From contig NZ_FNLC01000002.1 of assembly GCF_900104065.1 (NCBI RefSeq), forward strand, positions 478,995 to 542,994: 64,000 nucleotides of DNA. Reading direction: 5' to 3'. The stretch is from Natronobacterium texcoconense. Its GTDB lineage: Archaea > Halobacteriota > Halobacteria > Halobacteriales > Natrialbaceae. The translations under genes were made by a program, and so were the position numbers. Below the pieces are notes generated by a model. The model was not told the origin of the DNA. It did not search any database and saw only the letters and a list, made by a program, of their open reading frames with translations. Below, in pieces: positions 1 through 64,000 of this stretch. Position 1 is the stretch's first letter; each line of letters starts with the position of its first letter.

Positions 1-669
1 GGTGACATCGACTACGTGGCCTTCGCCCCGTCGGGCGAGTCCGTCGAGGAACTCGACCACCACCAGCTGTTTACCGCGCTCCGGAACAAGGTCCCCTACG
101 AGACGGTCTCGGGAATGAACGAGCCTCGAGAAGCGATCGCGGCGACCGACGGCAGCGCGACGCCCGCACCGTCGCCGACCCGGGAGCGACCCGACCCGTC
201 CTCGAGCGACCGCGACAGCGACGACGAATCGAGCCCGTCGACGGTCGACGTGACCGACGACCCGCCCTCCGCCGTCGACTCGCGACCTACGCCGTCCGAG
301 ACGAGTGCTGACGACGACGCCGAGGAAGCGGACGACGAACACCCAGTCGAGGAACCCGAAACCGTCTACGGTCACGCAGACGAGGTCGTCCGCCAGGGAA
401 CCGACCGCGTTCGGTTTCTCGACGCCGAGAACGAGCCGATCGACGAGGCCGATGCGAGCGAGGCCTACGCGACGCTCGAGGACCTCGAGTCGGCTCCGAC
501 GACGATGGTCCTCGACGAGATTCTCGGCCAGCGGCTGCTCGATCTGGCGGCCGACCGCGGCGTCGAACGGATCGTCGCCCGCTCGCTCGGCCAGTTCACC
601 AAGCGGCCGACCGACGTCCGTATCCACGCCATCGACGACGTCGCGGAGGAAGCGCCGACGACCGACTGA
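1..669 (+). CDS. dnaG: DNA primase DnaG, archaeal type, C-terminal part (5' end outside window)
   Basis: The reading frame is open from base 1 and stops at 667-669, leaving 222 codons. The opening residues (DYVAFAP...SVEEL...LRNKVP) match the conserved region after the Toprim domain of archaeal DnaG. The last ~45 residues (ILGQRLLDLA..RGV..IVA...G...KRPTDVRI) match the archaeal DnaG C-terminus. Between them lies a very acidic, Ser/Pro/Asp-rich low-complexity linker (about residues 45-120), typical of haloarchaeal versions. In archaea DnaG is tied both to RNA primer synthesis and to exosome binding; the C-terminal domain seen here is the exosome-contacting part in other archaea. The catalytic Toprim region is outside the window. 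Confidence 0.85.
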   Translation, partial: GDIDYVAFAPSGESVEELDHHQLFTALRNKVPYETVSGMNEPREAIAATDGSATPAPSPTRERPDPSSSDRDSDDESSPSTVDVTDDPPSAVDSRPTPSETSADDDAEEADDEHPVEEPETVYGHADEVVRQGTDRVRFLDAENEPIDEADASEAYATLEDLESAPTTMVLDEILGQRLLDLAADRGVERIVARSLGQFTKRPTDVRIHAIDDVAEEAPTTD

Positions 670-759
670 CCGTCCGCCGCCGATAGACGTGGCTGTGATG
701 GTCACACAGAGTCCTGTCGGTCCGATTCGTTCATATTCTCTCTCTTCCGAGTTCCGCCA

Positions 760-942
760 ATGAGTCCGCCCGCATCGGCTGCACTGTTTCTCCTCGGTGT
801 ATGGGTGCTCGTGATGCTCGCAGTGCCGTGTGTCGCCGCGTACCACCAGTGGCGCTGGAAGAACGGTCTCACGAGCGATGGCTATCCGTTCCCGGAAAGC
901 GAAAGCGTCCCGGCCGACGATTCGATGCCCGCAGACGACTAG
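760..942 (+). CDS. small single-span membrane protein
   Basis: A 60-residue protein with one strong hydrophobic segment at about residues 5-28 (LFLLGVWVLVMLAVPCVAAY). A short basic/aromatic stretch (HQWRWK) follows, then an acidic tail rich in Asp, Ser and Pro. I do not recognise a family. It lies between dnaG and the convergent DUF92 gene, with only 3 bases between the two stop codons. The third-position composition and acidic tail look like a real haloarchaeal gene. Confidence 0.6.
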   Translation: MSPPASAALFLLGVWVLVMLAVPCVAAYHQWRWKNGLTSDGYPFPESESVPADDSMPADD

Positions 943-945
943 TCG

Positions 946-2283
946 TCACCCGAGAACCGCGAGCGAGAGCACGAGCAACGCGGCGACGATCGCACCGGAA
1001 AGTGTCGCGAGGAAGTTCACGCCCTGGTTGCCGAGCAGTTTCCCCTCGAGCGTCGCCCCGAGAAGGCTGTCGACGGTCATTCCGACGAAGCCGGCCGCGA
1101 GGACGATACCGGCACCGACGACGTCGACCTCGGGGAACAGCCAGTAGGAGATGCCGGCGACGACCGCCGCACCCGCGATGCCGGCGATTTCGCCTTGCCA
1201 GGTGACGCCGCCGTCGGTGCCGGGTTCGACGGGTTCGAAGGTCGTGATCAGCCGCGGCGTCTCGAAGACGCTGCCGATCTCGCTCGAGAGCGTGTCGCTC
1301 ATCGCGGTTGCGACGGAGCCGGCGAACGCGAACAGGAAGAGGTTCGGATCGGGATTGCCGGGCAGGAGCGTTGCAGAACTGGCGGCGTAGCCGAGGACGG
1401 CGACGAGTCCGACGGCGGCGTTGCCGAGGACGTTGCCCGTCCCGCGAGCGCCGTCGTTGTCCTCGGCGACGCCCAGATCCTCCTTTCGCTCGTAGCGGAA
1501 CTTCGTCGCGAGACCGCCGATCGCGAAGAAGGAGATGAGGACGACGAACCAGCCGTAGCCGCCCAGAACGATCGTCAACAGTCCCAGGAGGACGCCGGTG
1601 AGCATCCCGGCGACCGAGGCCGTCTCGAGCGCGTAGGAGACGTACCCAAGCGCGATCGTCACTACGAGCGCGGCGGCGATTTCGACGGCGCCGAGTGCTG
1701 GCTCGAGTTCGGCCAGCAGCCACAGCAGGAGGCCGACCGAGATCATGACGATGGGGTCGTCGTAGAGCAAGAGGACGTCACGGAGCAGAGCAGCGAGCAG
1801 GGCGCCGCTGGCGGCGAGAAAGAGGATACTCGGCAGGGCGGTCTCGACGGCCTCGATCGATCCGGTGATCGCGAGCGTCCCGGACTGTCCGACGACTCCC
1901 GCCGCCGTCGCCGCGAGCGCGAACGCAGTGACGTGGGCGACGTCGTCGTCGGTCCACAGGCGGACAGCCTGTTCGACGAGGTTCCCGTAGCCGACCAGGA
2001 AGACGGTCCCGACGAAGACGGCAATCGACATCGACGTTCCGACCGCGAGCAAGCCGAGTGCGACCCCTGCGAGGACGAACGTGAGTAGCCCGTAGAGACG
2101 ACCGTCCTCGTAGTCACCCGGATAGGCAAGCAGATCGAAGAGCGGCCCGTCGGTGATGGCGAACGTACCGAGTAGCAAGGCTGCAGCGAGCACCCCGGCG
2201 ATTTCGGGCCCCAGCAGCGGGACGGCGAGCGAGAGCGTACAGAGTGCTGCAAAGACGCCGGCTCGCCGAACGGGTTCTGTCAC
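946..2283 (-). CDS. DUF92 family integral membrane protein
   Basis: This 445-residue, highly hydrophobic protein has about 12 predicted membrane spans. The C-terminal half (about residues 215-445) carries DUF92 signatures: a FAFAGSVATAMSDTLSSEIG block, GGVTWQGEIAG and the FVGMTVDSLLGATLEG stretch. The N-terminal half is extra hydrophobic sequence. DUF92 relatives include the plant phytyl-phosphate kinase VTE6, so a lipid-phosphate or CTP-dependent kinase role is plausible but inferred. The gene is divergent from a cis-prenyltransferase-like gene at 2482, which fits a role in polyprenyl-phosphate metabolism. Confidence 0.8.
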   Translation of the reverse strand: MTEPVRRAGVFAALCTLSLAVPLLGPEIAGVLAAALLLGTFAITDGPLFDLLAYPGDYEDGRLYGLLTFVLAGVALGLLAVGTSMSIAVFVGTVFLVGYGNLVEQAVRLWTDDDVAHVTAFALAATAAGVVGQSGTLAITGSIEAVETALPSILFLAASGALLAALLRDVLLLYDDPIVMISVGLLLWLLAELEPALGAVEIAAALVVTIALGYVSYALETASVAGMLTGVLLGLLTIVLGGYGWFVVLISFFAIGGLATKFRYERKEDLGVAEDNDGARGTGNVLGNAAVGLVAVLGYAASSATLLPGNPDPNLFLFAFAGSVATAMSDTLSSEIGSVFETPRLITTFEPVEPGTDGGVTWQGEIAGIAGAAVVAGISYWLFPEVDVVGAGIVLAAGFVGMTVDSLLGATLEGKLLGNQGVNFLATLSGAIVAALLVLSLAVLG

Positions 2284-2481
2284 GATTATCGGTCCCTTTC
2301 TGTCGGGTTTACTTGAAGGTTCCCGAACTCAAATCGATGGCGTTTTCGAACGATACGAGCAGTCTCTCGTAGTTTCTGTCCCTTTTCTGAGGGCAGGATT
2401 GTCGTCATCACGGACCGATTTCGGCGGACGAGACCGTCCGGTAGCGCAACCTGTATAGTACCTGCCCTGATAGCTGCCGGC

Positions 2482-3087
2482 GTGGGACTGTACGAACGCT
2501 ATCTCGCCCTCCGGATCCGCCGTCACGAAGCCGGGCCGCCGGACCACGTCGCGCTCGTCATCACCGAACGCGACCTGCTCGAGCAGGGCGCCTACGACAC
2601 GCTGACCGACTTCTTCGAGTGGGCTGTCGACTACGCGTCGCTCGTGACCGTCTACGTGAGCGTCCTCGACCTCGAGGCCGTCCCCGCCCTGCGTCGGGAA
2701 CTCGAGACGATCGACGCGCCCCGCGAGGTCGCCGTTCGCGGGCCCGAGGATCGGACGCCGGCGGACGCACCGATCCAGATCGGAATCGGACTCGGCGGGA
2801 AACACGAGTTCACGAGCGCGGTCCGGACGCTCGCGGAGAGCGTCGAAGCAGGTGAACTTGCGCCCGAAGAGATCGACGACGAGGCAGTCGAGACGCATCT
2901 GGTCTTCCCCGCGGAGCCGGATCTGGTGATCAAGACCGGTGCGGAGCGCCTCTCGGATTTCATGATCTGGCAGTCGGTCTACTCGGAACTGTACTTCACC
3001 GACGTCAACTGGCGGGACTTCCGCAAGCGGGACTTCCTGCGGGCCGTGCGTGAGTACTGCAATCGGTCGCGGCGGTTCGGTCGGTGA
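2482..3087 (+). CDS. cis-prenyltransferase (UppS-family) paralogue lacking the catalytic loop
   Basis: This 201-residue protein belongs to the undecaprenyl-diphosphate synthase fold. The N-terminal active-site motif DGN-x-R is replaced: after HVALV comes ITERDLLEQG. The C-terminal half is well kept, with LVIKTGAERLSDFMIWQ, SELYFTDVNW.DF and an RRFG ending that matches the RxG motif of canonical enzymes. The full paralogue at 9188-10141 has the opposite pattern. By comparison with eukaryotic NgBR/Nus1, which also lacks catalytic residues but supplies the RxG motif, this may be the non-catalytic subunit of a heteromeric enzyme. That role is inferred; membership of the family is clear. Start is GTG. 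Confidence 0.75.
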   Translation: MGLYERYLALRIRRHEAGPPDHVALVITERDLLEQGAYDTLTDFFEWAVDYASLVTVYVSVLDLEAVPALRRELETIDAPREVAVRGPEDRTPADAPIQIGIGLGGKHEFTSAVRTLAESVEAGELAPEEIDDEAVETHLVFPAEPDLVIKTGAERLSDFMIWQSVYSELYFTDVNWRDFRKRDFLRAVREYCNRSRRFGR

Positions 3088-3127
3088 CGGAGACGCTCGA
3101 GGCCCCGATAACCGCCCGATAGAAGGC

Positions 3128-3143
3128 TCAAAAACGATTTTGA
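3128..3143. promoter_or_regulatory. palindrome TCAAAA-n4-TTTTGA upstream of the 3185 gene
   Basis: Arms TCAAAA (3128-3133) and TTTTGA (3138-3143) surround 4 bases. A TATA-like TAATATAG follows at about 3159, then the start at 3185. The same core occurs with longer arms at 4013-4036 upstream of the ArsR-type gene. It could be an operator; it could also help terminate the preceding gene. Confidence 0.4.
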
Positions 3144-3184
3144 CTCTCCGTCCGATCTAATATAGCTCTCGTCGAACGACCAGT

Positions 3185-4015
3185 ATGGCAGTGATAGCCG
3201 CCTTCAAAGACGGTTGGACAGCCCTCCTCGAGAACCCGATCCTGCTCGCTGCCGGTTTCGTCTACGCAGTCGGCAGCCAGCTCGTGACGGTCGGCGAGCT
3301 AACGGGATCGTTGGCCGTCAGCGTCGTCGCGTCGGTCGCGTGGTTCCTGCTGTTCCCGTTCGTCCTCGGTGGACTCATCGGAGCCGCACTCGAGGCCGTT
3401 CGGGGAGCGGAGACGTCGTTCGGCCGGTTTCTCGGCACGGGAAGACAGTACTACCTTCGGCTGCTGCTCGCGACGGTGTTGTTCGCGGTGCTCGTCTTCG
3501 GGTTCGTCATCGTCACGATGATTCCGTCGTTCGTCGCCGGATTCGGCGTGGTCGGACTGGCGGGGATCGACGAGACCGCTGCGATCGGTGCCGGTATCCT
3601 CCTGTTCGTGGGATACGTGTTGCTCGTGGCGTTTTTCATCATGTTCATCCAGTTCTACGACGCTGCGATCGTCGTCGACGAGGAGTCGACGCTGGCTGCC
3701 TTTTCGCGAAGCGTCGGCTTGGTTCGCCGGAACCTATTGAGCGTGATCGGCTACTCGATCCTCTGGGCGGTGCTGTTGAATCTGCTGCTGGTCCCCGAGT
3801 ACCTGCTGCAGGCGACGATAGACGAAGCGCCGTTCCTGCCCGCGATCGATCCGACCGTCGCCCAGTTGCTCCTGATCCCCGCGGGAATCGTCCTCGGAAC
3901 GTTCGCCTTCGCGTACCTCTACACCGTCCACACGGCGTACTACGTTCGGATCGCACTCGGCGAAGACGACGGTGCTGACGGAACAGCCGGGGTGCAGACG
4001 CCCCCGGCCGACTGA
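3185..4015 (+). CDS. polytopic membrane protein (haloarchaeal DUF7847-like)
   Basis: A 276-residue protein with about six hydrophobic segments, starting with a short cytosolic amphipathic stretch (FKDGWTALLENP). It resembles the haloarchaeal membrane family I know as DUF7847, whose function is unknown. A conserved-looking amphipathic loop at about residues 175-190 (STLAAFSRSVGLVRRN) recalls the loop seen in that family. A second protein of similar plan is encoded at 4573-5517, with an ArsR-type regulator between them. Matching palindromes precede this gene and the regulator, suggesting shared control. No transport or enzymatic motif was seen. Confidence 0.7.
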   Translation: MAVIAAFKDGWTALLENPILLAAGFVYAVGSQLVTVGELTGSLAVSVVASVAWFLLFPFVLGGLIGAALEAVRGAETSFGRFLGTGRQYYLRLLLATVLFAVLVFGFVIVTMIPSFVAGFGVVGLAGIDETAAIGAGILLFVGYVLLVAFFIMFIQFYDAAIVVDEESTLAAFSRSVGLVRRNLLSVIGYSILWAVLLNLLLVPEYLLQATIDEAPFLPAIDPTVAQLLLIPAGIVLGTFAFAYLYTVHTAYYVRIALGEDDGADGTAGVQTPPAD

Positions 4016-4036
4016 CTCAAAATTCGTTTTGAGTCA
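4013..4036. promoter_or_regulatory. perfect 10-bp inverted repeat with TTCG loop (operator or terminator)
   Basis: Arms TGACTCAAAA (4013-4022) and TTTTGAGTCA (4027-4036) flank TTCG. The site begins on the stop codon of the 3185 gene and lies about 90 bases before the ArsR-type gene at 4124. The core matches the palindrome at 3128-3143, which sits before an unrelated start, so an operator is as likely as a terminator. Confidence 0.5.
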
Positions 4037-4123
4037 CGGAAAGAACTACCCACCATCCCCGCAAAGCGTTAGCCCAGCGACAGTCGCTCGGCTCGAGCAT
4101 CGACCGAGCGACCCCACAGACCC

Positions 4124-4576
4124 ATGTCGAAACTACTCCCGACGCGAACCGACGCCACCGTCCAGCGAAGCGGCGATCCGGCAGTGTTGTGTATCGACGA
4201 CGAGGAGACGCAAGCGGTCTTTAGCGCGCTCTCGTCGGAAACAGCGTACGAGGTCTTCCAGTTGCTAAACGAGGAGCCGGCGACGCCGACGGCGATCGCC
4301 GGCCGACTCGAGCTGTCGATCCAGAACGTCCAGTACCACCTCGAGAACCTTCAGGACGCGGGCCTGATCGAGGTCGCCGACACCTGTTACTCCGAGAAGG
4401 GCCGCGAGATGGATGTCTTCGTCGTCTCGACCGAGCCGACGCTCGTCTTCCTGGGGACCGACGACGATCGTGCCTCCCTCAGACGAGCGTTCAAGGCGTT
4501 CTCGTCGCTCGTCGGCCCGCCGGCGATCCTGCTCGCGATCGGTGAAACGCTCTCGCGACTGCTTGCCGGTGAATGA
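4124..4576 (+). CDS. ArsR-type winged-helix transcriptional regulator
   Basis: A 150-residue protein. Residues about 28-90 form a winged helix-turn-helix of the ArsR class: VFSALSSETAYEVFQLL, then PTPTAIAGRLELSIQNVQYHLENLQDAGLIEV. After this a hydrophobic C-terminal stretch (VGPPAILLAIGETLSRLL) may associate with the membrane or form a dimer helix. The stop overlaps the start of the next membrane gene (ATGA at 4573), so the two are translated together. With the neighbouring palindromes it probably controls itself and the two membrane proteins; that is inference. No metal-binding cysteine pair is present. Confidence 0.75.
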   Translation: MSKLLPTRTDATVQRSGDPAVLCIDDEETQAVFSALSSETAYEVFQLLNEEPATPTAIAGRLELSIQNVQYHLENLQDAGLIEVADTCYSEKGREMDVFVVSTEPTLVFLGTDDDRASLRRAFKAFSSLVGPPAILLAIGETLSRLLAGE

Positions 4577-5517
4577 GCGACTCGTCGGACGCATCGCTGC
4601 CGTCTCCATCGGGTGCTCACGCCGGAACCCGGAGCGTTGAAGCCGTCACTTCCAGTACAGGTACTCGAATGGTCCCGGCGATCAAGGACCGCCGCGACGT
4701 CGACGGCTGTGCCTGCCTCCAGTGTCGGAGCGTGACGGCTGCGACGACCCGGCGAACGATCCTCGAGTCGGTGCTCTGGAGTGCCACCCTCCTCCGTTCG
4801 TACCCGTCTATTCTCGCGTTCGCGATACCGTTCGTCCTCACTCGCCGGCTCCTCGAGAGCAGCCTGCTCTCGCTATCTCCACTCGTCATCGGACTGTTCG
4901 AGGGTGCGATCACGTTCGGACTCTTCGTCTTTCTCCGGGCGTACGTCGGGGCGATCGTCGCGGGCGAGTTGACTGACGTTCAGGTCTCGGTAACCGATCG
5001 CGTCCGTCACGGTCTCGGACGGCTTCCCGCACTCTTCGGGCTGGCGCTCGTGGCCGTCGGCCTGTTCTTCGGTGTCTGGATGCTGGCGACGGTCGTCTCG
5101 ATGATCGGAGTCGGCGCTGTCCTCGCTGCCCCGATCGAATTGTCGATGGTTCCACCTGCCGTCGGTTTCGGTGCGCTCGTGGTGTTTGTATCACTCCCGT
5201 TTCTGTATCTGATCTTCAAGATCTGGATCGCGATGGAAGCGTGTATCGTCGGGCAGTACGGCCCGCTCGAATCCGTTCGCGTGAGCTGGCGGATCACCGG
5301 AAACTACGGGCGAAAGCTCCTCGTCATCCTCGTCGGCCTCGTCGGGAGCGTCGGATTTCTCTATGCCGTCGCGTTCGTGCCCGACGTCGGTGGCGCGTCC
5401 ACGCTCGGACCGGTCGTTAGCGCGGTTGCGACGAGTGTCGGCGAGATCACGTCCGTGGTCTGGTTCGGCGTCTACGGCCACCTCTACGTCCAAGGGATCG
5501 TCGGAGTCGACGGCTAA
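4573..5517 (+). CDS. polytopic membrane protein coupled to the ArsR-type regulator
   Basis: A 314-residue protein with about six membrane spans, similar in layout to the 3185 product. The ATG overlaps the regulator's stop. The first ~60 residues are hydrophilic and include three cysteines (CACLQC), so an internal start such as the Met near residue 33 is possible. A loop GPLESVRVSWRITGNYGRK resembles the amphipathic loop of the other membrane protein. Function is unknown. The coupling suggests that the regulator and this protein act on the same membrane process. Confidence 0.7.
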   Translation: MSDSSDASLPSPSGAHAGTRSVEAVTSSTGTRMVPAIKDRRDVDGCACLQCRSVTAATTRRTILESVLWSATLLRSYPSILAFAIPFVLTRRLLESSLLSLSPLVIGLFEGAITFGLFVFLRAYVGAIVAGELTDVQVSVTDRVRHGLGRLPALFGLALVAVGLFFGVWMLATVVSMIGVGAVLAAPIELSMVPPAVGFGALVVFVSLPFLYLIFKIWIAMEACIVGQYGPLESVRVSWRITGNYGRKLLVILVGLVGSVGFLYAVAFVPDVGGASTLGPVVSAVATSVGEITSVVWFGVYGHLYVQGIVGVDG

Positions 5518-6872
5518 CCTTCTCGAGCGACATCACAGGTGTCGGTCCGACGAGCGACGAGTATCACGCCGACAGCGACGGCCAGACCAGCCGCTCCGAT
5601 CCCGAAACCAGGGGTTTCGTCGACCGACGGCTCGTTTCGAGCGGTGCCGGTTTCGTTCCCGTCAGTGGCCCGTTCGGTACCGGGTCCGGTATCGTCTTGA
5701 TCGACGATCGACTCGCCCTCGGTTACGCTCCCGTTCCCATCGATCACTGCAGCCGGTGAATTGCCAGGATAGTGTGATTCGAACAGGGGCGGCTCTCGCT
5801 CGAGGTGGACGTGAATCTCCTCGTCGGTCGGGAGCGTCGTCCGGTCGCCGTCGGGGACCGTCAACGTCCGGTTCGTCCCGGGATCGAGGCGTTCCCTGTA
5901 GTGGAGGTCGTCGTCGGCGTCGGTTATCCGGACCGTTCCGCCGTGTGAGAGCGCCACGTCGAGCGTAAGATTCCGCGCCGGGGTGCCGTCGACGGTCGTC
6001 TCGCCGACGTCGATTACCTCGAGTTCGCCGGCAGGGTTCTCGACCGATCCGGCGTAGGTCTCGATGACCGTCCCGTCGTGACGTAGTTCGAGTTCGTAGC
6101 CGGTTCCGGGGTCGACGTCCGCGAGGTCGAATTCGAACCCGCCGTCCGGGGACGGACCGACCGTCGCGGTTCGGGCTTCGCCCTCGAGTTCGAGGCGAAC
6201 GTCGACTCCCTCGTCCGCGGGGACGTTGACCTCGACGTCGCGTTGCATCGTCTCGGTCGGGAGCGGATCGCCGTCCGAGAGATGTCGTACTTCGGCTTTC
6301 GACTCGTAGAATCGCATCGGTTCGTCCATCGGATACGGTTCGTGTTCCGTCCCGTACGCGACGCCGAACGCCTCGCGGTCCCACACGTCCTGCTCGTCGG
6401 CGACCGGGAAACCGGGCTCGACGACGGCGTAGGTGACGGTTCCATCCCGGTAGATCGTCGTATTCTCGGGTCCGAGCGGAACCTCCGTCACCCCGGTCTC
6501 CGGCGTCGGGTTCGTCTGGTAGAGTCGGAGATCCGCGTCGGCGTCCTCGAGGGCGTCGAAGAACTCGTTCGTCCCCTCGGCACCGTTCGTCGATTCGGAG
6601 GCTGGCAACTGTTCGTCCTCGATCGCCACGACGAGCGTCTCGGTCCACACCATCGCGCTCGCGTTCTCGATCGATCCGTCGGCGATCAGGGACTCGATCT
6701 CGTCGGCGTTCTCGAGGTCGTCACTGGTGACGTCAACGGCTCTGTACGTCGTCACCGTCGCGTTCTCGTCGGTTGCGACGGCGACGGGGACCAGTCCAGC
6801 CGCCACGAGACCAAACACGATCGTCGCGGTGATCGCTGCGAAGAGGGCAACACGTCGCATACGACGCACCAT
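5514..6872 (-). CDS. secreted surface protein with PGF-CTERM anchor
   Basis: A 452-residue exported protein. It has an N-terminal signal segment (residues ~5-33, FAAITATIVFGLVAAGLVPVAVA). A long acidic extracellular part follows, rich in Asn-x-Ser/Thr sequons (NATVTT, NASAMV, NRTLTV, NGSVTEG). The C-terminal sorting signal has DETPGFG, a hydrophobic span and Arg-Arg. This is the PGF-CTERM pattern processed by archaeosortase ArtA, giving lipid-anchored surface proteins. The middle (DPGTGYELELRHDGT, DVGETTV) looks like Ig-like or BGTF-type beta domains. Ligand unknown. It is convergent with the 4573 gene, overlapping by 4 bases. Confidence 0.75.
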   Translation of the reverse strand: MVRRMRRVALFAAITATIVFGLVAAGLVPVAVATDENATVTTYRAVDVTSDDLENADEIESLIADGSIENASAMVWTETLVVAIEDEQLPASESTNGAEGTNEFFDALEDADADLRLYQTNPTPETGVTEVPLGPENTTIYRDGTVTYAVVEPGFPVADEQDVWDREAFGVAYGTEHEPYPMDEPMRFYESKAEVRHLSDGDPLPTETMQRDVEVNVPADEGVDVRLELEGEARTATVGPSPDGGFEFDLADVDPGTGYELELRHDGTVIETYAGSVENPAGELEVIDVGETTVDGTPARNLTLDVALSHGGTVRITDADDDLHYRERLDPGTNRTLTVPDGDRTTLPTDEEIHVHLEREPPLFESHYPGNSPAAVIDGNGSVTEGESIVDQDDTGPGTERATDGNETGTARNEPSVDETPGFGIGAAGLAVAVGVILVARRTDTCDVAREG

Positions 6873-7108
6873 TCTATCAATTCGATAAAACGATGCCGAC
6901 TCCTCGACATCGATTGCTCACTCGATACCGGAAGAGGGACGAAGCGGACGAACACTCGGCTTTATCGGCAATTTTCGACTTTCAATCGGGTTTTCGAGAC
7001 GGACTGTTAGAAAGGGTTTAAGAACATTGACTGTAAGATTCCAGCAGTGACCGAACCGTATCGGCGAACGCCGTCTCCTCTCGGATAGTTCTCCAAATCG
7101 ATGTATCC

Positions 7109-9163
7109 ATGATGTTCGACTCACTGTCAGGATTCCCGCTCGAGGACCCAATCTACGTATTTACGCTCGCGCTGGCTGCCTTTCTCGTCGGGCCGTTGCT
7201 CATCAAACGGCTCGGTCAGCCGGGAATCGTCGGAATCGTTCTCCTTGGGGTGTTGATCGGGCCTGACGGCACCGGGCTGGTCGCACACGGCGATGCGATC
7301 GAACTGCTCGGAACCGTCGGACTGGTCTACCTGCTGTTTACGGTCGGACTCGAACTCAATCTCCGTGGCTTCTTCCGTGCACCCGAAAACGCCGCCGTAT
7401 TCGGGTTGACGAGTTTCTTCCTGCCGTTGACTGTGGGCGTATTCGTCTGTACGTCAGTCCTGGGATTCGACTTCTGGCCAGCACTCCTGCTCTCAGCGGT
7501 GTTCGCCTCGCACACGCTTCTGGCCTACCCAATCGTCAACCGCTACGACGTCACGCAAAACGACGCCGTCACGGCCGTCTTCGGCGGTATCCTGTTTACC
7601 GATACGCTCGCGCTGACACTGCTCGCGATCGTCCTCGGCGTCGCCGACGGCGGCGGACTCTCTCCACTCCTGATCGGCCAGGTGTTTAGCTCCCTCATAC
7701 TCCTGTTCGCGACCGTCTGGCTCGTCGTCCCGCCGATCGCCCGGTGGTTCTTCTACAACCTTTCAGACGAGAGTTACTTCGAATTCCTCTTCGTACTCGT
7801 CTTCGTCTTCGCCAGTGCGAGTCTCGCCGAAATCCTCGGCATCGACGGAATCCTCGGCGCATTCGTCGCCGGCGTCGCGTTCAACCGCCTGATCCCACAG
7901 GGCAGTACGCTGATGAACCGCATCGAATTCGTCGGGAACGCATTTTTCATTCCCTTCTTCCTGTTGCACGTCGGAATGCTCGTCAACGTCGGCGTAATAC
8001 TGGACGGTCCACAAACGCTCCAAATCGCGACAGTCATCATCGCAACGATGATCGGTACGAAGTTCGTCGCCGCCTGGACCGTCGGCGAACTTCTCGACTT
8101 CGATCGGACCGAACGCGGCGTCATGTTCGGCCTCTCGAGCGGACAGGCTGCTGCCGCGCTGGCGATCACGATCCTCGGCGTCGAGGCCGGCCTCTTCGGT
8201 GCGGCCGAACTCAATGCAGTCGTCCTAATGTTGCTCGTGACCGCGCTGGTCAGCCCGTGGATAACCGAACGATACAGCCGCCGGCTCGCAGTATCCGACG
8301 ACGCCGATCCCGAACGCGAGGACGCGGTTGACCCTCGAATCTTGCTCCCGCTTCCACCAGACTCCGAAAACCGACGGGATCTCCTCGAGTTCGGGTTCTT
8401 GCTCCGAGACGAGTCGGGAACGAACCCGATTCACTTGCTCTCGGTCGTCCGGCCAAGCTGGAGCGGAGATACGGAGTCGAACGTCGAGGAAGTCGAAAGC
8501 CAGCTCCGGGATCTCGCCGAGTTCGCCTACGCGGCGGAAGCACCGCTCGAGATCGAAACGCGCGTCAACCACAACGTGGCCTCGGGGATTGCACGCGGCG
8601 CACTCGAGACGCGATCGGACCACGTCATCATGGGATGGAATCCGAGCAAGACTTTCGGCGAGAAGGTGTTCGGGAGTATCATCGATCAGGTACTCGACTG
8701 GACCACGCTTCCGGTCTCGGTCACGCACTTCGGTCACCCGGTGAACACGACCGGCCACCTGCGAGTGATCGTTCCGCGAAGTATCGATCACCACGACGGC
8801 TTCTACGAGGGGGTGTACAAGGTCAAGCGACTCGCGGACAAACTCGGCGTCCCGATCACGGTCTACGTCTTCGAAGAGCAGACCAACCGGTACCAGCAAC
8901 TGTTCGATTTCGTCGAGATCGATGTCTCGGCCGAGTTCGAAACGGTCTCCGGCTGGGATGACCTCCAGTCCGAACTCAGAGACGTCACCGAGTCTAACGA
9001 CCTCGTCGTGACGCTCTCGTCGCGGGTCGGTGGCGTCGGCTGGGACGACGAACTGGAAGCACTCCCGAATCGGCTCGTCGAACTGCCGTCGCGCTCGTTC
9101 GTCGTGTTCTACCTGCGGGAAGGTGAGCCCGACTACGACTCGCAGTTCCTCCGGATCGACTGA
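7109..9163 (+). CDS. cation:proton antiporter (CPA2) with C-terminal universal-stress-like domains
   Basis: A 684-residue fusion. Residues ~10-395 form a 12-13 span CPA2/KefB-type exchanger: LGQPGIVGIVLLGVLIGPDGTGL early on, the VGLELNLRGF element, and a conserved FVAGVAFNRLIP region. Residues ~415-684 are soluble and look like two alpha/beta universal-stress-type domains (ILLPLPPDSENRRDLLEF and LRVIVPRSIDHHDGFYEG). It should exchange Na+ or K+ for H+, with nucleotide or stress control through the soluble part (inferred). A TATA-like TTTAAGA is at 7017-7023. Two adjacent ATG codons (7109, 7112) could both serve as start. Confidence 0.85.
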   Translation: MMFDSLSGFPLEDPIYVFTLALAAFLVGPLLIKRLGQPGIVGIVLLGVLIGPDGTGLVAHGDAIELLGTVGLVYLLFTVGLELNLRGFFRAPENAAVFGLTSFFLPLTVGVFVCTSVLGFDFWPALLLSAVFASHTLLAYPIVNRYDVTQNDAVTAVFGGILFTDTLALTLLAIVLGVADGGGLSPLLIGQVFSSLILLFATVWLVVPPIARWFFYNLSDESYFEFLFVLVFVFASASLAEILGIDGILGAFVAGVAFNRLIPQGSTLMNRIEFVGNAFFIPFFLLHVGMLVNVGVILDGPQTLQIATVIIATMIGTKFVAAWTVGELLDFDRTERGVMFGLSSGQAAAALAITILGVEAGLFGAAELNAVVLMLLVTALVSPWITERYSRRLAVSDDADPEREDAVDPRILLPLPPDSENRRDLLEFGFLLRDESGTNPIHLLSVVRPSWSGDTESNVEEVESQLRDLAEFAYAAEAPLEIETRVNHNVASGIARGALETRSDHVIMGWNPSKTFGEKVFGSIIDQVLDWTTLPVSVTHFGHPVNTTGHLRVIVPRSIDHHDGFYEGVYKVKRLADKLGVPITVYVFEEQTNRYQQLFDFVEIDVSAEFETVSGWDDLQSELRDVTESNDLVVTLSSRVGGVGWDDELEALPNRLVELPSRSFVVFYLREGEPDYDSQFLRID

Positions 9164-9187
9164 CCGTCGAACGAGAACAACGTTTGA

Positions 9188-10141
9188 TCAGTCCGCGACC
9201 GGCTCGCCGCCGTCGACGTCCTCGGCCATCGAAAGCTCCCCTTCGGCGGGGCGTTCCGAAGTCGGCAACGAGTCGCGAAAGCGGCCGACGATCGATCGAG
9301 CCTCCGGCAGTTCGGTATCGCCGAGTGCTCCCAGCAGGGCCAGCGCCCGCCGCGCTCGAGTGCGTCGCCAGGATTCCGCGCGGTGTTCGTACGTCCGAAT
9401 ACCCCTGAGGAAGTCGGTCTTCGAGAACTCGGGCCAGTAGGGAGTACAGAAGAAGACCGCAGCCTCGTTGCCGTTTGCGTGCCAGGGCAGGAAGTTCGAG
9501 GTGCGCTCGTCGCCGCCGGTCCGGATGATCAGGTCGACGTCTCGCACCGGCCGGTCGTACAGCCGCTGTTCGATCGTCTCGACCTCGATGTCGTCGGGCT
9601 CGAGGTCGCCAGACTCGACTTCGGCCGCGACGTCTCTGGTGGCCTCGAGCAGTCGCGAACGACCGCCGTACGCGAGTGCGATGTTGAGCACGAACTGGTC
9701 GTACTCGCGGGTCTGGCGTTCGGCGTAGTCGACGGCCTCCTGGACGCGTTCGGGGAGCATCTCCGTCTCGCCGATAGCCCGGATGCAGACCTCGTTGTCG
9801 TGGACGCGGTCGGCGTCGGCGAACTCCCGGAGTTTCTCACAGAGCAGGTCGAACAGCGCCTCGTTTTCCTCCTCGGGACGCTCGAAGTTCTCCGTCGAGA
9901 ACGCGTACAGGGTCAGTTCCTCGACGCCGACGTCCTGACACCACTCGAGGACGCGTTCGGTCGTCTTCGCGCCCGCACGATGCCCGTCGGGGGCGTCCTC
10001 GCCCTGTTTGCGAGCGTACCGGCGGTTCCCGTCCTGAATCACTGCGACGTGTGTCGGCGCGCCGGCGATCTCTCTGGAGAGCAGGCGTTCGTAGACGTCG
10101 TCGACGCGCTGACGGACCCACCGCTTCATCGATCGGTTCAA
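9188..10141 (-). CDS. uppS: (Z)-prenyl diphosphate synthase, catalytic subunit or enzyme
   Basis: A 317-residue cis-prenyltransferase. The active-site block HVAVIQDGNRRYARKQG (Asp37 is the expected Mg-pyrophosphate residue) is intact, as are the GHRAGAKTTERVLEWC and YAFSTENFERP motifs and the IIRTGGDERTSNFLPW loop. It makes the long polyprenyl phosphates (dolichol precursors) used for S-layer glycosylation. The C-terminal end differs from bacterial enzymes: there is no RxG motif after the last helix, only an Arg-rich extension and acidic tail. The paralogue at 2482-3087 supplies exactly that motif. The gene is convergent with the antiporter gene. Confidence 0.9.
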   Translation of the reverse strand: MNRSMKRWVRQRVDDVYERLLSREIAGAPTHVAVIQDGNRRYARKQGEDAPDGHRAGAKTTERVLEWCQDVGVEELTLYAFSTENFERPEEENEALFDLLCEKLREFADADRVHDNEVCIRAIGETEMLPERVQEAVDYAERQTREYDQFVLNIALAYGGRSRLLEATRDVAAEVESGDLEPDDIEVETIEQRLYDRPVRDVDLIIRTGGDERTSNFLPWHANGNEAAVFFCTPYWPEFSKTDFLRGIRTYEHRAESWRRTRARRALALLGALGDTELPEARSIVGRFRDSLPTSERPAEGELSMAEDVDGGEPVAD

Positions 10142-10292
10142 TGCTACCGACGACTATGTGTTTTGTGTGTTACTTTCCACCACTGTGACTCGTACCCACA
10201 CCGTGGGCCGGTAGTAATACACCCGTCAAACGACCCGCATACGGCTCCGACGAACCGTGACGGCTATCAGTGGGCGGACCAACCGTTCGACA

Positions 10293-10697
10293 ATGGCAGA
10301 CGCGATCGACGACGACCTCTACCAGCGAACGAAGGCACTGCTCGAGCCGGGAGAGATCGATCTCAACGGTGCGATCGTCCACACCGACTACGACGGCAGT
10401 GAGGACGTCAAGATGATGCAGGCGACGATCGACGTCGGCGACGTCATCGCCGAACACTCGGGGTACGAGCCGACCGACTGCTACGTCTACTCGGGCAACG
10501 ACGATCCCGACTTCTCTTCAAACCAGCACCAGGGGCTGACCCTCGACGACGAGGAGTTCGTCTGGGAGTGCCAGCAACTGTTGCGCGAAGGGAGTTTCGA
10601 CGTCGTCATCTACTACCGGGCCAGCGCCGACCACGAGGCGATCCTCGAGGAGATCAGGGAACTGGGCTTCGACGTGACCGGCGTCGAGGGTGAGTGA
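10293..10697 (+). CDS. conserved haloarchaeal protein (DUF5778-like)
   Basis: A 134-residue soluble acidic protein. It resembles the haloarchaeal family I know as DUF5778, with blocks VHTDYDGSEDVKMMQATID, CYVYSGNDDPDF.SNQHQGLTL and FVWECQQLLREGSFDVVIYY. The ATG at 10293 is preferred over upstream starts because conservation begins with ADAIDDDLY. Function is unknown. It sits immediately before the hemA region. Confidence 0.75.
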   Translation: MADAIDDDLYQRTKALLEPGEIDLNGAIVHTDYDGSEDVKMMQATIDVGDVIAEHSGYEPTDCYVYSGNDDPDFSSNQHQGLTLDDEEFVWECQQLLREGSFDVVIYYRASADHEAILEEIRELGFDVTGVEGE

Positions 10698-11058
10698 TTC
10701 CCGAGCGCCACTTCATCGATCTTCAGGTATGTACACTCTCTCGGACGACGACACGGGCGTGATGGCACATCCCACCAGCGACGGCTCGAGCGGTCGAACA
10801 GTTCCGGCGACGGACGTGACTCTCGAGTGCCGTACCGAACAGTTCCTTTCGGGTGCTGGCAAAACGCCGACGGGTCGTCGGATCGTAGGAGTGGCGGTGA
10901 ATACGTGGGGCGGACCACGGCGGTCGAAAGCGGCTCTCGCTACCGTCACCAGTTCGTCGGAATTTTGGACAGCTTTACGTATCGAAGCTTCCAACACTCG
11001 GCAAGTGATCGAGGACGTGATCGCGGAAACCGTCGCTCTGAAGGGTGATCGCCCGTGA
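10690..11058 (+). CDS. doubtful small ORF between the DUF5778-like gene and hemA
   Basis: A GTG at 10690 overlaps the end of the previous gene by 8 bases, and the TGA at 11056-11058 overlaps the hemA GTG. This nested spacing looks like an operon gene of 122 codons. However, third-codon GC is lower than in neighbours, the peptide is basic and Ser/Thr-rich rather than acidic, and no motif is recognisable. Many haloarchaeal hemA genes follow a precorrin-2 dehydrogenase gene; nothing like that is visible here. It may be a decayed gene or the hemA leader and promoter, with a TATA-like TTTACGTA at about 10973. Confidence 0.25.
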   Translation: MSDSRAPLHRSSGMYTLSDDDTGVMAHPTSDGSSGRTVPATDVTLECRTEQFLSGAGKTPTGRRIVGVAVNTWGGPRRSKAALATVTSSSEFWTALRIEASNTRQVIEDVIAETVALKGDRP

Positions 11059-12392
11059 CCAGCGCCGGCGTCGTCACCGCTGCGCGGGTCACCCACGAGA
11101 GCGGGAGCGTCGACGACCTCGCCGCCGCCAGTCCGGAGGACCAGCGGACGGCCGTCACCACGCTCTGCTCGCTTCCGGAGATCGAAGAAGCGTACGTCCT
11201 CTCTACCTGTAACCGCGTCGAGGCATACGTCGTCGCGACGGACGGCGCAGTCGGCCGGGCCGCCCTCGAAGAGTTCTTTACCGGCGTCGACGACGACGCT
11301 ATCGTCGAATCCCGCCACGAGGAGAGCCTGCGTCACCTCCTGCGCGTCGCGACGGGCCTCGAGTCGGTCGTCCTCGGCGAGGACCAGATCATCGGCCAGG
11401 TTCGCGACGCCTACGAGGACGCCCGCAGCGCCGGTGGCATCGGCCCGATGCTCGAGGCCGCCGTCACGAAGGCGATCCACGTGGGCGAACGCGCCCGGAC
11501 CGAGACCGAGATCAACGAGGGCGTCGTCTCGCTGGGCTCGGCCGCGACGAAACTCGCTGCCGGATCGATCGACCTCGAGGGAACCACTTCCCTCGTCGTC
11601 GGTGCCGGCGAGATGGGACGGCTCGCCGCCCGGAGCCTCACAGACGCCGACGTCGACGAACTCCTGATCGCGAACCGAACCGTCTCGCGCGCCGAGGAGC
11701 TAGCAGCGACCCTCGAGGCCGACACCGAAACCGTAGAGACGCGTGCGGTCCCTCTGGAATCCCTCGCGACGGTCGCAGGCGACGCCGATGTCGTCGTCAC
11801 GGCGACCGGCAGCGCCGATCCCGTCCTCGAGCCCCGTCATCTCGAGGCCGACGGAACGGAACAGGTCGTCGTCGACCTCGGTCAGCCCCGCGACGTCGCG
11901 CCGGCAGCCGACTCGCTCGCGACCGTCACCGTCTACGACCTGGACGACCTCGAGTCGATCACCGAAGAGACCCGACGGCAACGCGCCGAGGCCGCCCGCG
12001 AGGTCGAGTCGATGGTCGACCACGAACTCGAACTGCTGCAGGACCAGTACAAGCGCGCCCGCGCCGACGAGGTCATCGCCGCGATGTACGAGTCCGCAAA
12101 CCGGATCAAGGACCGAGAACTCGAGAAGGCGTTCTCGCGACTCGAGGGCGACGAGGACGGCGAACTCTCGGACGCCCAGCGTGAGGTCGTCGAGTCCATG
12201 GCCGACACCCTGGTGAGCCAGTTGCTCGCGCCGCCGACGCGAAGCCTTCGCGAGGCGGCCGCCGAGGACGACTGGGGGACGATCAACACGGCCCTGCAAC
12301 TGTTCGATCCTCACTTCGGCGACGAGATCGGTGCGTTGCCGTTCGGCGAGGAGCAGCGTTCGGACGTCGCGCTCGAGGCGAGCGACGACTAA
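11055..12392 (+). CDS. hemA: glutamyl-tRNA reductase
   Basis: A 445-residue enzyme that reduces glutamyl-tRNA(Glu) to glutamate-1-semialdehyde, the first committed step of C5 tetrapyrrole synthesis. The catalytic Cys52 lies in LSTCNRVEAYVV. The EDQIIGQVRDAY block and the NADPH-binding VVGAGEMGRLAARSL segment are present, and the C-terminal half holds the helical dimerisation region. Conservation starts at TSAGVVTAARVTHES, supporting the GTG start that overlaps the preceding TGA. The product serves haem, sirohaem and cobalamin synthesis. Confidence 0.95.
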   Translation: MTSAGVVTAARVTHESGSVDDLAAASPEDQRTAVTTLCSLPEIEEAYVLSTCNRVEAYVVATDGAVGRAALEEFFTGVDDDAIVESRHEESLRHLLRVATGLESVVLGEDQIIGQVRDAYEDARSAGGIGPMLEAAVTKAIHVGERARTETEINEGVVSLGSAATKLAAGSIDLEGTTSLVVGAGEMGRLAARSLTDADVDELLIANRTVSRAEELAATLEADTETVETRAVPLESLATVAGDADVVVTATGSADPVLEPRHLEADGTEQVVVDLGQPRDVAPAADSLATVTVYDLDDLESITEETRRQRAEAAREVESMVDHELELLQDQYKRARADEVIAAMYESANRIKDRELEKAFSRLEGDEDGELSDAQREVVESMADTLVSQLLAPPTRSLREAAAEDDWGTINTALQLFDPHFGDEIGALPFGEEQRSDVALEASDD

Positions 12393-12484
12393 CGGCCCGC
12401 GTTTCCTTCCCCGACTGCACCCTTAATTACGTGATTGCCGTCGTGTGCCCAACCATTATTTGAGTGGGTTCCGTTCGCACGGAC

Positions 12485-12772
12485 ATGGCTGACCTGCTTT
12501 CCGACGACGAGATCGAAGACCAACTACCCGAGGAGTGGCAACGCGAGGGCGACGAAATCGTCCGGAGCTACGAGTTCGACGACTACCTCCACGGGGTCAA
12601 CTTCGCCCAGATGGTCGGCGAAATCGCCGAATCGCAGTTCCACCATCCCGAGATCGTCATCCGCTACAAGGAAGTCGAGATCCGGCTGACCTCCCACGAG
12701 GAAGGCGGCATCACCGACCAGGACGTCGAGATGGCCGAACTGATCGACTCCGAACGCGAGAGCCAGGACTGA
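12485..12772 (+). CDS. 4a-hydroxytetrahydrobiopterin dehydratase (PCD/DCoH family)
   Basis: A 95-residue protein with the family motif FHHPEIVIRYKEVEIRLTSHEEGGIT: the His-His pair and downstream His form the active site. It dehydrates 4a-hydroxytetrahydropterins after pterin-dependent hydroxylation. Some archaeal members are thought to act in Moco or other pterin repair instead. The ATG at 12485 is chosen because ADLLSDDEIEDQLPEEW is the usual N-terminus; upstream sequence holds a promoter-like AT-rich patch. Confidence 0.9.
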   Translation: MADLLSDDEIEDQLPEEWQREGDEIVRSYEFDDYLHGVNFAQMVGEIAESQFHHPEIVIRYKEVEIRLTSHEEGGITDQDVEMAELIDSERESQD

Positions 12773-12791
12773 ACGGTCTCGGACAGCGACC

Positions 12792-13178
12792 ATGGAAGCC
12801 CACTACGTGTTCCGCGTAACGGCCCGAATCGAGGGGACGACGCCGTCGGTATCGGTCGATCCGGCGACCGCCGAGACGACGGTCACCGTCTACCGCGAGG
12901 CACCGGAGCCCGGAACGGAGGGCTGGCTGTTCTTCCGGAACACCCTCTGGCGCGGCGAGGTGTCCGACCCCGAGTACGGACGACAACTCGCCGAAGAGTG
13001 GCTCGGCGACGGACTCGAGGTCAGGTCCGTCGCGTTCAGCGAACTCAGGACCGACGAGGCCTACTTCGCGGCGTTGAAAGACGCGATCGCCGACGATCTC
13101 GAGGCGTTCAAGGCGGCGAACGTCTCGGAAGTGCTCTCGAAGTACCTGGGCTCGAGTATTAGGGTTACCGACGGCTGA
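12792..13178 (+). CDS. LWR-salt protein
   Basis: A 128-residue protein of the haloarchaeal family named for its invariant LWR motif, present here as FFRNTLWRGEVSDP. It starts with a beta-strand stretch (YVFRVTARIEGTTPSVSVDP) and ends in a helical region (YLGSSIRV). Function is not known; the family is restricted to halophilic archaea. It lies 20 bases after the pterin dehydratase gene and probably shares its transcript. Confidence 0.85.
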   Translation: MEAHYVFRVTARIEGTTPSVSVDPATAETTVTVYREAPEPGTEGWLFFRNTLWRGEVSDPEYGRQLAEEWLGDGLEVRSVAFSELRTDEAYFAALKDAIADDLEAFKAANVSEVLSKYLGSSIRVTDG

Positions 13179-13241
13179 ACGGATTGCGGTACTGACACCG
13201 ACCGCCAGATTGGTCGGCAATCGGCAGTCATCGGCTACACC

Positions 13242-13302
13242 AGACGGTCTGAAACTCGAGCAGACGGGCGAGCAACCGGAACACATATATTTCAGACCGT
13301 CT
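13242..13302. promoter_or_regulatory. 13-bp inverted repeat spanning the promoter of the HAD gene
   Basis: AGACGGTCTGAAA (13242-13254) and its exact complement TTTCAGACCGTCT (13290-13302) are separated by 35 bases. The left arm is itself nearly palindromic (CAGAC-G-GTCTG). The right arm abuts a TATA-like ACATATAT at 13283-13290, and the HAD gene starts at 13318. The arrangement suggests an operator for a dimeric regulator or a DNA loop. Confidence 0.4.
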
Positions 13303-13317
13303 TACAGTTGTGTCCCT

Positions 13318-13956
13318 ATGGTTTCCGAGTACGACTTCTGGCTGCTCGATCTCGACGGGACCCTCGTCGACGTCGAGTGGTCCTACACCCGCGGCGTCTT
13401 CGATCGGGTGGGCGACCGGCTCGGATACGAGTTTAGCGATCGCGAAGCCGACATCCTCTGGAACGGACTGACCGGCTCTCGCGACTACCAGCTCAAAGAG
13501 TGGGGGCTCGATCCCGGCGAGTTCTGGGACGCCTTCCACGAAGAGGAAGATCCGTTCGTCCGTGCAGAACAGACCTATCTCCACGACGACGCCGAGTTCG
13601 TTGCCGACCTCGACGAACCGGTCGGGCTGGTCACCCACTGTCAGGAGTTTCTCTGCGAGCCGGTTCTCGACGAACTCGATATCCACGACTGGTTCGATGC
13701 CCGACTCTGCTGTACCGAACAGACTGGCTGGAAGCCCGACCCTGCGCCGGTCGAACACGTCATGAACGAACTCGGCGTCGGTCACAACGGACACCAGGGC
13801 GTTCTCGCAGGTGACGGTGCGTGCGACGTCGGCGCGGCCTGGAACGCCGGTATCGACGCGATTCACGTCGAACGGGTCGGTCACGAACGACGCGGCCAGT
13901 GTGTGCTCGGAGACTACCGCGTTCGCTCGTTCGACGAACTCGACTTGCCTCAGTAA
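13318..13956 (+). CDS. HAD-superfamily hydrolase
   Basis: A 212-residue phosphatase-type protein with all four HAD motifs: DLDGTLVDVEW (nucleophile Asp), LVTHCQEF (motif II Thr), GWKPDPAP (Lys) and LAGDGACDVGAAWNAG (metal Asp). The cap is helical, as in phosphoglycolate phosphatase-like members. The substrate cannot be told. The ATG at 13318 follows the TATA and inverted repeat closely, so the transcript leader is short. Confidence 0.85.
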   Translation: MVSEYDFWLLDLDGTLVDVEWSYTRGVFDRVGDRLGYEFSDREADILWNGLTGSRDYQLKEWGLDPGEFWDAFHEEEDPFVRAEQTYLHDDAEFVADLDEPVGLVTHCQEFLCEPVLDELDIHDWFDARLCCTEQTGWKPDPAPVEHVMNELGVGHNGHQGVLAGDGACDVGAAWNAGIDAIHVERVGHERRGQCVLGDYRVRSFDELDLPQ

Positions 13957-13959
13957 GGT

Positions 13960-14607
13960 TTACGTCCGATTCGCAGGCTCGAGTTCGTCGTTTACTAGCG
14001 TCTCGTAGGCACGCCGGAACCGTTCGGACAGCGCCTGATGAGAGATCCCGAGTTCTTCCGCCAACTCCTCCATCGAAATCCGACGCGGGATCTCGAAGTA
14101 GCCGTACTCGAGTGCGGCCTCGAGTGCCTCCCGCTGCTCCGGCGTCAATCGCGTGTCGACTTCCGACTGGCCGTGAACGTCGGTAACGCGTCGGAGGTCG
14201 GCGTCGACCCCCTGTTCGACGAGCCGATCGTAGCCGTTACAGAGCGCGTCCCGGTCCGGAAACCGGGTCTTTATCTGCCACCACCCACTCGCTCCCCAGG
14301 CCTCGAGTAACGATCCGCCGTCGACGAGCAATCCGTCGTAGAGGCGGTCTATCCCCTTCCCGTCGGTAAAACGAACGTCGAACAACAGCCGGTCGTCGGT
14401 CTCGACCAGTAGTTCCGTCGAAACGACTGCGGGATCGGCGTCGAACGCCCCTTCGACTCGCTTGCGGTCCACGTCGGACACCCAGAGCGACGGCCGGCTT
14501 TTCGAGACGGACGACTCGAGTTCGAACGTAGCGTCCGGTACGTGTTCGAACGTCGTCTCGAGTGTCGTGTCGGCGGCCGAAAGCCGAAGTTCCGCGATCG
14601 TCGACAT
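13960..14607 (-). CDS. HTH-10 family transcriptional regulator
   Basis: A 215-residue protein. Residues ~155-210 form the bacterio-opsin-activator type helix-turn-helix: LTPEQREALEAALEYGYFEIPRRISMEELAEELGISHQALSERFRRAYETLV. The N-terminal ~150 residues are the usual Bat-associated sensor-like domain. Targets are unknown. It is convergent with the HAD gene, with 3 bases between stops. Confidence 0.85.
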   Translation of the reverse strand: MSTIAELRLSAADTTLETTFEHVPDATFELESSVSKSRPSLWVSDVDRKRVEGAFDADPAVVSTELLVETDDRLLFDVRFTDGKGIDRLYDGLLVDGGSLLEAWGASGWWQIKTRFPDRDALCNGYDRLVEQGVDADLRRVTDVHGQSEVDTRLTPEQREALEAALEYGYFEIPRRISMEELAEELGISHQALSERFRRAYETLVNDELEPANRT

Positions 14608-14661
14608 TACGACTCGTACACCACCCCAGACTAAAAATCGCTTTTCAGGCCACAGTGACCG

Positions 14662-16599
14662 TCAATACTGCTGAAACGACGTTCCGTCGTCCGCGAGAAG
14701 CGCCTCGAGTTCCCGGACGCTCGCTTTCTCCGTTCGGTCGGGATTCGCGAGTACGCGGACGCGCTGTTTGTCGATCGGGACGAACTCGAGGTCGAGACGG
14801 TCGGCCGTCTCTGCCAGTCCGAGACCGGCGTCGGCCTCGCCTGCGACGACCTTCCGGGCCGGGCTCTCGTGGGCTCGCAGCCCGAGGTCGAAGCCGTCGA
14901 TCGCCTCGACGAGGTCGTGGCGGGCCGTTCCGCGCTCGTCGGCCAGGTCCGCGACGGCTTCACCGAGGCTCGTCCGCAGGCCCGAATCGGTCGTCCGGTT
15001 GACGAACCGGAGTTCGCGGTCGATCAGATCATCGAGTCCGTCGATTTCGTCCGGATTACCGGGTCGCACGATCAGCCCCCACTCCCGGCTCCACTGGCCG
15101 AGTTCCACGGCGTCTGGATCGGCCTCGCTGGACTGGTCCTCCTCGACAGTAGCCACCGTGAGATCTCCGGCCATCGGGCCGGCGACGACGGCGACGTCCG
15201 GAACTCCGTCGCGGAGTCGGCGCAACCCTGGCCGCGATCCCTCCGAGAGGTATCGGGGGTTCTCGAGGCGGTCGAGCAATCGATTCAGCGTCGGGTCGTC
15301 CTCGCCGACGCCGAGCAGCGACGGTGGTCGAACGTCCGGCGAGAACAGGGTCGCCGTCACGGACTCACCGGCCTCGAGGTAGTCGGTCTCGGGGCTCACC
15401 TCGACGACACCGTCTGCCTCTGCGAGGCTGGTCGTTGCGCCGCTGCCCTTGTCGACGGGGTAGATCAGCGTCTCGCCGTCGCCGTCTTCGACCAGTCCGA
15501 CGGGCATCAGTCGCAGGCGACCCTCGCCGTACCGCTCCTGGGCGGCCATCCGCCCTTCGACGGTCGCAGACATCGGCTCCGACAGCCCCGCGGCTTCCCG
15601 GATCGCCGGCGCGACGAACGTTCGAAAGACCATCATCGCCGAGACCGGATACCCGGGCAGACCGACGTACGCCGAATCGCCGGCCGACGAGCGGCGATCG
15701 GAGCCGTCCAGTCGGCCGACGAGCATCGGTTTCCCGGGTTTGACGGCGACCCCGTGGAGCAGCAGTTCGCCCTGTTCCTCGATCACTCGGTAGATAACGT
15801 CGACCGCGCTGGCGCTGGTCGATCCCGACGAGAGCACGAGGTCACACTCCTCGGCAGCCTGCCTAAGAATGCGTTCCATCTCGTCTTGCTCGTCGCCGGC
15901 GTGGGGATAGAGAACGGGGTCGCCGCCCGCGTCCTCGACACCTGCAGCGATGGTGTAGCTGTTGACGTCGTATATCTCGCCACGATCACTGTCTACGTCC
16001 TCGCCCGGCCGAACGAGTTCGTCGCCGGTCGAGACGATGCCGACGGTCGGCCGTTTCCGGACGGGCACCTCGTCGATTCCGAGCGCCGACAGCAGTCCGA
16101 TATCGCGGGGCGTCACCCGCGTTCCGGGCCCCAGTGCTCGCTCGCCTGCCGCGACGTCGGCACCCGCGAACATCACGTTGTCGCCCGGTGCGACGGACGT
16201 CCGGACCAGGACGTCCCCACCGTCCGTATCCGTTCGCTCGACCGGCACCATCGCGTCCGCACCCGACGGCATCACCGCACCCGTCGAAATTTCGGTGGCC
16301 TGCCCTTCCTCGAGTGCCACGTCCGGTTCCTCGCCGGCGTGTACCTCGCCGACGACGTCCAGTCGAGCGGGATCGGCCTCGTCAGCCCCGAACGTATCCC
16401 GTGCCCGGAGCGCATAACCGTCGAGACTTGCCCGATCGAACCCTGGTACGTCCAGTTCGGCGTCGAGTCGAGCAACCAGTACCCGGCCACGGGCGTTCTC
16501 GAGCGAGACCCGTTCGACGCCGCCCTCGAGCGACAGCGACGCGATTGCCTCCCGTGCCTCCTCGGGGGAGGCGAGGTCGCGAAACTCCTTGCGGTCCAT
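14662..16599 (-). CDS. moeA: molybdopterin molybdenumtransferase MoeA fused to a substrate-binding-like domain
   Basis: A 645-residue protein. Residues ~1-410 are MoeA, which inserts Mo or W into molybdopterin-AMP. Motifs include GFDRASLDGYALRA, TGAVMPSGADAMVPVE, VGIVSTGDEL, LVLSSGSTSA and VKPGKPMLVG. Residues ~430-645 form a PBP/LysR-substrate-type domain (NRLLDRLENPRYLSEGSRPGLRRL; EADAGLGLAETADRL) that may sense a metal oxyanion or cofactor. The ATG at 16599 is chosen because MoeA homology starts at DRKEFRDLASPEEA. A second, unfused MoeA lies at 22468-23751. Confidence 0.9.
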   Translation of the reverse strand: MDRKEFRDLASPEEAREAIASLSLEGGVERVSLENARGRVLVARLDAELDVPGFDRASLDGYALRARDTFGADEADPARLDVVGEVHAGEEPDVALEEGQATEISTGAVMPSGADAMVPVERTDTDGGDVLVRTSVAPGDNVMFAGADVAAGERALGPGTRVTPRDIGLLSALGIDEVPVRKRPTVGIVSTGDELVRPGEDVDSDRGEIYDVNSYTIAAGVEDAGGDPVLYPHAGDEQDEMERILRQAAEECDLVLSSGSTSASAVDVIYRVIEEQGELLLHGVAVKPGKPMLVGRLDGSDRRSSAGDSAYVGLPGYPVSAMMVFRTFVAPAIREAAGLSEPMSATVEGRMAAQERYGEGRLRLMPVGLVEDGDGETLIYPVDKGSGATTSLAEADGVVEVSPETDYLEAGESVTATLFSPDVRPPSLLGVGEDDPTLNRLLDRLENPRYLSEGSRPGLRRLRDGVPDVAVVAGPMAGDLTVATVEEDQSSEADPDAVELGQWSREWGLIVRPGNPDEIDGLDDLIDRELRFVNRTTDSGLRTSLGEAVADLADERGTARHDLVEAIDGFDLGLRAHESPARKVVAGEADAGLGLAETADRLDLEFVPIDKQRVRVLANPDRTEKASVRELEALLADDGTSFQQY

Positions 16600-16649
16600 G
16601 TCGGCCCTTCGACGGCGGCGCGTAAAAACGTCGGTCGAACGGAACGCCG

Positions 16650-17000
16650 TCAGGTCGCTAGCCCGATCCTCGCGTTGACCCACCCGTCCGTGACGACCTC
16701 GAGGTGGTACGTTCCACCGTCCTCGAGCGTCTCCTTGTGTTCCAGTTCGCCACGGTCGGTTTGCTCGTACATGATTCTGTTCTCGTCCTCGTCCAGGAGG
16801 TCCGCGTGAGCGAACGTTCCTCTCCTGAGAGCGAACTCGATGATGAGTTCGTATCCAGGCTCGGCCTCGAACGTATAGCTGCTACTGTCGGTGAGTGTGT
16901 CGTCGACGATTTCTATGTCTCCGGGGGCCCCACCCGTACACCCGGCCAGTGTCGTCACCGCTAGCGTACCCCCTACAGCTAACAGCCGTCGTCGCTTCAT
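16650..17000 (-). CDS. small Tat/lipobox lipoprotein
   Basis: A 116-residue exported protein. The start KRRRLLAVGGTLAVTTLAGC combines a twin-arginine-like motif with a lipobox whose Cys21 is probably lipid-modified. The mature part is beta-rich and ends in HLEVVTDGWVNARIGL, resembling small haloarchaeal domains of unknown function. It is about 50 bases upstream of moeA on the same strand and could be co-transcribed with it. Confidence 0.7.
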   Translation of the reverse strand: MKRRRLLAVGGTLAVTTLAGCTGGAPGDIEIVDDTLTDSSSYTFEAEPGYELIIEFALRRGTFAHADLLDEDENRIMYEQTDRGELEHKETLEDGGTYHLEVVTDGWVNARIGLAT

Positions 17001-17393
17001 AGACTACCAGCCGCATTCAAGATAAATAATAGCTCTGGCAGATTGTATAGTGCCTGTCACAGGTCTGTTCTCCGATAATTCGATCGATCTCGTTTGCCCA
17101 GGACTGACGGGGCTAGAACCCGCCGTACGGCGGTAATACAGTACCAACTGCAACTATCTACACCTGATCGCACAGCTCTCGTTCGATCAGGTATGCAGTG
17201 ACTTGTAGTGGCGACTGAAGTTGTTCTCTCGACGACCAACTAGCGAACTGTCTGTGGCGACGTACTGGCATGCTCAGCGTAACCAGAAGTAGTTGTTTTG
17301 ACTCCCTATCTCCCGACATATCGTAAGTACGTAGTCGGTTTCAGTTACCTACTGACCCAAAGGTATTTCTCGGTCGCATTCGTCGTAGTATCT
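17001..17393. other. intergenic region with two inverted repeats and the tupA promoter
   Basis: No gene is visible in these 393 bases. There is a perfect 14-bp palindrome CCGCCGTACGGCGG at 17120-17133. A stem with arms ACCTGATCG (17162-17170) and CGATCAGGT (17184-17192) surrounds 13 bases. A half-site TTTTGACTC occurs at 17296-17304. The stretch separates the divergent lipoprotein-moeA and tungstate-uptake units, so any of these could be binding sites for the ModE-type regulator at 19827. Base composition is more AT-rich than the neighbouring genes. Confidence 0.45.
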
Positions 17394-18335
17394 ATGTCGA
17401 TACAACGTCGTCGGTTCCTCGCTACCGTTGGGGCTGGCGGAACCATCGGTCTCGCTGGCTGTGCAGCACTCAGTCGCGACGGGGGCACCGATGGGAGCGA
17501 CCCCGGCGTAAGCGGCGAAACGCTGACGCTGACGACGACGACGAGCACGTACGACACCGGCCTGCTCGACGAACTCAACGCTCCCTTCCAGGACCGGTAC
17601 GGCGTCACCGTCGACGCCATCGAACAGGGAACCGGTGCTGCCCTCGAGACCGGACGGAACGGCGACTCGGACGTCGTGATGGTCCACGCCCGGTCGCTCG
17701 AGGACGAGTTCGTGGAAGAGGGGTACGGCGTCAATCGCCGCGATCTCATGTTCAACGACTTCGTCGTCGTCGGTGGATCGGACGACCCGGCGTCGGTCGC
17801 CGGAACCGACGACGTGACTGCCGCCGTAACTGCGATTGCGGAGTCGGAGTCGACGTTCGTCTCCCGTGGCGACAACTCGGGAACGTACGCGAAAGAACTC
17901 GAGATCTGGGACGAAGCGGGAGTCGGCGACGGCGACTTCGGCGAGTGGTACATGGAAGCCGGTCAGGGAATGGGTGAAGTCCTCGTCCAGGCCGACCAGC
18001 AGGGTGGATACACGCTCGCCGACCGCGGGACCTATCTCTCCATGCGAGACGAGATCGACCTCGAGATCCACGTCGACGGACCGATCGAGGGCGGGCCGGA
18101 ACTACTCAGGAATCCGTACGGCATCGTCGCCGTCAACCCCGCCGTTCACGACAACGTGAACTACGACCTCGCGATGGCCTACATCGGCTACGTCACGAGC
18201 CTCGAAGGACAGGAGATAATCGAGAGCTACACCGTCGAGGGCGAACAGTTGTTCTTCCCCGAAGCGATCGCGGAGGAACCGAACTTCCGACAGTACGTCC
18301 CCGACGGGTGGGACGGCTCGAACGGTGACGAGTAA
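17394..18335 (+). CDS. tupA: tungstate ABC transporter, substrate-binding lipoprotein
   Basis: A 313-residue exported binding protein. [12 protein letters not shown] is a Tat motif and LAGC a lipobox. The [19 protein letters not shown] motif, [21 protein letters not shown] and [18 protein letters not shown] are the hallmarks of TupA-type tungstate-binding proteins; the TTTS loop binds the oxyanion. Start at 17394 places the Tat motif at residues 4-9. It heads an operon with permease, ATPase and a ModE-type regulator. Confidence 0.9.
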
Positions 18336-18346
18336 CTCGAGGAAGA

Positions 18347-19063
18347 ATGCCGTTCGAATTCACGCTCCTGCCGGTGGTGCTGGCCGAGTTCCCCTTCGAG
18401 TGGGAGTACGTCCGCAGTATCGTCTCCGTCTCACTGTACGTGAGTCTCGTGGCGGTCGCACTGAGTACGCTATTTAGCCTCCCAGTCGCCCTTCTCGTCG
18501 GATTCAAGGAGTTTCCGGGGAAAGGGCTGCTCACGGCGCTGATCAACACCGGAATGGGGTTTCCGAGCGTCGTCGTCGGGCTCGTCGTCCTGTTTGCGGT
18601 TTCGAACCAGGGGCCGCTGGGAGAGCTGAATCTCGTGTTCACGCGAGAAGCCATGATCCTATCCCAGTTCGTGCTCGCGACGCCAGTCATCATCGGCGTC
18701 AGTCTCGCCGCGGTCAGCAGCGTCGAACAGAACGTCCGCGACGCGGCGTTCGCGATGGGTGGCACCCGGACGGACGTCGCGCTGGTAACGATCAAGGAGG
18801 CTCGGTACGGAATCGCGACGGCGATCCTGGCCGGGTTCGGACGGGCGATCAGTGAGGTCGGCTCCGTCCTCATCGTCGGCGGCAACATCGTCGGTCCCGA
18901 CGGCCAGTCGAAGACCCGGACGCTCACGACAGCGATCCAGCTCGAGGCCCGCCAGGGCCGGTTCGAAACCGCAATGTTGCTGGGAGCGGTCCTGGTCGTC
19001 CTCGTACTGCTCGTCAACGCCATCGTACTCCGGTACGGAAACGACGGAGGGCGATACCGATGA
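18347..19063 (+). CDS. tupB: tungstate ABC transporter permease
   Basis: A 238-residue permease with about five or six spans. The cytoplasmic EAA-type loop reads [23 protein letters not shown], with the conserved Gly. It lies 11 bases after tupA and overlaps the ATPase gene by 4 bases. Small length and the [13 protein letters not shown] segment match TupB rather than larger phosphate permeases. Confidence 0.9.
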
Positions 19064-19827
19064 CGCTCGAGGCGACAGCCATCCACTACGGCTACGACGA
19101 CGAGACGGTTCTCGAAGAGGTGTCCCTGTCGGTGGATCGTGGCGAAGTGCTCGCGATCATCGGCCCCTCGGGGGTCGGAAAGTCGACACTGCTGCGGTTG
19201 CTCGCGCTGTTCGACGCCCCCGACCACGGCAGAATCGAGTACGACCGCAACGAGGTCTGGACAGCACCCGAACGGCAACGACTCGAGTACCGGCGGAAAA
19301 TCGGCATGGTGTTCCAGGAGCCGAGTCTCTTCGACGCGAACGTGCGCCGCAACGTCACGTACGGCCTGCGCGTTCGACAGTCGTGGCACGACCGTCTCCG
19401 CCACGAAGTCGCGAGTCTCGTCGGCCAGACGAACGGAACCAGCGATGCTATCGACGCCCTCGAGACGGTCGGCATGGCCGAGCAAGCAGAACAGGACGCC
19501 TCGTCGCTTTCGGGCGGCGAAGCCCAGCGGGTCGCCTTTGCCCGTGCGCTCGCGTACGACCCCGACGTTCTCCTGCTCGACGAACCCACGTCCGACCTCG
19601 ATCCACGGAACACGGCGGTCATCGAGGACGCCGTCCAGCAGGCCCGAAATCGCGGGATCGGCGTCGCAGTCGCGACCCACGACATGCATCAGGCCGAACG
19701 CATCGCGGATCGGGTGGCCGTCCTGCTCGGAACCGACGTCATCGAGGTCGGCGAGACGGAGCAGATGTTCGACGATCCGGCGGACGAACGGACGCGGAAG
19801 TTCATCGACGGAGAACTGATCTACTGA
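19060..19827 (+). CDS. tupC: tungstate ABC transporter ATP-binding protein
   Basis: A 255-residue ABC ATPase with Walker [10 protein letters not shown]-loop (VFQEP), signature [15 protein letters not shown], Walker [13 protein letters not shown] and switch His (VATHDMHQ). It energises tungstate uptake with the permease. It shares ATGA with tupB and a TGATG junction with the following regulator gene, so four genes form one operon. Confidence 0.92.
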
Positions 19828-20546
19828 TGGCCATCGAGAAAGGATACACCACGACGCTCTCGGTCGACGACGTCACGATCGACCGCCGCGACGTCGAGAT
19901 GCTCGAGGCGATCGACGAACACGGTTCGATGCACGCTGCAGCCGACGCACTCGGCCGATCCTACGCACGGCTCCAGAATCGGATCGTCGAGATCGAAGAC
20001 GCCGTCGGGACGATCACCGAGCGTCGACGTGGGGGCAGCGGCGGCGGCGGGACGGAACTCACCGAGACGGCACGCAAACTTCGCCGGCAGTTCGAGCGCC
20101 ACGACGCCGAACTCGGCGGCGTTGCACGGGTCACCGAGTCCGTCGTCACCGGCACCGTCCAGAAGCGAACGGGCGAACTCGCGACCGTCGACACGCCGAT
20201 CGGTCCGGTCGTGGCGCTGGTTCCCGCAGAGGCCACGATGGTCCAGGTAAGCGTTCGCTCCGACGCGGTCGTCCTGACCGATCCCATCGACACACCGGAC
20301 CCCGACGGGACCAGTCTCCGGAACAGCTTCACTGGCACCGTCTCCGGGACCGAGTCCGGTGATGCGATCGTCAGGGTGACGGTTGCGCTCGAGGGCAACA
20401 CCGACGAGGACGGCGACGGGGTCGAACTACAGGCGCTGGTCACGCAGGCCAGCGCGGATCGACTCTCCCTCGAGCCTGGCCGGGAGGTCGTCGCGTCGTT
20501 CAAGGCGACGGCTGCACGGGCGACCCGGATCGACGGCGACTCGTAG
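19827..20546 (+). CDS. ModE-type molybdate/tungstate-responsive regulator with TOBE domain
   Basis: A 239-residue protein starting at the ATG that shares one base with the tupC stop. Residues ~15-95 are the ModE/LysR-type HTH (VEMLEAIDEHGSMHAAADALGRSYARLQNRI), with a glycine-rich wing GGSGGGGTELTETA. Residues ~110-235 carry TOBE-like oxyanion-binding sequence (VTGTVQKRTGELATVDTPIGPVVALVP). It probably represses or tunes the tup operon and moeA genes according to W/Mo supply; its place as last gene of the operon supports autoregulation. Confidence 0.85.
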   Translation: MAIEKGYTTTLSVDDVTIDRRDVEMLEAIDEHGSMHAAADALGRSYARLQNRIVEIEDAVGTITERRRGGSGGGGTELTETARKLRRQFERHDAELGGVARVTESVVTGTVQKRTGELATVDTPIGPVVALVPAEATMVQVSVRSDAVVLTDPIDTPDPDGTSLRNSFTGTVSGTESGDAIVRVTVALEGNTDEDGDGVELQALVTQASADRLSLEPGREVVASFKATAARATRIDGDS

Positions 20547-20588
20547 CGGATGGGAACGGTTACAAACTGGCCGCTGCTTATCGCGTGC

Positions 20589-21716
20589 ATGTCGCGACTT
20601 CTCGAGACGGATCGGGAACGAATCGTCGCCCTGTTCGATCGCCACCTCGAGGCCGGCCTCCATCACGGTGCACAGCTCGCGGTTTTCGTCGACGGTGATC
20701 TCGTCGTCGACCACGCCGGCGGCGTGACGGGGCCAGACGGCGAACCGACGACGACGAACACTCGCTACGTTCTCTTCTCCTGTACGAAACCGTACGCGGC
20801 CGCGACGTTGCACAGCCTCGTCGACGAGGGAGCACTCGCGTACGACGACCGCGTCGTCGACCACTGGCCCGAGTTCGCCGACGAGGGCAGCGAGAAGGCA
20901 GAGATCACGGTCAGGCACGTCCTCAGTCACATGGCTGGCCTCCCACAATGTGGAATCGAGAGCCAGCCCGACGCGTGGACCGACTGGGAGACCGTCGTCG
21001 AGGCGCTCGAGGACGCAGAGCCAACCTACCCACCGGGCGAACGAGCGGCCTACCACTCGATCACGTTCGGCTGGCTGGTCGGCGAACTCGTCCGCCGGGT
21101 GTCCGGGGAACGGATCGAGGACGCCGCCGCCCGGCGCGTGTTCGAACCACTCGGAATGGACGAGACGGGAATCGGACTCCGGGACGACGAACCGGACGAC
21201 GCCGCGACGCTCGTCGGATTCGAGTCGTTCGATCGCTGTCGGGACCCTGGGGAAGGACTCGGCGATCACCGGCTGGTCGCGGAGCCGTTCAACGAAGAGC
21301 GAGTTCGGCGAGCCGTCATCCCGGCGTCGAACGGGATCGGCACCGCTCGAGACATGGCCCGGTTCTACGCCTGTCTCGGAAACGGCGGCGAACTCGACGG
21401 CACTCGGATCCTCTCCGAGGAAGCAGTCGACGCGATGACGACGCTCGAGGCCGAGACCGACGCCGACGGCACCCTCTCGCGGCCGGCCAGGTTCGGCCTC
21501 GGCGTCTGGAAGGGCGGAACGACAGTGGATCCGTTCGGCTCCCTGACCCCCGACCACGTGTTCGGTCACGCCGGCCTCGGCAGCAGCGTCGGCTGGGCCG
21601 ACCCCGAAGCCGACGTCGCGTTCGCCTACGTGACAAACGGCGTCCGGGACGGCTCGTACGAACACGTCGCTCGAGTGCGGGACCTCGCGAACGCGGTTCG
21701 ACTCGCAGTGGCGTAG
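20589..21716 (+). CDS. serine beta-lactamase-like hydrolase (class C/esterase fold)
   Basis: A 375-residue protein of the beta-lactamase-related serine hydrolase family. The catalytic tetrad SCTK (Ser64, Lys67) lies in YVLFSCTKPYAAATLH. A second motif near AAYHSITFGWLVGELV holds the usual Tyr. HAGLGSSVGWADPE near the end resembles the third active-site segment. No signal peptide is present with the start at 20589, so it is likely cytosolic and acts as an esterase or peptidase rather than on antibiotics. Confidence 0.8.
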   Translation: MSRLLETDRERIVALFDRHLEAGLHHGAQLAVFVDGDLVVDHAGGVTGPDGEPTTTNTRYVLFSCTKPYAAATLHSLVDEGALAYDDRVVDHWPEFADEGSEKAEITVRHVLSHMAGLPQCGIESQPDAWTDWETVVEALEDAEPTYPPGERAAYHSITFGWLVGELVRRVSGERIEDAAARRVFEPLGMDETGIGLRDDEPDDAATLVGFESFDRCRDPGEGLGDHRLVAEPFNEERVRRAVIPASNGIGTARDMARFYACLGNGGELDGTRILSEEAVDAMTTLEAETDADGTLSRPARFGLGVWKGGTTVDPFGSLTPDHVFGHAGLGSSVGWADPEADVAFAYVTNGVRDGSYEHVARVRDLANAVRLAVA

Positions 21717-21773
21717 CTCGCAGACGCGGAAACCCGGTGAAACAGCCATACGCCTCGAGCGGATAGCGGGTGT

Positions 21774-21995
21774 ATGGCCGATCTCCGGAGCGTCCTCGCG
21801 GCGTTGGCCGTCGTCGGCTGGACGGGAACTGCCGTCTCGCAACTTACCGTCCTGCGAACGACCGAGGAACGGGAACGGATCGAGTGGACCGAGCGACGGA
21901 ATCAGTTCCTGTTGCTCTCGAGTCTCTCGACGAACGCGCTGGTCTTCGCGACAGCGTATCGATACGCGAAGGCGCTTCAGACGCGGAGAGCGTGA
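21774..21995 (+). CDS. small two-span membrane protein
   Basis: A 73-residue protein with hydrophobic segments at residues ~4-27 and ~47-63. They are separated by a charged stretch TTEERERIEWTERRNQ, giving a helical-hairpin plan. I recognise no family. Codon use matches neighbours. Confidence 0.5.
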   Translation: MADLRSVLAALAVVGWTGTAVSQLTVLRTTEERERIEWTERRNQFLLLSSLSTNALVFATAYRYAKALQTRRA

Positions 21996-22038
21996 ATCTC
22001 GCCAGTGTTTCTTTGTAGGATCCCGTCCTACGTCCGGT

Positions 22039-22452
22039 ATGGCGATCGACCTTCAGGAGTTCGTGGCCGAGGAACTCTGGCTCCTGATCGGGATCGTGAC
22101 GTTCGCGCTCATCAGTCTCGTGGGGATACTCGGTCTCGAGGCGGTCGCGGGGATACTCGCGATCGTCGGCTGGTTCTTTCTCGCGCCGATCTTCCTGTTC
22201 TGGGGCGAAGAGATCGCCGACTGGTGGTTCGAAGCGGAACCCACGACGACAGCCACGACCGATCGCTCGTCCGAAGACGACGCTATCGACGAACTCAAAC
22301 GCCAGTACGCGGAGGGGCGGATCGACGACGAGGAGTTCGAACACCGCCTCGAGCGCCTCGTCGGTGTCGAAGAGGCACTCGAGGACGTATTTTCCGGCGG
22401 TCGGACGAGCGAATCGATGAACGAGGAACTGGAACGAGAGCGCGAGCGGTAA
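22039..22452 (+). CDS. SHOCT-domain membrane protein
   Basis: A 137-residue protein. Two membrane spans cover residues ~13-62. A C-terminal SHOCT (short C-terminal) motif lies at residues ~83-110: AIDELKRQYAEGRIDDEEFEHRLERL. SHOCT tails mediate oligomer formation in many unrelated proteins; the function here is unknown. The convergent moeA gene ends 15 bases away. Confidence 0.8.
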   Translation: MAIDLQEFVAEELWLLIGIVTFALISLVGILGLEAVAGILAIVGWFFLAPIFLFWGEEIADWWFEAEPTTTATTDRSSEDDAIDELKRQYAEGRIDDEEFEHRLERLVGVEEALEDVFSGGRTSESMNEELERERER

Positions 22453-22467
22453 TTGCTGCCGTCCGTA

Positions 22468-23751
22468 TCAGGGATTGACTTCCCAGTTCTGGACGGCAAC
22501 CGTCTCACCCTCGGGAATTCCCTCGCGGTCGTCGTCGACGACCACCCAGCCGTCCGCCAGCGCGACGCTCGAGAGTACGCCGGAGCCGCTGGCTCGAGTC
22601 GGGGTCGCCCCGAACGCGGGTTCGTCCTCCTCGGCGTCGCGCTCCTCGAGTTGCACTCGCGCGAACGTTCGCGTCCCGGGTTCGCTGGGGATCTTGCGCT
22701 CGAGGACCGCCTGCGTGGTCGGATGGGGTTCGGGGGTGGTCCCCTCGAGCCAGCGCAGCGTCGGTCGGAGGAACTGGACGGCGTTGACGATGCAGGCGAC
22801 GGGATAGCCGGGGAGCGCGAGGACGGGGGTGTCCTCGACGATGCCGAGACAGACGGGATGGCCGGGTTTGAGGCCGACGCCGTGGACGAGCACCTCACCC
22901 AGGTCGTCGATGACCTCCGGCAGGAGGTCGCGTTCGCCGACCGAAGAGCCGCCGGTGGTGACGACGACGTCTTTCGTCAAGTCGCGCTGGATCGCCACCC
23001 GCAGCGACTCGGGGTCGTCGGTGACGATGTCCCGGTAGGTCGCCCGGCCACCCCAGCGTTCGACCAGTCTCGAGACGGTGAGGCCGTTGGTCTCGATCAC
23101 TTCCCCAGGGCCGGGATCGCCATCGACGAGTTCCTCGCCCGTGGGGACGACACCGACGGTCGGTCGCTTCGCGACGTCGACGCGAGCGTATCCCGCCGAG
23201 CGAAGGAGGCCCAGATCCGACGGCCGGAGCCGATGGCCCGCGTCGTAGAGCTGTTGGCCTTCATCGACGTCTTCACCGATCGGTGCGACGTTTTCGCCCT
23301 CGGCGACGGCGTCCTCGACCTCGAGTTCGCCGGTCGCCTCGACTCGGTCGACGCGTTCGATCATCACGACGGCGTTCGCGCCGTCTGGAAGTGCGCTGCC
23401 GGTGTGGACGCGGGCCGCTGCCCCCGGATCGACGGTCGTCCCCTCGTCTTCGGCGCTGCCGGCCGTCCGAAGCACCTCGGGCGACCGTTCGCTGGCTCCG
23501 AAGGTGTCCTCGGCGCGCACGGCGTAGCCGTCCATCGCGGCCCGCCGGTAGTGGGGGACGTTCCGTGCCGACTCGAGGGGCGCGGCCAGAACGCGTCCGT
23601 CCGCGCGCTCGACCTCGAGAGTCTCGGTCCCGGTGGCAGGGGTCCCGTCGCCCGCTCGCTCGACGGCGTCCCGGAGCACCTGCCGCGCCTCGTCGACCGG
23701 CGTCCGGACCTTGAATCCGGCCTCCGTGCGCTCGCTATCGGTTCCTTTCAT
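22468..23751 (-). CDS. moeA: molybdopterin molybdenumtransferase MoeA, unfused paralogue
   Basis: A 427-residue MoeA with motifs NVPHYRRAAMDGYAVRAEDTF, HTGSALPDGANAVVMIE, VGVVPTGEELV, VVTTGGSSVGERDLL and LKPGHPVCLGI. It ends after the MoeA domain IV (SGSGVLSSVALADGWVVV). Start at 23751 gives the usual N-terminus ahead of FKVRTPVDEARQVL. Archaea often keep two MoeA proteins, perhaps one each for Mo and W; this one lacks the binding-protein domain of the 14662 copy. Confidence 0.9.
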   Translation of the reverse strand: MKGTDSERTEAGFKVRTPVDEARQVLRDAVERAGDGTPATGTETLEVERADGRVLAAPLESARNVPHYRRAAMDGYAVRAEDTFGASERSPEVLRTAGSAEDEGTTVDPGAAARVHTGSALPDGANAVVMIERVDRVEATGELEVEDAVAEGENVAPIGEDVDEGQQLYDAGHRLRPSDLGLLRSAGYARVDVAKRPTVGVVPTGEELVDGDPGPGEVIETNGLTVSRLVERWGGRATYRDIVTDDPESLRVAIQRDLTKDVVVTTGGSSVGERDLLPEVIDDLGEVLVHGVGLKPGHPVCLGIVEDTPVLALPGYPVACIVNAVQFLRPTLRWLEGTTPEPHPTTQAVLERKIPSEPGTRTFARVQLEERDAEEDEPAFGATPTRASGSGVLSSVALADGWVVVDDDREGIPEGETVAVQNWEVNP

Positions 23752-23865
23752 ACCCTGAATCGGGGCGTCCGAGGGCAAAAGCGTAGGGGACCCGGTGGCA
23801 GAACTCGTTCTCGTGAATCGGTCGCTACCGCGGCCTTTTTCGTATCGGCGTTCGAACCAGTAGCT

Positions 23866-24282
23866 ATGTCAGCGCTCCGCGACGCGTTGCGGGATCTCTC
23901 CGGTGACGTCTTCTTCGACCTGCTCGAGAGCGACGAGGCCTACCTGCTCGTCGTCGACGTGCCGGGGGTTACCGCCGACTCGATCGACCTCACCATCGAG
24001 GACGGCACGCTCTACGTCGACGCCCAGCGAGAGAAGGACCTCCCGGGCGACTACCAGTATCTCGAGGAGAACCGGTCGCTCCTTTTCGACGTCTCGCTGC
24101 CGGTTCCCGACGACGCAATCGCCGCCGACGCGTCGACGTCGGTCGATCGTGGCGTCCTCGAGTTGACGCTCCCCAAGCAGGCCCCCGACGGAAAGACGAC
24201 GATCGAAGTGGTCGACGACGAGGACCGCGACACTCACGACCTACCCGAAAGCGAGGAGACGATCGACGACGAACCGAGGTGA
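23866..24282 (+). CDS. Hsp20/alpha-crystallin family small heat-shock protein
   Basis: A 138-residue protein. The alpha-crystallin domain spans residues ~20-115, with VVDVPGVTADSIDLTIEDGTLYVDAQRE and the late strand DRGVLELTLPK. An acidic tail follows. It should bind unfolding proteins as an oligomer. The stop at 24280-24282 sits inside a strong SD sequence (GAGGTGA) for the next gene, implying coupled expression. Confidence 0.85.
   Translation: MSALRDALRDLSGDVFFDLLESDEAYLLVVDVPGVTADSIDLTIEDGTLYVDAQREKDLPGDYQYLEENRSLLFDVSLPVPDDAIAADASTSVDRGVLELTLPKQAPDGKTTIEVVDDEDRDTHDLPESEETIDDEPR
24276..24282 (+). promoter_or_regulatory. ribosome binding site GAGGTGA for the ABC1 kinase gene
   Basis: The heptamer is a full match to the anti-SD of archaeal 16S rRNA and includes the stop of the Hsp20 gene. 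Six bases separate it from CTG at 24289-24291. There is no ATG, GTG or TTG in the correct frame between the upstream stop and the conserved N-terminus, so this site argues for a CTG start. Confidence 0.6.
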
Positions 24283-24288
24283 CCGAGA

Positions 24289-25974
24289 CTGCCCGCCTTC
24301 CGTGCGTACAAACGGTTCGTCCTCGTCGCCTGGCAGTTTCTCCCCCTGTTGCTCGCGTACGCCCGTGACCGTCGTCGGTTCCTCCTGTTCGGGCGTCGAA
24401 GACGGGTCGATCCCGAGACACACCGTTATCGTGCCGAAGTCCTGCTCGAGTCGCTGCTCACGCTCGGGCCGACGTTCATCAAACTCGGACAGTTACTGTC
24501 GACTCGACCGGACGTGTTGCCCCCGGCGTACATCGACGTGCTCTCGTCGCTGCAGGACGACGTCCCGCCGGCCGACTGGGAAGAAGCGAAGGTGGTGCTC
24601 GAAGAAGAACTCGGCTCCGTCGACGATCGGTTCGTCTCGTTCGATACCGATCCGATAAGCGGCGCGAGTCTCGGGCAGGTGTATCGTGCCCGGATCGACG
24701 GCGACGGTGACGACGACGGAACGCAGGACGTCGCAGTGAAGGTCCGCCGACCCGGTGTCGAGGAACTCGTCGAGGCCGACCTGCGGGTCATCCACTGGTC
24801 GCTACCGATCCTGCTGTACTTCGTCGACGACGCCCGGGCGTTCTCGCTCGAGAACCTCGCCGACGAGTTCTCGAAGACGATCCGCGAGGAGATGGATTAC
24901 GAGCGCGAGGCGAAGATGCTCCGGGAGATCCAGGCCAACGTCGGTACCGACGACCGTTACGTCGTCCCGGACGTGGTCGACGGCTACTCGAACTCTCGCG
25001 TGCTCACGATGGAGTACGTCGGTGGAACGAAGATCAACGACGTCGAGGAACTCGATCGACGCGATATCGACCGCAGCAAGATCGCCGAGGACCTCCAGTG
25101 GGCGTATATGCAGATGATCATCGACGACGGCGTCTTCCACGCCGATCCACACCCCGGGAACCTGGCCGTAACCGACGACGGGCGAATCGTCTTCTACGAC
25201 TTCGGGATGTCCGGCCGGGTCGACGAGTTCGTCCAGGAGAAGATCGTCGACTTCTACATCGCGGTCGCGAACCAAGACATCGACGCGATCCTCGACGCGC
25301 TGATCGAAATCGGGACGCTCTCGCCGGAGGCCGACCGCGCGGTGATGGCCGAGGTGATGGAACTGGCCATCCAGGACGCTCGCGGCGAGGACATCGAGCA
25401 GTACCGCGTCCAGCAGATCATCGGCCAGGTCGAGGACTCGATCTACGAGTTCCCGCTGCGACTGCCCAAGAACCTCGCGCTCGTCCTCCGGGTCGCGACC
25501 GTCGTCGAGGGCGTCTGTGTGACGCTGGATTCGAACTACGACTTCATCGCAACGGCGACCGACTACCTCGTCGAACAGGGGTATCGCGAGGAGTCGATTC
25601 GCCAGTACGTAAGCGAGTCGGGAGAGCAGATCCGTCGCTCCGCCGAATCGCTGACCCGAATCACCCCCAAGACCGAACGCGCCCTCGACCGACTCGACCG
25701 GGACGACCTCTACGTCCGCATCGGCGTCGAGGACTCGAAGAGCGTCTTCGAGAACCTCGCGAAGCGACTGATCTACGGCATGTTGCTCACGATGTCGCTG
25801 TTCTCGATGGGCGTACTCTACGCGCTGGAAGCACCGGAGGCGTCGCTCGTCGCCGCGGCGTTCTCGGTCGTCGTGGCGATTCAGCTCTATCGGTCGTTCC
25901 GCCAGTCGCGATCGATCCGCGCGCGCCCGCAGTTCACGCGCCAGAGTCTCCGCCAGCGCCGCGGAGAGGAGTGA
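24289..25974 (+). CDS. ABC1/AarF/UbiB family atypical protein kinase
   Basis: A 561-residue protein if initiated at CTG 24289. Conserved blocks include LGPTFIKLGQLLSTRPDVLP (the KxGQ motif), SGASLGQVYRARI with the Ala/Gly-rich nucleotide loop, VAVKVRRPG (Lys), EMDYEREAKM, FHADPHPGNL (catalytic HxDxHPGN) and FYDFGMSGRV (DFG). Two C-terminal membrane spans follow near residues 490-530. The upstream in-frame residues RAYKRFVLVAWQFLPLLLAYARD match the family N-terminus, so the next possible start (TTG 24349) would be too short. Members act in isoprenoid-quinone or lipid homeostasis; here that is inference. Confidence 0.85.
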   Translation: MPAFRAYKRFVLVAWQFLPLLLAYARDRRRFLLFGRRRRVDPETHRYRAEVLLESLLTLGPTFIKLGQLLSTRPDVLPPAYIDVLSSLQDDVPPADWEEAKVVLEEELGSVDDRFVSFDTDPISGASLGQVYRARIDGDGDDDGTQDVAVKVRRPGVEELVEADLRVIHWSLPILLYFVDDARAFSLENLADEFSKTIREEMDYEREAKMLREIQANVGTDDRYVVPDVVDGYSNSRVLTMEYVGGTKINDVEELDRRDIDRSKIAEDLQWAYMQMIIDDGVFHADPHPGNLAVTDDGRIVFYDFGMSGRVDEFVQEKIVDFYIAVANQDIDAILDALIEIGTLSPEADRAVMAEVMELAIQDARGEDIEQYRVQQIIGQVEDSIYEFPLRLPKNLALVLRVATVVEGVCVTLDSNYDFIATATDYLVEQGYREESIRQYVSESGEQIRRSAESLTRITPKTERALDRLDRDDLYVRIGVEDSKSVFENLAKRLIYGMLLTMSLFSMGVLYALEAPEASLVAAAFSVVVAIQLYRSFRQSRSIRARPQFTRQSLRQRRGEE

Positions 25975-26019
25975 CACGTCCGGGCCAACGCTCTTTTCGC
26001 TGGCCGATGACGGCTGCGT

Positions 26020-27102
26020 ATGAGCTACGAGCGACTCGCCGACCTCCCGCTGACAGTCGATAGCGTCTCGACGGAGCAACTCGAGCGAGAGACCTCGAGC
26101 GACTTCGTTCGCGTGACGACGACGGTGATGCTCGCCGGACAGAACGGCGACGGGCAGCACGTATCGGGCCTCGGCGAGGACGTCACCTACGAGGCCGATG
26201 AACACGACCGACTCGCCGAGACGGGGCTGCCCGAACTGGCCGGCGAGTACACCCTCGAGTCGTTTTCCGAAACGGTCGCCGATCTGGACCTCTTCCCCGC
26301 GAGAGCACCCGATCGCGAGGAGTTTCGAAACTATCGGCGCTGGGCTCTCGAGAGCGCGGCGCTGGACCTCGCCTGCCGGCAGGCCGAAACGGATCTCGCG
26401 AGTCGGCTCGATCGCTCCCTCGAGCCGGTAACTTTCGTCGCGAGTACCCGACTCGGCGATCCACCGACGACCGACCGCCTCGAGCGACTGCGCGAACGCG
26501 TCCCCGACCTCGAGTTCAAACTCGATCCGACGCCGGAGTGGGACCGCGAACTCGTCGAGGCCATGGACGACGCCGTCGGCGCGGAGAACGTCCGAATCCT
26601 CGACCTGAAGGGGCAGTACGAGGGGACCGACGTCGACGTCCCCGCCGATCCGGAGCTGTACGCGCTCGTGCTCGAGGGGTTCCCCGAGGCCGTCGTCGAG
26701 GACCCCGCGCTGACCGAGGAGACGCGACCGCTGTTCGACGACCCCGACGTCCGCGAGCGAGTGTCGTGGGACGCGCCGATCCACGGCCGCGAGGACGTCG
26801 AGGACCTCCCGTGGGAACCCGGCTGGCTGAACGTCAAACCCTCGCGCTTTGGCTCGCTCGAGTCGCTACTCGAGACGATCGAGTACTGCGAGGAGCGCGA
26901 TATCCGGCTGTACGGCGGCGGCCAGTTCGAACTCGGCGTCGGCCGCGGCCAGCTCCAGACGCTCGCCGCGCTGTTCTATCCCGACGCGCCGAACGACGTC
27001 GCGCCCGGCCCCTACAACGATCCCGAGGTCGGCGAGACGTTGCCGGCGAGTCCACTCGAGCCACCGGCAGAACTGGACGGATTCCGCTGGCCGTCGGCGT
27101 AG
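26020..27102 (+). CDS. enolase-superfamily enzyme, divergent
   Basis: A 360-residue protein with an enolase-type barrel. Putative catalytic and metal positions are Lys in EFKLDP, Asp in RILDLKGQY, Glu in AVVEDPAL, Asp in VSWDAPIHG and Lys in WLNVKPSRFG. The Lys on the sixth strand is as in o-succinylbenzoate synthase and dipeptide epimerase relatives. The barrel end GGGQFELGVGRGQLQTLA is distinctive. Substrate unknown; no menaquinone genes are near. It is followed after 63 bases by an aminotransferase gene. Confidence 0.7.
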   Translation: MSYERLADLPLTVDSVSTEQLERETSSDFVRVTTTVMLAGQNGDGQHVSGLGEDVTYEADEHDRLAETGLPELAGEYTLESFSETVADLDLFPARAPDREEFRNYRRWALESAALDLACRQAETDLASRLDRSLEPVTFVASTRLGDPPTTDRLERLRERVPDLEFKLDPTPEWDRELVEAMDDAVGAENVRILDLKGQYEGTDVDVPADPELYALVLEGFPEAVVEDPALTEETRPLFDDPDVRERVSWDAPIHGREDVEDLPWEPGWLNVKPSRFGSLESLLETIEYCEERDIRLYGGGQFELGVGRGQLQTLAALFYPDAPNDVAPGPYNDPEVGETLPASPLEPPAELDGFRWPSA

Positions 27103-27165
27103 TTAGGCTGCTTGACGTCAGCCCGGGTCGGGACTGTTTTCGTCCCCGCGACGCTATCGCTGCCC

Positions 27166-28266
27166 ATGCAGATCGAACCCTTCGGCCTCGAGCGGTGGTT
27201 CGCCGAGTACGAACACGATGCCGACATCATGCTGGCGGAAAGCGGCGTTCGGAGTCTCTCTGCGGATCGGTTCGACACCGATCCCGGGAAACTGGGATAC
27301 GTAATCCCGACCGACGGCGGCCTCGATATCCGGGCGCGGATTGGCGAGCGATACGACCGAACGGCCGAGGAAGTCGTCTGTACTACCGGCACGCAAGAGG
27401 CGAACTTCCTCGCGTTCCTGTCCGTTCTCGGGAGTGATTCGCCGCCCGGCCTCGAGTCCTCATCCTCGAGCGGTGACGCCCACGCCGTCGTCGTCACGCC
27501 GACCTACCAGTCGCTCCACGCGGTTCCCGACGCCTTCGGCGAGGTGACGCGGGTGCCGCTCGAGCCGACGAACTGGGAACTGGACCCCGACGCCGTCGCC
27601 GACGCGATTCGCCCGGAGACGCGCCTGATCGTGCTGAACAACCCGAACAACCCGACCGGGCGGTACCACCCGCTCGAGACGGTCGAGACGCTGTACGATC
27701 TCGCCGCAGACAACGACGCCTATCTGCTCTGTGACGAGGTGTACCGACTGCTCGCGGAGGATCCGCTGCCGCCGGTCGCCAGCATGGGCCCACACGGGCT
27801 CTCGACGGCCAGCCTCTCGAAAGCCTACGGCCTCGCAGGACTGCGATTCGGCTGGCTCGCCGGCGATCGGGCAGTCGTCGAGACGGCCTGCCAGTGGAAG
27901 GACTACACGACCATCTCGCCCGGGATTTTCAGCCAGCACGTCGCACAGCAGGCGCTCGAGGAGAGCGAATCGATCCTCGAGGAGAACCGCGACCACGTCG
28001 AACGAAACCACGAGATCACGCAGGCGTTCCTCGAGCGCCACGGCCTCGAGTGGTACGACCCCGTCGGCGTCAACGGCTTCGTGACGGTACCGGACGGCTT
28101 CGAGAACGGGAAAGCGTTCTGTCGGACCGTCCTCGAGGAAGCGAGCGTCGTCCTCGCGCCCGGGGAGTTCTTCGGTCATCCGGACAGGTTCCGGATCGGG
28201 TTCGGGTTACCGACCGACGAACTCGAGGACGGGTTAGCGCGGATCGAGCGCGTGCTCGAGGGCTGA
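27166..28266 (+). CDS. class I/II pyridoxal-phosphate aminotransferase
   Basis: A 366-residue fold-type I aminotransferase. NNPNNPTGRY is the conserved PLP-phosphate loop, LLCDEVYRL holds the pyridine-N Asp, and SLSKAYGLAGLRFGW contains the Schiff-base Lys. An Arg near the end (RFRIGFG) should bind the substrate carboxylate. Start at 27166 gives QIEPFGLERWFAEYEH, typical of haloarchaeal members. Amino-donor specificity is not predictable. Confidence 0.88.
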   Translation: MQIEPFGLERWFAEYEHDADIMLAESGVRSLSADRFDTDPGKLGYVIPTDGGLDIRARIGERYDRTAEEVVCTTGTQEANFLAFLSVLGSDSPPGLESSSSSGDAHAVVVTPTYQSLHAVPDAFGEVTRVPLEPTNWELDPDAVADAIRPETRLIVLNNPNNPTGRYHPLETVETLYDLAADNDAYLLCDEVYRLLAEDPLPPVASMGPHGLSTASLSKAYGLAGLRFGWLAGDRAVVETACQWKDYTTISPGIFSQHVAQQALEESESILEENRDHVERNHEITQAFLERHGLEWYDPVGVNGFVTVPDGFENGKAFCRTVLEEASVVLAPGEFFGHPDRFRIGFGLPTDELEDGLARIERVLEG

Positions 28267-28271
28267 AATCG

Positions 28272-29585
28272 TCAGCGAAGACAGCGACCGAACAGTTCCG
28301 TCTCGCAGTCAGTAATTCCGTACAGTGTGGAGCCGTCGTTCACGTAGAGCCAGCCGTCGCCGACTGCGACGGAGGTCCGCACTCGTTGTCCCGTATCGTA
28401 TCGCGTCCGAACGTCCCCGGTCTCCCGGTCGATGACCACCAGATCGGCTCCACCGACGTAGATCCGATCGCCGACGACGGCAGGCGTTCCGGTGCGGACG
28501 ACGACACCCTCGTCCTCGCCGATAGCGTCGTCGTCGATCTCCCTCGAGATCAGTTGTCGACCCGTGTTTTCCCAGCGATGCTCGCCCGTTGCAGTGTCTC
28601 TCGCCAGTAGTCGACCGTCAGCATCGTAGTAGACGGTATCCTCGGTCGCCGCCAGATGCCGCGGAGCACCACCGTCGTACCGGTCCTCGACCTGCCACCG
28701 GATCTCGCCGGTGTCCGCCTCGAGTGCCGTCGCACCGTACTCGTCGTTACCGTCCCAGGTCGTCACGAACACCGCGTCGTCCGCGACCGTCGGCGTGCTG
28801 TCGACGTCCAGCGGGACGCTCCACAGTTCCGTCCCGTCCGCCGTCGAGAGAGCCTTGACCCCCTCGCGGAGTTCCGTGAGATAGACGACGCCGTCCGCTA
28901 TCGCGGGCGAGAAGACGATCCGCCCGTCCCAGTCGTCGAACTCGTAACGCCAGCGTTCGGTCCCGTCCTCGAGGTCGATCGCGTAGAATACCGGCTCCTG
29001 TTCGTCGGGGCCGAGCTGTCGGTAGTGGCCGGTGTAGACGGTATCGTCGCCGATGGCAGGTGCGATCGGCCAGTGGGTGGACTGTCCGTCGCTGACGTTG
29101 TCGAAGCACCAGCGTTCGGTTCCGTCGATTCCGACGGCACAGAGCCCGTTTGCGGTCTGAACGAGGATCGTCTCGCCCGCCAGGACGAGCGAGTCGGCGT
29201 GGTGATACGTATCGCCGCCCACGCGGGTAGTCGTCGCCGCAGCAGTCCACTGACTGTCGCCCGTCGCCGCGTCGAACGCCTCGATCGTGACCGTTCGGTC
29301 GACTTCCGGACCGGTCCGTGGTCCGTCGGTGTAGGCGACGTAGACTGTCCCGTCCTCGAGTAGCGGTGACGTTCTCGGGGGGCTGAATCCTGCAATCGAC
29401 CGTTCCCACTCGACTGTCAGCGGGCCTCGAGGACCGGACCGATCGTCGTCGACGACTCCTGTCTGGGTGCTGTCGTATCCTGGGTGTGGCCACGATCCAC
29501 GGACCGTCGGGTCGTCGCGTGACCCGACACAGCCTGCGAGAGTCAGCGTGCCGCAGGCTGCGAGGAGGGCGCGTCTGGAGGGCAT
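28272..29585 (-). CDS. exported lipoprotein with PQQ-type beta-propeller repeats
   Basis: A 437-residue protein. The start SRRALLAACGTLTLAGC has a Tat-like pair and lipobox. The body holds about seven repeats of the PQQ-like form, with endings such as GTERWCFDNV, GTERWRYEFD, GTELWSVPLD and TGEIRWQVED. It is probably anchored on the cell surface. PQQ itself need not bind, since the classical enzyme active-site residues are not evident. An adjacent paralogue is encoded at 29649-30917. Confidence 0.8.
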   Translation of the reverse strand: MPSRRALLAACGTLTLAGCVGSRDDPTVRGSWPHPGYDSTQTGVVDDDRSGPRGPLTVEWERSIAGFSPPRTSPLLEDGTVYVAYTDGPRTGPEVDRTVTIEAFDAATGDSQWTAAATTTRVGGDTYHHADSLVLAGETILVQTANGLCAVGIDGTERWCFDNVSDGQSTHWPIAPAIGDDTVYTGHYRQLGPDEQEPVFYAIDLEDGTERWRYEFDDWDGRIVFSPAIADGVVYLTELREGVKALSTADGTELWSVPLDVDSTPTVADDAVFVTTWDGNDEYGATALEADTGEIRWQVEDRYDGGAPRHLAATEDTVYYDADGRLLARDTATGEHRWENTGRQLISREIDDDAIGEDEGVVVRTGTPAVVGDRIYVGGADLVVIDRETGDVRTRYDTGQRVRTSVAVGDGWLYVNDGSTLYGITDCETELFGRCLR

Positions 29586-29648
29586 CGCTCGTAGCGATTC
29601 GTCGGTCAGCTATAAGTTTTCATACTCCGACGGGTTTCCGTCAGCCGG

Positions 29649-30917
29649 CTACCGCAGACATCGGTCAAACAGTTCGGTCCGACACTCGACCAGCGCCTCG
29701 AGTGTGCCCTCCTCGAGCGAGGCGATAACCACGTCGTCCGCTATCGCGGGCGACGCCCTCGTCCAGACGTCGCCGACTCGCTCCCGCAACTCGCCGGCTT
29801 CCCGGTCGACGGCGAACAGCGAGGTTCCAGTAACGTAGAGCGTATCTCCGGCGACAGTCGGCACACCCCTGTAGACGTGGTCCTCGTCCGAAGAGTCACT
29901 TCCATCGATCGTCCAGATCGAATCGCCCGTGGCCGCGTCTCGAGCGACGAGTCGGTCCATCGCGGCGTAGTAAACGGTCCCGTCGGCGACGGCGGTACCG
30001 CTGGGGACGACGGCGTCGTCGTCCATTCGCGTCCACCGTCGTTCCCCCGTTTCGGCAGAGAGGGCGGCGACGCCGCTTTCGTCGGCGGCGGTTCCGACAA
30101 ATACGCTCCCGTCTGCGACCGTCGGAGCACTGTAGACGGGAAGGCGCTCGCGCCACAGTTCCGTCCCGTCAGCGGCGTCGATCGCCTCGACTCCGCCGCC
30201 ACCTATCGCGGCGTAGACGACGCCGTCGTCGACTGCCGGCGGGTAGACGAGGTATTCGTCCCAGTCGCCGATCTCGTAACGCCAGCGCAGCTCGCCGTCC
30301 TCGAGGTCGATCGCGTAGAACTCCGGTTCGCTTTGCTCTCGTCCGTGACGATGAAAGCCAGTGTAGACGACCCCGTCGCCGACACCTGGCTGTGCGGCAA
30401 CGGAACCGAGTTGGCCGTCTCCGACGTTGTCGAACCGCCAACGCTCGGTTCCAGCGTCCTCGGTGTCGCCTCTCTCGAGAGCCACCAGTCCGTTTGCGGT
30501 CTGGAGCAACACAGCGTCGTCGGCGATCGCGAGCGAATCGGTGTGACTGTGCGTTTCCTGCATCTGCGCGGTCGTGGTCGTGACCGTCGTCGTCCACTGG
30601 CGTGCTCCCGTCTCGGCGTCGACCGCATCGAGGACGGCGGCCTGTTCGCCGTCGGCTCGCTGTTCGGTGTACGCGAGAAAGACAGTGCCGTCGACCATCA
30701 CTGGCGAACAATCCGGGCTGCCGTAGCCCGCGTTCGCGTCGTACGTCCACGCAGTCGTCAGCGGTGAATCGGGGCCGTCGGTCCGCGTCGCGGTTCGAGC
30801 GTCATCGCGGCCGCGCTGGGACCAGGTGGCGTCGTCCGACGGGTCGGTGTATCGCGTCGAACAACCGGCGAGGACCGCACTGCCACAGGCCGCAAGGAGC
30901 GTGCGTCTGGAGGGCAT
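29649..30917 (-). CDS. exported PQQ-type beta-propeller lipoprotein, adjacent paralogue
   Basis: A 422-residue protein closely resembling the 28272 product in order and ending (RTELFDRCLR against ETELFGRCLR). The start SRRTLLAACGSAVLAGC carries Tat-like and lipobox motifs. Repeats include GARQWTTTVTT, GTERWRFDNV, DGELRWRYEI and GTELWRERL. ATG at 30917 is chosen to place the signal peptide first. The pair probably arose by tandem duplication. Confidence 0.8.
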   Translation of the reverse strand: MPSRRTLLAACGSAVLAGCSTRYTDPSDDATWSQRGRDDARTATRTDGPDSPLTTAWTYDANAGYGSPDCSPVMVDGTVFLAYTEQRADGEQAAVLDAVDAETGARQWTTTVTTTTAQMQETHSHTDSLAIADDAVLLQTANGLVALERGDTEDAGTERWRFDNVGDGQLGSVAAQPGVGDGVVYTGFHRHGREQSEPEFYAIDLEDGELRWRYEIGDWDEYLVYPPAVDDGVVYAAIGGGGVEAIDAADGTELWRERLPVYSAPTVADGSVFVGTAADESGVAALSAETGERRWTRMDDDAVVPSGTAVADGTVYYAAMDRLVARDAATGDSIWTIDGSDSSDEDHVYRGVPTVAGDTLYVTGTSLFAVDREAGELRERVGDVWTRASPAIADDVVIASLEEGTLEALVECRTELFDRCLR

Positions 30918-30990
30918 CGATAGAAGCGACGTTCGAACACTCGCCTGATAAGTTTTGTCGGTCACTCGACGAATCGGCCCGATCGTCCGA

Positions 30991-31521
30991 TCAACACTCC
31001 TTCCAGAGCGTCCCGACCTCGTCGTCGCGTTCGTCCACCTGTTCGACGTCCTTCCGGAGGTCGAACGCGCGATACGTCTCCTCCTCGAGCAACCGATCTG
31101 CAAACGCCGCGGGAATCGTCACGCGTCGACACTCGCCCTCCACGAGCAGGCCGTCCGGACCGAACGAGAACTCGAGGTCGTACCGTGTGACGTCGCGACC
31201 GTCGAGTTCCGGGTGGATCGCCTCGAGGACGTCCGCGACGTAGTCGAAGACGAGTTTCATCCCCGGCGTGTCGGCCGTCTCGAGGTCGATCCGGACGACG
31301 GGAACGAGTTGGTCGCCGTCGCGAGTGTCGATCCGTCGAACCCGCGGCGACCGCTCGAGGTGCGTCCCTCGGCCCGCAGGGAGTTCGCCCGCGAGCCTCG
31401 ACTCGAGAGTGGCGGCGAGTTCGGATTCGCGTCGAAATCGCCGGCGGTACGCTACCGTTCCGACGAGACCCGCCACGAGCAACACAGCGAGCACAACGAT
31501 CTCGAGTCGGCCGTCTAGCAT
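30991..31521 (-). CDS. membrane-anchored protein of unknown function
   Basis: A 176-residue protein with one N-terminal span (IVVLAVLLVAGLVGTVAY, residues ~8-25), then basic residues and a soluble domain. The soluble part includes FDYVADVLEAIHPELDGRDVTRYDLEFSFGPDGLLVEGECRRV. No family recognised. It is divergent from the aIF5A gene with a shared 137-base promoter region. Confidence 0.65.
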   Translation of the reverse strand: MLDGRLEIVVLAVLLVAGLVGTVAYRRRFRRESELAATLESRLAGELPAGRGTHLERSPRVRRIDTRDGDQLVPVVRIDLETADTPGMKLVFDYVADVLEAIHPELDGRDVTRYDLEFSFGPDGLLVEGECRRVTIPAAFADRLLEEETYRAFDLRKDVEQVDERDDEVGTLWKEC

Positions 31522-31658
31522 CGCTCGAGCAGTCGTTCGTGTCGCGTCCGGGAGACGATTTCGCTTTCCGCGTTTGCGTCGAGTGACCTGTTACCGCGCC
31601 GAATACTGCCGGAAGATATTCCAAACGGTTTATGCCCGTCGGTTGATTACCCCGGGAC

Positions 31659-32033
31659 ATGGCGAAACAGCAAAACGAAGTTCGCGACCTCCAGGAAGGT
31701 AGCTACGTGATGATCGACGATGCGCCGTGTAAGATCAACTCTTACTCGACGGCAAAACCCGGTAAACACGGCAGCGCCAAGGCTCGCATCGAGGCCGAAG
31801 GCGTCTTCGACGGGAAGAAGCGCTCGCTCTCCCAGCCAGTCGACGCGAAGATCTGGGTCCCGATCATCGAGCGCAAACAGGGTCAGGTCGTCTCCGTCGA
31901 CGGCTCGGACATGCAGGTCATGGACCTAGAGACCTACGAGACCCTCACGATGCGCGTCCCCGAGGACGCCGACCCATCGCCCGACGAGAACATCGAATAC
32001 CTCGAGATGGAAGACCAGCGAAAGATCGTCTAA
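31659..32033 (+). CDS. translation initiation/elongation factor aIF5A
   Basis: A 124-residue protein with the invariant [12 protein letters not shown] loop; Lys36 is the deoxyhypusine/hypusine site. The N-terminal SH3-like and C-terminal OB-like domains are complete. It relieves ribosome stalling, for example at proline runs. A TATA-like TTTATG lies about 30 bases upstream, consistent with a very short leader. It is joined to the agmatinase gene by a TAATG overlap. Confidence 0.95.
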
Positions 32034-32884
32034 TGTTTCCCGGGGCGACTGACGAACGCGGGGGGAGCGACGCGGGAGACGATACCCGTGACGGAGCGAA
32101 CTTCGTGGTCGTCGGTGCGCCTCTGGACGCGACGACGACCTTTCAGCCGGGGACCCGATTCGGCCCCCGGCGCATCCGGACGTTTGCGGAGACGTTCGAC
32201 GATTACGACCGGCGGACCGACCAGTACTTTTCCGAACTCGGCGTCGTCGACCGTGGCGACGTTCGTGCCTGGGACGACATTCCCGAGTACCTCGAGTGGC
32301 TCGAAGGAACCCTGCGAGATGCCGTCTGGGACGAGGCCGTCCCCCTGCTGCTCGGAGGCGAACACACAGTCTCGCTCGCCGGCGCACGCGCCGTCGAACC
32401 CGAGGTGTTCGTCTGTCTGGACGCCCACCTCGACCTGCGCGACACCTACGACGGCAACGACCTCTCCCACGCCTGCGTTACCCGACGTATCCTCGAACTC
32501 GAGGGCGTCGAGGAGGCGATAATTCTCGGTGCCAGAACCGGCAGCGAGGAGGAGTGGGAGCGAGCCGAAGCGGACGACGTCACCGTCGTTCCCCCCGAGG
32601 AGGTCGCCGACTTCTCGTTCGGCGACCGACTCGAGGGCCGCGAGGTCTACCTGAGCGTCGACATCGACGGCGCCGATCCCGCCTACGCGCCGGGAACGGG
32701 AACGATGGAGCCGTTCGGCCTCGAGCCCCGCGAGATGCGCGACGTCGTTCGCGAGGTCGCACCGCAGGCAAACGGGTTCGACGTCGTCGAAGTCAACGAT
32801 CGCGACGACGGACAGGCGGCGTCGCTCGCTGGCAAGTTGACCCGGGAGTTCGTGTTCTCGAGTGTGGCCCGGGACGAGAACTGA
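32033..32884 (+). CDS. speB: agmatinase / ureohydrolase family
   Basis: A 283-residue manganese ureohydrolase. Metal motifs are GGEHTVSL, DAHLDLRDTYDG, SHACVTRR and VDIDGADPAYAPGTGT. It hydrolyses agmatine to putrescine and urea. Its start overlaps the aIF5A stop. In haloarchaea the deoxyhypusine pathway is thought to pass through agmatine-derived intermediates, so this enzyme may act on the modified factor as well as free agmatine; that link is from general knowledge plus this gene pairing. Confidence 0.9.
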   Translation: MFPGATDERGGSDAGDDTRDGANFVVVGAPLDATTTFQPGTRFGPRRIRTFAETFDDYDRRTDQYFSELGVVDRGDVRAWDDIPEYLEWLEGTLRDAVWDEAVPLLLGGEHTVSLAGARAVEPEVFVCLDAHLDLRDTYDGNDLSHACVTRRILELEGVEEAIILGARTGSEEEWERAEADDVTVVPPEEVADFSFGDRLEGREVYLSVDIDGADPAYAPGTGTMEPFGLEPREMRDVVREVAPQANGFDVVEVNDRDDGQAASLAGKLTREFVFSSVARDEN

Positions 32885-32917
32885 CGCGCTCTCGTTTTCG
32901 TGTTCGGTTTCGTGTGT

Positions 32918-34852
32918 TCACTGCTCCAGAAGCGACTCGAACACCTTCCCCTGGGCCTTCCGGAGGTGCTGATGGAACGTCGGCGACGCGATTTCGAGCG
33001 AGTCGGCGACCTCTTCGCCGGTCGCGTTCCGCGGCCACTCGAACAGTCCAGCGTGGTAGGCGGCCTCGAGTGTCGCCCGCTGTCGGTCGGTGAGGTCGGA
33101 CGTCAGTACCTGGTGTACGCGGTCGTCGACGTTTTCCCGCGTGATCTGACGTCGCATCACCATCTCGGCTGCGGGATACGTCGACTGAACGGTGTCGATG
33201 ACTCGCCTGACGTTTACCGTCGGCGAGAGATGGAGCGTCATCCGGTAGTCGCCGTCCTCGAAGACGGCGCGGTCGACGGTGCCGCCGATCGATGCGATCG
33301 TCGACAGCACCGGCGGTTTGGAGAGTCGGACCTCGAACGTCACCTCTCGTCCTTCAGTCCGGAACGTGACGTCAGTCCAGTGCGGGATCGTCTCGACGAG
33401 CCGTTCGACGGTGTCGACGTCGTTCGGACCCGCAGTGCCGTAGACGAGGTACGTTTCGTCCTCGAGCGCGACCGTGTGATCGAGCGTGATGTGGACGTCG
33501 GTTGGGTCGCCGACGTCGATCCCGAGGTCGTCGAACGTATCGTGAATGCGAAACTCGAGTTCGACGATCTCGTCGCTCATCAGCGCCTGTTTGCGCTCGG
33601 TGGCGACGATCGCGTGGCCGACGATCTCTCCTAGCTGGCTAATCACCGTTCCTTCTCCGCCTTCGAACGCGTGTGGGCGGTCGGCGTAGACGTTCAATAC
33701 GCCGTAGACGGTCCCGCCGTTGACGATCGGGATCGCTGCCGACGAACGAAAGCCGTAGGTTTCGGCTACCTCCCGCCAGGGCTCGTATCTGGGATCGTTC
33801 CAGATGTCGTGAGTCGTCTGGATTTCTCCGGTCCGAAGTGCTCTTCCCGTCGGTCCCCCGCTGTGCTCGTCGTCCGGATCGACCGAGATGGTGGCGTCGT
33901 CGAGGTACCCCTCGACGCCGGCTTCGGTTCGCAGGGTTACCGTCTGCGAAGCGGAGTCGACATCGCCGATCCAGGCGAACTCGTAGGATTCGGCCTCGGC
34001 GAGGCGTTCACAGACGATCCGCTCGATCTCGTCGCGAGTGGATCGGTCGATGATCGCGTCCGTGACGTCACGAACGATGTCGTTGAGGTTGTTGAGTGCG
34101 GCCAACTGTTCGCGCTGTCGATCGATCCGACGTTCACGCCCGACGCGGTCGTAGGCTGCGACCGCGTTCGTCGCCAGCAGTTCGATCAGATATCGGGCCT
34201 CGTCGTCGAACGACCCTCGTTCGCGCGACCCAGCGACGAGAACGCCGTGTGCTTCCATCGGAACGAACAGCCCCGCTCGCATTTCGGTCTCCGCTGGATC
34301 TGCCTGCATTCGCGGTGATTCGAGGACGTCGTCGTAGAGTTGGGTTTCGCCTGCCTCGAAGACGTGACCGGTAATGCTCTCCTCACTCAACGAAACGACT
34401 GGAAACTCGGTACGCATGAAATTCGCATCGACCGATCGCGGGCCGGGAACCAGTCGATCCTGCTCGTCGTCGTAGTGATAGACGATCACACCGGAGAGAT
34501 CGAGAACGGTCGTCGTTTTACTGACGACTGCCTCCCCGACTGCTTCGGCCGTCGTTGCATCGAGCAGTGCTCGAGAGAACCCGTGGAGATCCTCGAAGGT
34601 GATCGGCAGTTCGTCGTGGCGATTCCTGCTGTTCCGTATCGACTCTCGAGGTTGCCACCATACCCTGGCGCTCGCGCCGACTTTCTTGGTCTCGAGTTCG
34701 CCGTGATCGACGAGTCGCTCGAGTCGTTCGTACGTACTTCGGCGGCCGAGTTCGAGACGATCCGCTACTTCGGTGGTCGTCAGTGGTGTCCCGGTGTCGC
34801 CGAAGTACGAGAGCGTCTCGTGAAGCGTTTCGGTCAGCGATCCCCCACTCAT
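32918..34852 (-). CDS. multidomain bacterio-opsin-activator-type regulator (HTH, GAF, GAF, HTH-10)
   Basis: A 644-residue protein. Residues ~15-70 are a winged HTH (LTTTEVADRLELGRRSTYERLERLVDHGELE). Two GAF-type sensory domains follow: ~85-235, and ~265-400 containing SAAIPIVNGGTVYGVLNVYADRPHAFEGGE. A Bat-associated domain leads to the C-terminal HTH-10 at ~585-640 (LTDRQRATLEAAYHAGLFEWPR..TGEEVADSLEIASPTFHQHL). It lacks a PAS or kinase domain. Targets unknown. The ATG at 34852 is preferred over one 51 bases upstream because the upstream residues are basic and unlike the rest. Confidence 0.85.
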   Translation of the reverse strand: MSGGSLTETLHETLSYFGDTGTPLTTTEVADRLELGRRSTYERLERLVDHGELETKKVGASARVWWQPRESIRNSRNRHDELPITFEDLHGFSRALLDATTAEAVGEAVVSKTTTVLDLSGVIVYHYDDEQDRLVPGPRSVDANFMRTEFPVVSLSEESITGHVFEAGETQLYDDVLESPRMQADPAETEMRAGLFVPMEAHGVLVAGSRERGSFDDEARYLIELLATNAVAAYDRVGRERRIDRQREQLAALNNLNDIVRDVTDAIIDRSTRDEIERIVCERLAEAESYEFAWIGDVDSASQTVTLRTEAGVEGYLDDATISVDPDDEHSGGPTGRALRTGEIQTTHDIWNDPRYEPWREVAETYGFRSSAAIPIVNGGTVYGVLNVYADRPHAFEGGEGTVISQLGEIVGHAIVATERKQALMSDEIVELEFRIHDTFDDLGIDVGDPTDVHITLDHTVALEDETYLVYGTAGPNDVDTVERLVETIPHWTDVTFRTEGREVTFEVRLSKPPVLSTIASIGGTVDRAVFEDGDYRMTLHLSPTVNVRRVIDTVQSTYPAAEMVMRRQITRENVDDRVHQVLTSDLTDRQRATLEAAYHAGLFEWPRNATGEEVADSLEIASPTFHQHLRKAQGKVFESLLEQ

Positions 34853-35072
34853 ACTCCCATCACGATCGCCAGTCGTATCAACCCTCCGCCGGCGGTACTC
34901 CACTATCTAGTCCGTAAGAGCGGTATATGCGCCACTTTCCGAACAAGATCTCTGATCAGGCCGATACCGTTGCTAGCCATCTACCTAATTTGTTTTACTA
35001 TGAGTTTAGGGGGAAACGGGACCTCTCGTAGGTACGAACAGCGGACACAGGAACCCCCTCATGCCACGATCT

Positions 35073-35408
35073 ATGCACGACAGCACCGACGAAACGATCC
35101 GAAAACAGAACACCTTGTCCGAAGAAGAGTACCACCGGTTACTCGCTTCGAGACGCCGGAGACTCACGCTCGACGTCCTCTCGGGTCGACTCGATCCGGT
35201 CGACGTCGAAGATCTGGCGACCGCAATCGCCGCACGGGAGAACGGCCGCGATGGGGCCGACGACGAGACCGTCCGCGAGGTAGCACTCTCGCTTCATCAC
35301 GTGCACCTCCCGGCGATGGCGTCGGCAAACACCATCGAGTACGATTCGGAAGACGGACGCGTGGTGTCACAAACGCACCGTCTCGACTACGAGTTCCGAA
35401 TCGAATAG
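35073..35408 (+). CDS. DUF7344-like winged-helix protein
   Basis: A 111-residue protein resembling a haloarchaeal winged-HTH family (DUF7344). Key blocks are EEEYHRLLASRRRRLTLDVLSG, VDVEDLATAIAARE and LHHVHLPAMASANTIEYDSEDGRVV. It is probably a small DNA-binding regulator. A start four codons upstream (35061) is possible. Confidence 0.7.
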   Translation: MHDSTDETIRKQNTLSEEEYHRLLASRRRRLTLDVLSGRLDPVDVEDLATAIAARENGRDGADDETVREVALSLHHVHLPAMASANTIEYDSEDGRVVSQTHRLDYEFRIE

Positions 35409-35502
35409 CAAAAGTGGGGGTACCCGAGGAGTCCGCGTTTTCGACGAGCGTTCGATTTCGACGAAACAACAGCGTTATTTCTCGATTCGGCTAGCCACGG
35501 GT

Positions 35503-35991
35503 ATGGCCATCAGACCGTATCGGGCTGAGACGGACGCCGACGCCCTGTGGGAACTAAAACGAGCCTTCGAAACCGAACTCGGCTCTGGCACCGGCGGCGA
35601 GGAAAAGGCAGCCAGATACGACGCGAAACTCACCGACGACTACCGAACGGACTACCTCGAGTGGGTCGATCGCTGTCTCGACAGCGACGAACGAAGCGTC
35701 CAGGTCGCAGTCGAGGACGGCGATATCGCCGGCTACGTCTTCCTCCTGCCGGAGACGCAGGCGTACATCTGGGACGCGGCAGTCCTGAACGAGATATACG
35801 TCCGTGAGGAACATCGCGGCACGGGCGTCGCGGACGACCTGATGGACGCCGCCATCGACGCTGCCCGCGACCAGGACCTCCCGCTCGAGCGGATCGTCCT
35901 GGACGTCGACCGAAAAAACGAGCGAGCACAGGCGTTCTACGATCGACACGGGTTCGACCACTGGGGCGAACTGGTCGCTCGGAATCTCTGA
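35503..35991 (+). CDS. GNAT family N-acetyltransferase
   Basis: A 162-residue protein with the GNAT fold. The acetyl-CoA loop is LNEIYVREEHRGTGVADDLMDAA (R/Q-x-x-G-x-G/A form), followed by LERIVLDVDRKNERAQAFYDRHGF. The acceptor is unknown. Confidence 0.85.
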   Translation: MAIRPYRAETDADALWELKRAFETELGSGTGGEEKAARYDAKLTDDYRTDYLEWVDRCLDSDERSVQVAVEDGDIAGYVFLLPETQAYIWDAAVLNEIYVREEHRGTGVADDLMDAAIDAARDQDLPLERIVLDVDRKNERAQAFYDRHGFDHWGELVARNL

Positions 35992-36022
35992 GGGCGATTC
36001 CCAGAGCGCGCTCGCGGCTCCC

Positions 36023-36928
36023 TCAGAACGGGTTCGAGAGATACTCCTTCGGAACGGCGTTGCGAACCGTCACCAGCGGGTCGACTACCTGACTGATCTC
36101 GAGTCCACCGGTCAGACTCGAGAACGTGTAGGCGTCGGTTTCGTCGAACCCGTGCTCCGCGGCGAGCAGTTCGATCGCGTCCAGATTCGCGAGTTCGCAG
36201 GCTTCCTCGAGCGTGTCGGCGCTCGCGACCGTCTTCCAGGCGTCGTCGGTCTCGAGAAGCGGCCGCTCCAGTTCGAGGTCGGGGTCGTCGATCACTTCGA
36301 CGGTGACGTCGACGTCGGTCGCGATCTCCGATCCCGTCCCGCACATCTCGCCGTCGGCCATGGCAGCCTTGGAGTCGCCCATCGCGAGCATCGCGCCCTC
36401 CTGGAAGACGGGGAAGTAGATCGTGTTCCCGCCGGTGACGTCGGTCGTATCGAGGTTGCCGCCGTGATCGTGGGGAATCAGCGTCGTGTACGACTCCTCT
36501 GCGGGGGCGACGCCGATCGTTCCGACGACGGGTTCGATCGGCACCTCGAGGTCGTCGAACGTGATCGCCCCGTCCTCGACCGGGGTGATCCGCGTTCGCG
36601 GAGCCTCGATCTCGTCGTACTCGTCGAGCAGGCCGAAGCCGTCGATGGTGACCACTCGGCCGTGTTCTTCCGTCACTCGAACGTCTTCGATCTCGACGCG
36701 CAGGACGTCGCCCGGTTCGGCACCCTCGACGGCGACCGGTCCCGTCGCGGCGTTTACCTCCTCGGGGACCGACTCGATGACGTCGTCTTCGGACTGGACC
36801 GCGCCGTCCAGACTGTCTCGCGTGTCGAACGTCAACTCCGCACCCGACTCGACCGTCTCGATCGGCTCGAGATCGGGCGTGAACTCGTAGATCGCTCCGT
36901 CCTCGTGGGAAATCGTCTGGCGAGCCAT
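36023..36928 (-). CDS. acetamidase/formamidase family protein
   Basis: A 301-residue protein of the FmdA/AmdA family. Blocks include GPVAVEGAEPGDVLRVEIEDV, PHDHGGNLDTTDVTGGNTIYFPVFQEGAMLAMGD (the His-Gly-Gly metal region) and DLELERPLLETDDAW. It hydrolyses short amides to ammonia and the acid. Start at 36928 is where homology begins; the 5' side is divergent from the Nif3-like gene at 37021. Confidence 0.88.
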   Translation of the reverse strand: MARQTISHEDGAIYEFTPDLEPIETVESGAELTFDTRDSLDGAVQSEDDVIESVPEEVNAATGPVAVEGAEPGDVLRVEIEDVRVTEEHGRVVTIDGFGLLDEYDEIEAPRTRITPVEDGAITFDDLEVPIEPVVGTIGVAPAEESYTTLIPHDHGGNLDTTDVTGGNTIYFPVFQEGAMLAMGDSKAAMADGEMCGTGSEIATDVDVTVEVIDDPDLELERPLLETDDAWKTVASADTLEEACELANLDAIELLAAEHGFDETDAYTFSSLTGGLEISQVVDPLVTVRNAVPKEYLSNPF

Positions 36929-37020
36929 ATCGGATCGTTCGTGACCGTGATATAAATCGGTACCCCGGCGTCCGCGACCGCAAGCATACAAGCCCTCGGC
37001 GGCGAAAGAGGGAGACGACC

Positions 37021-37788
37021 ATGGAACTGACGGAACTCGTCGACCGACTCGACGACGAACTGCGAACCGACGACTACGCTGACCTCGACGCGAGCGCGAA
37101 CGGCCTCCAGGTCGGCCCCGACGAGACGGAGGTCGAACACGTCGCATTCGCCGTCGACGGCGTCGACGCGACGTTCGAACGGGCAATCGATGTCGGTGCC
37201 GACGCCCTCGTCGTCCACCACGGTCTCTCGTGGGGCGGCTTCGACCGCGTCACCGGCCGAACCTACGACCGCCTCGAGCCACTTTTCGAGAACGACCTCG
37301 CGCTGTACGTCTCGCACCTCCCTCTGGACGGCCACCAGGAACTGGGCAACGCCGCGGGCGTCGCCGACGTTCTCGACCTCGAGAACCGGACCCCCTTCGG
37401 CGAACTCGGCCCCGAGTACATCGGCCAGCGTGGGACGGCAGCCGACGCGTACTCGCCAGACGAACTCCGCAAACGCCTCGAGGATTCGCTCGAGACCGGC
37501 GGCCAGCCGGTCCAGTCGCTCGAGTTCGGTCCCGAAGAGATCGACGAGGTCGCGATCGTCACCGGCAGTGGCACCGACTGGCTCGACGAAGCCGTCGACG
37601 CGGGCGCTGACGCGCTGGTAACCGGTGAAGGAAAGGGGAAGGCCTATCACGAGGCTCGAGAGGCCGGTATCCACGTCTTCCTGGCGGGCCACTACGCGAC
37701 GGAGACGTTCGGCGTGCGCTCGCTACAGGAACTGGTCGAGGAGTGGGGGCTCGAGACGAGTTACTTCGACGTTCCGACCGGGTTGTGA
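37021..37788 (+). CDS. Nif3-like dinuclear metal centre protein
   Basis: A 255-residue protein of the Nif3/YbgI family. Metal-binding blocks are ALVVHHGLSWG, HLPLDGHQELGNAAG and LAGHYATETFGVRSL. Members form toroidal hexamers; their reaction is disputed, with GTP cyclohydrolase-like and regulatory roles suggested. It precedes the hairpin array. Confidence 0.88.
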   Translation: MELTELVDRLDDELRTDDYADLDASANGLQVGPDETEVEHVAFAVDGVDATFERAIDVGADALVVHHGLSWGGFDRVTGRTYDRLEPLFENDLALYVSHLPLDGHQELGNAAGVADVLDLENRTPFGELGPEYIGQRGTAADAYSPDELRKRLEDSLETGGQPVQSLEFGPEEIDEVAIVTGSGTDWLDEAVDAGADALVTGEGKGKAYHEAREAGIHVFLAGHYATETFGVRSLQELVEEWGLETSYFDVPTGL

Positions 37789-37810
37789 ACCGCCTCGGGG
37801 TCAAGTGGTT

Positions 37811-37979
37811 CGAGACGCGAAGCGTCTCGTCATCAAGCGAGACCAGAGGTCTCGCAGACATCGCGGAGTCTGGCGGGACGAAGTCCCGCTGACCTCGCGG
37901 GAGCGCAGCTCCCGCTTATCTTTGCTCCGCTCAGTCACGGAAATCTTCGATTTCCGTCCGACCCCGAGGCACTCGCCTC
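37811..37979. repeat. array of six adjacent perfect short hairpins
   Basis: Stem-loops are 37811-37829 (CGAGACGC, loop GAA), 37837-37855 (GCGAGACC, loop AGA), 37873-37889 (GCGGGAC, loop GAA), 37897-37915 (GCGGGAGC, loop GCA), 37937-37957 (ACGGAAATC, loop TTC) and 37966-37979 (GAGGC, loop ACTC). All stems are perfect and most loops are three bases. Arms differ from one hairpin to the next, so selection is on pairing, not on sequence. It may be a structured RNA at the 3' end of the Nif3-like transcript, a terminator cluster, or a palindromic mobile remnant. Confidence 0.65.
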
Positions 37980-38077
37980 TTTATCTGTAGACGGTGCGGC
38001 CGAGACGAACGGGGTGCCGTCCGGACGGTTGGCAGCCAGTGGAGCGAACGGGTTCGGGCCGAGTATGAACTCGGATA

Positions 38078-38140
38078 ATAAACACCAGATCCGGAACAAG
38101 TGTTTATCGTTGAACCATGAAGGTCCACTATATAGGGACC
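38078..38140 (+). promoter_or_regulatory. promoter region of the transducer-opsin operon with two inverted repeats
   Basis: ATAAACAC (38078-38085) and GTGTTTAT (38100-38107) form one inverted repeat. GGTCC (38122-38126) and GGACC (38136-38140) form another, which encloses a TATA-like CTATATA. The operon starts at 38242, about 100 bases downstream, leaving room for a long leader. A regulator acting over the TATA box is likely; the HTH protein at 40610 is a candidate. Confidence 0.4.
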
Positions 38141-38241
38141 GATAGCGGCTGGATTCGGCAATAACAATTATCTGCTTTCATTGTAAGTACCTCGAACAGG
38201 ACTGCCATGATAGGCGTCAAAAACTGTCGGGGGGAGAGCAG

Positions 38242-39882
38242 ATGGGGGTAGAGTCGATCGTACCGGAACGAATCCGTCGTCGGTACAGTGCGAAAATTGC
38301 CGCGGCGCTCGGGTGTGTCGTCCTCGTTACGCTCGCCTTTGGCGTGCTGTTCGGGGTCTACGTCCAGTCGGGATCGGAGGCCGAGGCCGTCGACCGGGCG
38401 ACCGCAGCAGTGACCGGATTGCTGGTCGTCTTCTTCATGAACCTGGGGCTGTTCGGGATCGTGATCGGCGGAAACACCGCTCTCGCGCTTCACCAGCTCG
38501 GTAGCCGCGCCGAGCGGATCGGTGACGGAGAGTTCGACGTCGACCTCGAGACGGGGCGTATTGACGAGGTCGGGCAGCTATACGATTCGGTCGCGGAGAT
38601 GCGTGATTCGCTGGAGACGAACCTCGAGGAACTCGAGGCCGAACAGAAACGTGCTCAGCAGGCCCAGGAGGAGGCCGAACAGCGAGCTGACGAACTCGAG
38701 GAAGAGCGCCAGCGCGTTCAGGAGGCCCGTCGGGAGGTCGAGGAGAAAAACGAGCGCCTGGTCGCGGAGGCCGAACGGTTCTCCGAAGTGATGGACGCCT
38801 GTGCCGACGGCGAACTCGACCGGCGACTCGATCCACAGATCGAGGACGAGGCGCTCGAGGCGATTGCCAGCTCGTTCAACGAGATGCTCGACCGGATCGG
38901 CGAACTCATCGCGGAAGTCCAGACGTCGGCCCGGACCGTCGAGGACGTGGCCACGGACCTGCAGAGTTCGAGTCAGCAGATCCGATCCGCGAGCGAGGAC
39001 GTCGCCGAATCGGTCCAGGAGATCGCCGACGGAGCAGCCGAACAGACGGACGACCTCGACGACGCGGCAAGCGAGGTCAGCGATCTCTCGGCGGCGACCG
39101 AGGAGGTCGCGGCCACGACCACGGAGATCGCAGACCAGTCCGAGGAGGTCGCCGAACTCGCCAACGAAGGCCAGGAGATGGCATCGGAGGCGGCGACGAA
39201 CATCGACTCGCTGGCCGACACTACCGAGATGGTAGTCGAAACGGCCGAAGAACTCGAGCGGGAGACCGAACAGATCGGCGAGATCATCTCGCTGATCGAC
39301 GACATTGCCGACCAGACGAACCTGCTCGCGCTGAACGCCTCGATCGAGGCGGCGACGGCACAGGGAGACGGCGACGGCTTCAACGTGGTCGCAAACGAGA
39401 TCAAGTCCCTCGCGGAGGAGACGATGGACGCCGTCGACGACATCGAGGAGACCCTCGAGTCGATCCGCAAGCGGACGTCGACGACGGCCGAGGAAATCGC
39501 GACGGTCGACGAGGAGATGAAATCCACTGCGACGCTCGTCGACGACCTCGAGACCCGCCAGGAGACGATCTCTCAGGGAATCGACCAGGTCGACGGGAGC
39601 ATCCAGGAGATCACGTCGACGGCCGACGACCAGGCGACCGCTGCCGAGGAACTGGCGACGCTCGTCGACACGGTCGCCGAGGTCTCGACGGAGACGAGTT
39701 CCGAAGCCGAGCAAGCCGCTGCTGCGGCCGAGGAGACGACCGCGACGATCGACGAGGTGTCGGCGACTGCGACCGACCTCGAGGCCGACGCTCAGAACCT
39801 GCGTGAACTGATCGGTTCGTTCACCATAGATCAGCAAGCCACTACTGCGACGTCGTCGGCGACTCCTGCTGGAGGAGACTGA
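38242..39882 (+). CDS. two-TM transducer of HtrII type (methyl-accepting)
   Basis: A 546-residue transducer. TM1 (~19-42) and TM2 (~54-82) are separated by only about a dozen residues, so there is no extracellular ligand domain. HAMP modules follow (GDGEFDVDLETGRIDEVGQLY), then a long coiled coil and the CheA/CheW-binding hairpin tip at ~353-396 (IADQTNLLALNASIEAA). From TM2 through HAMP it lines up with Natronomonas HtrII without gaps (MNLGL against INLGL). Asn67 corresponds to HtrII Asn74, which hydrogen-bonds its rhodopsin partner. HtrII Glu43 and Ser62 are not kept. It should relay signals from the adjacent opsin-like protein to CheA. Confidence 0.9.
   Translation: MGVESIVPERIRRRYSAKIAAALGCVVLVTLAFGVLFGVYVQSGSEAEAVDRATAAVTGLLVVFFMNLGLFGIVIGGNTALALHQLGSRAERIGDGEFDVDLETGRIDEVGQLYDSVAEMRDSLETNLEELEAEQKRAQQAQEEAEQRADELEEERQRVQEARREVEEKNERLVAEAERFSEVMDACADGELDRRLDPQIEDEALEAIASSFNEMLDRIGELIAEVQTSARTVEDVATDLQSSSQQIRSASEDVAESVQEIADGAAEQTDDLDDAASEVSDLSAATEEVAATTTEIADQSEEVAELANEGQEMASEAATNIDSLADTTEMVVETAEELERETEQIGEIISLIDDIADQTNLLALNASIEAATAQGDGDGFNVVANEIKSLAEETMDAVDDIEETLESIRKRTSTTAEEIATVDEEMKSTATLVDDLETRQETISQGIDQVDGSIQEITSTADDQATAAEELATLVDTVAEVSTETSSEAEQAAAAAEETTATIDEVSATATDLEADAQNLRELIGSFTIDQQATTATSSATPAGGD
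39871..39876 (+). promoter_or_regulatory. ribosome binding site GGAGGA for the opsin gene
   Basis: The site lies inside the last codons of the transducer gene, 8 bases before the GTG at 39885. The two genes are 2 bases apart, so translation is probably coupled. Confidence 0.55.
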
Positions 39883-39884
39883 GC

Positions 39885-40613
39885 GTGTTCGCTCCGTCTA
39901 CCGTCTACCTGTGGGCAGCGGCCGGTCTCGGCGTGGCTACGCTCGCGTTTCTGGTCGTTGCCCGCCGTCTTCCGGACACCAGCCGTCAGTTCGGCTACGC
40001 TGCCGTCGGCGCCGTTGCCGTAATGACGGCCTCGAACGTGGTGATGGCCGGTCTCGAGGCGGGCGGATACGGGACCGATTTCGTCAGGTTCGTCGGGTAC
40101 ACGGGGCTTTGGACCGTTATCTGCTCCGTCATCGTGGCCGTCGCCGGCGTCGATCGCCGGCTGACGGGTGCGCTGTTTGCGATCGTCCTGTCCCGGCTCT
40201 GGATAACCTACGGGAGCTGGCAGGTCGAGGGAACGCTCGGTGCAGTGCTCGCGCTCGTCCCGTTTGCACTGCTGCTGATCGGGATCTACCTGCTGTTCGG
40301 GCCGTTCATGCGTGCGGTCTCGACCGTCGAAGAGGAACGGCGTCTGCTCTACACGAAACTGCGGAACCTGGTCGTTCTCGGCTGGATCGCGCTGGTCCTC
40401 ACCGGCATTCTGTCGGAATCGATGGATCTCACCACCGATTTCGTCGGCCAGTTCGCGTCGATCTACGTCGAAGTCGTACTCGTGATCGGCTTCGCTGGCA
40501 TCGTCGTCCGGAGCGGCCACGCACTCGAGAAGACCGCCGCATCGACGTCGCTCAACCCGTTCGAGGACGACAGAACGGGCGACCCGCGACCGGAGTCGGT
40601 CGCCGCCGACTAG
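39885..40613 (+). CDS. sensory rhodopsin II-like seven-helix protein without retinal lysine
   Basis: A 242-residue seven-span protein. It can be aligned by eye with N. pharaonis SRII along its length: YLWAAAGLGVATLAF, NVVMAG, helix C VRFVGYTGLW, helix F LYTKLRNLVVLGW, helix G ASIYVEVVLVIGF. The retinal Lys205 position is Val200, counterion Asp75 is Gly71, Asp201 is Glu196, and pocket residues Tyr174, Pro175, Trp178 and Thr204 are Leu170, Val171, Gly174 and Leu199. Arg68 is kept. Transducer-contact residues Thr189 and Tyr199 are kept as Thr184 and Tyr194. The only lysines (158, 216) are outside the membrane core. Retinal cannot bind covalently. It probably serves as a non-photic input subunit for the transducer. 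Confidence 0.88.
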   Translation: MFAPSTVYLWAAAGLGVATLAFLVVARRLPDTSRQFGYAAVGAVAVMTASNVVMAGLEAGGYGTDFVRFVGYTGLWTVICSVIVAVAGVDRRLTGALFAIVLSRLWITYGSWQVEGTLGAVLALVPFALLLIGIYLLFGPFMRAVSTVEEERRLLYTKLRNLVVLGWIALVLTGILSESMDLTTDFVGQFASIYVEVVLVIGFAGIVVRSGHALEKTAASTSLNPFEDDRTGDPRPESVAAD

Positions 40614-41416
40614 CCGTCGTCCATCGACTCGAGCGCGTCGACCGTGAGTGACTCGCTGTCCTCCCAGTATTCGTCGAACCGATCGTTCGCCCACGATCGA
40701 ACCGTCGGATCGTCGATCTCGATCGACGCCCGCAAGACGCCGTGGTCGTCGCGAACGAGCAGATAGACCACGTCGTCGACGATCATGACTGCGAGCGGAA
40801 CGTCGTCGCGCCCGACTCGGACAGCCGTCTCGTCCGCGGCGAGCAGATCACGCAACTGGCGTCGCAACGCCGAGTCGTCGGTGAGCGCCTCGATCGCGTA
40901 CCGAGAGAAGACGCCCCGGAAGGTCACCTCCCCTGCTGTCGTCCGTTCCCGAACGACCTGCAGGGTCTGTTCGTTGAACGCGTGTGAGAACGCCCGGACC
41001 TCGTCGGCGTCCTCGAGTAACGCGAGCAATCGCTGTACTGGCGCGTTCGGCCGCGTCTGACTGGGTTTTGTGATCGTCGCGTCCGCCAGGTGACGGAGGT
41101 CGAATGCCAGCCCTCGAGTCGGAAGGTAGTCGACGACGTCCCGTAGTTTTCCCTCCGTTTCGAGTATCGTCCGGAGATCGGTAACCCCCTCTGCGACGAG
41201 TCGTCCCGTCGCCGTCGCCCTGTACCGACTTCCGTCGCGGGTGATCCACGATCGCTCGTCGAAGTCCCCGAGAATCCGTCCGAGCGTCGCCTGAGATGCA
41301 CCGGTTTCGTGGGCCAGTTCCGAGCGAGTGTACTCGTCCTCGGCGAGCAACTCGAGGACGTCGACACGGTTCGCCGAGAGCGCGAGGAACTCGATCTCCT
41401 CGAGTGGTGATGCCAT
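40610..41416 (-). CDS. HTH transcriptional regulator convergent with the opsin gene
   Basis: A 268-residue protein. A winged HTH occupies residues ~10-75 (DVLELLAEDEYTRSELAHETGASQATLGRILGDFDERSWITRDG). The C-terminal ~190 residues form a ligand or dimer domain of the kind seen in many haloarchaeal TrmB-like regulators (FSRYAIEALTDDSALRRQLRDLL, VPLAVMIVDDVVYLLVRDDHG). Its last 4 bases overlap the end of the opsin gene. A palindrome with flanking repeats lies just upstream (41454-41478), suggesting autoregulation and perhaps control of the neighbouring operon. Confidence 0.8.
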   Translation of the reverse strand: MASPLEEIEFLALSANRVDVLELLAEDEYTRSELAHETGASQATLGRILGDFDERSWITRDGSRYRATATGRLVAEGVTDLRTILETEGKLRDVVDYLPTRGLAFDLRHLADATITKPSQTRPNAPVQRLLALLEDADEVRAFSHAFNEQTLQVVRERTTAGEVTFRGVFSRYAIEALTDDSALRRQLRDLLAADETAVRVGRDDVPLAVMIVDDVVYLLVRDDHGVLRASIEIDDPTVRSWANDRFDEYWEDSESLTVDALESMDDG

Positions 41417-41453
41417 ACGTCCGTTCGTACTCGTTTCGGTAAATCGTTTTCGC

Positions 41454-41478
41454 AGTGTGAAATTATTTCATAGTGTGA
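41454..41478. promoter_or_regulatory. operator-like palindrome upstream of the opsin-linked regulator
   Basis: TGAAATTATTTCA (41458-41470) is a perfect 13-bp palindrome. It overlaps the first of two direct repeats AGTGTGA at 41454-41460 and 41472-41478. It lies 38 bases upstream of the regulator's start codon, where the archaeal TATA/BRE would be, so binding here would block transcription. Confidence 0.5.
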
Positions 41479-41621
41479 GCGAAGAACACGTCGCTACGCG
41501 TTTTCTTGCCGTGAAATGTTTTCTGAATTAATATATGGTGGTTCCTCCCCTACGAAGTATCGATGACTGCCACGCTACCCGTCCCGGTCGCGTTCCGTCC
41601 GGGATGTCGTCCTCTGGATAA

Positions 41622-41629
41622 GGAGGTGA
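41622..41629 (+). promoter_or_regulatory. full-length ribosome binding site GGAGGTGA
   Basis: A perfect SD for haloarchaeal 16S rRNA, 7 bases before GTG 41637 and 10 before ATG 41640. It supports this start for the DMT-transporter gene and implies a leadered transcript. Confidence 0.55.
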
Positions 41630-41636
41630 TTCTCGA

Positions 41637-42614
41637 GTGATGGACCGCCGCTCCGCGATCTTTTTCGCCCTCTCGAGTCTCTTCTTCGGTGGGACGTTCG
41701 TCGCGGCGAAGGCCGGACTCGAGTACTTCCCGCCGTTGCTGTTCGTTGCGCTGCGGTTCGACGTCGCGGCGGTACTCCTGCTCGGGTACGTCCTCGTTAC
41801 GTCCTCCAGGGCGGAACTGCTCCCGACGACGCGTGGCGATCTCCTGGGAATCGCCGCGACCGGTATCCTCGTGATCGGACTGGCGAATGCCCTCCTGTTC
41901 GTCGGCCAGCAGTACGCCACGAGCGCGGTCGGAGCGATCGTCTTCAGTCTCAACCCGATCCTGACGCCGGTGTTTGCGGCCGTGTTGCTCTCGAACGAAC
42001 GCGTTTCGGCCCGCGGCGCCGTCGGAATGGGACTCGGACTCGTCGGCGTCGCGTTCGTCGTCAGCCCCGATCCCGCGGCACTGTTCGCCGGCGACGCTCT
42101 CGGCAGGGCAATCCTGTTCGCGGGCGCGGTCAGCGCGGCCGTCGGTGCCGTCTTCATCCGCCGTGCCCAACCGACTCTCTCGAGTACGGTCAGGATCGCG
42201 TGGGGACTCCCCCTCGCGGCCGCCCTCTCTCACGGCCTCTCGTGGTCCGCTGGTGAGTCGTTCGGATCGATCGTCTGGACGCTCGAGGCGCTCGTCGCGC
42301 TGGCGTACGTCAGCGTCTTCGCTGGCGTGTTCGCGTACATCGCCTACTTCGCCTTGCTCGACGAGACCGGTCCGATCCGTGCGAATCTCGTCTTCTACGT
42401 CGTCCCCGCCGTCTCGACGGTCGGTGGCTGGGCGCTTCTCGGGGAGTCGATCGCGCCGCTGGCGATTCTGGGCTTCCTGACCATCTTCGCCGGGTTCGCC
42501 GTTCTGGGAAGCGAGTCGATCGACGTCCGCTCGCTGGCGCCGACGTCCGTCCACCGCTCGAGCGACGGATCGACGGCAGTCGCCGACGAACCCCGTGGAT
42601 ACCGCTCGGACTGA
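41637..42614 (+). CDS. EamA/DMT-superfamily transporter
   Basis: A 325-residue protein with ten membrane spans in two EamA repeats. The first repeat includes FGGTFVAAKAGLEYFPPLLFVALRF; the second includes VALAYVSVFAGVFAYIAYFALLDETGP and YVVPAVSTVGGWALLGE. It probably exports metabolites. The real start may be the ATG one codon after the GTG. Confidence 0.85.
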   Translation: MMDRRSAIFFALSSLFFGGTFVAAKAGLEYFPPLLFVALRFDVAAVLLLGYVLVTSSRAELLPTTRGDLLGIAATGILVIGLANALLFVGQQYATSAVGAIVFSLNPILTPVFAAVLLSNERVSARGAVGMGLGLVGVAFVVSPDPAALFAGDALGRAILFAGAVSAAVGAVFIRRAQPTLSSTVRIAWGLPLAAALSHGLSWSAGESFGSIVWTLEALVALAYVSVFAGVFAYIAYFALLDETGPIRANLVFYVVPAVSTVGGWALLGESIAPLAILGFLTIFAGFAVLGSESIDVRSLAPTSVHRSSDGSTAVADEPRGYRSD

Positions 42615-42753
42615 TCGGCCGATCCGGAGAGGTTCGTTGAGGATCGGCGCTCCCTCGAATTGTCGGATTAAAATATATGATGGAACTTCGATATCTGATC
42701 GAAGTGCGACGGCGACGGCTCGTCGGTGCGACCTGGCGGCCGGGGAAACGACC

Positions 42754-43386
42754 TTACTCCGTCCGACAGTCACAGCCACCCTGCTCGAGGAGATCTCTAC
42801 TCGTATACTGGGTCTTGCACTCCTCACAGGTGATCGTGACGTTGACGACGACGTTGAACTCGCCGACGTCGAGGACGTCGCTGCGTGCGAGTTGGGCGAT
42901 CGTATCCTCGGTGACTGCAGCGGTCCGGTTCCGGAGCGCGCCGAGTTTGTCCCTGCTTCGCTCGAGTCGTTCCTCGTCGCTGGGCGTCTCGAGTTCGGCC
43001 TCGAGGCAGTCTGTGAGATGGTTGTAGACGCTCTGGTGGGAGACGAAGTCGCTCTCGACGTCCTCGACGGGGACGCCCTCGCGCTCGAGTTCCTTGCGCG
43101 TCTGGACGCGCGTCCCGCTGCTGACGTCGTCGTCGGTCAGCAGCCGGTAGGTGTTCTCGACCTCGCCGTCTTTATACTGCAGTCCGGCGTCGTCGAGCGC
43201 CGCCGCGAGAACCTGCTGGTTTACGTGTTCCGCGAGCTCTCGAGTGCTGTAGCGCTCGTCGGTTCTGTCGGTCCAGTACCGGACGAGTTCGTCGTCCAGT
43301 TTCGAGAGGCCGTGCTGATGGGCGATCCGACCGACCTTGCAGCCACACGTTGCACTTCTCCCTTCCTCGCTGGTTCGTTCACTCAC
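42754..43386 (-). CDS. rdfA: RdfA-family (rod-determining factor) protein
   Basis: A 210-residue protein matching the haloarchaeal RdfA family. It begins with CGCKVGRIAHQHGLSKLDDELVRYW, has a central helical region with VENTYRLLTDDDVSSGTRVQTRKELEREG, and ends with a Cys-rich CEECKTQYTSRDLLEQGGCDC that could bind zinc. RdfA was described in Haloferax as needed for rod-shaped cells. Many haloarchaea have several paralogues, so the role of this copy is not certain. Confidence 0.8.
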   Translation of the reverse strand: MSERTSEEGRSATCGCKVGRIAHQHGLSKLDDELVRYWTDRTDERYSTRELAEHVNQQVLAAALDDAGLQYKDGEVENTYRLLTDDDVSSGTRVQTRKELEREGVPVEDVESDFVSHQSVYNHLTDCLEAELETPSDEERLERSRDKLGALRNRTAAVTEDTIAQLARSDVLDVGEFNVVVNVTITCEECKTQYTSRDLLEQGGCDCRTE

Positions 43387-43571
43387 GATAGGCGTGTCGG
43401 CACCTCTCGTAAAAAAGCGTTCGGGGTTTACAGTGATACGCTCGTAATGCGTTGGCTGTCGAACGTGACGTGAACGCGCTACGGATTATATCCTAATTCT
43501 GTTAGGTCCTGGAATATGCCACAGAGAGCATAATTACCGAGGGCGGTCGAACTGCCACGAGGGGGAGCCGA

Positions 43572-44921
43572 TCAGTCGGCCGACTCGATCACGATCACGC
43601 GAAGGTCGTTCACGTTGGTTCCCGTCGGCCCAGTCCGGACGACCGCGTTCGCGTCCTCGAGAACGGACGATGCGTCGTGTCGCTCGAGGGCGTTTCGACC
43701 GTCTGTTTCGGGAATCGTCGTCGCGTCAGCGATGGCACCTGCGATATCGGTCGCCCCGTCGATCCCGTCCGTATCGACCGCAGAGACGGCGATATCCTCG
43801 TCCTCGAGTGCCAGCGCACCGCCGAGGACGAACTCCTGATTCGGCCCACCGCGACCGTACTGGTTGCCAAGCGTCACGGTCGTCTCGCCACCCGACAGCA
43901 GGACGGCCGGCGGCTCGACCGGGGCCCCGTGCTCGCGACACTCCTCGGCGATCGCGACGTGGGTGAGTGCGGCCTCCCGTGACTCTCCGCGAACTCGCGA
44001 GGACAGGAGCAGCGGCTCGTATCCTCGCTCTGTCGCAGCCTCGCTCGCGGCCTCGAGCGCCGTTCGACTGTTGCCGACGACGTGGACGTGCGTTCGTCCG
44101 TCGGCGAAGACCGAATCATCGGCGGGCGGCGTCTCCGGCCGGTCGCCCTCGACGCCCTCTTCCAAGAACTCGCGAACCGAGTCGGGAACCGCAAGGTCGT
44201 ACCGCTCGACGACCTCGAGCGCGTCGGCGAACGACGACGGGTCCGGCACAGTCGGCCCGCTGGCGATCACGCTCGGGTCGTCACCGACAACGTCGCTCAG
44301 GGCGACCGTCGCGACCGTCGCCGGCGCAGCGGTACGCGCGAGTCGGCCGCCCTTGATCGCCGAACAGTGTTTTCGGACGGCGTTTATCTCGTCGATCGAC
44401 GCGCCACAGGCCAGCAGTTCCTCGGTCACCGTCTGCAGCGCCGAAATCGTCAACGGGTCTGCAGGGGCGGCGAGCAACGCGCTGCCGCCACCGGTGAGAG
44501 CGGCGAGGACGAGGTCGCCTTCGTCCGCTTCGCGAGCGTGCTTGAGCACCTCTCGCGCGTTTCGAACGCCCTCCTCGCTCGGAACCGGATGATCGCCGGC
44601 GAGCACGTCGACGACCGTCGTCTCGACGGGGTCGTCCGTGACGACGGCGCCGTCGGTCAGGTACTCTCCGAGGACGTCCTCGAGTGCGGCCGCGAACTGG
44701 CTCGCGGCGTTGCCGGCACCGACGAGGACGACGTCGTCGTAGGACTGGAGGTCGTACTCAGTGTCCCGGATCGAGAGCGTCCCGTCCCGCAGCGAGACCG
44801 TCTCCTCGACACGGGCTTCGGGACGTGCTGCCTCGATTCCGGCGAGCAGACACTCGAGTGCGACCTCCTTCGGCCGCGTGTCGGCGACGGCGTCCCGACG
44901 GTGACACCTGATCTCGACCAT
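43572..44921 (-). CDS. glycerate 2-kinase (MOFRL/DUF4147 family)
   Basis: A 449-residue kinase. Blocks are VVLVGAGNAASQFAAALEDVL, VLAALTGGGSALLAAP (phosphate loop), INAVRKHCSAIKGGRLA and the C-terminal MOFRL region LSGGETTVTLGNQYGRGGPNQEFVLG. It phosphorylates D-glycerate to 2-phosphoglycerate, feeding lower glycolysis. Divergent from an IclR regulator, it probably belongs to the sugar-acid breakdown genes downstream. Confidence 0.88.
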   Translation of the reverse strand: MVEIRCHRRDAVADTRPKEVALECLLAGIEAARPEARVEETVSLRDGTLSIRDTEYDLQSYDDVVLVGAGNAASQFAAALEDVLGEYLTDGAVVTDDPVETTVVDVLAGDHPVPSEEGVRNAREVLKHAREADEGDLVLAALTGGGSALLAAPADPLTISALQTVTEELLACGASIDEINAVRKHCSAIKGGRLARTAAPATVATVALSDVVGDDPSVIASGPTVPDPSSFADALEVVERYDLAVPDSVREFLEEGVEGDRPETPPADDSVFADGRTHVHVVGNSRTALEAASEAATERGYEPLLLSSRVRGESREAALTHVAIAEECREHGAPVEPPAVLLSGGETTVTLGNQYGRGGPNQEFVLGGALALEDEDIAVSAVDTDGIDGATDIAGAIADATTIPETDGRNALERHDASSVLEDANAVVRTGPTGTNVNDLRVIVIESAD

Positions 44922-45038
44922 ATGCTGGCATCGGCGAGTGAGGGTATGTATCTACCGCGACGTGGTCGACAGTCGGCTCTCGGAAAGTCTTCCGAAGTAA
45001 CCGAAACGCTTCTGTGTGTTCCCACTCCTCTCGAATCT

Positions 45039-45788
45039 ATGACGGACACGTCGAATCGATCGGTCGAACGCGGGTTCGCCATCGTCGACGAACTCGCGGC
45101 GAACGGTCCGGGTCGCGTCTCGGAACTCGCTGAGCGACTCGAGATGCCCGTCAGCACGGTCCACGACTACCTCCAAGCGCTGGTCTCGACGGGCTACGTG
45201 ACGGTTGAGGGCAAGGAGTATCGGACCACGGCCCGCTTTCTCGAGGTCGGGCACCGCCACTGCCACCGCCTCGAGATCTACCAAGCCGTCCGCGACCAGC
45301 TCGAGACGGTCGCCGAAGAGACCGGCGAGCACGTGACCCTGCTGATCGAGGAGAACGACCAGGCGGTGATCCTCGCCGTCGAGGAGGGGCCGGACGCGAT
45401 CAACCTGTTCGCGTACCCGGGTGCGAGAATACCGATTCACGCCACGGCTCCCGGGAAGGCGATGCTCGCACACATGGACGATGAGCGAGTCGACGAACTG
45501 CTCGAGGAGGAACTCGTCGAGATTACCTCCCGGACCGTCACGGATCCCGACGTGCTGTCCGAGCAACTCGAGGAAATCCGCGAGCGGGGGTACGCGGTCG
45601 ACGAGGGCGAACGCATCGCGGGGATGGTCTGTGTCGCGGCACCGGTCCTCGACAAAGACGATCGAATCCGCGGTGCGATCTGCGTCTGTGGCCCACAGAG
45701 CCGACTCGACGAGTCGCGTCGCGAGGAGATCGCCGACGTCGTCCAGCGAGCCGCAAACGTCACGCAGGTCAACCTGGATTACGTCTGA
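45039..45788 (+). CDS. IclR-family transcriptional regulator
   Basis: A 249-residue protein. N-terminal winged HTH residues ~8-65 (GFAIVDELAANGPGRVSELAERLEMPVSTVHDYLQALVSTGYV); C-terminal IclR effector domain (HVTLLIEENDQAVILAVEEG, PIHATAPGKAMLAHM). IclR proteins answer to small organic acids. It is divergent from the glycerate kinase gene and likely controls it and the transport genes to its right. Start at 45039. Confidence 0.88.
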   Translation: MTDTSNRSVERGFAIVDELAANGPGRVSELAERLEMPVSTVHDYLQALVSTGYVTVEGKEYRTTARFLEVGHRHCHRLEIYQAVRDQLETVAEETGEHVTLLIEENDQAVILAVEEGPDAINLFAYPGARIPIHATAPGKAMLAHMDDERVDELLEEELVEITSRTVTDPDVLSEQLEEIRERGYAVDEGERIAGMVCVAAPVLDKDDRIRGAICVCGPQSRLDESRREEIADVVQRAANVTQVNLDYV

Positions 45789-45865
45789 GCGGCAGCGGCA
45801 GTGTCACGACCGATTCCGACCGACCGCGGAGTGAGTTTTAAGATGCTCGATTGTGAAGTCATTCC

Positions 45866-46066
45866 ATGGCATCCGAGAACGCGCCGGACCGATCGGTAGC
45901 CGATCGGCTGGTCGCTTACTCCTCCCGGCTCTACGAGGCGTACGACCAGGCCGACGCCAGGGTTCGAAGCTACACGCCCTACCTCGTACGAGCGATCGAG
46001 GTCGTGATCGCGATCGCGCTGCTGGCGGCGCTTGCCCACTGGATCCACTGGGTCTACATAGCGTGA
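45866..46066 (+). CDS. small membrane protein coupled to the CoA-transferase
   Basis: A 66-residue protein with a hydrophilic helical N-terminus (ADRLVAYSSRLYEAYDQADARV) and one C-terminal span (AIEVVIAIALLAALAHWIHWVYI). Its TGA overlaps the GTG of the CoA-transferase gene. No family recognised. It may anchor or assist a transport or enzyme complex. Confidence 0.6.
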   Translation: MASENAPDRSVADRLVAYSSRLYEAYDQADARVRSYTPYLVRAIEVVIAIALLAALAHWIHWVYIA

Positions 46067-47244
46067 CCCGATCGACGGCGTCACCGCTCGAGGGGGTACG
46101 GGTACTGGACTGTACGCAGATGCTCGCCGGCCCCTTCGCGACGCAGTTGCTCGCCGACCTCGGTGCCGAGGTCGTCAAGATCGAACGGGCCGGCTACGGC
46201 GATATCACGCGAACGACCGGCCCCACGGTCGGCGATTCCGGGATCACCGCGTACTTCGCGTCGCTGAACCGCGGCAAACGCAGCGTGGAACTCGACCTCT
46301 CGAGCGAGGCGGGCGCGGCAGCGTTCGAATCGCTCGCAGAGACGGCCGACGTCCTGGTCGAGAACTACCGTCCCGGGACGATGGAGAAGTGGGGGCTCGG
46401 CTACGAGGAGATCAGCGCGATCAACCCCGAGATCGTCTACTGTTCGATCTCGGGCTTTCTCGAGGGACCGTACCGCGATCTGCCGGCGTTCGACATGGTC
46501 GTCCAGGCGCTCGGCGGGAGTATGAGTATCACCGGCCAAGAGGACGGCCCGCCCGTTCGTCCGGGAATTCCCGTCGGCGACGTCTGTGCTGGGATGTACG
46601 CGGTCGTCGGCATCGTCACGTCGCTGTACGGCGGTGGCGGCGAGTACGTCGAGGTACCGATGTTCGAGGGACTGGTTTCGTGGCTCACGGAACGGGCCGG
46701 ACGGACGTTCGTCACCGACGAACCCTATCCGCGACTCGGGACGGCCCACCCCACGCTCGCACCGTACCGTGCGTTCGAGACGGCCGACGGCTGGTTCGCG
46801 GTCGCTATCGCGAGCGACAACGTCTGGGAGTCGTTCTGTGCCGCCATCGACCGACCCGACCTCCTCGAGGACGACCGGTTCGCGACGAACGACGACCGCG
46901 TCGAGAACCGCGAGCAGTTACGTTCGGAACTCGAGGCGCTGTTTCGCGAGCGCTCGAGCGAGAAGTGGTTCTCCCTGTTTCGTGAACACGAACTTCCGGG
47001 CGCGCCGGTCCGGAATACGCGCGAACTGTTCGAGGACGATCACCTGTGCGAGAGCGGGGTGCTCGACGACCTCGAGGTCGGCGGCGTCGAGTTCCCGTAT
47101 CCGCTCTGTCCGATCCAGTTTTCGGAAGCGACGACGCGGTCCGGACACGGACCGCCACAGCTCGGAGAACACACCGAAGCAGTCCTTTCTGCGGTCGTTC
47201 CCGACGCAGAGATGGATCGGTTCGTCGGCGACGACCGGTCGTAA
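46063..47244 (+). CDS. CaiB/BaiF-type (class III) CoA-transferase
   Basis: A 393-residue enzyme. LEGVRVLDCTQMLAGPFATQLLADLGAEVVKIE is the usual N-terminus, NRGKRSVELDL the CoA region, and the catalytic Asp lies in LPAFDMVVQALGG. It moves CoA between acyl groups (relatives use formyl-, succinyl- or mesaconyl-CoA). The start is GTG at 46063. It sits just before a TAXI-TRAP transporter, suggesting activation of an imported organic acid. Confidence 0.88.
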   Translation: MTRSTASPLEGVRVLDCTQMLAGPFATQLLADLGAEVVKIERAGYGDITRTTGPTVGDSGITAYFASLNRGKRSVELDLSSEAGAAAFESLAETADVLVENYRPGTMEKWGLGYEEISAINPEIVYCSISGFLEGPYRDLPAFDMVVQALGGSMSITGQEDGPPVRPGIPVGDVCAGMYAVVGIVTSLYGGGGEYVEVPMFEGLVSWLTERAGRTFVTDEPYPRLGTAHPTLAPYRAFETADGWFAVAIASDNVWESFCAAIDRPDLLEDDRFATNDDRVENREQLRSELEALFRERSSEKWFSLFREHELPGAPVRNTRELFEDDHLCESGVLDDLEVGGVEFPYPLCPIQFSEATTRSGHGPPQLGEHTEAVLSAVVPDAEMDRFVGDDRS

Positions 47245-47425
47245 CGGGTGGTCGGTCGGATATCTCGAGCGAGCGAAGCCGGTTCATGATGGGATCTCCG
47301 GGACTTCGCGAGGTTCACTCGACGCCAATTCGGATCTCGTGAATTATACGACAAACATACATTCTCGAATCTATCTCTTGGAAGAACATCCATTATTTCC
47401 GGAATTGTGCTAAATCCTTAGAAGA

Positions 47426-47433
47426 TTATAAAT
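47426..47433 (+). promoter_or_regulatory. TATA box of the TAXI binding-protein gene
   Basis: TTATAAAT is 30 bases before the ATG at 47464, so the transcript would start within a few bases of the start codon (leaderless). Confidence 0.5.
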
Positions 47434-47463
47434 GCTATAGTCACACAATCGGTTAGTGTTACC

Positions 47464-48600
47464 ATGCCAGACCGCAGTTCGAACAGGCGGACGTTTCTGA
47501 AAGTAACGGCCGTCACAGGTACGGTGGGAGTTGCAGGGTGCATCGGGGACGAAGACGTCGATCCGGACGAGGAAGATCCGCTGGACGAGGACGGCGACGA
47601 GGCCGACGCGAACGGTGAACCGGACGAGGACCGGGAACATCACATCGACGTCGGGACGTCGGCCGGTGGGACGATGGACGTCGGCCTCGCGGTAGAACAG
47701 GGTGTTGCGGAGGAGAGCGATACCCTGAGTTATTCGACGGTCGAGAGCCCGGGCTACGTCGGATCGACGTACCGGATGAACGAGGACGCCTTCGACGCGG
47801 CGTTCATCGACACCAACACGATGAACAAGGCCCAGGAGGGGCTGGACATGTTCGAGGAGGACCCGGTCGATCAGCTTCCCTGGCAGGGGATGTTGGCGTT
47901 CCCGTACAGCATCTACATGATGGCTCGCGACGGGACCGGCATCGAGACGTTCGACGACCTCGCGGGTGCAAGCGTCTATCCTGCCGAGCCGGGGTACTCG
48001 ACGCGCGCGACGACGCTGGACGTGTTCGAGCAGGACCCGATCGCGGACGTCTACGACGAAATGGACATCGTCGACATGGACGTCGCCGACGCGCCGGGTG
48101 CGATGGAAGAAGAGCGGATCGACGCTGCCATCGCTTACGGGACGCCGGGTATCGGCAACACCGGGTGGGTCGTCGAGTACGACGCTCGCGTCGACGTCCA
48201 CTACGTCGAACACACGGACGCACTGATCGAAGCGATCGAGCAGTTCCCGGGCGCCGGGCTCTCGATCTACGACGACAATCCCGGGGAGGAGTTTGCCTGG
48301 GATCAGGACATCGACACCGACGAGATCGCCGCGTGGGACCTCAACGTTACAGTTGCGACCCATCCCGAGACGCCCGACGAGGCGATCTACGAGCTGTGTC
48401 GCGTCGGTGCCGAACACGGCGATACCATCCGCAACGCCGAGGAACGGTTCACGCCCGAGAACGCAGAGGATCTCCTGCAGGGCGCACTGGACGATTACCC
48501 GTTCCACCCCGGCGCCGCCGAGTTCTACCAGGACGAGGGCGTCTGGGACGACGACTGGGTCGTCGGCGACCGAGATGAGGTCGGCGAGTACTTTGACTAA
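47464..48600 (+). CDS. TAXI-family TRAP transporter solute-binding lipoprotein
   Basis: A 378-residue exported protein. NRRTFLKVTAVTG is a Tat motif and GVAGC a lipobox. An acidic linker of about 40 residues follows, then the TAXI fold: HHIDVGTSAGGTMDVGLAVEQGV, the FIDTNTMNKAQ loop and SIYMMARDGTGIETFDDLAGASVYPAEPGYSTR. It captures an organic acid or related solute outside the cell for the permease encoded next. Confidence 0.88.
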   Translation: MPDRSSNRRTFLKVTAVTGTVGVAGCIGDEDVDPDEEDPLDEDGDEADANGEPDEDREHHIDVGTSAGGTMDVGLAVEQGVAEESDTLSYSTVESPGYVGSTYRMNEDAFDAAFIDTNTMNKAQEGLDMFEEDPVDQLPWQGMLAFPYSIYMMARDGTGIETFDDLAGASVYPAEPGYSTRATTLDVFEQDPIADVYDEMDIVDMDVADAPGAMEEERIDAAIAYGTPGIGNTGWVVEYDARVDVHYVEHTDALIEAIEQFPGAGLSIYDDNPGEEFAWDQDIDTDEIAAWDLNVTVATHPETPDEAIYELCRVGAEHGDTIRNAEERFTPENAEDLLQGALDDYPFHPGAAEFYQDEGVWDDDWVVGDRDEVGEYFD

Positions 48601-48623
48601 TTAGCGTCTTCCAGCCTCGCCAA

Positions 48624-48630
48624 TTTATAT
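48624..48630 (+). promoter_or_regulatory. TATA box of the TRAP permease gene
   Basis: TTTATAT lies 24 bases before ATG 48654, giving an essentially leaderless transcript and a separate promoter from the binding-protein gene. Confidence 0.45.
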
Positions 48631-48653
48631 TTGAAGCACGATACCACACACCA

Positions 48654-50807
48654 ATGAGTACCGAAACCGCAAGTCCCGAAACGCCGTCGGGAACAGATAC
48701 GCTGGCAGTGAAAGCGCTCGACAACGCCATAACCCTCAGTGCGCTCATTCTGTGGGCGATCGTTCTCTGGTGGGCGTGGACCCAGAACATTGGCCGAACC
48801 CAGTACGGCGTGTTGTTCCTCGGTGGCATCCTGGTAGTGTACATCATTTCAGAGGTGAAAGAAGCAGTCGCGGAGCAAGACTACCTCGATCTGCTGATCC
48901 TCGTTGCCTGTGGGGCAGTGATGGTAACAGCGACCATTTACATCTATACCGACTACGAGGCCTTCTACATCCGACGCCAGGGGTGGGCACCGGACCACGA
49001 GTACCGGCTCGCCTGGCTCGTCATCACGGTGATCCTCTATTTGACCTGGCGCTCGTACGGAAACGTCTTCCTCGCGCTCATCGGTGGCGCGATGCTGTAC
49101 GCGATGTACGGTTACTACGTGCCGGGTCTGTTCGGCCACAGCGGTCTGGATACGATCCACATGTTGCAGATGCTGATCACCGACCTCGCCGGGTTCTACG
49201 GCTCGCTCACACAGCTTACAGCTGCCTGGATCGCCCCCTTCCTGCTGTATGCCGGCTTACTGTTCGCGTTCGGGGCCTTTGACCTCATCTTGCGAATCGC
49301 GATCGTCAGCGCCAAGTACATCGAATCCGGCGTCGCCCAGACCGCCGTCATTGCAAGCGCAATTATCGGATCGATCAACGGTAGCTACGCCGCAAACGCC
49401 GGTATGACCGGTTCCTTCACCATCCCGACGATGATGGATGCCGGCCTCTCTGGACGAACTGCCGCGGGAATCGAGGGAACCGCCTCGACCTCCGGGCAGG
49501 TCCTCCCACCTGTCATGGGTGCGTCGGCGTTCGTGATGGCCTCGATGCTTGGAATCCCGTACTGGAACATCATCATCGCAGGGCTCATCCCCGCCGCAAT
49601 CCTCGTGTTTAGCATCCTCGTCGCCGTCCACTACACCTCGATCAACGAGATCGGGGGACAGGATATGGACTTCGAGGACTACTTCGAGTACGAGATGACG
49701 CGCTCGGACAAACTCGTACAGGGGATCCGATTCGGCGTCCCCTTTGCCGTCTTGCTCATTACGCTCGGGTACTTCCAGTATACGGTTATGACCGCAGCAC
49801 TTTACACCATTGTCACGATGGTAACTCTCGGGATCGCGACCCCCGTGTTGCAGTCGGGATACAACATTCAAACCGGTGCCAGCGAGTCGGCGTACGTCGA
49901 CGACGTCAATGGCGTCTGGTCTCGAGAGTGGTGGTCCCGCGGCCGCGTTCGTCCAGCCGTCCGGAAGGTCGGTCACGTCCGTCCAATCCACACGGTCCTG
50001 GGGACTGCTCGAACGATCCGTCGCTTCAAACCGGTTGAGACGTTCCTCGAGGAAGTCTCGAACACGATCCACGGGTTCCGTCGCGGGGCGATCATCCTCG
50101 CACCGATCGCGATCATCCTCGCCGCAGTCAACGGCGTCGTCGACCTACTGATGACCACCGGCGTCCCCTCGAGGATCGCGATCATGCTGATGCAACTGTC
50201 GGGCGGTATCCTGCTGATCGCGGTGCTGTTCGGGATGGGCGTCTGTATCATCATGGGCGTCGGGATGCCGACGGTGGCGGCCTACGTCATCGTCTCGACG
50301 CTGGTCGCCCCGACGTTCATCAACGTCTTCGAGGTGCCCGAACTGGCGGCCCACTTCATGGTCTTCTACGCCGCGGTGATGGCAGGCGTGACGCCGCCGG
50401 TGGCGATCGCGGTCGTGGTCGCTTCGGGAATCGCCGGCTCGAACTTCTGGCGATCCTGTGGGAAGGCGATCACGATCGCCGCACCGCTTTTCGTGTTGCC
50501 GATCTCCTTTATTTACCACCCCGAGATCGTCTCCACCGTGATCGACGCCCAGTCGCTGTTTACCGGCGCGCTCGTCATGGGCGGTTCGATCACGATCATC
50601 TTCGCACTCAACTACCCGTTCGAGTTGCGACGGCGATTCGGGCTGCCGCTTCGCTTCGGGCTGTTCTGGCTCGGCGCGTTCGTGATGGTCTACCCCGGCT
50701 GGATGCTGCAGGCAGCAGGGATCGCCCTGTTCGTTGCCACCTTCGTCAGCGTCCGCTACGTGGCCAACGGCTACGAACTGCCCGTTCCGGCGGCAATCGA
50801 GCGGTAA
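48654..50807 (+). CDS. TRAP transporter fused permease (DctQM type)
   Basis: A 717-residue permease with about 17-18 spans. The N-terminal four-span part corresponds to the small DctQ subunit, and the rest to DctM. Conserved DctM-like blocks are SIIGSINGSYAANAGMTGSFTIP, EGTASTSGQVLPPVMGASAFVMA, VGMPTVAAYVIVSTLVAPTF and MAGVTPPVAIAVVVASGIAGSNF. Such fused proteins typically pair with TAXI binding proteins, as here. It uses an ion gradient for uptake. Confidence 0.92.
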   Translation: MSTETASPETPSGTDTLAVKALDNAITLSALILWAIVLWWAWTQNIGRTQYGVLFLGGILVVYIISEVKEAVAEQDYLDLLILVACGAVMVTATIYIYTDYEAFYIRRQGWAPDHEYRLAWLVITVILYLTWRSYGNVFLALIGGAMLYAMYGYYVPGLFGHSGLDTIHMLQMLITDLAGFYGSLTQLTAAWIAPFLLYAGLLFAFGAFDLILRIAIVSAKYIESGVAQTAVIASAIIGSINGSYAANAGMTGSFTIPTMMDAGLSGRTAAGIEGTASTSGQVLPPVMGASAFVMASMLGIPYWNIIIAGLIPAAILVFSILVAVHYTSINEIGGQDMDFEDYFEYEMTRSDKLVQGIRFGVPFAVLLITLGYFQYTVMTAALYTIVTMVTLGIATPVLQSGYNIQTGASESAYVDDVNGVWSREWWSRGRVRPAVRKVGHVRPIHTVLGTARTIRRFKPVETFLEEVSNTIHGFRRGAIILAPIAIILAAVNGVVDLLMTTGVPSRIAIMLMQLSGGILLIAVLFGMGVCIIMGVGMPTVAAYVIVSTLVAPTFINVFEVPELAAHFMVFYAAVMAGVTPPVAIAVVVASGIAGSNFWRSCGKAITIAAPLFVLPISFIYHPEIVSTVIDAQSLFTGALVMGGSITIIFALNYPFELRRRFGLPLRFGLFWLGAFVMVYPGWMLQAAGIALFVATFVSVRYVANGYELPVPAAIER

Positions 50808-50855
50808 ACTCTCTTTTCGCGCTCTCGTCTCACCTGTGATTTCGTACGCGAGACG

Positions 50856-52070
50856 TCAGAAGCGACGAGCCGAGACGACGAGCGTGGCACTTGCGAGCAG
50901 CGAGACGATCAGTCCGCCGAAGGCGACGCCGTACGTACTCAGCTCCGCGATGAACCCGACGTAGGCTGGGCCGAGGCTCCCGATTCCCATGTAAATCGTC
51001 CTGAAGCTCCCGACGTCGGCGCCTGCGCTCGAATCAGGTAACGTGGACATCACGTGTGCGAGCAGGGGCGGCGTCACGGACATGAGTCCGATCGCGAAGA
51101 GCACGACGGCCCCGAGCAGAGTCCACGTCGATTGGGCGAAACCGAGCGCCACCAGCCCCGCTGCACCGATCGTGAGCGCACAGACTGCAGTCCGAAGTCG
51201 TCCGAACCGGTCGCCGAGGTTCCCCGAGATCGGTTTCATCACTATCCCGACGAGAAAGAGCGACGCGAACGCAGTCGCTGCCAGTCCCGCGGACAGTCCC
51301 TTTTCGGACTGGAGGAACGTCGGAAGAAAGCTGACAGCACCCTGCCAGGTGAGAAAGAACAGACAGAACGCAAGAATCAGCCGCTGGCTTTCGCGGCCGA
51401 AGACGACCCGCTCCAGGGTCTCCCGGACGTCGAAACCCACTCGTGACAGGGCGTACGGTTCGTCGTTCCAGGTGTGAATCAGGAAAGACGTAGCGACGGC
51501 GAGGACGATGACCGGTGGAAAGGCCAGTCGCCACTCGCCGGTCGCGAGGGCTGCGGCCGCCAGCCCCGCCGACAGTCCACCGCCGATGTCCCAGAACGCA
51601 GTGTAGATACCGAACGCTCTCCCCTGCCGTTCCCCGTACAGCTCCGACAGTAACGTGTAACCGGTCGCCGGATACGTCCCGGAACATAGCCCCAGGACGC
51701 CGACGCCGATCAGGTAGCCCACGAACGTGGTCGACGCCGTCACGATGGCGAATCCGGCGACGAACCCAGCTAGTCCGAACACGAGAACCGTCTTGCGACC
51801 GGTCACGTCCGACACCCGTCCACCGGGGTACTGCCCGAGCGCGTTCAGCCCCCACATGACCGACAGTCCGAGCCCCGCCTGAAACGGCGAAATTTCCAGG
51901 TCGGCGATGATAGCCGGCAACAGCGGTGCCATGACGAGCAGTCCGACAGCGATCGTTCCGAACCCGCCCGACACCGCCGCGAGGACGCGAGTCCGATTCT
52001 CGCTGCGCACGTTCCCGGTACCGTCGCTCTCGAGGCTGTCACTCGAGGGCGGATCGCCGTCACCCATCAC
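50856..52070 (-). CDS. MFS transporter
   Basis: A 404-residue protein with 12 spans. The loop 2-3 motif is NALGQYPGGRVSDVTGRKTVLVFG; a second copy is VMKPISGNLGDRFGRLRTAVCAL. It likely transports an organic acid or sugar acid, since it is next to two acid-sugar dehydratase genes on the same strand. Its own substrate is unknown. Confidence 0.85.
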   Translation of the reverse strand: MMGDGDPPSSDSLESDGTGNVRSENRTRVLAAVSGGFGTIAVGLLVMAPLLPAIIADLEISPFQAGLGLSVMWGLNALGQYPGGRVSDVTGRKTVLVFGLAGFVAGFAIVTASTTFVGYLIGVGVLGLCSGTYPATGYTLLSELYGERQGRAFGIYTAFWDIGGGLSAGLAAAALATGEWRLAFPPVIVLAVATSFLIHTWNDEPYALSRVGFDVRETLERVVFGRESQRLILAFCLFFLTWQGAVSFLPTFLQSEKGLSAGLAATAFASLFLVGIVMKPISGNLGDRFGRLRTAVCALTIGAAGLVALGFAQSTWTLLGAVVLFAIGLMSVTPPLLAHVMSTLPDSSAGADVGSFRTIYMGIGSLGPAYVGFIAELSTYGVAFGGLIVSLLASATLVVSARRF

Positions 52071-52089
52071 TCGAATCGGTGTTCGACGA

Positions 52090-53307
52090 TCAGAATCCCT
52101 CCGTTCCCTCGAGTCGATGCTCTTCGGCGACGTCTTCGTCGAGTTCGACGCCGAGTCCCGGCTCTTCGGGCACCTCGATGTAGCCGTCCTGGATCAGCGG
52201 CTCCTCGCGCTCTATCAGGTCGTCCCACCAGTCGACCTCGAGTGCGTGATACTCGAGAACGTCGAAGTTCGGGATCACAGCGCCGAGGTGGACGCAGGCC
52301 ATCGTTCCGATTGGGCTACAGACGTTGTGTGGCGAGAGCGGGATGTAATTCTCCTCGGCGCGATCGGCGATCCGCATCGTCTCGCCGAGACCGCCGACGG
52401 TGGTCGGATCGGGCGTGACGACGTCGACGCCGTGGTCGTAGAGTAACTCGGAGAACTCGTGGACGCGAAATCGGTTCTCGCCGGTCGCGACGGGTGTTTT
52501 CGTCGCCTTCGTGACTTCTTTCTGCGCGCCCATATTCTCCGGTGGAACCAGGTCCTCGAGCCACATGAGATCGTAGGGCTCGAGTTCGTGGGCGAGTCGT
52601 TTCGCGCTCTCGACGGTGTAGTCCCAGTGACAGTCGAACGCGAGGTCGACGTCGTCGCCGATCTCCTCGCGGACGGCCTCGACGATCTCGCGTTTGTCGG
52701 AGACGGCGTCGTTCGTCAGCCGCCCGTTGAACGGATCGGGTTCGTTGTCCATCTCGAGGTCGAGGTCGAACTTCAGCGCGGTAAAGCCCATGTCGACGAC
52801 GCGGCGTGCCTCGCGGGCGTACGATTCCGGCGAGTACGCCTCGGCGTCGGCGTACTCGGTGTAGCCGTCGTCGACGGCGTAGGCCTCGCCAGCGTGACAG
52901 TCGCAGTAGATTCGTACCTCGTCGCGGAACTTGCCGCCCAGTAGCTGGTAGACGGGTACCTCGAGGACCTTCCCGGCGATATCCCACAGCGCGATTTCGA
53001 TGCCCGAGGCGGCAGTCACGACCTTGCCGGTCGTCCCGCCGTGGCCGGACATCTCCTGGATTATTCGTCGGTAGAGCCGCTGGACGTCCAGCGGGTTCTC
53101 GCCGAGCAGGAACCGCTCGGTGTACTCGACGAGTTCGGGGACACCGCCGCCGCGGTAGGCCTCGCCGATACCGGTGACGCCGGCGTCGGTCTCGATCTGG
53201 ATTAGGTTCCACTCGAAGTTGCCGTCGACGACACAGGTCCGGATATCGGTAATCTCGACCTCGCGGTCGTCGGCGCGGTTCGTGATCTGATTGGAGAAGT
53301 CTTTCAT
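52090..53307 (-). CDS. mandelate racemase/enolase-superfamily acid-sugar dehydratase (1)
   Basis: A 405-residue enzyme with an N-terminal capping domain and a barrel. Expected metal ligands are Asp in LAFDCHWDY, Glu in MWLEDLVP and Glu in VATGENRF; the general-base pair is Asp in VVTPDPTT and His in PLSPHNVCSP. A KFD segment (ALKFDLD) on strand 2 replaces the KxK of mandelate racemase, as in several sugar-acid dehydratases. It probably removes water from an aldonate to give a 2-keto-3-deoxy acid. Its start overlaps the next gene's stop. Confidence 0.85.
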   Translation of the reverse strand: MKDFSNQITNRADDREVEITDIRTCVVDGNFEWNLIQIETDAGVTGIGEAYRGGGVPELVEYTERFLLGENPLDVQRLYRRIIQEMSGHGGTTGKVVTAASGIEIALWDIAGKVLEVPVYQLLGGKFRDEVRIYCDCHAGEAYAVDDGYTEYADAEAYSPESYAREARRVVDMGFTALKFDLDLEMDNEPDPFNGRLTNDAVSDKREIVEAVREEIGDDVDLAFDCHWDYTVESAKRLAHELEPYDLMWLEDLVPPENMGAQKEVTKATKTPVATGENRFRVHEFSELLYDHGVDVVTPDPTTVGGLGETMRIADRAEENYIPLSPHNVCSPIGTMACVHLGAVIPNFDVLEYHALEVDWWDDLIEREEPLIQDGYIEVPEEPGLGVELDEDVAEEHRLEGTEGF

Positions 53308-54419
53308 TGCTCTGGTATTGCGAACTGCTCGACCGCAGCCTCGTCCAGTTCGACGCCGTGTCCCGGCCGTTCCGGGAGTTCGATCTGTCCGTCCTCGTCG
53401 GGTACGAGCGGTTCCTCGACGACGTCGTCGAACACTTTCACGTCCATGTCCCGGTAGAAGTACTCGACCCACAGCGCGTTCTCGATCGCACCGACCAGCG
53501 ACGCGTGGAGGTTCCAGTTGTAGTGGGGTGCGATCGGCACGTCGAGCGCGGCCGCATAGTGGGCGATCTTCAGCCACTCCGTGATACCGCCACAGACCGT
53601 CACGTCGGGCTGGAGGATGTCCGCCGCGCCGTCGCTGTACAGGCGCTCGAAGTCGTACCGTGGCCCCTCGAGTTCGCCTGTCGCCACCGGGTACGGAATC
53701 GTCCGGTTGAGTTCGGTCATCGCCTCGACGCTGTCGATCATCACCGGTTCCTCGATGAAGTAGGGGTCGTAGGGCTCGAATGCGCGACAGGCCCTGATCG
53801 CCTCGGTTGCAGTCGACCAGGCGCCGTTGGCGTCGAGCAGGAGGGTTCGATCGTCGCCGATTTCGTCGCGGACGGCCGCGACGCGGTCCACTTCTTCGGG
53901 AGTCGACCGACGACCGACCTTCATCTTGACGACGTCGTGGCCCTCGTCGACGTATCGACGCATCTCCTCGCGCAACCCCTCGTGGCCCTTCTCCTCGCGG
54001 TAGTAGCCGCCGCTCGCGTAGGACGGCACTTCGTCGGCGTGACCGCCGAGTAGCTTGTACAGCGGCTGGTCGGCCGCTTTCGCCTTCAGATCCCACAGCG
54101 CGATGTCGACCGTCGAGATCGCACGCAGGAGCAGGCCCGAGCGACCGATCTGGACGGTTCCGTCGTACATCTCGCGCCACAGGCGTTCGGTGTCCCGCGG
54201 ATCCTCGCCCTCGAGCATCGGTGCGAGCAGCGACTCGACGGCCTCGGCGATCAGCTCAGCCCCCTCGTAGCCCAGCGAGTAGCCGACGCCCTCGAGTCCC
54301 TCGTCTGTTCGAACGTAGGTGATCGCGTGGTCCCGATAGGTCAGCGTCCGGGTCGCGAACGAAACCGGTTCCTCGAGCGGAATCCGTATCGGGACGCTCT
54401 CTATTGCTGTGATCTCCAC
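53304..54419 (-). CDS. mandelate racemase/enolase-superfamily acid-sugar dehydratase (2)
   Basis: A 371-residue enzyme of the mandelate racemase subgroup with KMK on strand 2 (DVVKMKVG). Metal ligands are Asp in LLLDANGAW, Glu in YFIEEPVMI and Glu in VATGELEGP; Asp in ILQPDVTVCGG and His in IAPHYNWNLH form the base dyad. It is likely a dehydratase or epimerase for a second stereoisomer in the same pathway. It is encoded upstream of dehydratase 1 in one operon. Confidence 0.85.
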   Translation of the reverse strand: MEITAIESVPIRIPLEEPVSFATRTLTYRDHAITYVRTDEGLEGVGYSLGYEGAELIAEAVESLLAPMLEGEDPRDTERLWREMYDGTVQIGRSGLLLRAISTVDIALWDLKAKAADQPLYKLLGGHADEVPSYASGGYYREEKGHEGLREEMRRYVDEGHDVVKMKVGRRSTPEEVDRVAAVRDEIGDDRTLLLDANGAWSTATEAIRACRAFEPYDPYFIEEPVMIDSVEAMTELNRTIPYPVATGELEGPRYDFERLYSDGAADILQPDVTVCGGITEWLKIAHYAAALDVPIAPHYNWNLHASLVGAIENALWVEYFYRDMDVKVFDDVVEEPLVPDEDGQIELPERPGHGVELDEAAVEQFAIPEQ

Positions 54420-54555
54420 ACGCTTCCCACCACGAGGACGGTAAAAAAGGATACACCGCGGTCGGCCGGCTCGCGCCGTCGGCGAGCGCGGAAAGGGGTC
54501 ACTACCGAGAGAACCGATTCGGAAACGACCGCGTTCCGGCCGACAGGAGGACCGA

Positions 54556-55359
54556 TCACTCCACGACGTGATCGTCCGCTCGCTCGGGTTCGGAGTAGGT
54601 GGCGTGTAACTCGAGTTCGTTCGCCGCCGCGAGCAACAGGTCGGGGATGGTCTCCCGGAACCGCTCGCCGGTCAGCCGGTGGGAAGGCCCCGCGACGACG
54701 AGCGCGCCGAGGAGGTCGTCGCCCCGTTCGACCGGCACCGCGACGCCGTTGAGTCCGTCGACGTGTTCCTCGCGATTGAACGCGACGCCACGGTCGCGGA
54801 CCCCCTCGAGTTCCTCGTAGAACCGGTCGCGGTCGGTAATCGTCTGCTCGGTCAGCGCCGGCAGCCCCCACCGATCGAGGATCTGGTCGACGCGCTCTCT
54901 CGAGTACGTCGAGAGGATTGCCTTCCCTGCCGACGAGCAGTGGAGGTGGATCTGTCGACCGACGCCGAAGCCGGCACTGACGCCCTTGCTGCCGGTCTCG
55001 ACGTGGACGTAGATGCCGAGGCCGTGATCCTCGACGACGAACTGCGATCGCTCCTCGGTTTCCTCGGCCAGCGTCCGGACCTGTCGTCGGCTCATTTCGT
55101 AGGCAGGGTCTCTCGTCCGGGCGCTCTGGCCCAGCCGGAGGAATCGCAGTCCGAGCTGGTAGCGCTCGCCATCGCGGGAGACGTACCGCAGTTCGGCGAG
55201 CGTCTGCAGGTGGCGATACGTCGTGCTCTCGGCCATCTCGAGGTGGTCGGCGATCTCGGAGAGTCGCGAGGGGCCGAGTTCCTGCAGCGCGTGAAGCACC
55301 TCGAAGCTCGTTCGGGTTCCCCTGAGCCCGGCCCCTTCGCGCCCGTTGTTCCCGTCCAT
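54556..55359 (-). CDS. IclR-family transcriptional regulator
   Basis: A 267-residue protein. HTH residues ~15-75 (SFEVLHALQELGPSRLSEIADHLEMAESTTYRHLQTLAELRYV); effector domain with SQFVVEDHGLGIYVHVETGSKGV and IHLHCSSAGKAILSTY. It is followed on the same strand by the two dehydratase genes and probably senses a pathway acid. 278 bases of intergenic DNA (55360-55637) lie upstream, with no gene visible. Confidence 0.88.
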   Translation of the reverse strand: MDGNNGREGAGLRGTRTSFEVLHALQELGPSRLSEIADHLEMAESTTYRHLQTLAELRYVSRDGERYQLGLRFLRLGQSARTRDPAYEMSRRQVRTLAEETEERSQFVVEDHGLGIYVHVETGSKGVSAGFGVGRQIHLHCSSAGKAILSTYSRERVDQILDRWGLPALTEQTITDRDRFYEELEGVRDRGVAFNREEHVDGLNGVAVPVERGDDLLGALVVAGPSHRLTGERFRETIPDLLLAAANELELHATYSEPERADDHVVE

Positions 55360-55637
55360 ACGCCCAGTACCACCACGATCGGGTTAAGTAATTCCGCGCT
55401 GTGAAATCGACCGGTCGCCGGTCGGTCCGTCGTCGTCGATCCTCCGGTCGGTTCGGTCGCTTCGTCTCCGATTCCGCTGTCCGGAGGATTAGCGGGAGGT
55501 AACCCGTCCGATATCGTTCGTTATTACGGGTGTACGTGTGTAAATCGGAAGCAAACCGGTCGGTGGTTCCGACATCGCCGGCACGCCGACTCGAGCAGGC
55601 CGAACGACGAGAAGGAGAACATTCCGGAGAGCGGAAT

Positions 55638-57119
55638 TCAGGCGTCCGGCCAGCGTTCGATGTAGACCGTCTCGTCGGTGTAGAAGTGGATCATGTCCTC
55701 GCCCTGGGCGTGGAGGTCACCGAAGAACGAGGCTTTCCGGCCGCCGAAGTGGAAGAACGGCATCGGCGCGGCGGTGCCGGCGTTGACGGCGAGATTGCCG
55801 ACCTCAGCCCGGTGGCGGAACGTGCGAGCGTCCGCACCCCGGCCGGTGAACAGGCTGGCCGCGTTCCCGTACTCGCTGTCGTTGACCCGCTCTATCGCGT
55901 CGCCGACGCCGTCGACGGCTGCGAGCGCGACGACAGGTCCGAAAATTTCCTCGCGTGCAATCTGCATTTCGGGCGTCACGTCGCCGAAGACGGTCGGGCC
56001 GAGGAAGTTACCATCCTCGTACCCGTCTGGGGAGACCTCACTCCCGTCGAGCAGGAGTTCTGCACCCTCTTCGATGCCGCTGTCGACGTACTCGCGGACC
56101 CGTTGCTCGTGGTCGGGCGTCACGAGCGCCCCGATATCGGTCTCCTCCTCGAGGCCGTAGCCGACAGTCTGCGCTCGCGCTTCCTCGACGACGAGGTCGG
56201 TAAACTCGTCGTACACGGACCGCTCGACGAGGACGACGTCGTTCGCGAGACAGCGCTCGCCGGCACAGGCGAACGACGACCCGACCGTCTTCTCGGCCGC
56301 GAACTCGAGGTCGGCTGTCTCCGTGACGACGACGTGGTTCTTCGCGCCGCCCTGGGCCTGGACGCGTTTGCCGTGGGCGGCCGCGGTCTCGTAGACGTGT
56401 TTCGCGACGGGCGTGCTCCCGACGAACGAGACGCCCGCGACGTCGTCGTGTGCGAGTAAGGTGTTGACCGTCTCGGGCCCGCCGTTGACCAGCTGGACGA
56501 CGCCGTCGGGGAAGCCGGCTTCGTCGATCAGTTCGAACAGTCGCTGGGGGACGAGCGGATCCTGCTCGCTGGGCTTCAGGACGAAGCTGTTGCCGGTCGC
56601 GACGGCGTACGGCAGGAACCACAGGGGAATCATCCCCGGGAAGTTGAACGGCGTGATCGCGGCGAACACGCCCAGCGGCTTGCGGACCGCGCTCTCGTCG
56701 ATCCCAGGCGCGGCGTTCAGCAGCGTCCCGCCCTGCATCATCGAGGGAATTCCGCAGGCGACCTCGACGTTCTCGATCCCCCGCCGGAGTTCGCCACGAG
56801 CCTCCGCGAGCGTCTTCCCGTGGTCTCGGACGAGGATCTCGGCCAGTTCCTCCTGGTGGTCCTCGAGCAGTCCCTTGAGTTCGAACAGCGGTTGAATCCG
56901 TTCCTCGACGGGGCGAGTCGACCAATCGGCGAAGGCTTCGTCCCCCTTCTCGACGACCCGGTCGACGTCCGCTGGCGAGCTAAAGGGCACGGTCGCGAGT
57001 CGGTCGCCGGTCGCCGGATCGACGACGTCCCGTTCGTCCGTTCCCGACGGTCGCCGCCACTCCCCGTCGACGTAGTTCCGTACCTCGTCGGCCTCGGAGA
57101 GCGCCTCGAGCTGTATCAT
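55638..57119 (-). CDS. CoA-acylating methylmalonate/malonate-semialdehyde dehydrogenase
   Basis: A 493-residue aldehyde dehydrogenase. The nucleophile is Cys290 in CAGERCLAN. The segment QAQGGAKNH, in place of the LGGK-with-Glu motif of ordinary aldehyde dehydrogenases, marks the CoA-dependent methylmalonate-semialdehyde class. It turns malonate semialdehyde into acetyl-CoA (or the methyl form into propionyl-CoA) with CO2 and NADH. It is divergent from a class III aminotransferase gene that could make its substrate. Confidence 0.9.
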   Translation of the reverse strand: MIQLEALSEADEVRNYVDGEWRRPSGTDERDVVDPATGDRLATVPFSSPADVDRVVEKGDEAFADWSTRPVEERIQPLFELKGLLEDHQEELAEILVRDHGKTLAEARGELRRGIENVEVACGIPSMMQGGTLLNAAPGIDESAVRKPLGVFAAITPFNFPGMIPLWFLPYAVATGNSFVLKPSEQDPLVPQRLFELIDEAGFPDGVVQLVNGGPETVNTLLAHDDVAGVSFVGSTPVAKHVYETAAAHGKRVQAQGGAKNHVVVTETADLEFAAEKTVGSSFACAGERCLANDVVLVERSVYDEFTDLVVEEARAQTVGYGLEEETDIGALVTPDHEQRVREYVDSGIEEGAELLLDGSEVSPDGYEDGNFLGPTVFGDVTPEMQIAREEIFGPVVALAAVDGVGDAIERVNDSEYGNAASLFTGRGADARTFRHRAEVGNLAVNAGTAAPMPFFHFGGRKASFFGDLHAQGEDMIHFYTDETVYIERWPDA

Positions 57120-57279
57120 GCGGTATGGTACATCGAACCATGAAATAAGAGTTTGGAACGGTCGGCTGTCGTCTTCGATTTCGTCGGTTCAGTGAAACCG
57201 TGCAGCGAGGGCTGGAGGGGTGAACAATGCCGTTCTCACAAACTGTTATTGGCCTGGCCGTTGCGTGTTACTCGTACCC

Positions 57280-58587
57280 ATGCAGGCCTCCGACGACGCG
57301 ACTATCCCACACTGGTACGATCCGGATCGACCACCGGTGTCGATCACGGACGGCGACGGCGTCCACGTGACCGACGACGAGGGCACCCAGTACCTGGACT
57401 TCCTCTCACAGCTATATTGCGTCAACGCCGGCCACGGCAACCAGCGGATCGTCGACGCGATGACCGAACAGTTAGAGCGAGTCCAGTACGTCTCGCCGTC
57501 GAAACGTACCCCGGCTCGAGCGGAACTCGCCGAGGAACTGCGATCGATCGCGCCCGGGTCGCTCTCGGACGTCGTCTTCTCGGTGTCCGGCAGCGAGGCC
57601 AACGAACTGGCGATGCAGTTCGCCCGCGAGTACACGGGCGCGTCGAAAATTCTCACACGCTGGCAGTCCTACCACGGCTCGACGTACGCCGCGGGCGCGC
57701 TGACCGGTGACCCCGAGACGCGCAACGCCGTCGAGTCCCACGCCGCGACCACCGGCGTGACGAAGTTCTTGCCGCCGCTGTCGTATCGCTCGCCGTTCGA
57801 CGCCGACTCACCCGAGGAACTCGCGGAGAAGGCGGCCAACCACCTCGAGTACGTCATCCGAAACGAGGGACCGGACAGCATCGCGGCCATCGTCATGGAG
57901 CCGATTGCTGGGACCAGCGGCGCTTACACCGTACCGCCGGGCTACTTCCAGCGAGTGCGCGAACTCTGTGACGAGTACGACATCCTGCTCGTCGCGGACG
58001 AGGTCATCGCCGGGTTCGGTCGCTGTGGCGACTGGTTTGGCATCGACACCGAAGGAGTCGAACCGGACATGATCACCTTCGCGAAGGCAGTAACGAGCGG
58101 CTACGCGCCGCTTGCCGGGGTCATCGCCAAGCCGGAGATCACGACGGACCTCCGCGAGGACGGGTTCCCGCTCGGCCAGACCTTCGGCGGGCATCCGGTG
58201 GCCTGTGCCGCCGCCACCGCCGCGATAGAGGAGTACCGCGACGGACTCATCGAGAACGTCCGGGAACACGAGGCGACGTTCGAGGCAGCGCTGGCGACGC
58301 TCGAGGAAGAGCACGACGTCGTCGGCACCGTCCGGGGGCGCGGGTTCCACTGGGGCGTCGAGTTCGCAGATCCCGAGACGGACGAACCGTTCCTCGATCC
58401 GTGGACCGAGGACGGACACAACCCCGTCAACGACGTCATCGCCGGGGCTGCCGACCGCGGCGTGCTGGTCGGCAGCGGCCGGCCCACGACGCAGATCGTG
58501 CTCTCGCCGCCGTTGCTCGCCGGCGAGGACGAGATCGTGACGGCCGTCGACGCGGTGAGCGAGGCGATCGACGACGCGTTCGAATAG
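57280..58587 (+). CDS. class III (omega) aminotransferase
   Basis: A 435-residue PLP enzyme. Asp240 in LLVADEVIAGFGR contacts the PLP ring, and Lys269 in ITFAKAVTSGYAPLAGV forms the Schiff base. GSEANELAMQFAREYTG and GQTFGGHPVACAAA are typical. Relatives move amino groups from beta-alanine or similar omega-amino acids to pyruvate. With the adjacent semialdehyde dehydrogenase it makes a two-step route to acetyl-CoA. Start at 57280 from the usual N-terminal pattern. Confidence 0.88.
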   Translation: MQASDDATIPHWYDPDRPPVSITDGDGVHVTDDEGTQYLDFLSQLYCVNAGHGNQRIVDAMTEQLERVQYVSPSKRTPARAELAEELRSIAPGSLSDVVFSVSGSEANELAMQFAREYTGASKILTRWQSYHGSTYAAGALTGDPETRNAVESHAATTGVTKFLPPLSYRSPFDADSPEELAEKAANHLEYVIRNEGPDSIAAIVMEPIAGTSGAYTVPPGYFQRVRELCDEYDILLVADEVIAGFGRCGDWFGIDTEGVEPDMITFAKAVTSGYAPLAGVIAKPEITTDLREDGFPLGQTFGGHPVACAAATAAIEEYRDGLIENVREHEATFEAALATLEEEHDVVGTVRGRGFHWGVEFADPETDEPFLDPWTEDGHNPVNDVIAGAADRGVLVGSGRPTTQIVLSPPLLAGEDEIVTAVDAVSEAIDDAFE

Positions 58588-58730
58588 CGTTCGAACGGTC
58601 CGCGTCGGGGCCACGACGTTTGATTTACTGGCGCGACAGCGACGCTTGATTTACGGCAGCCAGTCCGAGAGTTCGCGAGTTACCGCAACGTCAACTTTTT
58701 TGCCCTTCTCGTCGGGGATTACGGACGAAT

Positions 58731-59519
58731 ATGGATCTACAGATCGACGGCAACGCGGCGCTGGTAACGGCGTCATCGAGCGGTCTCGGCAAGGCATCCG
58801 CGAAAGCACTCGCGCGCGAGGGGGTCAACGTCGTCGTCAACGGTCGCGACGAGGATCGACTCGAGGACGCGAAAGCGGAGATAGAAGACGTCGCGACGGG
58901 CAAGGTCGTCACCCAGCAGGGCGACCTGACGGACGAGGACGACGTCGAACGGCTGGTCGAGACGACCGTCGACGAGTTCGGCGGACTCGACCACCTCGTC
59001 ACCAGCGCAGGCGGGCCGCCATCGGGCCCGTTCCTCGAGACCGACGACGAGGACTGGTACGAGGCCTACGACCTGCTCGTGATGAGTGTCGTCCGGCTGG
59101 CACGCGAGGCCGAACCCTACCTGAAAGAGAGTGATCACGGGACGATCGTCAACATCACCTCTCGCAGCGTCAAGGAAGCCATCGACAGCCTCGTACTCTC
59201 GAACTCCGTCCGGATGAGCGTCATCGGCCTCGAGAAGACGCTCTCGAAGGAGTTCGCGCCCGACGTTCGGACGAACGCCGTCCTGCCCGGACCCCACGAG
59301 ACGGCTCGCATCGAGAACCTCGTCGAACAGGCGGTCGAGCGCGGTGATTACGACTCCTACGAAGAGGGACTCGACGACTGGGCGGGTAACCCGCTCGAGC
59401 GCGTCGGCGATCCGATGGAACTGGGTAACACCGTCGCGTTCCTCTCGTCGCCCGCGTCGGGGTTCATCAACGGCGAGAGCGTCCTGATCGACGGCGGCTC
59501 CACGGGGGCGAACCTATGA
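58731..59519 (+). CDS. SDR-family oxidoreductase with altered active site
   Basis: A 262-residue Rossmann protein. The cofactor loop is VTASSSGLGKASAKALA and NGRDEDR suggests NADP preference. Ser144 (NITSRS) is kept, but the expected Tyr-x3-Lys is Ser157 and Arg161 (VLSNSVRMS). LSN-x2-R variants occur in other SDR proteins of this kind, so this is probably a subgroup trait. It heads a three-gene operon with cupin and FAH genes, fitting a keto-deoxy-sugar-acid dehydrogenase. Confidence 0.85.
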   Translation: MDLQIDGNAALVTASSSGLGKASAKALAREGVNVVVNGRDEDRLEDAKAEIEDVATGKVVTQQGDLTDEDDVERLVETTVDEFGGLDHLVTSAGGPPSGPFLETDDEDWYEAYDLLVMSVVRLAREAEPYLKESDHGTIVNITSRSVKEAIDSLVLSNSVRMSVIGLEKTLSKEFAPDVRTNAVLPGPHETARIENLVEQAVERGDYDSYEEGLDDWAGNPLERVGDPMELGNTVAFLSSPASGFINGESVLIDGGSTGANL

Positions 59520-59863
59520 AACCCGTCGAGTTCGACGACGCGGAGACCTACGAACCCGACGAGGGGTGGCAACGCCGCGCGCTCGCCGGCAGCGACCAGT
59601 TCAGCTTCGAGTGGTTCGAGAAGCCGCCGGGCCACAGTTCCCCGATGCACTCCCACGAGAACGAGCAGGTGTGTCTCTGTCTCGAGGGCGAACTCACAGT
59701 CACCACCGAGGACGGCGACGCCGTCACCCTCGAGAAGTACGATTCGGTACTGCTCGAGTCGGACGAACCCCACAAGGTCGAGAACACCGGCGACGAACTC
59801 GCCGTCGGGCTCGACGTGTTCGCGCCCGGCCGCTCCTTCGACTTCTGGACCGACCGAGAATGA
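59516..59863 (+). CDS. small cupin-domain protein
   Basis: A 115-residue single cupin. Motif 1 is SPMHSHENEQVCLCLEGE (His, His, Glu) and motif 2 is LESDEPHKVENTG (His), a standard metal site. Both its ends overlap neighbours by the ATGA pattern, so it is stoichiometric with the SDR and FAH proteins. It may be an isomerase, mutarotase or lyase in the same route. Confidence 0.88.
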   Translation: MKPVEFDDAETYEPDEGWQRRALAGSDQFSFEWFEKPPGHSSPMHSHENEQVCLCLEGELTVTTEDGDAVTLEKYDSVLLESDEPHKVENTGDELAVGLDVFAPGRSFDFWTDRE

Positions 59864-60684
59864 AGTACCTCGCACGCACCGCCGACGGCCGACCGCTGCT
59901 GGGCGACGACGAAGGGTACGTCCCGCTCTCCGCGGCCGTTCCCGACGCGAACGCCGTCGAGGACGTCCTCTCGCGAGCCGCGGCCGGAACGCTACCGGAC
60001 CTCGAGGACGTGCCGGCCGACCGTCTCGAGCCCGACCACGTCCGGTTCGGCCCGCCGCTCGAACGGTTCGGCAAACTCTGGGGTATCGGTCTGAACTACG
60101 AGGACCACGCCGGCGACCTCGGCGAGGACCGTCCGGAGGAGCCAGCGAGCTTCATGAAGCCCTCGACGGCCGTGATGGGTCCCGGCGGTCCGATCCGGCT
60201 GCCGCCGGCCGAGCAGAGCGACGGCGTCACGGCCGAGGCCGAACTCGCGGTCGTGATCGGCCGCGCGTGTCGCGACCTCGAGGACGAGTCGACCGTCGAC
60301 GACGTCGTCGCCGGCTACCTGCCGGTGATCGACATGACCGCGGAGGACATCCTCCAGCGGAATCCGCGATTCCTGACGCGAGCGAAGAGCTTCGACACGT
60401 TCCTCGTCGTCGGGTCGGCTATCGCCGTTCCCGAAGCGCCGCTGGATCTCGAGGAACTGTCGGTCAAGACGATCGTGAACGACGACGTCGCGGCCGAAAA
60501 CGAAGTCCGGAACATGCTGTTTCCGCCGCGAGAGATCGTCGCCTTCCACTCCCGCGTGATGGCACTCGAGCCCGGCGACCTGTTCAGCACAGGTACGCCC
60601 GGCGCGGAACCGATCGAACCCGGCGACCACGTCCGTGCCGAGGTCGAGCGAGTCGGGGCGGTCGAGGCACCTGTGGTTCGCTGA
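59860..60684 (+). CDS. fumarylacetoacetate hydrolase-family enzyme
   Basis: A 274-residue FAH-fold enzyme. GIGLNYEDHAGDLG, SFMKPSTAVMGPGGPI, the metal-binding EAELAVVIGRACRD and VIDMTAEDI blocks, and LFSTGTPGAE are present. In the diketo-hydrolase route for L-rhamnose or L-fucose, an FAH enzyme cleaves 2,4-diketo-3-deoxy acids to pyruvate and lactate; the partner SDR gene points that way. Other fates, such as decarboxylase or hydratase, remain possible. Confidence 0.88.
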   Translation: MKYLARTADGRPLLGDDEGYVPLSAAVPDANAVEDVLSRAAAGTLPDLEDVPADRLEPDHVRFGPPLERFGKLWGIGLNYEDHAGDLGEDRPEEPASFMKPSTAVMGPGGPIRLPPAEQSDGVTAEAELAVVIGRACRDLEDESTVDDVVAGYLPVIDMTAEDILQRNPRFLTRAKSFDTFLVVGSAIAVPEAPLDLEELSVKTIVNDDVAAENEVRNMLFPPREIVAFHSRVMALEPGDLFSTGTPGAEPIEPGDHVRAEVERVGAVEAPVVR

Positions 60685-60757
60685 GGTCGCCGCCGAAGCC
60701 CCGTTCTTCGGTCGGTGCGTACACTGAACTATCTGGGCCACGAACGCTCGAGACGAG

Positions 60758-60973
60758 ATGGCAGCGGACGACGACGGCCGAACCGGACTCGAGGTGTCGG
60801 GACAGCGAGACTGGTTTCGATTCGGCGTCTATATCGCGTTCCTGTACGCGGGGTTTACCCTCGTTATCCTCTACTTGCTCCAGTTCGACACGACCGTCGG
60901 TCTCGTCGTCGCCGTCGTCGGGAGTATCCTCTACGGGATCGGGATCATGGTGTACGTGCTGTATTTCACCTGA
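60758..60973 (+). CDS. small two-span membrane protein
   Basis: A 71-residue protein with spans at residues ~22-42 and ~46-68 (FGVYIAFLYAGFTLVILYLL and VGLVVAVVGSILYGIGIMVY). No family recognised. Confidence 0.55.
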   Translation: MAADDDGRTGLEVSGQRDWFRFGVYIAFLYAGFTLVILYLLQFDTTVGLVVAVVGSILYGIGIMVYVLYFT

Positions 60974-61009
60974 GGGGCTCCGGAATCGGTACGGGAACCG
61001 AGATATCGC

Positions 61010-61732
61010 TCAGCCCGACCGACTACCGTCGTTGTCGTCCGAAAACGTCGCGATATCGAGTCCGCCGTCCGGGGTGACGTAAACCCCGACACCTCTCGGG
61101 TCGTCGTGGACGGTCCACTCGAACGAGGTCGACTGCTGGTCGTTCAGGACGACGGCGAGTTCGTACGTCGTCCCGCTGGAGACGTCGAGCAACTGGGTGA
61201 AGCCCGTTTCGCTCGAGAGCGTATAGGCGTCGTCGAGCACTTTCTCGTCACTCGATTTCGTGGCTGGCGTAACGGTAAGCGCGACCTCGTGTTCGCCGTC
61301 GTCGAAGTTGAAAACCCGGACGGGATACTCCCCGTCGCCCCTAGTAGTTTCGACGTCGACGCGCTGGAATCGTTCGTCCGTGACCCGGTACGTTCGGGGA
61401 ACGCTGGCGTATTCGGAAGCTGTGGCCGGTCGAAGCAGCCCCTCGGTTTCGGTACTCCCGGAGCAACGAGAGACGACGTACAAACTCGAGTCCACCTCGC
61501 GGTCGAAACGGGCAGAGCACCGTACCGAGATGGAGGTCGGACTGTTTCCCTCGAGGATGGCGTTGTGATAGGCGGCCGTGTCGTACTCCTCGACAAAGTC
61601 GACGGCCGCCTCTCGCGTGAGTGGATCCGGGATCTTCGGGTATTCCTTCGAATCCGGCGAACTACTCAAGCATCCTGCCGTCGATAGCAGGAGCGCGGGG
61701 GCCGCTCCGGTGAGATACTGTCGCCGGTTCAT
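61010..61732 (-). CDS. exported lipoprotein of unknown function
   Basis: A 240-residue protein. NRRQYLTGAAPALLLSTAGC carries a Tat-type Arg pair and a lipobox. The mature part is beta-rich, with a repeated pattern of aromatic and acidic residues (VRVFNFDDGEHEVALTVTP, TTYELAVVLNDQQ). Start taken at the Met before the Arg pair; a Met four codons upstream is also possible. Confidence 0.7.
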   Translation of the reverse strand: MNRRQYLTGAAPALLLSTAGCLSSSPDSKEYPKIPDPLTREAAVDFVEEYDTAAYHNAILEGNSPTSISVRCSARFDREVDSSLYVVSRCSGSTETEGLLRPATASEYASVPRTYRVTDERFQRVDVETTRGDGEYPVRVFNFDDGEHEVALTVTPATKSSDEKVLDDAYTLSSETGFTQLLDVSSGTTYELAVVLNDQQSTSFEWTVHDDPRGVGVYVTPDGGLDIATFSDDNDGSRSG

Positions 61733-61814
61733 ATCACCACCCATTGTGTCGGCAGATAAATCTCTTCTCTCCGTTCGAAGCGCTTCGACCGGAGTCGGAA
61801 CTTCGATTCCGTGA

Positions 61815-62240
61815 TCAGTCGATCGCCGTCACCACTGGACAGTCCGCCGAGAGCAACACCGACTGGGTCACGCTGCCGAAGATCGCCTTGCCCGTCGGAC
61901 TCCGCTCGCGGCCGCTCACCACGATGAAATCCACGTCGAGGTCCGCGGCGGTGTCGACGATCGTCTCCGCGATATCACCGTGAGCCCGCCGTTTCGTCAC
62001 CGACGTCCCTGTCTCCTCGAGTTCAGCGAGAACCGCCGCTGCGTTCTCGGGGAACGATCCCTCCTCGTACAGTTCCTCGGAGCTAAAGTCTCCGCCTTCG
62101 TCGATCACGTCGACCTCTTTGACGACCTCGAGGGCGATTACCTCGAGGTCCGTGGGATCGCCGGGTAGCGATGCGACGACCTCCGCCGCTCGTTCAGTTC
62201 GCTGTTCGTCGAAGCCGACCGGGAGCAACACGCGAGTCAT
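61815..62240 (-). CDS. universal stress protein (UspA family)
   Basis: A 141-residue UspA protein. It starts TRVLLPVGFDEQRTERAAEVV. The ATP loop is replaced in part: VVSGRERSPTGKAIFGSVTQSVLLSADCPVV, where Gly-x2-Ser/Gly spacing remains close to the G-2x-G-9x-G(S/T) motif. It probably binds ATP or AMP. Start at 62240 matches the family N-terminus. Confidence 0.85.
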   Translation of the reverse strand: MTRVLLPVGFDEQRTERAAEVVASLPGDPTDLEVIALEVVKEVDVIDEGGDFSSEELYEEGSFPENAAAVLAELEETGTSVTKRRAHGDIAETIVDTAADLDVDFIVVSGRERSPTGKAIFGSVTQSVLLSADCPVVTAID

Positions 62241-62344
62241 GCTAGCCGCCACCACGACCTCGAACTTAAGCGTCGGTCCCGCCGCTCGACTCGAGCGTTC
62301 GAACCAGCAAAGCGTTTTAGCGTTCCGTCGAGACCACACGGTAA

Positions 62345-63541
62345 ATGAACCGACGGCTACGATGTTACGACTGCGGGGAGACGTTCGAGGTCGACGAGCG
62401 GAAACGCTGTGTCTGTGGCGAGCCGCTGTGGTTCGACGTCGATACAGCGGGGTTCGAGTGGCCCGACGAGGACTGGACAGCCGGAATGTGGCGGTACGTC
62501 GACGTTCTTCCGGTCTCCGAACCGATCGGTCCGACGCCCGGAACGACGCCGCTCGTCCGCGCCGAGGAACTCGAGGAGTACGCCGGCTGTCGACTCTCAC
62601 TCAAGCCCGAGGGACAGAACCCCACGGGCAGTTTCAAGGACCGGGGCACCGCCGTCGGCGTCAGCTACGCCGCGGCGACTGGCTACGACTGGATCGGTAC
62701 CGTCTCGCACGGCAACATGGCACTGAGCACGAGCGCCTACGCCGCGAGCGCGGGCCTCGAGGCGGCCGTCTTCGTCCCCGCCGACACCCCACCGGAGCGA
62801 CTCGAGTTGATCGCCCGCCACGACCCCCGTATCTTCCGGGTCGAGGGCGACTACGGGCAACTGTACGCGGACACGCTCGCGCTCGAGCACGGCAGCGATC
62901 TCGACGTCACCTTCGTCAACTCCGATACACCGTTGCGAGTGGCCGGCCAGAAGACGGTCGGCTACGAGATTCTCGAGGAGTTCGAGCCCGACGTACCGGA
63001 CGCGATCGTCCTGCCAGTCAGTAGCGGCGGCCACGCCAGCGGCATCTGGAAGGCGGTCCGGGAACTCGAGGATGCGGGCCTGCTCGAGGAGACGCCGCGA
63101 CTCTACTTCGTCCAGGCGGGGCCGTGCGATCCGATCGCGACGGCCTACCGTGAGGGTCGCGACGAGGTGACGCCGATCGATCCGGGAGAGACGATCGCCG
63201 TCTCGATCGCGAACAGCGATCCGCCGAGCGGCACCCGGACGCTGCGAGCGGCCCGCGAGACCGGCGGGGCGGTCGTTTCCGTCCCGGACGAGGCGACCCG
63301 TGAAGCGATGGATCGGCTGGCGACGACCGCTGGCCTCTCAGTCGAGCCCTCGAGCGCCGTCGCGCTCGCCGGCGTCCGGCAACTCTCCGAGTCCAGCAAA
63401 CTGGCACCCGATGACGACGTCGTCACGGTCCTCACGGGCTCGGGGTACAAGGAACGATACGACGTGGACGTCGACTCTCGGGCGCGGACGATCGATCTCG
63501 CAGATCTCGAGGACGAACTCGCCGCTGCAGTCGACGGCTGA
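62345..63541 (+). CDS. thrC: threonine synthase
   Basis: A 398-residue PLP enzyme that makes threonine from O-phosphohomoserine. An N-terminal zinc ribbon (Cys7, Cys10, Cys22, Cys24) is typical of archaeal forms. The PLP Lys98 lies in NPTGSFKDRG, and the phosphate-binding glycine loop in VSSGGHASG. TGSGYKE near the end matches the family. Haloarchaea often have more than one paralogue, so a related pyridoxal enzyme is possible. Confidence 0.88.
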   Translation: MNRRLRCYDCGETFEVDERKRCVCGEPLWFDVDTAGFEWPDEDWTAGMWRYVDVLPVSEPIGPTPGTTPLVRAEELEEYAGCRLSLKPEGQNPTGSFKDRGTAVGVSYAAATGYDWIGTVSHGNMALSTSAYAASAGLEAAVFVPADTPPERLELIARHDPRIFRVEGDYGQLYADTLALEHGSDLDVTFVNSDTPLRVAGQKTVGYEILEEFEPDVPDAIVLPVSSGGHASGIWKAVRELEDAGLLEETPRLYFVQAGPCDPIATAYREGRDEVTPIDPGETIAVSIANSDPPSGTRTLRAARETGGAVVSVPDEATREAMDRLATTAGLSVEPSSAVALAGVRQLSESSKLAPDDDVVTVLTGSGYKERYDVDVDSRARTIDLADLEDELAAAVDG

Positions 63542-63576
63542 ACGGCGTCTCGACTTCGCCATCTAACGACGGCCGA

Positions 63577-64000
63577 CTACATCTCGAGTTCGCCCATCGC
63601 CGCGAGGTCGTCGGCCACCGCGTTCACGGCGTCGACGACGACCTCGCCGACGGTCTCGACGGTCTCCTCGCCGATCGTCAGCGGCGGCGAGAGCATGAGG
63701 TGGTCGCCCGCGACGCCGTCGACCGATCCCGATCCGGGGTAGGTGTAGACGTCGCGGTCCATCGCTTCCTCGTACACTCGCTCGTAGACGTTCAGGTCGG
63801 GATCGAACGGCTCTTTCGTCTCTCGGTCGGCGACGAACTCGAGGCCGATCATCGCGCCGGCGCGTCGAATCTCCCCGACCATCGGGTGGTCCCGCAGTGG
63901 TTCGAGCGTTTCCTCGAGTTGTGCCCCGCGTTCTCGGCCGGTCGCCAGTACGTCGTCGGTGTACCGCTCGAGGACGTGGTTCGCGATCGCCGCCGACAGT
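63577..64000 (-). CDS. class III aminotransferase, C-terminal part (5' end outside window)
   Basis: The frame is open to base 64000. The visible 140 codons cover the small domain: AIANHVLERYTDDVLATG, MVGEIRRAGAMIGLEFVADRETKEPF and GDHLMLSPPLTIGEETVE. This is the C-terminal pattern of omega-aminotransferases. The PLP Lys lies beyond the window. It differs from the enzyme at 57280 and is convergent with thrC. Confidence 0.8.
   Translation of the reverse strand, partial: LSAAIANHVLERYTDDVLATGRERGAQLEETLEPLRDHPMVGEIRRAGAMIGLEFVADRETKEPFDPDLNVYERVYEEAMDRDVYTYPGSGSVDGVAGDHLMLSPPLTIGEETVETVGEVVVDAVNAVADDLAAMGELEM

Follow-up and report, generated by a model that had tools for sequence, protein, structure and literature searches.

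Downstream of a gene for an HtrII-like transducer, the 64,000-nucleotide stretch of Natronobacterium texcoconense DNA analysed here (the window) contains a gene for an opsin that resembles sensory rhodopsin II (SRII) and has no Schiff-base lysine. This raises the question of what such an opsin might sense. Both open reading frames are intact (Table 1). The transducer gene ends in a TGA codon (39880-39882) and the opsin GTG follows at 39885; the 2 bp gap and the strong Shine-Dalgarno motif given in a preliminary description of this DNA are thus both present, the motif as GGAGGAG. A gene for a GAF-BAT-HTH_10 regulator of the bacterio-opsin activator type lies on the opposite strand, 3.3 kb upstream of the transducer (window positions 32918-34903).

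Table 1. Features of the opsin-transducer gene pair. Positions are those of the window; residue equivalences refer to SRII and HtrII of Natronomonas pharaonis (NpSRII, NpHtrII), and the near clade and opsin-related proteins (ORPs) are defined in the text.
Feature	Position	Strand	Length or basis
HtrII-like transducer (two TM helices, HAMP, MCP signalling domain)	38242..39882	+	546 aa, stop codon included
Asn67 codon, matching NpHtrII Asn74 (contact to opsin Tyr199)	38440..38442	+	alignment
Shine-Dalgarno-like GGAGGAG 5′ of opsin start	39871..39877	+	sequence
Lysine-less opsin, group B ORP	39885..40613	+	242 aa, GTG start, stop codon included; Pfam, profile, fold, tree
Gly71 codon, site of counterion Asp75	40095..40097	+	alignment
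Arg104 codon, buried Arg at Val108 site, retinal ring pocket	40194..40196	+	invariant in 21/21 of near clade
Tyr194 codon, equivalent of transducer-contact Tyr199	40464..40466	+	invariant in every lysine-less opsin examined
Glu196 codon, site of Asp201	40470..40472	+	Glu confined to near clade
Val200 codon, site of Schiff-base Lys205	40482..40484	+	alignment with NpSRII

The homology of the opsin to SRII is distant but real. Its match to the Pfam Bac_rhodopsin family (E = 2.3e-4) was under the curated cut-off, and a 14-sequence opsin profile matched NpSRII at 2.6e-12 in a profile search against the PDB. An AlphaFold2 model (pLDDT 86.1, pTM 0.83) had seven transmembrane helices, and its best PDB matches were SRII structures (TM 0.77–0.79, 22–24% identity). 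The alignment with NpSRII bore out the substitutions reported in the preliminary description, namely Lys205 to Val200, Asp75 to Gly71, Tyr174 to Leu170, Pro175 to Val171, Trp178 to Gly174 and Thr204 to Leu199, as well as the retention of the contact residues Thr189 (Thr184) and Tyr199 (Tyr194). The membrane core contains no lysine, either at the 205 site or elsewhere, and the possible helix G lysine that would have undone the earlier claim did not appear. Judged from its sequence, the protein should be unable to form a retinal Schiff base. It also has a feature absent from the earlier description, an invariant buried arginine (Arg104, Val108 in NpSRII) besides Arg68 (Arg72 in NpSRII).

The transducer, in which Pfam recognized HAMP and MCPsignal domains, matched NpHtrII chains over its N-terminal 133 aa at 3e-24. 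It is of the HtrII type, with two transmembrane helices, a HAMP domain, an MCP signalling domain and homology to the HtrII N-terminus. The contact residues fared as had been described: by alignment, Asn74 is retained as Asn67, the segment containing Glu43 is deleted and Ser62 is replaced by Ala. The loop between TM1 and TM2 is short, having four residues fewer than that of NpHtrII.

The same genome (G000) encodes a canonical SRII that has kept the lysine and adjoins its own HtrII (L001), a halorhodopsin-like protein (L002), a retinal-synthesis protein (PF15461) and four more lysine-less opsins (L035–L038) lacking an adjacent HtrII-like transducer. Counting the window opsin, the genome thus has five lysine-less opsins alongside an intact phototaxis receptor. 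Relatives of the window opsin were found in 55 of the 125 genomes of the family at E = 0.001, the weak end of the matches including some canonical opsins, and in 96 of the 392 genomes of the order; the genera named include Natronorubrum, Natronolimnohabitans, Halopiger, Natrialba, Salinadaptatus and Halostagnicola. A quick tree of 83 opsins, in which some long branches leave the deep branching order not firm, placed all lysine-less sequences in one clade (98% support), separate from SRII. The window opsin fell in a 21-member clade (100% support, 11 genera), here called the near clade, and was closest to the paired copies of three other genomes (G082, G095 and G096).

Lysine-less haloarchaeal opsins were, as had been noted earlier, known before as a class. 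According to the available sections of Becker et al. 2016 (PMC4915679), 48 of them occur in 80 haloarchaeal genomes and form two groups of ORPs, A and B; 17 of the 32 group B copies are linked to HAMP/MCP proteins, nine lying near chemotaxis and flagellar operons, transcription was shown for eight of the nine ORPs tested, and a role in non-light taxis was proposed, as it was later in the preliminary description. The window opsin is a group B ORP: it has a hydrophobic residue at the 205 site (Val200), together with Gly174, Leu170, Arg68 and Tyr194. The group B trait Tyr51, which those sections call highly conserved but not definitive (PMC4915679), is absent; Asn47 stands in its place, an atypical residue, since nearly all relatives in group B, among them 20 of the 21 near-clade members, have Tyr at this position. 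Thr184 is atypical as well, most group B relatives having Asp. The protein is not an SRII, since it lacks the Schiff-base lysine and lies outside the SRII clade. A search of the literature for follow-up work on ORPs that names a ligand found none.

The lysine-less clade is wider than groups A and B as set out in the available part of PMC4915679. Group A sequences (Arg205, usually with Asp76) formed a separate clade with 100% support, and group B sequences have a hydrophobic residue at 205 and Gly75. Two extra classes have Arg205 or His205: in the former, Asp75 and Tyr174 are retained (L085–L088; L090 has Glu75), and two of the four His205 opsins (L084, L144, L148 and L149) have Asp75. The Arg205/Asp75 opsins (L085–L088, L090) and the His205 opsins adjoin longer transducers, and the combination of His205 with Asp75 would be apt for sensing pH. 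The leuS gene adjoins both the Arg205/Asp75 pair (L085–L090) and many near-clade opsins (L043–L050, L053, L055 and L058), a common neighbour that suggests one old locus at which the opsin type changed. Two lysine-less opsins (L143:3970-5367 and L084:5037-6434) form part of 466-aa open frames in which the opsin domain starts at about residue 210; the putative N-terminal part had no Pfam match. Upstream of two others (L065 and L068) lies an 800-aa HAMP/MCP transducer of a different type, without an HtrII-like N-terminus.

Of the 21 near-clade loci, 12 have a transducer with the same N-terminus directly upstream of the opsin. A second lysine-less clade was also paired with such a transducer, often inside a che cluster. 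The transducer tree repeated the opsin tree, with a correlation between distance matrices of 0.85 over 40 pairs (reached in none of 2000 permutations) and of 0.73 within the near clade (none of 5000), agreement to which species history contributes. Two paralogous pairs of a single genome (L048 and L083, G011) split alike in both trees. A Natrialba-like genus had hinted at one transducer swapping between different opsins, an idea rejected because the transducer tree splits as the opsin tree does. Some loci (L060, L074, L075 and L077) are opsin-transducer-opsin triplets near che genes, with two different lysine-less opsins around one transducer.

The preliminary description held that the complex had been kept. 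The conservation of the pairing in relatives agrees with this, but four genomes have a transducer whose adjacent opsin is missing or broken (G080, L134; G081, L135; G037, L136; G035, L137), and the claim has to be narrowed: pairing is not obligate. The transducers of G080 and G081 are 87% and 84% identical; at L135 the opsin is cleanly gone from between the transducer and FilR1, and G037 keeps a remnant copy. The solo transducers remain under selection, with omega values of 0.13–0.14 (Nei-Gojobori). Since all four genomes encode other lysine-less opsins elsewhere, pairing in trans is possible. The FilR1-type regulator and an EamA transporter, which flank the pair in five genera, were considered as functional partners and dismissed; FilR1 occurs in 89 of the 125 family genomes independently of the opsin, so its flanking position reflects shared synteny.

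The former retinal pocket was represented by 19 positions, chosen from the available text of PMC4915679 and from the NpSRII pocket. In the near clade these positions had a mean entropy of 0.42 bits, against 1.30 for the other transmembrane positions, and 20,000 random position sets all gave higher values (the permutation ignores the spatial clustering of the sites). Near-clade opsins had a ratio of pocket to other entropy of 0.28 when paired and 0.33 when orphan; the ratio was 0.26 for the real retinal pocket of SRII (six sequences only) and 0.66–0.82 in the remaining lysine-less clades. The near-clade consensus departs from canonical opsins at 18 of the 19 positions. Thirteen residues were invariant in all 21 members (Arg68, Gly71, Tyr72, Trp76, Arg104, Thr108, Leu130, Trp167, Leu170, Val171, Gly174, Tyr194 and Glu196); Arg104, in place of the ring-pocket Val108, and Glu196, in place of Asp201, were found only in this clade. 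The former retinal cavity thus appears to have been rebuilt and then held fixed. General conservation of the core does not account for the low pocket entropy, since the 68 non-pocket positions conserved in canonical opsins averaged 1.14 bits among near-clade members. A packed structural core could nevertheless also give strict conservation. The preliminary description had proposed looking in relatives for both the altered pocket and the pairing; both were found, and the isolated occurrence expected of a decaying gene was not.

When the window pair was compared with L039, the opsin had an omega of 0.29 and the transducer one of 0.16; close opsin pairs ranged from 0.16 to 0.62 (Nei-Gojobori). 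This indicates purifying selection on the opsin and argues against neutral decay; a dN/dS near 1, named earlier as an outcome that would count against the proposal, was not observed. A pseudogene was discarded on the strength of this value and of the conserved pocket. The lysine-less opsin diverges faster than SRII: between matched species its identity was 53–57%, against 62–67% for SRII.

ORP-type transducers, counted at E below 1e-150, were present in 26 genomes of the family. With regard to retinal INDEPENDENCE, PF15461 was absent from 12 of the 26, and all 12 have an intact pair; it was present in all 15 genomes encoding an SRII of at least 60% identity (Fisher p = 0.0014, the genomes not being phylogenetically independent). 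In G012 the SRII is cut to a 183-aa frame and the retinal gene is gone, and the ORP pair is intact. The available sections of PMC4915679 report eight species that carry ORPs but have neither canonical opsins nor the last genes of retinal synthesis. The short, archaellum-type CheA was found in all 26 transducer genomes versus 13 of the 99 others (p = 1.6e-17, again with genomes that are not phylogenetically independent), and within-genus contrasts concur (g21, G097 versus G098; g23, G103 versus the others). The short CheA of the window genome adjoins ArlI and ArlH and passes the CheA_Halo equivalog model (1029 bits, cut-off 950), which the long CheA does not reach (706 bits). SRII genomes have the same CheA association, which is consistent with a shared output. 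Archaellin, tried as a discriminator, was too common (86 of 125 genomes) and separated the genomes less well than CheA type.

We put at about even the chance that the window pair is a transducer-coupled chemoreceptor on the SRII scaffold, with a putative ligand in the rebuilt cavity and signalling to CheA. In its favour are the remodelled but constrained pocket, purifying selection, the agreement of the two trees, the retained transducer contacts, the intact pairs in genomes lacking the retinal gene, the CheA association and the two ORPs that bound no retinal. Against it stand the lost Thr204-Tyr174 relay and the four relatives whose selected transducer has no intact opsin beside it. A specific small ligand would be held by Arg68, Tyr72, Trp76, Arg104, Thr108, Trp167, Gly174 and Glu196; with two arginines in the cavity, it would plausibly be polar or anionic. 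Its binding would shift helices F and G, whose movement would turn TM2 of the transducer, and the signal would travel by way of HAMP and the tip of the MCP domain to the CheA linked to the archaellum, altering swimming reversals. In the path proposed for SRII, retinal acts through Thr204 and Tyr174 on an outward tilt of helix F, followed by TM2 rotation, HAMP and CheA, and double mutants of BR and HR carrying Tyr199 and Thr189 are able to bind HtrII (PMC3274258). Tyr199 and Asn74, whose equivalents the pair retains, are contacts of importance for the binding of HtrII (PMC3274258). The SRII trigger (retinal against Thr204 and the Thr204-Tyr174 hydrogen bond) is lost, so the first step must differ from that of SRII; with Leu at 174 and 204 and both opsin contacts (Tyr199 and Thr189) retained, the input step must be new and the output path can be old. 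More tentatively, the near clade may be a receptor subfamily whose cavity was rebuilt round the invariant Arg104 and Glu196 for one shared ligand, with other lysine-less opsins of the cell possibly serving the same transducer in trans.

The invariant buried Arg and Glu residues would also suit a physical or ionic sensor (of pH, an anion, membrane potential or lipid state) in which a network of Arg68, Arg104 and Glu196 moves helix F without an organic ligand. The neighbouring classes with an ionisable 205 residue (Arg or His) opposite Asp75 fit such a sensor, His205 in particular being suited to pH; it would, however, have no need to freeze the former ring pocket in its entirety (Thr108, Gly174, Leu130 and Val171), and we regard it as rather unlikely. 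The better conservation of the transducer and its solitary occurrence in G080, G081, G035 and G037 would agree with a transducer that is itself the sensor, merely stabilized or tuned by the opsin. Such an arrangement is improbable, given that the short TM1-TM2 loop leaves the transducer no extracellular sensing domain, that the pocket and not the interface alone is frozen, orphan opsins included, and that the solo-transducer genomes all have other lysine-less opsins.

The retained opsin fold and the retinal gene of the window genome would allow a light sensor that binds retinal or another carotenoid-derived chromophore non-covalently. This is very unlikely in view of the 12 genomes with an intact pair and no retinal gene, the replacement of ring-pocket residues by Arg, Thr and Gly, and, in the available sections of PMC4915679, two purified ORPs that neither bound retinal in vitro nor absorbed at 480–580 nm with it. 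That the gene is a decaying photoreceptor, as loss of the defining lysine and the G037 remnant might suggest, is hardly credible: the opsin is intact in 11 near-clade genera, its omega is 0.29, conservation is higher in its pocket than elsewhere, and the same genome has a separate intact SRII-HtrII.

The data focus the question on a site that can be put to the test, formed by Arg104 and Glu196 with their neighbours. The canonical SRII-HtrII of the genome provides an internal control, and the predicted output is the archaellum-linked CheA. Among GPCRs, light sensing is one branch among many; if microbial opsins include non-light receptors, the rhodopsin scaffold would parallel them. Relative to the available sections of Becker et al. 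2016 (PMC4915679), the main addition is the cavity apparently rebuilt and then fixed, with its clade-specific conservation; the tree-wide co-divergence, solo transducers, His205 and Asp75-keeping Arg205 classes, and CheA_Halo association are also additions.

Compared with known systems, the window opsin shares with the group B ORPs of those sections (PMC4915679) the hydrophobic 205, the changes of Trp178 to Gly, Tyr174 to Leu and Phe127 to a small residue, the retained Arg72 and Tyr199, and a HAMP/MCP neighbour, which about half of them have; it differs from them in that Tyr51 is replaced by Asn and Asp189 by Thr, and in the invariant Arg104 and Glu196 of its sub-clade. Group A ORPs (Halorubrum type) are likewise lysine-less and adjoin a HAMP/MCP transducer, but have Arg at 205, usually Asp at 76, and do not keep Arg72. 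The pair resembles SRII-HtrII of Natronomonas pharaonis (PDB 1h2s) in its transducer-opsin gene order, fold, transducer architecture and Tyr199, Thr189 and Asn74 contacts. Unlike that system, the opsin has neither lysine nor counterion, its pocket is remodelled and the Thr204-Tyr174 relay is lost, and, unlike NpHtrII, the transducer has a loop four residues shorter and no Glu43.
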